A DNA stretch of 36,108 nucleotides from assembly GCA_019114065.1 (NCBI GenBank), contig DXGF01000141.1, positions 1-36,108 of the forward strand, read 5' to 3'. How positions within the stretch are numbered: position 1 is the first letter of the stretch; every line of letters begins with the position of its first letter. This stretch comes from Candidatus Dorea gallistercoris. Its GTDB lineage: Bacteria > Bacillota > Clostridia > Lachnospirales > Lachnospiraceae. Below the pieces are notes generated by a model. It did no database searches and was not told the DNA's origin. It worked only from the letters and a program-made list of their open reading frames with translations. A program made the position numbers and the translations under genes. Shown here in pieces: positions 1 through 36,108 of the stretch.

Positions 1-162
1 TTGTTTCCACTCATCTTTCATGCACATGTACTTGGGCAGCATCACCCGTACATCATATTTTTCTTTGTCGAAATATTTTGGTAAAGAACCCACAACATCT
101 GCCAGTCCTCCTGTTTTGATGAAAGGAACCGATTCGGATGCCGCGAATAGTATTTTCTTCAT
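1..162 (-). CDS. glgA: Glycogen synthase, N-terminal fragment (runs off the window)
   Basis: Reverse-strand translation [53 protein letters not shown] matches the GlgA N-terminus including the [13 protein letters not shown] motif; GGGAGG RBS just upstream of the ATG at 162. Confidence 0.9.
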
Positions 163-225
163 TGCTTTTCCTCCCAACCTCACGATATACGTTATTATAT
201 CGCATTTTTTCCCGGAAGAAAAGCA

Positions 226-1017
226 TTATCTGTTTTTATATTCCAGACGGATCGTATCCGCGATCAGGGCAATAAACTCGGAATTCGTCGGTTTTCCCTT
301 CCCGTTGCTGACCGTATAGCCGAAGAGCTCGTCCAGGGTATCCAGCTTCCCTCTGCTCCAGGCCACCTCAATGGCGTGGCGGATGGCCCGCTCTACCCGG
401 CTGGCTGTGGTCTGATGGATCTTGGCAACCGTGGGATACAGAACCTTGGTGATGGCGTTTAACACGTCCATGTCCTCCACCGCCATGATGATCGCGTCTC
501 TTAAGTAATGATAACCCTTGATGTGGGCCGGGATCCCGATCTCATGGATCATATCCGTCACTCGGGCTTCCAAGTTAACCTCCGGCTGGCCGGAAAGGGA
601 TGTATCCTCTCCCGGTGATCCTCCCATCCGGCTTGGGACCGCCCGGTTTGTATTTTTGATCCTTCCAAGTACCATCTCATTGTTGAAAGGTTTCAGAATA
701 TAGTAATTCGCCCCTTTTTTGAAAGCATCTTCTGTGATCCTCTCCTGGCCTACGGCTGTGATGACGATAAACGCCGGATGCTTTTTGATCTCCCCGTCGG
801 TGTTGACCAGATCCATCACACTTAAGCCGTCCATTTTCGGCATGATCAGATCCAGAAGGACAACATCCGGCTGTTTCTCCTTGATCAGCTCGTACACATC
901 CTCCCCATTGTTCGCTCTTCCCACCAGATTCAGCTCTTTGTCGCTGTCGATGATTTCGCCAAGCAAGTCCAGGATTCTTTCATTATCGTCGGCTATTGCT
1001 ACGTTTATTTCACTCAT
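226..1017 (-). CDS. spo0A: Stage 0 sporulation protein A, sporulation master response regulator
   Basis: 263 aa; receiver domain ([29 protein letters not shown]) plus the characteristic Spo0A C-terminal DNA-binding domain ([19 protein letters not shown]...[18 protein letters not shown]). Confidence 0.97.
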
Positions 1018-1062
1018 TTTGCGAAATACCTCCTTTCTCGTACAATAAGACCGTCATGACCA

Positions 1063-1091
1063 ATTATATATTTCGCCATATTTCAAAGCAA
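1063..1091 (-). promoter_or_regulatory. Candidate sigma-A promoter of spo0A
   Basis: Minus strand TTGCTT-N17-TATAAT (-35 at 1086-1091, -10 at 1063-1068), 46 nt upstream of the start codon. Confidence 0.6.
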
Positions 1092-1136
1092 GAAATTACT
1101 GTCGTAAAAACCTGACACCGTCCGACCATTTTCACG

Positions 1137-2201
1137 CTATTCTACATTTTTCAACATGTTTTCTATGAAAATCCCATATCCTTTCGCCGGATCATTGACA
1201 AAAACGTGGGTGATCGCGCCCACCAGTTTCCCGTTCTGGATGATTGGAGAGCCGGACATCCCCTGTACGATCCCGCCTGTGATATCAAGGAGTTCCTGGT
1301 CTGTCACCTGCAGTTCCATCCCCTTGTTGGTCTCTTTCGCCTCAGTGTCGATTTTTGTGATCCGGATGTCGTACTCTTTTACCTCTCCTTCCACCGCGCA
1401 GCGAATGAGCGCCGGCCCCTCCTGGATCTCTTTTGCCGATGCCGTCTCCATAGGTTCCTGATCGGAAAACAGCGTGTCGATCCGCTGGATCGTCCCGTAG
1501 ATCCCCTCCTCTGTATTTTTCTCGATGGTTCCCAGAATGTTGTAGTTATTGTAGATGATGACCCCTTCCATTCCTCCCGGTGTCCCGCCTGTTCCTTTCT
1601 GGATATCTTTGATGCTGGTAGAGTAGAGTGTCCCTTCTGAGATATCCAGCAGCTCACTGGTATCGATATCGTGGATCCCGTGTCCCAGAGCCCCGAACTT
1701 ACTGTCCACATTCAGGAATGTAATGGTACCAAGCCCCTGGGTGTTGTCCCTTACCCAGATCCCCAGCTTGTACTCTCCCCCGTCACACTGGACCGCCCGG
1801 GTCCTAACATCGATGGTCTGGCCATTTCTCACGACCTGCAGCACCACATCCGCTTGCGTCAGCGTCTCCACCTCCTGGATCAATTCCGATTTGCTGTGGA
1901 TCTTGGTCCCATCCAGTCCTACGATATAATCGCCTGCCTGGACCAGGTTCCTGGCCGGCTCATACTCGTTTCCATCTATCCCCTCCACCTTGTCGGTACC
2001 AAGGACCATCACGCCTTCTGTCTCCAGATAGATCCCCACCGGCATACCTCCGGGGATCACCATCGTCGCATCCACTGTATCCGCGCTGACTTCCTGGGGA
2101 AACTGCTCCTTGTAGCTGTTGATCAGATACCAGCTTCCTCCGGCAGCGATCGTAAATATGACGATCATGATCAATATTCTCCGATACCAATATGCTTTCA
2201 T
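1137..2201 (-). CDS. spoIVB: SpoIVB peptidase (PDZ plus S55 serine protease)
   Basis: N-terminal TM segment, PDZ-like region, and IVQGMSGSPIIQNGKLVGAITHVFVNDPAKGYGIFIENML active-site region; position between recN and spo0A. Start set to the ATG at 2201 (MKAYWYRRILIM), because the longer ORF to 2309 reads through a terminator hairpin and into recN. Confidence 0.95.
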   Translation of the reverse strand: MKAYWYRRILIMIVIFTIAAGGSWYLINSYKEQFPQEVSADTVDATMVIPGGMPVGIYLETEGVMVLGTDKVEGIDGNEYEPARNLVQAGDYIVGLDGTKIHSKSELIQEVETLTQADVVLQVVRNGQTIDVRTRAVQCDGGEYKLGIWVRDNTQGLGTITFLNVDSKFGALGHGIHDIDTSELLDISEGTLYSTSIKDIQKGTGGTPGGMEGVIIYNNYNILGTIEKNTEEGIYGTIQRIDTLFSDQEPMETASAKEIQEGPALIRCAVEGEVKEYDIRITKIDTEAKETNKGMELQVTDQELLDITGGIVQGMSGSPIIQNGKLVGAITHVFVNDPAKGYGIFIENMLKNVE

Positions 2202-2228
2202 ATTCCCGTTCCTTTCTTCCACACTAAA

Positions 2229-2259
2229 TAAGACAGGCATCAAAACGATGCCTGTCTTA
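2229..2259 (-). terminator. Hairpin between recN and spoIVB, likely terminator of the recN operon
   Basis: 13-bp perfect inverted repeat taagacaggcatc-AAAAC-gatgcctgtctta; on the minus strand the stem is followed by a weak T-rich stretch (TTATTTAG). Confidence 0.7.
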
Positions 2260-2289
2260 GTATGTGAAGATTTTCTCTTTTCCATCCTT

Positions 2290-3963
2290 TTATTTTGCGG
2301 CTTGTGCAAGTTCTTTCATCTCTCTGGCGTTCTCCAGCACCGCGTCGGTGATCTTGGCGCCTCCTAAGATCCGGGCCAGCTCCTGGATGGACGCTTCCCC
2401 ATCCAGCCTGCGGATCTGAGTCCTGGTGTCCATCCCTTCCACCTTCTTCTCGATCACATAGTGGGTATCCGCCATAGCCGCGATCTGCGCCAGGTGAGTG
2501 ATACAGATCACCTGATGGGTCTTTCCGATCAGAGCCATCTTCTCTGAGACTTTCTGGGCGGTCCGCCCACTGATCCCCACGTCGATCTCATCGAAGATCA
2601 GGGTCTCAATGTCATCTCTTCTGGCCATCACTGTGCGGATCGCCAGCATGATCCTGGAAAGCTCTCCGCCGGAAGCCACATCTTTCAAAGGCCGCAGGGG
2701 CTGTCCCGGATTCAGGGAGATCATGAATTCCACATCGTCAATTCCGTTCCCTGTATAAGCTTCCAGCCTTTCAAAGTGGATCTGGAAACGCACGTCCGCG
2801 AAGTTTAACTCTCTAAGGCCTTGCTCCACCGCCTGCTCCAGGATGGCGGCCTGCTCTTTCCGAGCTTTGCTCAGACTCTGGCTGCGCTTTTCCAGAAGGC
2901 TTTCTGCCTGCTCCAGGTCACGCTTTAACCTGGCTAGGTAAGTCTCATAGTCCTGGAGTTTCTCCAGCTTAGCTTTCTGCTCTGCCTGGTAGTCAAGGAT
3001 CTCTTCGATCGTATTTCCGTATTTGACCTTCAGATGGTTGATCGCGTTCAGCCGGTTCTCCGTCTCATAAAACTCTTCCTCTGAGAACTCGCATTCTTTG
3101 CTGTAATCCGACAGCTCTCGGTTAAAATCATTGAGGAGACTGTCCACCTCCATCAGCTGGTCCTGAAGCTGTCTGGCCCGCTCGTCACAGTCCGCCGCCT
3201 CGGAAAGGGCCCGGATGGCTCGGCTCAGATTCTCACTGGCGCTGTCTGCGTCCTGGCTGGTATAGCAGTAAGCCTCCGCGGCTCCCTTGGCGATCTTCTT
3301 CCCATTGGCCATCCTCCGGTAAAGGTCTTCCAATTCCTCGTCTTCTCCCTTTACAAGGGCCGCTTCCTCGATCTCCTGCACTTCGAATTCCAGGAAGGAA
3401 AGTTCCTTGGCCCGCTCGCTCTCATCCATATTAGCCTCCTTAAGCTCCTTCCCGCAGGTCCTGTAGGCCTGATAGGCCTCTTTTACCTGTTGGAGGATGT
3501 CTTCCGTCTCTTCTCTTGCAAAGGCATCTAGGATTTCCAGATGATTTTTCTTATGCAGAAGGGATTGATGCTCATGTTGTCCATGGATATCGATCAGAAT
3601 CTGGGACACCTCTCTCAACAGCGCCATCGTCACTGTCTCTCCGTTGATCCTGCTCACACTCCGGCCTTCCATCAGCCGCCGGCTTAATACCACCATCCCG
3701 TCCTCCGGAAACACCTCCAGTTCTTTCAGTCTCTGGAGCTGACGTGGATTCTCGATCTGAAACTCCAGTTCCACGAATCCATAGTCTGCCCCACTTCGGA
3801 TCATATCTTTCGTATATCTTGCGCCCAGAGCCAGATTCACAGAACCTAAGATAATGGACTTTCCCGCGCCCGTCTCCCCAGTCAGTATATTCAATCCTTC
3901 TTCAAATTCCACTTCGATCTCGTCGATCAGGGCGAGATTCTTCACATGCAAACTGCGTAACAT
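2290..3963 (-). CDS. recN: DNA repair protein RecN
   Basis: 557 aa; MLRSLHVKNLALIDEIEVEFEEGLNILTGETGAGKS Walker A, coiled coil, SGGELSRIMLAI signature, IFDEIDVGISG Walker B. Confidence 0.97.
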   Translation of the reverse strand: MLRSLHVKNLALIDEIEVEFEEGLNILTGETGAGKSIILGSVNLALGARYTKDMIRSGADYGFVELEFQIENPRQLQRLKELEVFPEDGMVVLSRRLMEGRSVSRINGETVTMALLREVSQILIDIHGQHEHQSLLHKKNHLEILDAFAREETEDILQQVKEAYQAYRTCGKELKEANMDESERAKELSFLEFEVQEIEEAALVKGEDEELEDLYRRMANGKKIAKGAAEAYCYTSQDADSASENLSRAIRALSEAADCDERARQLQDQLMEVDSLLNDFNRELSDYSKECEFSEEEFYETENRLNAINHLKVKYGNTIEEILDYQAEQKAKLEKLQDYETYLARLKRDLEQAESLLEKRSQSLSKARKEQAAILEQAVEQGLRELNFADVRFQIHFERLEAYTGNGIDDVEFMISLNPGQPLRPLKDVASGGELSRIMLAIRTVMARRDDIETLIFDEIDVGISGRTAQKVSEKMALIGKTHQVICITHLAQIAAMADTHYVIEKKVEGMDTRTQIRRLDGEASIQELARILGGAKITDAVLENAREMKELAQAAK

Positions 3964-3974
3964 ACTGCCTCCCG

Positions 3975-4421
3975 TCAGATCAGTTTACTGATCTTATCCA
4001 TCACCGTTATGGTTTCCTCCACACTCCGGATCGCGCACATGATGGTGTCGTCCCCGGCAATACTGCCTACCACTTCTTTCCACTCCATAGCGTCGATGGC
4101 GGCGCAGACGGCCATCGCCATCCCGGATACCGTCTTGATCACCAGGATATTCTGGGCCATATCCATAGATACGAATCCATCCCGCAGCACACGGATATAT
4201 TTTTCGCTCATCTGGCTGTCTCCGCTCTGATGGGCGGTATACCGCTGCTTTCCCTCTCCGGCCGGCACCTTGGTCAGCTTCAGGTCCCGGATATCCCTGG
4301 ATACCGTTGCCTGGGTCACCTTGAACCCTTCCTGATTCAGATAGGCCGCCAGCTCTTCCTGGGTCTCGATCTGGTATTTGTTGATCAGTTCGATGATCTT
4401 TGCGTGTCGGTTTACTTTCAT
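3975..4421 (-). CDS. argR: Arginine repressor
   Basis: 148 aa; winged helix (ELAAYLNQEGFKVTQATVSRDIRDLKLTKV) and C-terminal oligomerisation domain (GSIAGDDTIMCAIRS). Confidence 0.95.
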   Translation of the reverse strand: MKVNRHAKIIELINKYQIETQEELAAYLNQEGFKVTQATVSRDIRDLKLTKVPAGEGKQRYTAHQSGDSQMSEKYIRVLRDGFVSMDMAQNILVIKTVSGMAMAVCAAIDAMEWKEVVGSIAGDDTIMCAIRSVEETITVMDKISKLI

Positions 4422-4424
4422 GCT

Positions 4425-5258
4425 CTAATTTCCTTTCATCTTTCTGCGCAGCATCTCCAGAAAACTGATCTGGCTCAGCCGCATCAGTCTGGTGGAGGCT
4501 GCGGCTCTGCGGACTGTCACCGTATCTCCTGTCACCAGCGGCATGGTGTCCGCCCCGTCAAATGCCACCATGGCCTCCTCCACCGCGCCGTGATGCCCTT
4601 CCCCGATCTCCACCACGATCTCGTCCTCCGCCGAGAGTACGATACTGCTGGTGTTCAGAGCGTGGGGACAGATTGGGGTGATCACGATCATAGAAGCCGT
4701 CGGTTCCAGGATCGGTCCCCCTGCGGACAGATTGTACGCCGTGGAACCTGTGGGGGTGGAGATGATGATGCCATCTGCCTCATAAGAGTTCAGCAGCTCT
4801 CCGTTGACATAGATCCGAAAATGGATGATCCGGATCTCCGTTTTCCTGGAAACCACGATATCATTCAAGGACACATCCTTTTGTCCGTCTTTCAGGACCC
4901 CTTCCAGCATCATCCGGTCTTCCAGGCCGTACTCGCCCCGCAGGATCCGAGCCACAGCCTCCTCAATATGGTTGACCTCCACTTCCGTCAGATAGCCAAG
5001 AGTCCCCATATTGATGCCCAGCACCGGAACTCCCCGGCCCCGAAGCAGTCTTGCCACCTCGATGAGACTGCCGTCCCCTCCGATCACCAGCGCGCAGTCG
5101 ATCCTTTCCGGAACGCTATCCCGGATGATCTGCTTATTCTCATCCTTTTGGCACAGTACGCAGGTCTTCCCCGCGCCCTCCAGCAGGCGCTTTACCTTGG
5201 CCGTCACCTGGCCGTCCGCGTCTTTTCCGTCATTTGTCACGATCAAAAAATATTCCAT
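4425..5258 (-). CDS. nadK: NAD kinase
   Basis: 277 aa; GGDGSLIEVARLLRGRGVPVLGINMGTLGYLTEV and SYEADGIIISTPTGSTAYNLSAGGPI motifs. Confidence 0.95.
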   Translation of the reverse strand: MEYFLIVTNDGKDADGQVTAKVKRLLEGAGKTCVLCQKDENKQIIRDSVPERIDCALVIGGDGSLIEVARLLRGRGVPVLGINMGTLGYLTEVEVNHIEEAVARILRGEYGLEDRMMLEGVLKDGQKDVSLNDIVVSRKTEIRIIHFRIYVNGELLNSYEADGIIISTPTGSTAYNLSAGGPILEPTASMIVITPICPHALNTSSIVLSAEDEIVVEIGEGHHGAVEEAMVAFDGADTMPLVTGDTVTVRRAAASTRLMRLSQISFLEMLRRKMKGN

Positions 5259-5272
5259 TCTCTGCCTTCCCC

Positions 5273-6085
5273 TTATTCTTTCGTCAATGCGGCAAACGCT
5301 TGTGTCACCGTGTCTGTCATATTTACGCCGGAAGAGATCTCTCCCATTTCTTCCTGGCCTTTCTTCAAATGGATCAGATATTCGATATTCCCTTCCGGCC
5401 CCCGGATGGGAGAAAACGTGAGCTCCAGCACATCCAGGCCGATCTGGCGGGCGTATTCCATCACTTTCCCGATCACTTCTTCATGGGTGGAGGCCTCTCG
5501 GACCACGCCTTTCTTTCCCACCTTTTCTCTCCCCGCCTCAAACTGAGGCTTGATGAGAGCCACGATCTCCCCGTCTTCTGTCAGATAGTCCCGGATCGGC
5601 TTTAAGACTTTGGTCAGAGAGATAAAGGACACATCGATGGAAGAAAATTCTGCCGGTTCTCCGATGTCTTCCGGCGTCACATAGCGGATGTTCGTCTTTT
5701 CCATACACACCACCCGCTGATCCTGGCGCAGCTTCCAGTCCAGCTGTCCTCTCCCCACATCGATGGCATAGACCTTCTTCGCCCCATTCTGGAGCATACA
5801 GTCGGTAAATCCTCCGGTGGAAGAGCCTACATCCGTGCAGATCTTCCCCGCCACAGACAGATCAAATTCCCTCAATGCCTTCTCAAGCTTAAAGCCTCCC
5901 CGGCTTACATAAGGGAGGGTATGGCCCCGCACTTCGATCCGACAATGGTCATCGAACGTAGTCCCCGGCTTATCCTCCTTCTGTCCGTCTACGTAGACGC
6001 TGCCAGCCATGATCACTGCCTTGGCCTTCTCCCGGGTAGGCGCAAGAGCTCGCTTTACCAAAAGCACATCCAAACGTTCTTTCAT
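5273..6085 (-). CDS. tlyA: TlyA family rRNA (ribose-2'-O) methyltransferase / hemolysin A family
   Basis: 270 aa; S4 domain (RLDVLLVKRALAPTREKAKAVIMAGSVYVDG) plus FtsJ-like fold (DVGSSTGGFTDCMLQNGAKKVYAIDVG). Confidence 0.92.
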   Translation of the reverse strand: MKERLDVLLVKRALAPTREKAKAVIMAGSVYVDGQKEDKPGTTFDDHCRIEVRGHTLPYVSRGGFKLEKALREFDLSVAGKICTDVGSSTGGFTDCMLQNGAKKVYAIDVGRGQLDWKLRQDQRVVCMEKTNIRYVTPEDIGEPAEFSSIDVSFISLTKVLKPIRDYLTEDGEIVALIKPQFEAGREKVGKKGVVREASTHEEVIGKVMEYARQIGLDVLELTFSPIRGPEGNIEYLIHLKKGQEEMGEISSGVNMTDTVTQAFAALTKE

Positions 6086-6088
6086 CTT

Positions 6089-7960
6089 CTACAGCTCCTT
6101 ATAAGTCTCCAGGATCCGGCTGGTCATCGATTCCTGATCCAGACCTGTCACTTTACGCAGGATATCTACATTTCCGTGTTCCACGTAAATATCCGGCAGA
6201 GACAGAGGCAGTACATGTACCCCGAGGCCCTTTTCCGCTACATACCGCAGCACCCGATCTCCAAAAGCTCCGGAAGGCACATTTTCCTCGATCACCGCGA
6301 TCATCCGATGATTTTTGGAAAGCCGGTCGATCAGGGCTTCATCCAGCGGCTTTACAAACCGGGCATTGATCAGGCTGCTGGAATGCCCTTCCTGCTTCAG
6401 ATGTTCCCGGACAGCGGCCGCCTCCTGGAACATATGTCCCACGCTCAGGAGAGCGATATCCTTCTCCTCATAGATCATCTCACTTTTTCCATACTCTATG
6501 GGAGCCCGGAATTCCTGGTAACCGTCATAGACGCTCCCTCTCGGATAGCGCAGCGCCACCGGTCCCTCAAACGCAAGAGCGAAACGCAGCATATCCGCCA
6601 GCTCCCATTTATTCTTCGGGGACAGGATAGTCATATTGGGAATACTTCCCAGATAGGACAGATCAAAGATCCCCTGGTGGGTCTCTCCATCGCTTCCCAC
6701 CAGTCCTGCCCGGTCCACCGCGAAGACTACCGGAAGGTTCTGCAGCCCCACATCGTGGATCAGCTGATCATAGCCTCTCTGAAGGAAGGAAGAATAAACG
6801 GCAAACACCGGTTTCACGCCCCCTGCCGCCAGACCGGCCGCAAAGGTCACTCCATGTTCTTCCGCGATGCCCACGTCGAAAAACCGATCCGGAAACATTC
6901 TACGGAACCGAGACAGCCCGGTTCCATCGGCCATAGCCGCGGTGATCGCCACCAGGTTCGGATTCTTTCTGGCTTCATCACACAGCACTTTTCCAAATAC
7001 ATCTGTATAAGTGTCCTTTTTGTCACCGGAACAGACTTCTCCTGTCTCCACGTCAAAAGGTCCTACTCCGTGGAACTTATCCGGCGCCTTCTCCGCCGGA
7101 GCGTATCCTTTGCCTTTCTGCGTCAGCACATGCAGCAAGACAGGGCCTTTGATCTTCTTAGCTTCCCGGAAAGCCCGGCACAGCATAGGAAGATTATGGC
7201 CCGGCACCGGTCCCAGATATGTGATCCCCATGTCTTCAAAGAACATCCCCGGCACCACAAGCTGTTTGATGCTGCTTTTGGTCCTGCGGATCTTCTCGAT
7301 CATAGGATCTCCCACCACCGGAACCTTATGAAGGGTATTCGTGACCCCCTTCTTCAATCCTGTGTAAAGGTCCGCCGTCCTAAGCTTAGCAAGGTACCTG
7401 GACATGCCTCCCACATTTTCAGAGATCGACATGTGATTATCATTGAGGACAATAATAAAATTCGTCTCCAGATGAGCCGCGTTGTTCAGCGCCTCATAGG
7501 CCATCCCGCCGGTCAGGGACCCGTCTCCGATCACAGAGACCACCCGGTGGTCCTCTCCCTTTAGATCTCTGGCCGACACAAGTCCAAGCCCCGCGGAGAT
7601 AGACGTGGAACTGTGTCCCGTATCAAAGGCATCGCAGGGACTTTCCTTGCGCTTGGGGAACCCGCTCATCCCGCCATAGCGGCGCAGTTCATCAAAGCCT
7701 TCTTTCCGGCCTGTCAAAAGCTTATGGGTATAGGACTGGTGCCCCACGTCCCAGATGATTTTGTCTTCCGGAAGCTGAAACATCAGATGCAGCGCCATGG
7801 TCAGCTCCACCACACCCAGATTGGAGGCCAGATGCCCCCCGGTCCTGCTTACCTTCTCGATCAGGAACTGCCGGATCTCTCCGGCCAGGATCTCCAGTTC
7901 CTCCCCATTCAGCTTCTTGATATCATTTTCTTTCTGTATCCGCTCCAGCATATCCGCCAC
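6089..7960 (-). CDS. dxs: 1-deoxy-D-xylulose-5-phosphate synthase
   Basis: 623 aa; GGHLASNLGVVELTMALH, DVGHQSYTHKLLTGR, GDGSLTGGMAYEALNNAA, GIAEEHGVTFAAGLA motifs. Confidence 0.96.
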   Translation of the reverse strand: MADMLERIQKENDIKKLNGEELEILAGEIRQFLIEKVSRTGGHLASNLGVVELTMALHLMFQLPEDKIIWDVGHQSYTHKLLTGRKEGFDELRRYGGMSGFPKRKESPCDAFDTGHSSTSISAGLGLVSARDLKGEDHRVVSVIGDGSLTGGMAYEALNNAAHLETNFIIVLNDNHMSISENVGGMSRYLAKLRTADLYTGLKKGVTNTLHKVPVVGDPMIEKIRRTKSSIKQLVVPGMFFEDMGITYLGPVPGHNLPMLCRAFREAKKIKGPVLLHVLTQKGKGYAPAEKAPDKFHGVGPFDVETGEVCSGDKKDTYTDVFGKVLCDEARKNPNLVAITAAMADGTGLSRFRRMFPDRFFDVGIAEEHGVTFAAGLAAGGVKPVFAVYSSFLQRGYDQLIHDVGLQNLPVVFAVDRAGLVGSDGETHQGIFDLSYLGSIPNMTILSPKNKWELADMLRFALAFEGPVALRYPRGSVYDGYQEFRAPIEYGKSEMIYEEKDIALLSVGHMFQEAAAVREHLKQEGHSSSLINARFVKPLDEALIDRLSKNHRMIAVIEENVPSGAFGDRVLRYVAEKGLGVHVLPLSLPDIYVEHGNVDILRKVTGLDQESMTSRILETYKEL

Positions 7961-7965
7961 CTCTT

Positions 7966-8868
7966 CTATTTGTCTCTGTGAATCAGCGCGATCAAAAGCT
8001 GTTCCAGATATGGATTCTCTCCCGGAAGGGTATGCAGAAGGCGGACTGCCTCCCTGGACTTTGCCTCTACAAGGTCTGCCGCTTCCCGGGCCCCCATCAG
8101 GGTCACATAGGTTGTCTTCTCATTCTTCTCATCGCTGTGCACGGGTTTCCCAAGCACTTCCGGCGTACTGGTCACATCCAGGATATCATCCTGGATCTGG
8201 AACGCGATCCCCACATGGGAGGCGATCTCTTCTACCGTCTGAATTTCCCTGTCGGAAGCGCCAGAAAGAATCGCCCCGATCATCATTGACGCCTCGATCA
8301 GCGCCCCTGTCTTCAGCTCATAGATGGTGTCCAGTACGTCCCGTTCCATCGCCTGGCCTGTCTTGCTCACATCAATGACCTGGCCGCCGATCATCCCGTG
8401 GATGCCGGCCTTCTCTCCCAGCACGCGAAGGGCCTGCCCGATCCTTTCACTCTCTCCCGGCGCCAGGACGAAAGCCTGGAATGCCGTCTCAAAGGCATAA
8501 TTCAGCAGCGCGTCCCCAGCCAGGATTCCCATATCTTCCCCGTAGACCACATGGGTCGTCTTCCGGCCTCTCCGGTAATCGTCGTTGTCCATCGCCGGCA
8601 GATCATCGTGGACCAGAGAATAGGTATGTATCATCTCAATGGCCGCCATAAAGGGCGCAAGAGTCCTGGCATCCCCGCCGAACAGCCGGTGGGTCTCCTG
8701 CATGAGCATGGGCCGCAGCCGTTTCCCTCCAGCCATCAGGCTGTATTCCATCGCCTCCATGATCACCTTCTGATATCCCTGCTTCTCTGGCAGATACTGT
8801 CTCAGGATTTCTTCAATCTCCCAGACTTTTTCTTTCTGTTGTGTCTGAAACTCATTGCTCGAATTCAT
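7966..8868 (-). CDS. ispA: Polyprenyl (farnesyl) diphosphate synthase
   Basis: GGKRLRPML, LVHDDLPAMDNDDYRRGRKTTH (first Asp-rich motif), FQIQDDILDV (second). Start set to MNSSNEF at 8868; the ORF extends to 8886. Overlaps xseB. Confidence 0.9.
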   Translation of the reverse strand: MNSSNEFQTQQKEKVWEIEEILRQYLPEKQGYQKVIMEAMEYSLMAGGKRLRPMLMQETHRLFGGDARTLAPFMAAIEMIHTYSLVHDDLPAMDNDDYRRGRKTTHVVYGEDMGILAGDALLNYAFETAFQAFVLAPGESERIGQALRVLGEKAGIHGMIGGQVIDVSKTGQAMERDVLDTIYELKTGALIEASMMIGAILSGASDREIQTVEEIASHVGIAFQIQDDILDVTSTPEVLGKPVHSDEKNEKTTYVTLMGAREAADLVEAKSREAVRLLHTLPGENPYLEQLLIALIHRDK

Positions 8869-9085
8869 GAACTTCTCCCTCTTCATCTAATACCAGCATT
8901 TTTTTCTCGATCGTATCGATCTTATCACTACAGGATTTCAGCATATCCATTCCCTTATGATAGAGAGCAAAGCTTTCTTCCAGAGAAATGTCTTCTGCCT
9001 CCATCTTCCGGATCACTTCCTCCAACTTCGTGAAGGTCTGGTCCAGCGTCTCTTCCTGCTTCTGTTCTTCCCGCTTTTCAGCCAT
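8852..9085 (-). CDS. xseB: Exodeoxyribonuclease VII small subunit
   Basis: 77 aa; TFTKLEEVIRKMEAEDISLEESFALYHKGMDMLKSC is the XseB signature; adjacent to xseA. Confidence 0.94.
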   Translation of the reverse strand: MAEKREEQKQEETLDQTFTKLEEVIRKMEAEDISLEESFALYHKGMDMLKSCSDKIDTIEKKMLVLDEEGEVHEFEQ

Positions 9086-10289
9086 GCCGCTCCTCCTTCT
9101 TCTCCAGGACCTCCGCCCGGATCCTTCCGTCGGTCACATAGATCTCCAGGACTTCCCCTATCTGGGTCTGTCCGATACTTTTCACGGCTCTGCCGTCTTC
9201 TCCCGCCACATAAGCGTACCCCTGGCTTAACTTCTCCAGCGGGGATAAGGCCCGCATCTTCTCCAGATACAGCTCCATCCGGTGCCGACTCCCAAGAAGG
9301 CTCTGCCTCATCCCGGCCCGCAGCCGATCCTCCAGGTCCGCCAGCCGCTGACGGTCCTCCCGGATCTTTGTACCAGGATGCAGATATTCCAGACGGACAG
9401 ATACGGATCTAAGCCGGGTCCGCCACAGTTCCAGCCTCTGACGAAGGATCTGTCCCATCCTTCGTTCCAGTTCCCGCATCCGCTCCTGGGTCTGATAGAG
9501 GTCATATACCGCCAGCTCCGCAGCCGCGGAGGGTGTGGGCGCCCTTAAGTCCGCCACGAAATCCGCGATCGTAGTGTCTGTCTCATGCCCCACCGCCGAG
9601 ATCACCGGCGTCTGACAGTGAAAGATCGCTCTTGCCACTTCTTCCTCATTAAAGGCCCACAGATCTTCCATAGATCCGCCGCCTCTGCCCACGATGATAA
9701 TATCAACACCAGCCTTATCCAGCGTCTCGATTCCCCGGACAATGCTTTCTTTGGCGCCTTCTCCCTGCACTCTGGCCGGATATAAGATCAACTGCGCGTA
9801 AGGGTTCCTGCGCCTGGAAATGTTCATGATATCCCGGACCGCGGCTCCGGTGGGCGCTGTCACCACGCCGATCCGGGAGGCGTAAGCCGGGATCTCTTTC
9901 TTGTATTCCGGCGCGAACATCCCCATCTCTTCCAGTTCCCGCTTCAACGCCTGAAAACGCTCGTAGAGCGCACCTTCTCCATCCAGACGGATCTCTCTGG
10001 CATAGAGCTGGTAGGAACCGCTTCTTTCGTAGACATTCACGCTGCCAAACACGATCACCTGCTGCCCTTCTTCCATACGAAAAGAGAGCCCGCCTCGCTG
10101 CCCGGCAAACATGACGCAGGCAATCGTTCCAGACTCATCTTTCAGTGAGAAATATATGTGACCTGAGGTGTGGTATTTACAGTTGGACACCTCGCCTTTG
10201 ACATAGATGCGGGCAAGCATATAATCCTGGGTGAACATATTCTTGATATAAGCATTGACCTGCTTTACCGTATAAACATTCTGTGCCAT
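9078..10289 (-). CDS. xseA: Exodeoxyribonuclease VII large subunit
   Basis: OB-fold (YVKGEVSNCKYHTSGHIYFSLKDE) and catalytic core (GRGGGSMEDLWAFNEEEVARAI, PVISAVGHETDTTIADFVADLRAPTPSAAAE). Start set to MAQNVYTVKQ. Confidence 0.96.
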   Translation of the reverse strand: MAQNVYTVKQVNAYIKNMFTQDYMLARIYVKGEVSNCKYHTSGHIYFSLKDESGTIACVMFAGQRGGLSFRMEEGQQVIVFGSVNVYERSGSYQLYAREIRLDGEGALYERFQALKRELEEMGMFAPEYKKEIPAYASRIGVVTAPTGAAVRDIMNISRRRNPYAQLILYPARVQGEGAKESIVRGIETLDKAGVDIIIVGRGGGSMEDLWAFNEEEVARAIFHCQTPVISAVGHETDTTIADFVADLRAPTPSAAAELAVYDLYQTQERMRELERRMGQILRQRLELWRTRLRSVSVRLEYLHPGTKIREDRQRLADLEDRLRAGMRQSLLGSRHRMELYLEKMRALSPLEKLSQGYAYVAGEDGRAVKSIGQTQIGEVLEIYVTDGRIRAEVLEKKEERHG

Positions 10290-10304
10290 GGTCCACTCCA
10301 AACT

Positions 10305-10703
10305 TTACTCGGCCAGCTTTGCCAGCACTCCGTTGACAAATGAAGGCCCTTCAGATCCGCTGTATTTTTTCGCCAGCTCCACAGCCTCGTCGATAGCCAC
10401 TCCCACCGGCACATCTTCATCCCACTTCATCTCATAGACCGCCAGCCTTAAGATGGTAAGATCCACCTTGTTCATGCGGCTGGTCTTCCATCCCTTTGTG
10501 TGGGAATTGATCAGGGCATCGATCTCTTCCGTCTTCTGGGCGATCTTCTCCGCCTTCCTCTGGATGTATTCCAAGTCCTTTTCTCTGGCATCTTCAAGCT
10601 GCGCGAAATAAAACTTCATCTGATCGGACATCTCTGTCTCTTCGTTGAATTCCAGTCCGAATACCATCTTGAAGATATGCTCTCTTTGCTCTGTCCTCTT
10701 CAC
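10305..10703 (-). CDS. nusB: Transcription antitermination factor NusB
   Basis: 132 aa; RMNKVDLTILRLAVYEMKWDEDVPVGVAIDEAVELAKKYSGSEGPSFVNGVLAKL. Confidence 0.95.
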   Translation of the reverse strand: MKRTEQREHIFKMVFGLEFNEETEMSDQMKFYFAQLEDAREKDLEYIQRKAEKIAQKTEEIDALINSHTKGWKTSRMNKVDLTILRLAVYEMKWDEDVPVGVAIDEAVELAKKYSGSEGPSFVNGVLAKLAE

Positions 10704-11087
10704 TTACCCTTCCTCCGGCACTTCTACTCCGGCTACACGGATATTCACATCCGCCACCTCAAGGCCTGTCATATTCTCGATGGCCGCCTTCACCTTCTCC
10801 TGCACCTGAGCGGTGATCTCCTTGATCTGGTAGCCATACTTCAGGTTCAGAGCCAAAGATACGGTCACGATCCCTTCCAACACATCCACTTTGACCCCTT
10901 TGGACAGAGACTTCATTCCCAGCTTGCTGATCAGTTCCCTGGTGGCGTTGCCTGCCATGGAAGCCACTCCTTCCACTTCCATCGCCGCCAGCCCTGCGAT
11001 GATCGCCACTACTTCGTCCGCGATCTTCACCTCTCCCAGATTCTCATCGTTTTTTATGGTATATGCGTTTCTCTCTTCTTTTCCCAT
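10704..11087 (-). CDS. Asp23/Gls24 family envelope stress response protein (YqhY-like)
   Basis: 127 aa; GEVKIADEVVAIIAGLAAMEVEGVASMAG ... GVKVDVLEGIVTVSLALNLKYG; conserved position upstream of nusB; AGGAGG RBS. Confidence 0.92.
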   Translation of the reverse strand: MGKEERNAYTIKNDENLGEVKIADEVVAIIAGLAAMEVEGVASMAGNATRELISKLGMKSLSKGVKVDVLEGIVTVSLALNLKYGYQIKEITAQVQEKVKAAIENMTGLEVADVNIRVAGVEVPEEG

Positions 11088-11123
11088 TGCAGCAACCTCC
11101 TGTCTGGTTTTACACTTCTTATG

Positions 11124-11152
11124 ATTATATCAAATTTAACCTGTGTTTACAA
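11124..11152 (-). promoter_or_regulatory. Candidate sigma-A promoter of the Asp23-nusB-xseAB-ispA-dxs operon
   Basis: Minus strand TTGTAA-N17-TATAAT with extended -10 TGA (TTTGATATAAT). Confidence 0.65.
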
Positions 11153-11164
11153 GAGCGCCGGGGC

Positions 11165-12766
11165 CTATCTGCCGAATTCTTCCAGGATCAGTCCCTCATT
11201 TCTCTCCTGAGTCATACGGATGCTCCACTCATTGATAAACAGAAGGAGCGGGCGGCCCTTCAAATCTTTTATCTTCTTCATATCGGAAGTGCCGGAGAGC
11301 TTGTCCATGTCGATCTCCTCATTTCCGATCCACCGGATATACTCATAGGGAAGACTGTCCATGTAGATCTCCACCTTGTATTCGTTTTCCAGCCGGTATT
11401 TCAGCACGTCAAACTGGAGTACGCCCACCACCCCTACGATGATCTCTTCCATACCGGTATTATACTCCTGGAAGATCTGGATGGCGCCCTCCTGGGCGAT
11501 CTGGCTGATTCCCTTGATGAACTGCTTCCGCTTCATAGTGTCCACCTGGCGGACCCGGGCGAAATGTTCCGGCGCGAAGGTGGGGATCCCCTCGTAGGCA
11601 AACCGGTCCCCGGAGGCGGTCAGCGTATCTCCGATGGAGAAGATCCCCGGATCAAACACGCCGATGATGTCTCCCGCGCAGGCCTGCTCCACCATCTTGC
11701 GCTCGCTGGCCATCAGCTGCTGGGGCTGGGAGAGGCGCACCTTCTTCCCGCCCTGCATATGCCACACATCCATGCCTGCCTCAAACTCCCCGGAACAGAT
11801 CCGCATGAACGCGATCCGGTCTCGGTGGGCCTTGTTCATGTTGGCCTGGATCTTAAAGACAAAGGCTGAGAAATCCGGCTCCACCATGGGATCGATCAGC
11901 CCCTTGTCCGACATCCTGGGAAGGGGCGGCGTGGTCATTTTCAGAAAATGTTCCAGGAAGGTCTCCACTCCAAAGTTGGTCAAGGCAGACCCGAAAAATA
12001 CCGGCGACAGTTCTCCCCTGCTCACCAGTTCCTGGTCAAAAGCCGCTCCCGCCCCGTCCTGCAGCTCGATCTCTTCTTCCAGCTGGACTCTCTGGGAGTC
12101 GGTGATCAGCCAGGAGATCTCCGGGTCCCCGATATCTACCTTCTTGACTCCCCCCTGGATGGTGCCTTTCCGGGTATCTGAGAAGATCTCCACCTTCTTC
12201 GTCTCCCGGTCGTAGACGCCCCGGAATTCCTTGCCGGAGCCAATGGGCCAGTTGATGGGGCAGGTGGCGATCCCAAGCTCCGTCTCAATATCATCCAGGA
12301 GCTCAAAAGTATCCATAGCCTCCCGGTCCATCTTGTTGATGAATGTAAAAATAGGAATATGACGCATGGTACATACTTTGAACAGCTTGCGGGTCTGGGC
12401 TTCCACACCCTTGGAAGCGTCAATGACCATCACAGCCGAGTCCGCCGCCATCAGGGTCCGGTAGGTATCCTCCGAGAAATCCTGGTGTCCCGGCGTGTCC
12501 AGGATATTGATACAGTATCCTTCATAGTTGAACTGGAGCACCGAGGAAGTCACCGAGATCCCCCGCTCCTTCTCGATCTCCATCCAGTCGGAGACCGCGT
12601 GTCTGGCGGTGGCCTTGCCCTTCACGCTTCCAGCCTGGTTGATGGCTCCGCCGTACAGCAGGAACTTCTCTGTCAACGTGGTCTTCCCCGCGTCAGGGTG
12701 GGAAATGATGGCAAAGGTCCTGCGCTTCTCAATCTGTTTTTTCAATTCACTTTTTATCTGATCCAT
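11165..12766 (-). CDS. prfC: Peptide chain release factor 3 (RF3 GTPase)
   Basis: RRTFAIISHPDAGKTTLTEKFLLYGGAINQAGSVKG, DWMEIEKERGISVTSSVLQF, DTPGHQDFSEDTYRTL; RF3-type domain order. Start set to MDQIKSE (RBS AGGAG). Confidence 0.95.
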   Translation of the reverse strand: MDQIKSELKKQIEKRRTFAIISHPDAGKTTLTEKFLLYGGAINQAGSVKGKATARHAVSDWMEIEKERGISVTSSVLQFNYEGYCINILDTPGHQDFSEDTYRTLMAADSAVMVIDASKGVEAQTRKLFKVCTMRHIPIFTFINKMDREAMDTFELLDDIETELGIATCPINWPIGSGKEFRGVYDRETKKVEIFSDTRKGTIQGGVKKVDIGDPEISWLITDSQRVQLEEEIELQDGAGAAFDQELVSRGELSPVFFGSALTNFGVETFLEHFLKMTTPPLPRMSDKGLIDPMVEPDFSAFVFKIQANMNKAHRDRIAFMRICSGEFEAGMDVWHMQGGKKVRLSQPQQLMASERKMVEQACAGDIIGVFDPGIFSIGDTLTASGDRFAYEGIPTFAPEHFARVRQVDTMKRKQFIKGISQIAQEGAIQIFQEYNTGMEEIIVGVVGVLQFDVLKYRLENEYKVEIYMDSLPYEYIRWIGNEEIDMDKLSGTSDMKKIKDLKGRPLLLFINEWSIRMTQERNEGLILEEFGR

Positions 12767-12814
12767 GGCCTGCACTCCTAAATCTATTATAGCCTCTCTA
12801 AACGCACTTTAAAC

Positions 12815-12843
12815 AGTATAGCATAAGGAGGAGCGCAACTCAA
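12815..12843 (-). promoter_or_regulatory. Candidate sigma-A promoter of prfC
   Basis: Minus strand TTGAGT-N17-TATACT with extended -10 TGC (TATGCTATACT). Confidence 0.65.
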
Positions 12844-12844
12844 G

Positions 12845-12874
12845 CAAAAGGAGATGGCGATCTGCCACCTCCTT
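12845..12874 (-). terminator. Rho-independent terminator after spoIIIAH
   Basis: Minus strand AAGGAGGTGGC-AGATC-GCCATCTCCTT followed by TTGC; one G.U pair in the stem. Confidence 0.65.
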
Positions 12875-12895
12875 CTTTGATCTTTGTCTGCCACT

Positions 12896-13561
12896 CTATT
12901 CTGATGCCGCCTGCCCTTCCGCGTATACCGGCGTGATCACGATATTCTGAGCGGCCACACCGGTCTTGCGGGTCACGATATCCTCGATCTGCGCCCGGTT
13001 GGCATCACTTAATTCCGCCGCGTTCACCACCACATCCGCGGAATCATCGGTCAGGCTGACCACCGCCTCGCTGAACCCCTTGGATGCCAGCAGCGTCTCT
13101 GCCGCGGCCTCCTTCTCCGCGATTTCAGTCATAGCCACCATCTGGCTGACGGCTTCCTGCTTCTGATCATCACTGAGATTTTCATTGTTGATGATCTCCA
13201 GCAGAGACTCTTTGTTCTGCGCCCGGATCTGTTCCCTTGTCACCTTTGCCTCTGCCACCACACCGCTGGCCTCTCCGCTGGTAAGTACCGCCTCACCCGG
13301 AGTCCCCTCCACACTTCCGTCCTCCGCCTCAGAATCCTGGCTCTCGATATCCTGGGAAGAGCTGGCAAGATCCTCCTCTGAGATATCCAGAAGCTCCTGG
13401 CTGGCAAGATCCGCGTTTGCCTCCGCGGCGCCATCCCCATCGGAGAACAGCCGCCCTGAGTAATTCAGATAGCCTGCCGCCGCGATCATGACCGCCAATA
13501 CCGCGATGATGACCTGATTTTTTTTAAAGATTCGCTTCACTGTCTCTTTCCCTCCTGGCAA
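12896..13561 (-). CDS. spoIIIAH: Stage III sporulation protein AH
   Basis: Single N-terminal TM followed by an acidic linker and a C-terminal domain (LLEIINNENLSDDQKQEAVSQMVAMTEIAEKEAAAETLLASKGFSEAVVSLTDDSADVVVNA); last gene of the spoIIIA operon. Confidence 0.92.
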   Translation of the reverse strand: MPGGKETVKRIFKKNQVIIAVLAVMIAAAGYLNYSGRLFSDGDGAAEANADLASQELLDISEEDLASSSQDIESQDSEAEDGSVEGTPGEAVLTSGEASGVVAEAKVTREQIRAQNKESLLEIINNENLSDDQKQEAVSQMVAMTEIAEKEAAAETLLASKGFSEAVVSLTDDSADVVVNAAELSDANRAQIEDIVTRKTGVAAQNIVITPVYAEGQAASE

Positions 13562-13566
13562 TAGAT

Positions 13567-14166
13567 TTAATTCTTCTTCATTATCCTAATCTTATGCGTG
13601 TCTATCCCAAATAATGCTTGGACCGCTTCTGTAATATTCCTGGCCACCACCGAATTATCTCCTCCCTGAGCCAGTACCACCACCCCTTCCACCTGGGGAG
13701 TGATCTCTTTGCTCACATAGGGCTTCTGGCCCTCTGTATCATTCCCTGTGTAGACAGAGGCTTCTGTACTCGTAGAATTGCGAGTGGTCCGGGTCCCTCC
13801 CTGACTGTCGCTCTCGGTCACCGTCTCTTCCCCGGCCTCCACATCCTTCTCCACTACCTTCTCCGCAGAGGATGCCAGAGTGATCATGACTGTCACCTCC
13901 CCGGCCCCTTCCATCTGGGAGAGTACTTCAGACAGATGTTCTTCCAGATAGCGGGTATAATCACCTTCCGCTGTGGTCCCTGCTGTATCCGTCTCTGTCT
14001 GCCGCTCCCCCGTCCCCTGGTCCTCGGTCTGCCGATCCTTCGTGGGTATGGCGATGACCAGCAGCAGGACGCCTGCCAGAAAAAGGATCAGGATCTGGTC
14101 CTTCTTCCATTTTCCAAAATGCAGTTTTTCCAGCAGTCCATGGATATTTTTCTTCTTATTTTCCAA
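13567..14166 (-). CDS. spoIIIAG: Stage III sporulation protein AG
   Basis: LFLAGVLLLVIAI TM, then YLEEHLSEVLSQMEGAGEVTVMITLASSAEKVVEKD ... PQVEGVVVLAQGGDNSVVARNITEAVQALFGIDTHKIRIMK. TTG start at 14166 chosen for the GGAGG RBS (GGAGGAAATCCGGATTG). Confidence 0.92.
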   Translation of the reverse strand: MENKKKNIHGLLEKLHFGKWKKDQILILFLAGVLLLVIAIPTKDRQTEDQGTGERQTETDTAGTTAEGDYTRYLEEHLSEVLSQMEGAGEVTVMITLASSAEKVVEKDVEAGEETVTESDSQGGTRTTRNSTSTEASVYTGNDTEGQKPYVSKEITPQVEGVVVLAQGGDNSVVARNITEAVQALFGIDTHKIRIMKKN

Positions 14167-14509
14167 TCCGGATTTCCTCCACTTCCACCAGCTTTTCCTC
14201 CTCTTCTCCTGTCTCTCCCTCACTGCTCTCTCCGTTCTCCATCGTCGCCGCTTCTTCCAGGAAATCAGAGGTATCCTGGATCTGCTCCAGTTCCTCCAGA
14301 TATTCCCTGCTCTGATACAGTTCTCCTATCTTTCCTTCCATCCCGAATAATTTCAGGACCGGAGACAGGAGCAGCAGGATCAATACAAGCCCGGTGAAAA
14401 AGCGGATGTACTTCTGATAGCCGGACTCCGGCACGATGTGGAGCAACGCCGTTACCAGCACCAGATAGAAGGCCACGTTCTGGATCCATTCGTAGAGATA
14501 GGCAAACAT
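14156..14509 (-). CDS. spoIIIAF: Stage III sporulation protein AF
   Basis: MFAYLYEWIQNVAFYLVLVTALLHIVPESGYQKYIRFFTGLVLILLLLSPVL; two TM helices, operon position; AGGAGG RBS. Confidence 0.9.
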   Translation of the reverse strand: MFAYLYEWIQNVAFYLVLVTALLHIVPESGYQKYIRFFTGLVLILLLLSPVLKLFGMEGKIGELYQSREYLEELEQIQDTSDFLEEAATMENGESSEGETGEEEEKLVEVEEIRIGK

Positions 14510-14578
14510 CTTCTCCACCTCCTTTCTTGCTTCCGGGAGCCGCCGTCCCCTCCCGTCTGTCTCTTCCTGAGCGCGCCC

Positions 14579-15790
14579 TCATAGATCCGTCAGGGCCGCC
14601 ACGACCACGATCGTCAGCAGAAACAGAAGCCCTGCGGTAAACACCACCCGCATCAGCAGACGGCATCCATCCCCCACACTTTCTATGCATCCGACGATCC
14701 GTTTGTCAGAGACCGGCTGGATCAGCGCCGCGGCAAGCTTATACAGGAGCACGATACAGCCGATCTGTACTAGGGGGACTACACAGAGAGCTACGCAGAT
14801 CACCGCGCCGGTCATGCCGATCCCATTTTTGATCAGCACCGCTGTCCCAAGGACAACCTCCGTCACTCCTCCGATGGCGTCTCCGATCCCCGGGATCGCC
14901 TCCGCTCCTCTGGTGATCGCGCTCTGCTTGATGGAATCAATGGCCGGGCTGATCAGCCCCTGGATCACATTTAACCCCACCACACAGGCCAAAAGGGTCT
15001 TCAGCGCCCAGGAGACGCCCAGGTTGAGCAGTCCCGCGAATTTGCTCAGATATTCTTCTTTGGAGAGAAAGTTCAGCACCCGCACCATAAAATAAATATG
15101 GATCACCGGCAGGAGAAATCCCACGATCAGAAGCTGGACCAGATAGATCAAAAACAGCACCAGGTTATAGAAGGCCACTGCTGTCACGCTCCCCTTCGCG
15201 GCCGCCACTGCCAGGAAATACACTGGGCAGAAGACTCCCATAAAGGAAGTCAGGTCCTCGATCCCCTGGCTGACCCAGTCTGTCACTGCCTGAAAGGAAT
15301 TCAGGCAGAGGGCGATCAGGAGGATGTACAGGATATAGAAGCTGACCTCCGAGATCTGACGGTTCTGGAACACGCTGGAGAAATTGGAGAAGATTGCGGC
15401 AATCAGCGCGATCAGAAGGATATGCCCCAGATTCTCCCTGCAGCTTCTCAGCGCATAGAAAAATTGGTCTGCCACCAGGCGGTTTAAAAGCTGGGCAGAC
15501 ATCTCCACATCGCCTGACAGGATCCCCATCAGAGTTTCCCGGAAGTCCAGCTTATCCTCCGGAAACAATTCCGCCAGGGAAGCATCGATCTCCCGGAAGT
15601 CAAACTGATCCAGCATCTTTTCTCCCGCGGCTTCTTCTTGCTCTTCCCCCCCTATGCTGCCCACACCGGATTCGGAAGCCTGTGCCGCAAGAACATTCCC
15701 GCACAGAGCCGCCACACAGAGCGCCAGTAAGAGCGCGGCCCTCCGGACTGCTGACAGCACTCCTCTCTTTCCCTTCCCCCGCTCCTTCAT
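14579..15790 (-). CDS. spoIIIAE: Stage III sporulation protein AE
   Basis: 403 aa polytopic membrane protein with signal peptide; TSFMGVFCPVYFLAVAAAKGSVTAVAFYNLVLFLIYLVQ; operon position. Confidence 0.93.
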   Translation of the reverse strand: MKERGKGKRGVLSAVRRAALLLALCVAALCGNVLAAQASESGVGSIGGEEQEEAAGEKMLDQFDFREIDASLAELFPEDKLDFRETLMGILSGDVEMSAQLLNRLVADQFFYALRSCRENLGHILLIALIAAIFSNFSSVFQNRQISEVSFYILYILLIALCLNSFQAVTDWVSQGIEDLTSFMGVFCPVYFLAVAAAKGSVTAVAFYNLVLFLIYLVQLLIVGFLLPVIHIYFMVRVLNFLSKEEYLSKFAGLLNLGVSWALKTLLACVVGLNVIQGLISPAIDSIKQSAITRGAEAIPGIGDAIGGVTEVVLGTAVLIKNGIGMTGAVICVALCVVPLVQIGCIVLLYKLAAALIQPVSDKRIVGCIESVGDGCRLLMRVVFTAGLLFLLTIVVVAALTDL

Positions 15791-16173
15791 GACAGGAATT
15801 CTCCGATCGTCTCCAGGAGCGCCATCAGAATCGGTATGCTGAGCACCAGGATCGTTAATTTCCCGAAGATCTCGATCTGCTGGGCAATGGTCTGGTATCC
15901 CGCATCTCTGCAGATGCTGGATGCGAATTCCGCGATATAAGTGACTCCCAGCATCTTGATCAGCGTTCCGATATAAGCGCCGTCCAGACTGATATATCCT
16001 CCTATGGTGTCTGCCGCTTCTGTGATCACCCGCAGATGTCCCAGGATACCGAAGAAGATCACCAGACTCAGTCCCGCGCTGATATAGATCCCGTATTCTG
16101 CTTTTCCTCCTTTAAACTGGACCGCCAGAAGGACCCCTGCCACTCCGATGATCCCTACCTGCACGATATCCAT
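15787..16173 (-). CDS. spoIIIAD: Stage III sporulation protein AD
   Basis: 128 aa membrane protein; YIGTLIKMLGVTYIAEFASSICRDAGYQTIAQQIEIFGKLTILVLSIPILMALLETI. Confidence 0.93.
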   Translation of the reverse strand: MDIVQVGIIGVAGVLLAVQFKGGKAEYGIYISAGLSLVIFFGILGHLRVITEAADTIGGYISLDGAYIGTLIKMLGVTYIAEFASSICRDAGYQTIAQQIEIFGKLTILVLSIPILMALLETIGEFLS

Positions 16174-16199
16174 GTTCTGCCCCCTTATCTTGATATCTC

Positions 16200-16394
16200 C
16201 TACAGTGAAAACAGACTCTGGATCGCCTCGAACAGATCATAAATATAAGGGACGATCCAGAACAGCACCAGAAGCAGCCCTGCCAGGCTTGTCAGAAACG
16301 CCTGCTCCTCTCTCCCGCTGTGTTTCAGGACCTGGCTCAACACAGAGACCAGGATCCCCACTGCCGCGATCTTAAATATCAGGTTAACACTCAT
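16200..16394 (-). CDS. spoIIIAC: Stage III sporulation protein AC
   Basis: 64 aa; VNLIFKIAAVGILVSVLSQVLKHSGREEQAFLTSLAGLLLVLFWIVPYIYDLFEAIQSLF. Confidence 0.94.
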   Translation of the reverse strand: MSVNLIFKIAAVGILVSVLSQVLKHSGREEQAFLTSLAGLLLVLFWIVPYIYDLFEAIQSLFSL

Positions 16395-16406
16395 GTACGC
16401 CTCCTC

Positions 16407-16925
16407 CTACAACAGCAGGACTGCGACAAACATACCGCTCATAACGCCCAGGCAGTGGCACAGTCTCACCTTCGTCTTCATCTCTTCCCTGGCTTCCCCG
16501 ATGGTCCCCGCAAGCTGCTCCAGATACAGGTCTATGGTGCAAAGCTGGAGTTTCAGATCCGCGCACCCCAGCTGGCTTCCAAGGGCTTTCAGCCGTTCGA
16601 TCTCTTTGGACGGCAACCGGGAGTCTCCCAGAGAGTCCTCGATACTCTCCGCCCATATCCCGGCAAACGTTCCCTTCTGCCGTTTCCCCATCTCCCGGCC
16701 AAGTCCCAGAAGCCAGCTTCTGTATGGCTCTTCCTCCTGTCTTCCAATCGCTTCAAAGATCTCTCCCAGATGAGACCTGGCGTAGCGCATCTCCCCCTGC
16801 AGGGAACAGATCAGACGCTGGAGGCGCAGCAGCTGCGTGTACTGACCGCGGATATCTCCCGCCTTCGCCGCCCCCATCAGAGAGGTGGCCCCGATCACCA
16901 GGATCGCCCCCGCGATCTTCATCAT
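16407..16925 (-). CDS. spoIIIAB: Stage III sporulation protein AB
   Basis: 172 aa; LLRLQRLICSLQGEMRYARSHLGEIFEAIG ... LCHCLGVMSGMFVAVLLL; operon position. Confidence 0.92.
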   Translation of the reverse strand: MMKIAGAILVIGATSLMGAAKAGDIRGQYTQLLRLQRLICSLQGEMRYARSHLGEIFEAIGRQEEEPYRSWLLGLGREMGKRQKGTFAGIWAESIEDSLGDSRLPSKEIERLKALGSQLGCADLKLQLCTIDLYLEQLAGTIGEAREEMKTKVRLCHCLGVMSGMFVAVLLL

Positions 16926-17863
16926 GACAGGCTCCTTTCGGAATAGAGAAGGCTGCCCCGGTCATCGTAGACTCCTTCCACCTGTCCCACATGTTCCTCT
17001 CGGCCCAGAACGATATAGCGCTCAAACCGCTTCTTCGCGATCATCTCCCCAAACAAAGGCTTTTTCTTCAGTTCCTCCATGGACTGACCGTGGACGGTCA
17101 CCAGCATCTTACAGCCACAGTGCATGGCATACTCAATAGCATGTACATCTTCCGCTGTGCCGATCTCGTCTGCGGCGATCACTTCCGGGCCCATGGAGCG
17201 GATCAGCATGATCATCCCCTCGGCCTTGGGGCAGGCATCCAGTACGTCTGTGCGCATTCCCAGATGGTTCTGTGCCACTCCCATGTAGCAGCCGCCGATC
17301 TCCGAGCGCTCATCCACCACTCCCACCGACATCCCCTTAAGATAGGGATTCCCGCCGGAGACCTGCCGGACAATATCACGCAGGAGCGTGGTCTTGCCGC
17401 AGCGGGGCGGGGATACGATCAGCGTGTGATACAGCCTTTTGTTGCCGGTGATATAAGGAAAGATTCTGTCCGCGCATCCCAGCACCTCGTGGGACATTCG
17501 GATATTGACAGAAGAGATGTATTTCAGATTCTTCACTCTCCCGTCCTCAATGATCGCCTGTCCTGTCATTCCGATTCTATGTCCTCCTTCGATCGTGATA
17601 AATCCCTGACGCATCTCCTGTTCATAGGCGTACAGGGAATAGTTGCTGACATATTCCAGCAGCTCCCGGATGTCCTCTTTTGTCACCTGGTAAGGTCTGC
17701 CCTGGCGCCGTCCAGGAATCAGTTCGCCTCCCCGGTAGATCAGCATGAGCGGCTGTCCCACCCGCAGCTTGATCTCCTGGAGGAAGGTATACTGCAGTTC
17801 CTCCTTCTGGATCAGGATGCGCACACTTCTTGGCAGTACATTTAAGATTCTCTTTTCCTGCAT
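16922..17863 (-). CDS. spoIIIAA: Stage III sporulation protein AA (AAA+ ATPase)
   Basis: LIVSPPRCGKTTLLRDIVRQVS Walker A, VGVVDERSEIGGCYMG. Start set to MQEKRILNVLP at 17863 (RBS GAGGTGG). Confidence 0.94.
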   Translation of the reverse strand: MQEKRILNVLPRSVRILIQKEELQYTFLQEIKLRVGQPLMLIYRGGELIPGRRQGRPYQVTKEDIRELLEYVSNYSLYAYEQEMRQGFITIEGGHRIGMTGQAIIEDGRVKNLKYISSVNIRMSHEVLGCADRIFPYITGNKRLYHTLIVSPPRCGKTTLLRDIVRQVSGGNPYLKGMSVGVVDERSEIGGCYMGVAQNHLGMRTDVLDACPKAEGMIMLIRSMGPEVIAADEIGTAEDVHAIEYAMHCGCKMLVTVHGQSMEELKKKPLFGEMIAKKRFERYIVLGREEHVGQVEGVYDDRGSLLYSERSLS

Positions 17864-17886
17864 CTTTGTCCACCTCTTTATACACA

Positions 17887-17914
17887 AATATATGTTGTGG
17901 GTTTTCATTTATTC
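17887..17914 (-). promoter_or_regulatory. Candidate sigma-E-type promoter of the spoIIIA operon
   Basis: Minus strand GAATAAA-N13-CATATATT, close to sigma-E -35/-10 elements, about 24 nt upstream of the spoIIIAA ATG. Confidence 0.5.
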
Positions 17915-17930
17915 CTGAATATGTTACAAT
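17902..17930 (+). promoter_or_regulatory. Candidate sigma-A promoter of the metallophosphoesterase gene
   Basis: TTTTCA-N17-TACAAT with extended -10 TGT (TATGTTACAAT). Confidence 0.55.
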
Positions 17931-17964
17931 CCGGGTAATTGGTTTTTGTCTAAGGAGGTTCGTC

Positions 17965-19155
17965 ATGATCGCTGTTTTTCTGGCGCCTTTATACCTTTTA
18001 TTTAACGCTTATATCTTTCGCTGGCTGATCCGGTGGATGTCTTCCTGCACCCATCATTTTCAGAAACCCTGGTTACAGGGACTGGTACTGGCCGTCTACG
18101 GCTTCCTGGCTCTGTCCATCCTACTGGCCTTCTTCTGGCCGGCCCGATGGCTCAAATCCCTCTCCAACCTCTGGTTCGGAACGATCTGTTACATATTTCT
18201 GGTCGTGGTGGCCGCGGACATCATCCGCCTGATCTTAAAATACCTTGTGAAGATCCCTACAGAGACTCTTTCTTCCAGAAAGGTCTTTGTCCTGGTGGGA
18301 AGTGTCTGTATCCTGCTGATCCTTTCTCTGACCGCCTACGGATATATCCATGCCCGTCAGATCCAGACCACCTCCTATCAGGTGGATATCGACAAACCTT
18401 GTAAGGATCTGAAATCTCTGCGGATCGTGCTGGCCGCGGATCTGCACTTAGGTTACAATATGGGAGAAGCTCAGATAAAACAGATGGTGGAGAAGATCAA
18501 CGCCCAGAAAGCGGATCTGGTCGTCATTGCCGGGGATTTCTTTGACAATGATTTTGACGCGGTAAAAGACCCGGGAAAAATCGCCGGCATCCTCCGCAGG
18601 ATAGACAGCCGCTATGGAGTCTACGCCTGCTATGGCAACCACGATATCCAGGAAAAGATCCTGGCCGGTTTCACCTTCCCCTCCGACGAGAAAAAGGTCA
18701 GCGACCCGCGGATGGACGCCTTTCTTGAGGATTCCGGCATTCAGCTTCTGCAGGACGAATCTGTGCTGATCGATGATTCTTTCTATCTTATCGGGAGGGC
18801 TGACCGGGAGCGCCCGGGAAGGGGCATAGATAAGCGGATGACGCCAGAAGAACTGACAGAAGATATGGACAAAACAAAGCCCATCCTGGTCGTGGATCAT
18901 GAACCGGATGAGCTTTCAGAACTTGCGGCCGCAGGCGTGGATCTGGATCTGTCCGGCCACACTCACGACGGGCAGCTATTCCCCGCCAACCTGGTCGTCC
19001 GCTTCTTCTGGGAGAATTCTTACGGATACCTGGAAAAAGACGGGATGCACAATATTGTTACTTCCGGGGTAGGCATTTTCGGCCCCAATATGCGGGTGGG
19101 GACCAAAAGTGAGATCTGCGTGATCGACTGCCAATTGGGGCCGTGTACTTTTTAA
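17965..19155 (+). CDS. Membrane-anchored calcineurin-like metallophosphoesterase (YkuE/YaeI-like)
   Basis: N-terminal TM helices, then AADLHLGYN, VIAGDFFDND, CYGNHD, VDHEPDEL, LSGHTHDGQLFP metallophosphoesterase motifs. AAGGAGG RBS before the ATG at 17965. Confidence 0.9.
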   Translation: MIAVFLAPLYLLFNAYIFRWLIRWMSSCTHHFQKPWLQGLVLAVYGFLALSILLAFFWPARWLKSLSNLWFGTICYIFLVVVAADIIRLILKYLVKIPTETLSSRKVFVLVGSVCILLILSLTAYGYIHARQIQTTSYQVDIDKPCKDLKSLRIVLAADLHLGYNMGEAQIKQMVEKINAQKADLVVIAGDFFDNDFDAVKDPGKIAGILRRIDSRYGVYACYGNHDIQEKILAGFTFPSDEKKVSDPRMDAFLEDSGIQLLQDESVLIDDSFYLIGRADRERPGRGIDKRMTPEELTEDMDKTKPILVVDHEPDELSELAAAGVDLDLSGHTHDGQLFPANLVVRFFWENSYGYLEKDGMHNIVTSGVGIFGPNMRVGTKSEICVIDCQLGPCTF

Positions 19156-19174
19156 AAAGTACACGGCCCCAATT
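19133..19174. repeat. Perfect 42-bp palindrome overlapping the 3' end and stop codon of the metallophosphoesterase gene
   Basis: aattggggccgtgtacttttt | aaaaagtacacggccccaatt; the two 21-nt halves are exact reverse complements. Confidence 0.95.
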
Positions 19175-19193
19175 AAAAATACCCTGTCCCTTT

Positions 19194-19727
19194 TTATAAG
19201 GCTGTTCCCTTCTTCGGGATGAAAAAGGACGTCAGGTCGACTCCTTCCAGTTCCAGAAGCTTCACCTTTTTCTCAATGCCTCCCGCGTATCCGGTAAGAC
19301 TACCATTGGTTCCTGCCACCCGGTGGCAGGGCACGATGACAGAGACCGGATTGCGTCCCACGGCGCCGCCCGCGGCCTGGGCGGACATGTTCTTTGATCC
19401 TCTTTTTTCTGCTGCTTCTTTGGCGATCGCTCCATAAGTCATGGTCTGGCCGTATGGGATCTTTCGAAGGATTTTCCATACTTCCAGCTGGAACGGGGTC
19501 CCGCTCAAATGGAGAGGCACGGAAAACTCCGGCTCTCTTCCAGAAAAATACACATCCAGCCAACGTTTTGCCATCTCAAATACAGGAATTTCTTTATCCT
19601 CATGTTCCTTGCTAAGATGAGCCCCAAAATATTTCTGTCCTTCAAACCACAATCCGGTAAGCCCTATGTCATCTGCCGCCAGGAGAATGCCGCCCATGGG
19701 CGATTGATAATGACTGGTATACTGCAT
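19194..19727 (-). CDS. ogt: Methylated-DNA--[protein]-cysteine S-methyltransferase
   Basis: GTPFQLEVWKILRKIPYGQTMTYGAIAKE ... GRNPVSVIVPCHRVAGTNGSLTGYAGGIEKKVKLLELE (PCHR active site). Start set to MQYTSHYQS at 19727. Confidence 0.93.
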   Translation of the reverse strand: MQYTSHYQSPMGGILLAADDIGLTGLWFEGQKYFGAHLSKEHEDKEIPVFEMAKRWLDVYFSGREPEFSVPLHLSGTPFQLEVWKILRKIPYGQTMTYGAIAKEAAEKRGSKNMSAQAAGGAVGRNPVSVIVPCHRVAGTNGSLTGYAGGIEKKVKLLELEGVDLTSFFIPKKGTAL

Positions 19728-19732
19728 ATCAC

Positions 19733-21820
19733 TTATTTCGCCACATCCTTCATGCTGAAGGAGAATCTTCCCATCTTGTCCTTTCCTAAGCATACGACTT
19801 TCACCACATCGCCCAGGGTCAGCACATCTTCCACATGGTTCACTCTCTCCTTGGCCAGCTTGGAGATGTGCACCATTCCCTCTTTGCCCGGAGCGAACTC
19901 CAGGAAGGCACCGAATTCCTTGATGCTGACTACCTTTCCTTCCAGGACTTGTCCCGCCTCAAAGTCGGTGACGATGATATGAATCAGCTTGCGGGCCTCT
20001 TCCATACTGTCCGCATCGGTTCCACAGATGGATACGGAGCCGTCGTCCTCGATATCGATCTTCACGCCGGTCTGCTCGATGATGGCGTTGATGGTCTTGC
20101 CTCTCTGTCCCACCACATCGCCGATCTTCTGGGGATCGATCTGCATCTGGATGATCTTCGGCGCGTAAGGTCCTACTTCCGGTCTCGGTTCTGCGATGGT
20201 CTTTGCCATCACTTCGTCCAGGATATACAGTCTGGCCTTCCTTGTAGCCGCGATCGCCTCCTCGATGATCGGTCTGGTCAGACCGTGGATCTTGATATCC
20301 ATCTGGATCGCGGTGATCCCCTCATGGGTTCCAGCCACCTTGAAGTCCATATCTCCAAAGAAATCTTCCAGTCCCTGGATATCGGTCAGCACCAGATAGT
20401 CATCGTCTGTCTCTCCCGTCACCAGTCCAGCTGAGATACCTGCCACCGCGGTCTTGATCGGAACCCCCGCCGCCATCAGTGACATGGAAGAAGCGCATAC
20501 ACTGGCCTGAGACGTAGAGCCGTTGGACTCGAAGGTCTCGGATACCGTACGGATCGCGTAAGGGAATTCTGTCTCATCCGGCAGTACCGGAAGCAGGGCC
20601 CGCTCTGCCAGCGCTCCGTGTCCGATCTCCCGCCGTCCCGGTCCTCTGGAGGGCCTGGTCTCTCCTACAGAGTAGGATGGGAAATTATAATGATGCATAT
20701 ATCTCTTGGAGGTCTCTGCCTCGTCCAGTCCGTCCAGTCTCTGGGCTTCCGCCAGAGGCGCCAGCGTGGTGATCGTACAGATCTGTGTCTGTCCCCGGGT
20801 AAACATAGCGGAGCCATGGACTCTCGGGATCAGATCTACTTCCGCCGCCAGAGGCCGGATCTGATCGATGGCTCTTCCATCGGGACGCTTGTGATCCTTC
20901 AAGATCATCTTGCGCACCGTCTTCTTCTGGTACTGATAAACCGCCTCTCCAAGCACTTCCAGCCAGTCTTCCTTCTCCGCGAAGGCTTCTTCCAGCTTCT
21001 CTGTGATCTGACGGATATTTTCCTCCCTTACCTGCTTTTCATCGGTAAACACGGCCTCTTCCATCTGAGCCGGAGGCACGATCTCTTTAATCGCCTCAAA
21101 CAGTTCTTCCGGAACCGCGCAGCTTTCATAAGAATGTTTGGGCTTGCCGCACTCCGCCACAATGGTCTCAATGAAAGCGATCACCTTCTGGTTCAGCTCA
21201 TGAGCCGCGAAGATGGCGTCGATCATCTGCTGTTCCGGCACTTCCTCCGCGCCAGCCTCAATCATGATCACCTTCTCTTTGGTAGAAGCAACCGTCAAAG
21301 ACAGCTTGGACACTTCTCTCTGGGCCGCCGTCGGATTGAACACGAATTCTCCGTCCACCAATCCTACCTGGGTAGAAGAGATCGGTCCGTCAAAAGGAAT
21401 ATCCGAGATGGTGGTGGCGATGGCCGCGCCCAGCATAGCGGTCAGCTCCGGTGAGCAGTCCTGATCTACAGACAGGACCAGATTTTCCAAGGTCACATCA
21501 TTGCGGTAATCCTTGGGGAACAACGGACGCATAGGACGGTCGATCACACGGCAGGTAAGGATTGCGTTCTCAGACGCCTTACCCTCTCTCTTGTTGAATC
21601 CTCCCGGGATCTTTCCTACCGCGTACAGACGCTCGTTATACTCCACACTGAGCGGGAAAAAGTCGATCCCTTCCCTTGGTTTCTCCGATGCGGTGGCTGT
21701 ACAGAGCACAGTCGTGTCTCCGTAGTGCATAAGCACCGCTCCATTTGCCTGCTTCGCCACCCGGTCCACATCGACACGCAGGGTCCTGCCGGCAAGTTCC
21801 ATTTCATACTTTTTGTACAT
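19733..21820 (-). CDS. pnp: Polyribonucleotide nucleotidyltransferase (PNPase)
   Basis: Two RNase PH domains, KH domain (IIQMQIDPQKIGDVVGQRGKTINAIIEQTG), S1 domain (GQVLEGKVVSIKEFGAFLEF). Start MYKKYEMELAGR with RBS AAAGGAGA. Confidence 0.97.
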   Translation of the reverse strand: MYKKYEMELAGRTLRVDVDRVAKQANGAVLMHYGDTTVLCTATASEKPREGIDFFPLSVEYNERLYAVGKIPGGFNKREGKASENAILTCRVIDRPMRPLFPKDYRNDVTLENLVLSVDQDCSPELTAMLGAAIATTISDIPFDGPISSTQVGLVDGEFVFNPTAAQREVSKLSLTVASTKEKVIMIEAGAEEVPEQQMIDAIFAAHELNQKVIAFIETIVAECGKPKHSYESCAVPEELFEAIKEIVPPAQMEEAVFTDEKQVREENIRQITEKLEEAFAEKEDWLEVLGEAVYQYQKKTVRKMILKDHKRPDGRAIDQIRPLAAEVDLIPRVHGSAMFTRGQTQICTITTLAPLAEAQRLDGLDEAETSKRYMHHYNFPSYSVGETRPSRGPGRREIGHGALAERALLPVLPDETEFPYAIRTVSETFESNGSTSQASVCASSMSLMAAGVPIKTAVAGISAGLVTGETDDDYLVLTDIQGLEDFFGDMDFKVAGTHEGITAIQMDIKIHGLTRPIIEEAIAATRKARLYILDEVMAKTIAEPRPEVGPYAPKIIQMQIDPQKIGDVVGQRGKTINAIIEQTGVKIDIEDDGSVSICGTDADSMEEARKLIHIIVTDFEAGQVLEGKVVSIKEFGAFLEFAPGKEGMVHISKLAKERVNHVEDVLTLGDVVKVVCLGKDKMGRFSFSMKDVAK

Positions 21821-21848
21821 AGTGGTCTCCTTTATCATTTTTTCTTAA

Positions 21849-21933
21849 GGGAAGGGAGCGCCGAAACTACTGAAAAATACACTTTGGGTCTGGAAAATGT
21901 ACTTTTCAGTGGTCTCGGAGTCTCTCCCTGCCC
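21849..21933 (-). promoter_or_regulatory. Long stem-loop in the pnp 5' leader
   Basis: Inner arms 21861-21880 / 21899-21918 (17 Watson-Crick, 2 G.U, 1 mismatch in 20 positions); outer arms 21849-21858 / 21924-21933 (9 of 10 pairs). Confidence 0.8.
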
Positions 21934-21945
21934 ATAATCTTATTT

Positions 21946-21974
21946 ATTGTATCATATCTGCCGGGATAACGCAA
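21946..21974 (-). promoter_or_regulatory. Candidate sigma-A promoter of pnp
   Basis: Minus strand TTGCGT-N17-TACAAT with extended -10 TGA (TATGATACAAT). Confidence 0.6.
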
Positions 21975-22000
21975 TCAAAGACAATGATTTTCCATTTTCT

Positions 22001-22040
22001 GATCAACAAAAAAGCATCCCCAAAGGGGATGCCTTTGATC
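22001..22040 (-). terminator. Rho-independent terminator of rpsO
   Basis: Minus strand GCATCCCC-TTT-GGGGATGC-TTTTTT, with outer GATCAA/TTGATC pairing; immediately downstream of the rpsO stop. Confidence 0.9.
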
Positions 22041-22045
22041 AAAGA

Positions 22046-22312
22046 TTATTTTCTCAGTCCGAGTCTCTCGATCAGGGAACGATATCTCTCGATATCAACC
22101 TTTTTCAGGTACGCCAGAAGTCCTCTTCTCTGTCCTACCATCTTCAGAAGTCCTCTTCTGGAATGATGATCCTTCGGATTGTTCTTGAAGTGCTCGGTCA
22201 GATCGTTGATCCTGGCGGTCAGGATCGCGATCTGCACCTCTGGTGAACCTGTGTCTCCCTCGCTTCTTCCGTACTCAGCGATAATCTGTTCTTTCTGTTC
22301 TTTTGAGATCAT
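22046..22312 (-). CDS. rpsO: 30S ribosomal protein S15
   Basis: [88 protein letters not shown]. Confidence 0.98.
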
Positions 22313-22346
22313 GCTCGTCTCCTCCTTCATACAAACTCTTTGAAAC

Positions 22347-22393
22347 GCCGGGCATTAAGTAATGGTCGGAGTTTCCGATTACCGAACACCGGC
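22347..22393 (-). promoter_or_regulatory. Structured rpsO leader, candidate S15 autoregulatory element
   Basis: Minus strand: GCCGG...CCGGC closing helix enclosing GTAAT/ATTAC and CGGA/TCCG helices, between the rpsO promoter and RBS. Confidence 0.5.
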
Positions 22394-22407
22394 TTTGCCA
22401 CTAGCAA

Positions 22408-22436
22408 AGTATAGCATACCCATTGGCCCGCTTCAA
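22408..22436 (-). promoter_or_regulatory. Candidate sigma-A promoter of rpsO
   Basis: Minus strand TTGAAG-N17-TATACT with extended -10 TGC (TATGCTATACT). Confidence 0.7.
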
Positions 22437-22446
22437 GTATTTTTTC

Positions 22447-23346
22447 TCAAAAACCCTGAAAATATGCTTTTCCGCTAGCGATATCCCGGTCAATGCAGGC
22501 TTTCATCTCCCCGATATCCCCAAACTTTTGTTCCGGTCTGCGAAACTCCAGAAGTTCGATCTGTACTTCTTTTCCATAGGCATCTTCCTCGTAGTCAAAA
22601 AGAAAACTCTCCGCAAGGACTCTCTCCTCCGCGGAGACCGTCGGCTTGACCCCCACATTGGTGATCCCCTCGTAGTCCCTGCCGTCCACCCGAATCCGGC
22701 TGAAATACACGCCTCTGGGCGGTATGATCTTCGCCGCAGGCCACGCCACGTTAAACGTAGGAAACCCGAGGGTCCGCCCCAATCTCCTGCCATGTTCCAC
22801 CACGCCTTCGATGCCGTAAGGATAACCCAGAAGCTTGTCCGCCAGGGCAATCTCCCCCGCTTCCATCAGCTCCTTGATATAGGTGCTGCTGATGATCCTG
22901 CCCTGGTAGCGTTCCTTCTCCAGGACGATAGCCTCATAGCCATATATCCCCTCGTACTTCTTCAGCATATCGGCGTCGCCGCCCTGTCCATATCCAAAAT
23001 GGAAATCCGTTCCAACCACCACATATCTGGCGTGGAACACACCGCAGATGATCTCCTTGATGAATTCTTCCCCGCTCATCTGCCGAAATTCCTCTGAGAA
23101 CGGACATTCCACCAGGTAATCCATAGAATCCTGAAGATGGGCCGCCCGCTCTTTTTTGGTCATAAGAATCCCGGTCCGCTTCATATCAAAGGCACAGACA
23201 GCCGCCCGGACTTTCTCTGTCTCTCTCAGCTGAGCCACTTTGCGGATCAAGGTCTGATGGCCCAGATGGAGCCCGTCAAACTTGCCGAATGTGACCGCTG
23301 ATCTTGCGATGTCTTTATAATGTTCAAGTCCTGCTAAGTATTCCAT
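22447..23346 (-). CDS. ribF: Bifunctional riboflavin kinase / FAD synthetase
   Basis: AVTFGKFDGLHLGHQTLIRKV, GTDFHFGYGQGGD, ISSTYIKELMEAGEIALADKLLGYPYGIEGVVEHGRRLGRTLGFPTFNV, GVYFSRIRVDG. Confidence 0.95.
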   Translation of the reverse strand: MEYLAGLEHYKDIARSAVTFGKFDGLHLGHQTLIRKVAQLRETEKVRAAVCAFDMKRTGILMTKKERAAHLQDSMDYLVECPFSEEFRQMSGEEFIKEIICGVFHARYVVVGTDFHFGYGQGGDADMLKKYEGIYGYEAIVLEKERYQGRIISSTYIKELMEAGEIALADKLLGYPYGIEGVVEHGRRLGRTLGFPTFNVAWPAAKIIPPRGVYFSRIRVDGRDYEGITNVGVKPTVSAEERVLAESFLFDYEEDAYGKEVQIELLEFRRPEQKFGDIGEMKACIDRDIASGKAYFQGF

Positions 23347-23357
23347 AATCCTTCCCT

Positions 23358-24266
23358 TCAGCTGCCGCAAAACATTTTTACAACTTTATACTCTTGTGCG
23401 TCCCCGCAGTAACGGTACAAGGCAAGGAAATTCCCTCTATCATCGTACAGTCTGACCACGGCGCCGTCATCCACCGGGACTTTCGTCCGAGTCATCATCC
23501 CCTGGCGGAGCCCGTTTCCGTTGAGCGCCAGTTTCTCCCACTGACTTTTCACCTGTATGGCAGGATATTCCAAGAACAACCAGTCAACCGGTCTTAGGAT
23601 TTCCTTTAGACTTCCCTGACTTTTCCGCTGTCCGATCTCTTCCAGAGTATGGGCATCCTCCTGCTCAAAAGGACCTGCCTTCGTCCGCTTCAGATCTTCC
23701 ATGCACCCGAAGCAGCCCAAATCCCTTCCGATATCGTCGCATAACGTTCGGATATAAGTCCCCTTGGAACAGCGCACTCTCAGCCTGACTCTCGGAGCGC
23801 GAAACTCCAGGATACAGATCTCATAGATCTGCACCCTTCTTGCTTTCCGCTCTACCGTCTTCCCCTCCCTTGCCAGTTCATAGAGCTTCTTCCCGTTTAC
23901 CTTTAGAGCCGAATACATGGGAGGGATCTGATCGTAGGCTCCTATGTAGTTTCGCACCGTCTCTTCCAGCTTCTCCCGATCGATGCCGGCCGTATCTCCT
24001 TCTTCCAATACCGTTCCGGTGATATCCTGTGTATCTGTCCGCATTCCCAGAAGGAGCACCGCCTCATAGGTCTTATCCTGATCTGTCAGAAGATCGCACA
24101 CCTTGGTGGCACGTCCCAGACAGACCGGAAGTACGCCCTCCGCATCCGGGTCCAGCGTCCCGGTATGACCGATCTTGCGCTGGCCCAGGATGCCTCTTAA
24201 TTTTGCCACCACATCATGGGAGGTAAACCCTTTCTCTTTATACACATTCAGGATCCCACTGATCAT
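23358..24266 (-). CDS. truB: tRNA pseudouridine(55) synthase
   Basis: GILNVYKEKGFTSHDVVAKLRGILGQRKIGHTGTLDPDAEGVLPVCLGRATKV; RCSKGTYIRTLCDDIGRDLG. Confidence 0.97.
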   Translation of the reverse strand: MISGILNVYKEKGFTSHDVVAKLRGILGQRKIGHTGTLDPDAEGVLPVCLGRATKVCDLLTDQDKTYEAVLLLGMRTDTQDITGTVLEEGDTAGIDREKLEETVRNYIGAYDQIPPMYSALKVNGKKLYELAREGKTVERKARRVQIYEICILEFRAPRVRLRVRCSKGTYIRTLCDDIGRDLGCFGCMEDLKRTKAGPFEQEDAHTLEEIGQRKSQGSLKEILRPVDWLFLEYPAIQVKSQWEKLALNGNGLRQGMMTRTKVPVDDGAVVRLYDDRGNFLALYRYCGDAQEYKVVKMFCGS

Positions 24267-25225
24267 AACGGCTCTCCCAGCTGGTCCGCGATCAGGCCGG
24301 ACAGATTATTCAGCACGTCATGGGGCGTCCCGGCCATGGTAAATCCCGCCGCCCTTTTATGTCCGCCGCCGCCCAAATACTGGGCCACTTTGCTCACATC
24401 CACCTGCTCGTTGGACCGCAGACTGACTTTATACACGCTGGGCCTTAGCTCGTACATGAAAATGGCCACTTCCACTCCCCGGGTGTCCCTGAGGTGGCTG
24501 ACGATGCCATCCAAGGCGCTGGGCTCTACACCGTAGAACTCCATCTCTCTCCCCCGGATGTAAGAGGCTATGCATTTCCCGTCCATGAACAGTATACTCT
24601 CCATGAGCGCGCGCCCCAGCACCTGGTTCTGGGTATAACTTTTTTCCACATACGTCTTGCGGATCAGTCCGGGGGCATCCACCCCTTTCTCCATCAGATC
24701 CGCCGCCGCCCGCAGTGTGGAAGGGGAAGTGCAGGTATACTGGAAGACGCCGGTATCATGGACAATACCCAGATACAGCGCCTCCGCCACAGGAAGCGTG
24801 ATCTTCTCCTTATCGACCAGATCATAGACCAGCTCCGAAGTAGAACTTGCCTCGGGAACCACATAATTTTCTTCCCCAAACCCCGTGTTGCTGATATGGT
24901 GATCCACGCAGAGGGTGTGGGCCGCCTGCTCAAAAAGAACCCGGGAGAATCCAAGCCTCTCTTCGTCTCCGCAGTCCAGGCAGATGAACAGATCATACTT
25001 CTGGTCTCCCGGCACCTCATGCCGGATCTCATCGGACCGTTTCAGGAACTGATAAGACCGGGGAATCTCTTCCAAATAGATATCTGTCTTCTTCCCGCTG
25101 TAATTCTCCAGAATATAGAGGTACAGTCCCATACAGGAACCGGTACAGTCTCCGTCTGGTCTCTCGTGGCCCCCGATGGCGATCGTATCTGCCTGCTCGA
25201 TCATTCTATTCAACATCGTTCTCAC
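24263..25225 (-). CDS. nrnA: DHH/DHHA1 phosphoesterase (NrnA-like oligoribonuclease / pAp phosphatase)
   Basis: IGGHERPDGDCTGSCMGLYLYI, LCVDHHISNTGFG, YLGGGGHKRAAGFTM (DHHA1); conserved position between rbfA and truB. Confidence 0.9.
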   Translation of the reverse strand: MRTMLNRMIEQADTIAIGGHERPDGDCTGSCMGLYLYILENYSGKKTDIYLEEIPRSYQFLKRSDEIRHEVPGDQKYDLFICLDCGDEERLGFSRVLFEQAAHTLCVDHHISNTGFGEENYVVPEASSTSELVYDLVDKEKITLPVAEALYLGIVHDTGVFQYTCTSPSTLRAAADLMEKGVDAPGLIRKTYVEKSYTQNQVLGRALMESILFMDGKCIASYIRGREMEFYGVEPSALDGIVSHLRDTRGVEVAIFMYELRPSVYKVSLRSNEQVDVSKVAQYLGGGGHKRAAGFTMAGTPHDVLNNLSGLIADQLGEPL

Positions 25226-25589
25226 CTTCCGTCTCCATTTGACCCGTTACTTCTTCTATCTTTTTAGACATATTTACACCATATTCAATGGATTGGTCCA
25301 ATATGAAATGGATCTCCGGGGTGTTGCGCATATTTAAAGTCCTGGCCAGTTCCCGCCGGATATATCCTTCCGCGCTCTGTAGCCCCCGGATTGTCTCCTG
25401 CTGGGCCTTCTCATCTCCAAGCACACTGATATACGCCTTACAGGTCTTCAGATCAGGGGCCACCTCAGCAGCCACCACAGAGGTCCATGGGGCCACCCTC
25501 GGATCCTTCAACCCGCCTCTTATGATGCTGCTCAGCTCCCGCTGGACTTCCACATTCACTCTGGTGTTTTTGATACTTCTTTTCCGCAA
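25206..25589 (-). CDS. rbfA: 30S ribosome-binding factor A
   Basis: NTRVNVEVQRELSSIIRGGLKDPRVAPWTSVVAAEVAPDLKTCKAYISVLGDE; start ambiguous (TTG at 25589 after GAAGGAAG, or 25613). Confidence 0.93.
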   Translation of the reverse strand: MRKRSIKNTRVNVEVQRELSSIIRGGLKDPRVAPWTSVVAAEVAPDLKTCKAYISVLGDEKAQQETIRGLQSAEGYIRRELARTLNMRNTPEIHFILDQSIEYGVNMSKKIEEVTGQMETEGENDVE

Positions 25590-25650
25590 TTTTCTTCCTT
25601 CTTTCTTTCTCAAAGCAGGATGCTTTTGAAAGGCCGTCTGAGATTCAGGA

Positions 25651-28407
25651 CTATCTTGGAACCTCTACCATCTTGAACGCCTCTACCTGGTCGCCTTCCT
25701 TCACATCATTAAAGCTGGAAAACACAAACCCGCACTCATATCCTGCCCTTACTTCTTTTACATCGTCCTTAAACCGCTTCAGAGAGGCGAGGGATCCCTC
25801 GTAGATCACGATGCCGTCCCGGATGATCCGGGCAGCGCAGTCCCGCTCGAAGGTTCCGTCCAGCACATAGGAGCCGGCGATGGTCCCCACGCCGGAGGCC
25901 TTGAACAGCTGGCGCACCTCCGCGTGCCCCAGGACCTTCTCCTCGAAAACGGGATCCAGCATCCCCTTCATGGCCGCTTCCACATCCTCGATGGCGTTGT
26001 AGATCACCCGATAGAGACGGATATCCACGCCTTCCCGCTCCGCGGTCTCCTTGGCCGTCGCGTCCGGACGCACATTGAATCCGATGATGATCGCATTGGA
26101 TGCGGAGGCCAGGCTCACGTCCGACTCATTGATCGCTCCCACGCCGCCGTGAATGATCTTTACGACAACCTCATCATTGGACAGCTTGAGAAGGCTCTGC
26201 TTGATCGCCTCCACAGATCCCTGCACATCCGCCTTTACTACGATGCCAAGTTCCTTTAAGTTGCCCTCCTGGATCTGGGTAAACAAATCATCCAGGGAAA
26301 GCTTTGACTTGGTATCTTCCAGCAGTTTCACTTTGCTCTGGGAGATAAAGGTCTCGGCAAAGCTTCTTGCCTCTTTATCATTTCCGCAGCCAACCAGCAC
26401 CTCTCCCGCATTCGGCACATCGTCCAGTCCCAGAATCTCTACCGGCATAGACGGTCCTGCCTCTTTGACCCGGCGTCCTTTATCATCCATCATGGCCCGT
26501 ACCTTTCCGTGGGCCGCGCCTGCCGCCACCGCGTCTCCGATCCGCAGGGTTCCTTTCTGTACCAGCACCGTTGCCACGGGACCTCTTCCTTTATCCAGCT
26601 CCGCCTCCAGCACAAGTCCTCTTGCCCGGCGGTTGGGATTGGCTTTCAGTTCCATGACTTCTGCCGTCAGAAGGATCATCTCCATCAACTCATCCAGACC
26701 TTCTCCGGTCTTGGCGGATACCGGAACGAAGATGGTGCTTCCTCCCCAGTCTTCCGGAATCAGCTCATACTCGGTCAGTTCCTGTTTCACCCGCTCTACA
26801 TTGGCGCTTGGCTTATCAATCTTGTTGACCGCCACGATGATCTCCACTCCCGCGGCCTTCGCGTGGTTGATAGCCTCGATAGTCTGTGGCATCACACCGT
26901 CGTCCGCGGCTACTACCAGGATGGCAATGTCTGTGGAGCTGGCTCCCCGCATACGCATGGCGGTAAACGCCTCGTGGCCCGGAGTATCCAGGAAGGTGAT
27001 CTTCTCCCCGTTTCGCTCCACCACGTAAGCTCCGATATGCTGGGTAATCCCGCCCGCTTCTCCGCCGATCACATTGGTATGGCGGATGGCGTCCAGTAGA
27101 GAAGTTTTTCCGTGGTCTACGTGTCCCATGACACAGACTACCGGAGGACGTTTCTTCATCTTCTTCTCGTCCTCTTCTTCTTCCTTCAGAAGCTCCTCGA
27201 TCACATCTACCACTTCTTCTTTCTCGCAGAGAACATCGAACTCCAGCGCGATCTCTTCCGCGGTCTCATAATCGATCTCCTGGTTTACCGTCACCACCTT
27301 GCCCTGCATAAAGAGTTTCTTTACGATCACAGACGGAACCACCTTCATCTTGTCTGCCAGCTCCTTGATCGTCAGCACTTCCGGGATCGTGATGGATTTG
27401 ATCTCCTCCTCCTGCTTCTGAGCTTTCGGCTGGGGTTTCTGAAGCTGAGGCTTCTGGTCTGACTTCTGCTTCTTTCCCTTTGGCTTCCTGTCTTCTTCTT
27501 CGCGACGATAATCTTTCTTCTTATGATCGTCTTTCCCTTTTCCTTTATTCCTCTGAGGCTTCTGTGCCGGCGTCTCCGGAGCCGGGATACTGCTCTGGTT
27601 CCTTCTTGTCTCTCCCCGTCTCTCTCCGTGGCTCCTCTCGCCTGCCCCGCGGCCCTGGTTCCTCTCGCCGCCCTTTCCCTGGCCTCTCTCGCTGGCGCCC
27701 CGGTTCTGGCCTCTGTCCTCTCCTCGCCTCTGGCCTCTCTCGCCTGCATTCCGGTCATTTCTTCCTCTTTCACCGGCGGCTCTCTCTCCGCTCCCTTTTT
27801 CACTGGCGGTCTTTGCCTGTGGCTTCTCATTGGGACGGCCCGTCTGAGAAGACTTTGGGGCGTGATCAGCCGGTTTCTTCCCGGAAGCCTGAGGTTGAGA
27901 CTGCGCCTGGACCTGAGCAGTGGTTTCCTGCTCCGCTGGCTGTGGCTGTTTTTTCTCCAGGGCCTTTTCAAACGCCTTCTCCACAGACCTCTCAGTCGGA
28001 CGCGCTTTTTCCGCGCCCGGCCGGGCGGGCTGCCCCGGACGGTTCTGCGGTTTCGCCGGACGGCCGTTATTCACCTGCATAGGCCTTCCCTGGGAGATCC
28101 CCGGCTTCCCGCCTCCTGCCGGACGCCTGCCCTGGCGCGCTCCATTCTGGGTATTCTGAGGTCTGAAGACATGGACGATATTCTTTTTCTTTGGTGTTTC
28201 CCCCGCGGGTTTCTCTGCCTTTTCAGGGGCCTTTCCAGTCTCTGCCCCGCTCTTGTCAAAAGCGGCTTTTACCATTTTTACTTCCTCATCTTCCAGCGCG
28301 CTCATATGGTTTTTCACTTCTATCTTTTTCTCCGCAAGAAACTCCACCAGTTCCTTGCTGGGAACGTCTAATTCTTTCGCTAACTCATATACTTTCATCT
28401 TCGACAT
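25651..28407 (-). CDS. infB: Translation initiation factor IF-2
   Basis: [25 protein letters not shown]-terminal domain, G domain ([48 protein letters not shown]). GGAGG RBS upstream of 28407. Confidence 0.97.
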
Positions 28408-28421
28408 ACACACTACCTCCA

Positions 28422-28745
28422 TTATGCAATTGTATTCTCTTCTGTGTCCAAATGTTTCCTGATTCCTTTTGCAAACCCCTCATCCATGACCGCAAGGGAT
28501 GCCCGGAACTCTTTTCCCATTGCATGCCCCAAGGTATCTTTATCTTTGTAAAAATAGATGGGTACTCTATAAAAATCACACATATTCTGGAATTTCTTCC
28601 TGGTATTCTCTGATGCGTCCCCCGCCACGATCACCAGCGCGGCCCGGCCGGATTTTACCTCTTTCTCTGTGCAGAACTCTCCGCTTGCCACTTTCCCGGC
28701 CTTCACAGCCAGACCGATCAATGACAGCGCCTTACTCTTTTTCAA
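28422..28745 (-). CDS. Ribosomal L7Ae family protein (YlxQ-like)
   Basis: [66 protein letters not shown] start at 28745 proposed (AAGGAG RBS); the track ORF to 28898 just reads through ylxR. Confidence 0.88.
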
Positions 28746-29010
28746 GCGATTCCATCTCCTTTTCCAGGGATTCATATACCTCCGGCGGGATCGCCTGGCC
28801 AAAGGAACGCTCCAATCCTTTGCATTTCCTTGCTTTTTCCAGGCACTCTCGGTTGGGACACAGATAAGCTCCCCGGCCATTTTTCTTCCCGGTAGCATCT
28901 AACAGGAACTCCTGCTCAGATGTGCGGATGACCCGGATCATCTCTTTCTTGCTGCGCATTTCCTGACAACCCACGCATTTCCGCAACGGTATCTTTTTAT
29001 TTTTACTCAA
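28732..29010 (-). CDS. ylxR: YlxR family protein (RnpM-like)
   Basis: KKIPLRKCVGCQEMRSKKEMIRVIRTSEQEFLLDATGKKNGRGAYLCPNRECLEKARK; between nusA and ylxQ. Confidence 0.94.
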   Translation of the reverse strand: MSKNKKIPLRKCVGCQEMRSKKEMIRVIRTSEQEFLLDATGKKNGRGAYLCPNRECLEKARKCKGLERSFGQAIPPEVYESLEKEMESLEKE

Positions 29011-29019
29011 ATGATCACC

Positions 29020-30249
29020 TTATTCCTCTTCTGACTCCTGATCTCCATCTGCTTCTTCATCATAAACGGCTTCTTTGGACGCTTCTTCATAAGACTCATC
29101 ATAGCCTTCTTCGTAAGCCCCTTCTTCGTAAGACTCATCGTAGCCTTCTTCATACATTTCTTCTTCAAACACGCCTTCGCTCATTTCCATATAATTTTCC
29201 GGCAGTTCTCCTGATTCGATGGCCTGAGTTTCACTCTTGATGTCGATCTTATATCCTGTCAGCCGCGCGGCCAGTCTGGCGTTCTGTCCTTCTTTTCCGA
29301 TGGCAAGCGAAAGCTGGTAGTCCGGCACGATGACGCTTGCCGTCTTCTCATCCGGATCCGCCATAACAGAGATGACCTTCGCCGGGCTTAACGCGTTCTC
29401 GATCAGGATCGCCGGGTTATCACTCCAATTGATGATGTCGATCTTCTCTCCCCGCAATTCATTGACGATGGCATTGACTCTGGCTCCGTTCATTCCCACG
29501 CAGGCGCCTACCGGATCCACATCCGGATCATTGGACCATACCGCGATCTTGGTCCTGCTGCCGGCTTCTCTGGCAATGCTCTTGATCTCCACAATTCCGT
29601 CTCTGACTTCCGTCACCTCTGACTCAAACAGACGCTTTACTAATTCCGGATGGGTACGGGACACTAAGATCTTTGGTCCTTTTGTGGTGTTCTTTACTTC
29701 TACCACATACAGCTTGATCCGCTCTGTCGGCTTAAACACCTCTCCTTTTACCTGCTCGTTTTCTGTCAGCATGGCGTCTGCCTTACCCAGATTGATGCTG
29801 ATGTTTCTTCCCACATAGCGCTGTACGATTCCCGTCACGATATCTTTTTCTTTCTCAAAATACTGATCGTAGATCACCTTGCGCTCTTCTTCCCGGATCT
29901 TCTGCAGGATCAGGTTCTTCGCGTTCTGGGTGGCGATACGTCCAAAGGATTTAGATTCAATAGGAATCCGCACAATATCGCCGATCTCATAAGTACTGTC
30001 GATCTCTTTTGCCTCTTCCAGGCTGATCTGCTCCAATTTATCTTCCACTTCTTCTACTACCTCTTTCTCGGCGTAGAGCTGGTAGTCGCAGGTCTCCCGG
30101 TCCATGATCAATTTGATATTGTCGGCTTTCCCAAAATGGTTCTTACAGGCATTTAAAAGAGAATTCTCGATCGCGTCCAGCAGGGTCTCTTTGCTGATGT
30201 CTTTCTCCTTCTCCAGTATGTTCAATGCTTCCAGTAATTCCGTATTCAT
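29020..30249 (-). CDS. nusA: Transcription termination/antitermination protein NusA
   Basis: MNTELLEALNILEKEKDISKETLLDAIE, S1 domain, KH domains (DPVGACVGMNGARVNAIVNELRGEKIDIINWSDNPAILIENALSPAKV); unusual acidic C-terminal tail. Confidence 0.97.
   Translation of the reverse strand: MNTELLEALNILEKEKDISKETLLDAIENSLLNACKNHFGKADNIKLIMDRETCDYQLYAEKEVVEEVEDKLEQISLEEAKEIDSTYEIGDIVRIPIESKSFGRIATQNAKNLILQKIREEERKVIYDQYFEKEKDIVTGIVQRYVGRNISINLGKADAMLTENEQVKGEVFKPTERIKLYVVEVKNTTKGPKILVSRTHPELVKRLFESEVTEVRDGIVEIKSIAREAGSRTKIAVWSNDPDVDPVGACVGMNGARVNAIVNELRGEKIDIINWSDNPAILIENALSPAKVISVMADPDEKTASVIVPDYQLSLAIGKEGQNARLAARLTGYKIDIKSETQAIESGELPENYMEMSEGVFEEEMYEEGYDESYEEGAYEEGYDESYEEASKEAVYDEEADGDQESEEE
29082..29154 (-). 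repeat. Tandem 39-nt repeat encoding the acidic NusA tail (YEEGYDESYEEGA)
   Basis: 29082-29115 and 29121-29154 match at 31 of 34 positions, period 39 nt. Confidence 0.85.
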
Positions 30250-30267
30250 TCGTTTCTCCTCCTTAAT

Positions 30268-30735
30268 CTAAAAATCAAATGCCAGGCGGATCAAAGCGAT
30301 ATCGCCTTTGTCAAATGTTTTTTCCGTCTCGTCTGCAAGCGTAATGGTTACTGTATCTTCATCGTAATCTTTTAAGATTCCGGTAAATTCTTTCTGTTTG
30401 TCGATCATGCGGTAGGTCTTGACTTCCACCTCTTCTCCCAGGCTCCTCTTGAAATCCTTCTCCTTCTTCAAAGGACGTCCAAGCCCTGGGGAACTCACTT
30501 CCATGATGTAGGCGTCTTCGATAAAATCTTCCTGATCCAGGAGATCCGACAGTCTTCTGCTGACTTTCTCACAGTCGTCGATGCTGATCCCGCCGGGCTT
30601 ATCGATGTAAGACCTGAGATACCAGGTGCTTCCCTCCTTGACATACTCCACATCTACAAGCTCAAATCCATATTCGTCCACAATGGGCTGCAGAAGCTGT
30701 TCTGTTTTCTGCTCGTAAACTTCTCTTTTAGACAA
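30268..30735 (-). CDS. rimP: Ribosome maturation factor RimP
   Basis: PIVDEYGFELVDVEYVKEGSTWYLRSYIDKPGGISIDDCEKVSRRLSDLLDQEDFIEDAYIMEVSSPGLGRPLKKEKDF. TTG start at 30735 chosen, since AAGGAGGAATTTTACATTG is a clear RBS/start and the longer ORF starts upstream of that RBS. Confidence 0.94.
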   Translation of the reverse strand: MSKREVYEQKTEQLLQPIVDEYGFELVDVEYVKEGSTWYLRSYIDKPGGISIDDCEKVSRRLSDLLDQEDFIEDAYIMEVSSPGLGRPLKKEKDFKRSLGEEVEVKTYRMIDKQKEFTGILKDYDEDTVTITLADETEKTFDKGDIALIRLAFDF

Positions 30736-30759
30736 TGTAAAATTCCTCCTTACCAACAA

Positions 30760-30787
30760 AGAAGAGTGAACTTTCGTTCACTCTTCT
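30760..30787 (-). promoter_or_regulatory. Perfect GAAA-tetraloop hairpin in the rimP leader (attenuator, terminator or mRNA stabiliser)
   Basis: Minus strand AGAAGAGTGAAC-GAAA-GTTCACTCTTCT (12 bp), followed by TTGTTGG and then the rimP RBS. Confidence 0.7.
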
Positions 30788-30813
30788 GCCGGATTTCTAT
30801 GTAACTGTAGGTT

Positions 30814-30842
30814 AGTATAGCACTTCTCTCATGGAAAATCAA
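30814..30842 (-). promoter_or_regulatory. Candidate sigma-A promoter of the rimP-nusA-infB operon
   Basis: Minus strand TTGATT-N17-TATACT with extended -10 TGC (GTGCTATACT). Confidence 0.7.
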
Positions 30843-30861
30843 GGGTTTTCGGGAAATCTCC

Positions 30862-31755
30862 TTATATTTTCCCTTCCTTAAACGCCATCATCATGGCGTT
30901 GGTCAGGCTTAAGTCTTCTTCCTTCACCGGCATAACCTCCCGCTCAAACCACTCTGCCATGGCCAGTTCTTCCTGGTCGATGGAGATTGCATCTTCTCCA
31001 TCCAGTTCGCAGAAAAATCCCATCAGCAACGTATCGGAGAAGGACCAGGGCTGGCTCTTGAAGTAGGTGATGTTCTTCACCTTCAGGCCCACCTCTTCCA
31101 TCACTTCCCGGCGCACCGTCTCTTCAATGGTCTCGCCGATCTCATTGAAGCCGGCCAGAAGGGCGTAGTCCTTAAAATCACGTCTCGCGTACTTTGACAT
31201 GAGGATCTTACTGCCATGGGTCACGCCGATGATCACCGCCGGACAGATTTTGGGAAACTCCATCAGGCCGCAGGAGGGACATTTCATCATCCGCTCTTTC
31301 TCATCTGGGACCATAGGTTTCCCACAGCGCCCGCAGAAACGATGGCTTTCATACCAGCGGAACAACTGCCATCCGGTGATTCCGGCAAACCGCAGGTATT
31401 TAGGATCTGCCCTGCGGAACAACCAGTTGTCCTCCCAGGTGAATCCATCCGCCTCTAGACTGTGTCCGTCCGCTTCCGGGTGGAGGTAGAACCGGATCTC
31501 TCCAAGAGCAGTTCCTTTCCCGTCAGCCCCGCCGGGACACCGGATAGAAAACAGATAGACCGCGCCCTGGTACAGCGGCTCTCTCTCCTTCTCCCACCGC
31601 TTTTCCGCCTCCTGGAAAGTAGGGAAACAAATCTCTTTCCCCTCCCGCTTCACCAGGGTCCGGGTTCCCTCATAGCACAGCAGGAAGTCCTGCGCCTGCG
31701 GCAGGACCGGGTGATAGGCGTTATCATATTGATATGGCTGTATATCCTGTATCAT
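30862..31755 (-). CDS. nudC: NADH pyrophosphatase-like Nudix hydrolase with zinc ribbon (NAD+ diphosphatase)
   Basis: Zinc ribbon FCGRCGKPM...MKCPSCGLMEFPKICPAVIIGV; Nudix box GFNEIGETIEETVRREVMEEVGL. Confidence 0.9.
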   Translation of the reverse strand: MIQDIQPYQYDNAYHPVLPQAQDFLLCYEGTRTLVKREGKEICFPTFQEAEKRWEKEREPLYQGAVYLFSIRCPGGADGKGTALGEIRFYLHPEADGHSLEADGFTWEDNWLFRRADPKYLRFAGITGWQLFRWYESHRFCGRCGKPMVPDEKERMMKCPSCGLMEFPKICPAVIIGVTHGSKILMSKYARRDFKDYALLAGFNEIGETIEETVRREVMEEVGLKVKNITYFKSQPWSFSDTLLMGFFCELDGEDAISIDQEELAMAEWFEREVMPVKEEDLSLTNAMMMAFKEGKI

Positions 31756-31759
31756 GATC

Positions 31760-33997
31760 CTACCTCGCTTTCGTTCCTGTTCCGTCCCGCTTCGCTGCCT
31801 TAAGGCGGTTCAGGGTGATCTCCCGGTCTCCGAACTGAACCTTTATCTCTGTGCCTTCTTCAAACAGATAGACCTCTTCCAGCTCGTCCTTTTTCTTCAG
31901 ACGGATGCCCCGCACCCCAACGGCTCCTTTTTTCTTCTCTGAGACCTCCTCCGCGCTAAACCGCAGGAAATAGCCTTCCCTTGTCCGCAGCACCACCTGC
32001 TGGCTGTCGTTTACCACCTGCACGCTCACCACCTGGTCATCCGGCTGCAGTTTTGTGGCGGCGATGGTCCGTTTGGATACCTGGAATTCGGTTCCCGACA
32101 CCTTCTTGATCATTCCCTGCTTGGTGGCAAATAAAAGCTGGGCAAAGCGCATCTGCTCCCCGTCGCAGATATAGACGATCTCTTCCTGGGTGCTGTCGTA
32201 GTTGCTCACATTGTCGATGGGCTGGCCCTTATCCCGGAACTTTCCAAAAGGAAGATCCAGCACTTTGACTTGATGCATCTTTCCATCCGCCGTGAAAATA
32301 CAAAGTTTTCCTGTATTCAGACAGCTGATCACGTATTTGTTCTCTGTGTCCGCGGCCTCTTTGTTTCTCTCATAGGCGGTCCGGTCTAGGGTCTTGGCGT
32401 AGCCGAATCGGTCCATCAGGAAGATCACTTCCTGCTCCTCGATCTTCTTCTCCTCGAACACCGCTTCCTGGGCGTTCTCGATCTGGGTCCGGCGTTTCCA
32501 GGAGAACTCTTTCTTCAACTGGTCCAGATCCTGGATGATCACATCCGCCATAGACTCGTAGTTGTTCAGGATATCCTCATAGCGCTCGATATTCTTCAAG
32601 GTCTCTTCGTGTTCCTTCATCAATGCTTCGATCTCCAGGCCGATCAGACGGTAGAGCCGCATCTCCAGGATCGCTGTGGCCTGCCGCTCGGTAAACCGGA
32701 GCATGGCCGCCATCTTCTTAGAAATGCTGGATTTGAACTTAATATTCTCTGTCACGCCGTTTGTGAGACAGGCCTTGGCATCCTTCACCGACTGGCTGCC
32801 CCGCAGGATCTCGATGATCAGGTCGATCACGTCGCAGGCCTTGATCAGGCCTTCCTGGATTTCTTTTTTCTCTTTTTCTTTGGCTAAAAGGGTCTGGTAT
32901 TTCCGGGTGGCCAGTTCAAACTGGAAGTCCACGTGATGCTCGATGATCTTCTTTAAGCCCATGGTCTCCGGCCGGCCGTCCGCCACTGCCAGCATATTTA
33001 CCCCAAAGGTGTCCTCCAGCCGGGTCTTCTTGTAGAGCATGTTGATGAGGTTGTCCGCGTCCGCGCCCCGTTTCAGCTCGATCACGATGCGAATGCCTTC
33101 CTTGGAGGACTGGTTGGAGATATCGGTGATATCACTGGTCTTCTTGGACTCTACTAAGCCATAGACATCGTTGAGGAACTTCCCGATGCCGGTTCCGATC
33201 ATGGTATAAGGAATCTCTGAGATCACGATCTGACTGCGGCCGCCTTTTAATTCTTCTACTTCCACCTTGCCCCGCAGCTTGATCTTGCCTGTCCCGGTCT
33301 CGTAGATCTGGAGCAGATCGTCTTTATTTACCACGATCCCGCCGGTGGGGAAATCCGGTCCCTTGATATATTTCATCAACTGTCGGGTGCTGATCTCACT
33401 ATTTTTCATATAGGCCTTGACACCGTCGATCACTTCCCCCAGATTGTGGGTGGGAATACTGGTAGCCATCCCCACCGCGATGCCCTCCGCCCCGTTGACC
33501 AGAAGATTCGGGACTCTCACCGGAAGCACTTCCGGCTCTTTCTCCGTCTCGTCAAAATTGGGGACAAAGTTGACAATATCCTTGTCCAGATCCTGTAGGT
33601 AGGCTTCCTGGGTGATCTTCGCTAAGCGGGCTTCCGTGTAACGCATGGCCGCAGCTCCATCTCCCTCGATAGAGCCGAAGTTTCCGTGGCCGTCCACCAG
33701 TACCGTTCCCTTTTTAAAGTCCTGGGCCATTACCACCAGGGACTCATAGATAGAGCTGTCCCCATGGGGATGGTATTTACCCATGGTATCTCCCACGATA
33801 CGGGCGCATTTCCGGTAGGGCCGGTCGGACTTAAGGCCCAGCTCATGCATATCGTAAAGGGTCCTTCTCTGGACCGGCTTCAATCCGTCCCGGACATCTG
33901 GCAGGGCCCGGGCTACGATCACGCTCATGGCGTAATCAATATAGGATTTCTTCATCACATCCGAATATTCGGTTCTTATGATCTGTGTTTGTTCCAT
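31760..33997 (-). CDS. Type IIA DNA topoisomerase subunit A (topoisomerase IV ParC-like / gyrase A family)
   Basis: 745 aa; [59 protein letters not shown] (active-site Tyr). No canonical GyrA-box (QRRGGKG) seen in the C-terminal region. Confidence 0.9.
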
Positions 33998-34012
33998 GAT
34001 CTTTCTTCTCCT

Positions 34013-35935
34013 TTAGATATCCAGTTCCGCTTCCAGGGCATTTTCATAGATAAAAGTCCGCCTTGGCGGCACCTCTGTGCCCATCAGCATCTCCGTCACG
34101 CTGGAGGCCATCCTGGCGTCCTCGATCTCCACCAGCTTTAACACCCGGGTTTCCGGGTTCAGGGTCGTCTCCCAGAGCTGGGAAGCGTCCATCTCTCCCA
34201 GTCCTTTGTATCTTTGTAACGTAAAGGGACCATCATGGGTCTTCCGGTAACGCTCCAGGGCCTGATCGTCATAGAGATATTCTTCTTCCCCTTTCTTGGG
34301 CATGGCTTTATACAGGGGAGGCATAGCGATATACACATGTCCCTCGTAGATCAGTTCCGGCATAAACCGATAGAATAAGGTCAAAAGCAGGGTGGAGATA
34401 TGCGCCCCGTCCACGTCTGCGTCTGCCATGATGATGATCTTATCATAGCGCAGTTTGCTGATATCAAAGTCATTGCCATAGCCCTCCGAGAATCCACAGC
34501 CAAAGGCGTTGATCATAGTCTTGATCTCCGCGTTGGCCAGGATCTTGTCAATGCTGGCTTTCTCTACGTTCAGGATCTTTCCCCGGATCGGCAGGATGGC
34601 CTGATACATCCGGTCTCTGGCCGTTTTTGCGGATCCGCCCGCCGAATCTCCCTCTACAATGAAGATCTCACATTTCGACGGATCCCGGCTCTCACAGTTG
34701 GCCAGCTTCCCGTTGCTGTCAAAGGAGTATTTCTGTTTGGTCAAAAGGTTGGTCTTGGCCTTCTCTTCTGTCTTGCGGATCTTGGCCGCCTTCTCCGCGC
34801 AGCCGATGACTTTTTTGAGCGTCTCCAGATTCCGGTCAAAATACCGCACGATCTCATCTCCCGCCACCTTGCTGACCGCTCTGGCCGCATCCGGGTTGTC
34901 CAGCTTGGTCTTGGTCTGACCCTCGAATCTGGGGTCCGGATGCTTGATGGAGACGATGGCCGTCATGCCGTTCCTTACATCAGCACCGGTAAAGTTGGCG
35001 TCTTTCTCCTTCAAGATTCCCAATTCCCTGGCGTACTGGTTGATCACCGTGGTAAACGTGGTCTTGAATCCGGTCAGATGGGTCCCTCCCTCACCGTTAT
35101 AGATGTTGTTGCAGAATCCCAGTACATTTTCGTGAAATTCGTTGACATACTGGAAGACCACTTCCACCTGTATGCCCTCAGCCTCTCCTCTAAAATATAC
35201 CGGCTCATGGACCGTTTCTTTCTTGGAATTCAGGTCCCGGATAAAGCCCAGGATTCCTTCCGGCTCATGGTAGACGATATGCTCCTTCGCCTCGCCTCGC
35301 AAATCTTCAAAAATAATGGTGAGCTCCGGATTCAGATAAGCAGTCTCGTGCATCCGGCTTTTCACTTCTTCCGCCCGGAACCGGGTCTTCTCGAAAATCG
35401 TGTCGTCCGGCAGGAAATTGATCTTGGTGCCGGTCTTCCTGGTCTTGCCGATCTTGGGCAGAAGCCCGTCCTCCAGCTCCACCACCGGTATCCCCCGCTC
35501 ATACCGGTCGTGGTGGATGTACCCGTCCCGGCTCACCTCTACATCCATATAAGCAGACAAGGCGTTGACCACCGAAGAGCCCACACCGTGGAGCCCGCCG
35601 CTGGTCTTATAGACAGAATCGTCGAATTTCCCCCCCGCGTGAAGAGTGGTATATACGACACGCTCCGCGGACACACCTTTTGCGTGCAGATCTACCGGCA
35701 CCCCCCGTCCATTGTCAGATACGGTAGCAGAGCCATCCTTCTCCAGCGTCACGCGGATCTCGCTGCAGTACCCAGCCAGATGTTCATCCACAGAATTGTC
35801 CACGATCTCGTAGATCAGATGATTCAATCCTTTGGTAGACACGCTTCCGATATACATGCCCGGCCGCTTGCGCACCGCCTCCAGGCCTTCCAATATCGCA
35901 ATACTGTCCGCATCATATGTACTCTTCTTCGCCAT
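34013..35935 (-). CDS. Type IIA DNA topoisomerase subunit B (topoisomerase IV ParE-like / gyrase B family)
   Basis: GLEAVRKRPGMYIGSVSTKGLNHLIYEIVDNSVDEHLAGYC, GGLHGVGSSVVNALS, IVEGDSAGGSAK, DADVDGAHISTLLL. Start set to MAKKSTYDADS. Confidence 0.92.
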   Translation of the reverse strand: MAKKSTYDADSIAILEGLEAVRKRPGMYIGSVSTKGLNHLIYEIVDNSVDEHLAGYCSEIRVTLEKDGSATVSDNGRGVPVDLHAKGVSAERVVYTTLHAGGKFDDSVYKTSGGLHGVGSSVVNALSAYMDVEVSRDGYIHHDRYERGIPVVELEDGLLPKIGKTRKTGTKINFLPDDTIFEKTRFRAEEVKSRMHETAYLNPELTIIFEDLRGEAKEHIVYHEPEGILGFIRDLNSKKETVHEPVYFRGEAEGIQVEVVFQYVNEFHENVLGFCNNIYNGEGGTHLTGFKTTFTTVINQYARELGILKEKDANFTGADVRNGMTAIVSIKHPDPRFEGQTKTKLDNPDAARAVSKVAGDEIVRYFDRNLETLKKVIGCAEKAAKIRKTEEKAKTNLLTKQKYSFDSNGKLANCESRDPSKCEIFIVEGDSAGGSAKTARDRMYQAILPIRGKILNVEKASIDKILANAEIKTMINAFGCGFSEGYGNDFDISKLRYDKIIIMADADVDGAHISTLLLTLFYRFMPELIYEGHVYIAMPPLYKAMPKKGEEEYLYDDQALERYRKTHDGPFTLQRYKGLGEMDASQLWETTLNPETRVLKLVEIEDARMASSVTEMLMGTEVPPRRTFIYENALEAELDI

Positions 35936-35974
35936 TGTCTGTGAATCCTTTCCTATACTTTCCCATACTGGGAA

Positions 35975-36004
35975 TATATTAGCACAAAATATGGTATTAA
36001 TCAA
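35975..36004 (-). promoter_or_regulatory. Candidate sigma-A promoter of the topoisomerase subunit B gene
   Basis: Minus strand TTGAAT-N18-TAATAT with extended -10 TGC (GTGCTAATAT). Confidence 0.55.
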
Positions 36005-36011
36005 ACACCTT

Positions 36012-36108
36012 TTATGGTTTCAGCACTGTATCTAGTACCTCTGCCAGCACTTCCATGGCGTTTCGCATCTCTTCCACCGTATTGGTCTGGGCGCCGGCTT
36101 CCACCAGA
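36012..36108 (-). CDS. C-terminal fragment of an unidentified protein (runs off the window)
   Basis: Open frame LVEAGAQTNTVEEMRNAMEVLAEVLDTVLKP* ending at TAA (36014-36012); too short to assign. Confidence 0.45.
   Translation of the reverse strand, partial: LVEAGAQTNTVEEMRNAMEVLAEVLDTVLKP

Follow-up and report, generated by a model that had tools for sequence, protein, structure and literature searches.

The pnp locus of Candidatus Dorea gallistercoris

The window, a 36,108-nt stretch of DNA from Candidatus Dorea gallistercoris, contains an ordinary run of minus-strand genes (22046-36004) leading into pnp, which encodes PNPase. This run includes nusA (29020-30249) and infB (25651-28422), followed by genes reading as a DHH phosphoesterase and, by position, as truB and ribF, and then by rpsO and pnp, with the subunits of a type II topoisomerase encoded further upstream of the nusA-to-pnp genes. 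A long hairpin sits between the terminator of rpsO (22036-22010) and the pnp start (21820), and the PNPase encoded downstream of it is complete, with KH and S1 domains as identified by Pfam. An RNase III with a dsRBD plus a Mini-III-like protein are also encoded in the genome. The features of the locus, in the direction of transcription, are the following, with the basis of each assignment in brackets.

22046-22330, minus strand: rpsO, ribosomal protein S15 (Pfam)
22010-22036, minus strand: intrinsic terminator of rpsO
21946-21974, minus strand: putative pnp promoter, TTGCGT-N17-TACAAT (sequence; relatives are enriched in -10-like hexamers at equal distance)
21924-21933, minus strand: outer helix, 5′ strand, GGGCAGGGAG (fold; own versus swapped flank complementarity in 77 leaders)
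21919-21923, minus strand: 5′ side of the asymmetric internal loop between outer helix and core (fold; most relatives' folds are equally asymmetric)
21906-21918, minus strand: conserved core, 5′ arm, CCGAGACCACUGA (alignment; position counts in 123 elements)
21894-21905, minus strand: apical helix, 5′ arm, variable in sequence and covarying (pair counts)
21886-21893, minus strand: apical loop of 8 nt (fold; very variable in length in relatives)
21874-21885, minus strand: apical helix, 3′ arm (pair counts)
21861-21873, minus strand: conserved core, 3′ arm, UCAGUAGUUUCGG (alignment; position counts)
21849-21858, minus strand: outer helix, 3′ strand, CUCCCUUCCC, anti-Shine-Dalgarno-like (fold; duplex test against the Shine-Dalgarno sequence)
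21827-21833, minus strand: pnp Shine-Dalgarno sequence AAAGGAG, outside the hairpin (sequence)
19733-21820, minus strand: pnp, PNPase, ATG start at 21820-21818 (Pfam: two RNase PH domains, KH and S1)

An earlier note on this DNA had assigned the pnp promoter to TTGCGT-N17-TACAAT, and this sequence is indeed present at 21974-21946, but its -35 hexamer agrees at only three of six positions and a consensus scan reports a different, overlapping pair, so the pnp transcription start is treated here as a prediction. In relatives, TATAAT-like -10 hexamers cluster 21-40 nt upstream of the hairpin core (30 observed versus 10 expected), a zone immediately upstream of the outer helix, and many leaders gave no clear hexamer in the same scan. 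Because of these leaders, a position of the hairpin at the 5′ end of the pnp transcript can be called probable and no firmer. The available main text of the transcription start site map of Clostridium phytofermentans (PMC5171806) does not mention pnp.

Fold and anatomy of the leader hairpin

Folding of the pnp-sense RNA (minus strand, 21830-21950) gave -45.7 kcal/mol compared to -19.6 ± 3.1 kcal/mol for dinucleotide shuffles (z = -8.4), with 0 of 200 shuffles matching its energy, which confirms the long stem-loop that had been proposed for the pnp leader. The coordinates proposed for it on the minus strand proved exact, both for the outer strands (21933-21924 and 21858-21849) and for the inner arms (21918-21906 and 21873-21861). 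The helix reaches further than had been drawn, however, so that the apical loop is predicted to be 8 nt and not the 18 nt claimed, and the predicted helix comprises approximately 34-37 pairs. The claimed strand bias is real as well, since the plus strand of the hairpin region folds less well (-39.6, z = -4.6), and a covariance model built from relatives likewise prefers the pnp-sense strand, with 77.8 bits against 53 on the opposite strand. The element is present as a single copy in this genome.

In Lachnospiraceae leaders, an outer helix of variable, covarying sequence is joined through an asymmetric internal loop, longer on its 5′ side, to a core of 12 pairs (CCGAGAC-C-ACUGA / UCAGU-A-GUUUCGG) with one conserved mismatch and one conserved G·U, and the core is followed by an apical helix that is again variable and covarying. 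The loop plus apical length between the core arms ranges from 21 to 247 nt across relatives. Among 123 distinct elements, 121 retain the core G·U (G5·U9′), almost all have a non-Watson-Crick combination at position 8 (C-A in 82, U-U in 19, and C-U in 13), and U8′-U10′ are essentially invariant with A or G as partners. This invariance is overstated because both the search patterns and the model are in part biased towards the core: GUUUC was demanded by the seed-set pattern, and at least two U, besides G3 and C7, by the later finder. No such bias underlies the covariation of the outer and apical helices. Beyond the earlier note, the analysis adds the conserved core sequence with its mismatch, the resemblance of the outer 3′ strand to an anti-Shine-Dalgarno sequence, and the spread of the element across the family.

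Two leaders depart from this anatomy. One (L032) has approximately 245 nt between the core arms, with a large, MITE-like loop insertion that carries its own long inverted repeat, while the core and outer helix are intact, so that the loop appears free to take inserts. Another (L022) has only a 3′ core arm and outer 3′ strand approximately 95 nt upstream of pnp, and looks broken or misassembled because the matching 5′ arm was not found upstream.

Covariation and selection on the RNA

An alignment of 48 leaders over the 24 pairs of the core and apical helices was used to assess covariation. In total, 92.2% of the cells were paired, compared to only 39-47% in slid-structure controls, and changes on both sides were seen at 14 of the 24 pairs. 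Double-changed cells numbered 159 against 49 in shuffles, with none of 500 shuffles as high, and RNAalifold independently predicted the same helix. These pair statistics ignore kinship; several pairs nonetheless show all four Watson-Crick types. As the variable internal loop prevented column alignment of the outer helix, this helix was tested by swapping flanks between species, which lowered its complementarity from 19.8 with own flanks to 12.7 (77 leaders; the highest of 5000 swaps reached 14.2). Apical pairing was similarly 8.9 of 10 for own and 6.3 for swapped partners. The stem is clearly conserved and covarying among related pnp leaders, the point on which the earlier note had staked its proposal, as seen in the double-changed cells and in the genome counts given below (207 of 299). 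These comparisons indicate that the hairpin structure is selected at the RNA level in the relatives.

Distribution in the Lachnospiraceae

PNPase loci were collected from 60 relatives in a whole-genome set and from 80 named GTDB records, with a few species occurring in both, and the genera sampled include Blautia, Roseburia, Faecalimonas, Mediterraneibacter, Lacrimispora, Kineothrix, Pseudobutyrivibrio, Anaerocolumna and Lachnobacterium. All informative GTDB record names are Lachnospiraceae, some others being titled just 'Eubacteriales' or 'Clostridiales bacterium'. The core was found in approximately 84% of the 109 leaders long enough to judge, 78 by pattern and 14 more by covariance model, and is missing from approximately 16. 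Leaders either keep the element or lack it outright, since covariance scores in the second set are bimodal, at 42 bits or above or below 19. When the covariance model built from the 48 leaders (R1) was applied with strict filters to 299 genomes of the family, one per genus, the element was present in at least 207, with 92 lacking it under those filters, so roughly two thirds or more of the sampled Lachnospiraceae genera carry it. Most genomes list two matches and, where both are listed, these are the two strands of one place. In the order-wide sample, weak matches were obtained outside the family in only four genomes (E 1e-5 to 2e-3), and in the phylum-wide sample clear positives numbered 4 of 399 genomes, every one from the family, with two further weak matches outside it. 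A homologous element outside the family was therefore rejected, the matches there being weak only and one of them (G056) lying 525 kb from pnp.

The element was immediately followed by pnp at all 49 loci inspected. Usually rpsO lies just upstream, and at four loci or more (L122, L136, L148, and L149) the fetched flank contained no rpsO. Since pnp still follows the element at these loci, the element belongs to pnp. As many family members do not carry the element, the control that it may exert would be dispensable in them or replaced. One close relative that lacks it (L005, genome G007), whose pnp is 89% identical to that of Candidatus Dorea gallistercoris, has a TATAAT box near pnp and, in the interval from rpsO to pnp, a very long hairpin. 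In other families of the order, long hairpins of 30-49 pairs (z -4.4 to -8.9, no T-run after) lie upstream of pnp in 5 of 20 sampled families (L172, L174, L177, L179, and L186). Their sequences are unrelated to the Lachnospiraceae core and they may be independent pnp leader elements, although they are a lead to a wider habit only, because the z-scores include terminators and coding sequence.

Possible pairing of the outer 3′ strand with the Shine-Dalgarno sequence

In a duplex test with a generic Shine-Dalgarno (SD) sequence, the outer 3′ strands of the 123 elements bound at -4.99 kcal/mol compared to -3.51 kcal/mol for their own shuffles, and the difference persisted when 53 sequence clusters were compared (-4.18 vs -3.03, p = 0.0004). 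The apical arms had no excess SD complementarity in the same test. The mean predicted unpaired probability of the SD was 0.62 in full leaders, falling to 0.39 when the RNA begins at the 3′ arm and to 0.47 when the outer strand of that shortened RNA was shuffled. Since the shuffled strand still gives 0.47, the outer 3′ strand accounts for no more than a portion of the predicted occlusion. In the leader of Candidatus Dorea gallistercoris itself, shuffling the outer strand made no useful difference (0.30 own, 0.25 shuffled). Taken over all elements the anti-SD effect is real, but it is modest in size and many species do not show it. Our hypothesis from these models is that loss of the 5′ strand could let the outer 3′ strand occlude the pnp ribosome site. 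Occlusion of that site by the intact hairpin was rejected, because 29-226 nt separate the end of the core arm from the start codon and full leaders leave the SD largely unpaired.

Proposed mechanism and alternatives

On the whole of this analysis, we consider it rather probable that the Lachnospiraceae pnp 5′ leader contains a cis-regulatory RNA through which PNPase limits its own expression. The best and most economical account, we infer, is cleavage by RNase III followed by PNPase autoregulation, which is supported by the position of the hairpin, the length of its helix, the RNase III genes of the genome and the published repression of pnp by RNase III. The long pnp-leader hairpin and the presence in the host of both RNase III and a KH/S1 PNPase are features of an E. 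coli-type leader, and the predicted helix is of sufficient length for RNase III. PNPase is reported to be repressed by RNase III in B. burgdorferi, S. coelicolor, S. pyogenes, and C. jejuni (PMC8708148), and a 22-nt pnp leader fragment in S. pyogenes is taken in PMC6431027 to support the E. coli mechanism for a Gram-positive organism.

Under RNase III/PNPase autoregulation, transcription would start a few nucleotides upstream and the hairpin would form at the 5′ end, where RNase III would cut the long helix. The cut 5′ strand would remain annealed until PNPase, entering at the new 3′ end, degrades it, and the mRNA with its freed outer 3′ strand would then be silenced by decay, by pairing of that strand with the SD, or by both, so that more PNPase would mean less pnp expression. 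RNase III has little sequence requirement, so the nearly invariant core exceeds what an E. coli-type model predicts; the core and its mismatch may set the cleavage position or be read by one of the two nucleases. A more elaborate form, which we regard as tentative and on balance doubtful, is a cleavage-triggered translational switch. Here the 5′ strand of the outer helix would mask the anti-SD strand in the intact leader, the core would be recognised sequence-specifically as double-stranded RNA and the helix cut, PNPase would then remove the 5′ strand, and the anti-SD strand so unmasked would close the pnp ribosome site.

The near-invariance of the core within a duplex, including G5·U9′, the mismatch at position 8 and U8′-U10′, would not be required by RNase III alone, and could instead mark a site bound sequence-specifically by a regulator, whether PNPase itself, Mini-III or some other RNA-binding protein, that would control translation or decay with no obligatory cleavage by RNase III. 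We judge this unlikely, given that the invariance is exaggerated by the way elements were found and that the long flanking helices, selected for pairing, are unneeded by a compact protein site. Decay of mRNA in Gram-positive bacteria depends on the 5′-to-3′ RNase J (PMC3997798), and a hairpin predicted a few nucleotides from the 5′ end would fit a stabiliser that blocks RNase J and pyrophosphohydrolase and makes the pnp mRNA long-lived. The conserved sequence, the conserved mismatch and the specific link to pnp are all unneeded for such a stabiliser, and the covariance model gives a single location in the Candidatus Dorea gallistercoris genome, so this reading appears improbable. An operator for ribosomal protein S15 in an rpsO-pnp operon is suggested by the usual presence of rpsO just upstream, but is very improbable with a terminator standing between rpsO and the element and with the element staying beside pnp at the four loci without rpsO in their flank. 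The element is an inverted repeat, and the insertion in the L032 loop is palindromic, yet a DNA-level operator palindrome, mobile-element end or terminator has next to no likelihood, given the wide range of arm spacing, G·U pairs conserved on the pnp-sense strand only, the single copy and the lack of a T-run. A terminator or attenuator was rejected for that missing T-run, the sole terminator there being that of rpsO, and a mobile repeat was rejected for the single copy.

The element is a well-supported, uncatalogued regulatory RNA candidate in the transcript of an enzyme central to RNA decay, in a major family of gut bacteria. With it, one could readily test whether autoregulation of PNPase arose more than once using leaders of unrelated sequence, and its core raises the question of which protein reads a specific sequence within double-stranded RNA. 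Hundreds of genomes could be annotated in a single pass with the covariance model.

Comparison with known pnp leaders

By sequence and structure, the element is an uncatalogued RNA family. No Rfam 15 family scored above its gathering threshold at the element, in the window or at the loci of 20 relatives, and no description of the element in Lachnospiraceae was found in openly readable papers, a 2017 list of 224 motifs being judged via Rfam 15 only. A separate match to rliD, a Listeria antisense sRNA, in one relative (L088:2977-3146, minus strand; 53.2 bits against a gathering score of 50) is antisense to the pnp start and coding region, off the hairpin, and likely reflects coding-sequence homology and no sRNA.

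The nearest named motif in role is Actino-pnp (RF01688; Weinberg et al. 2010, PMC2864571), likewise a conserved structured RNA in the pnp leaders of one bacterial group. It belongs to Actinomycetales, however, and its model does not match the element, with no hit in the window at the gathering score or at E ≤ 10 and none in the genomes of 31 relatives in a search run without a positive control. In Streptomyces coelicolor, a hairpin just upstream of pnp and after the rpsO terminator is cleaved by RNase III (PMC5872136), although this is a separate, actinobacterial hairpin compared here by description only. RNase III also cleaves the pnp 5′ UTR hairpin of S. pyogenes, another Gram-positive leader, and the short fragment released from the leader is believed to remain annealed to the mRNA (PMC6431027, which cites Le Rhun et al. 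2017); the comparison is one of description and not of sequence, and the available part of PMC6431027 describes no conserved family-wide motif.

The E. coli pnp leader, whose RNase III/PNPase autoregulation was established by Jarrige et al. 2001 (as described in PMC6431027, PMC5371410, and PMC8708148), shares with the Lachnospiraceae leader the rpsO-pnp order, a long leader hairpin upstream of the ribosome site and an intergenic promoter, which is predicted in Lachnospiraceae. The mechanism is proven in E. coli and inferred in Lachnospiraceae, and the Lachnospiraceae stem differs in its conserved sequence core with a mismatch and in its anti-SD-like outer 3′ strand. The element is most likely a variant of this known kind of pnp-leader regulation.
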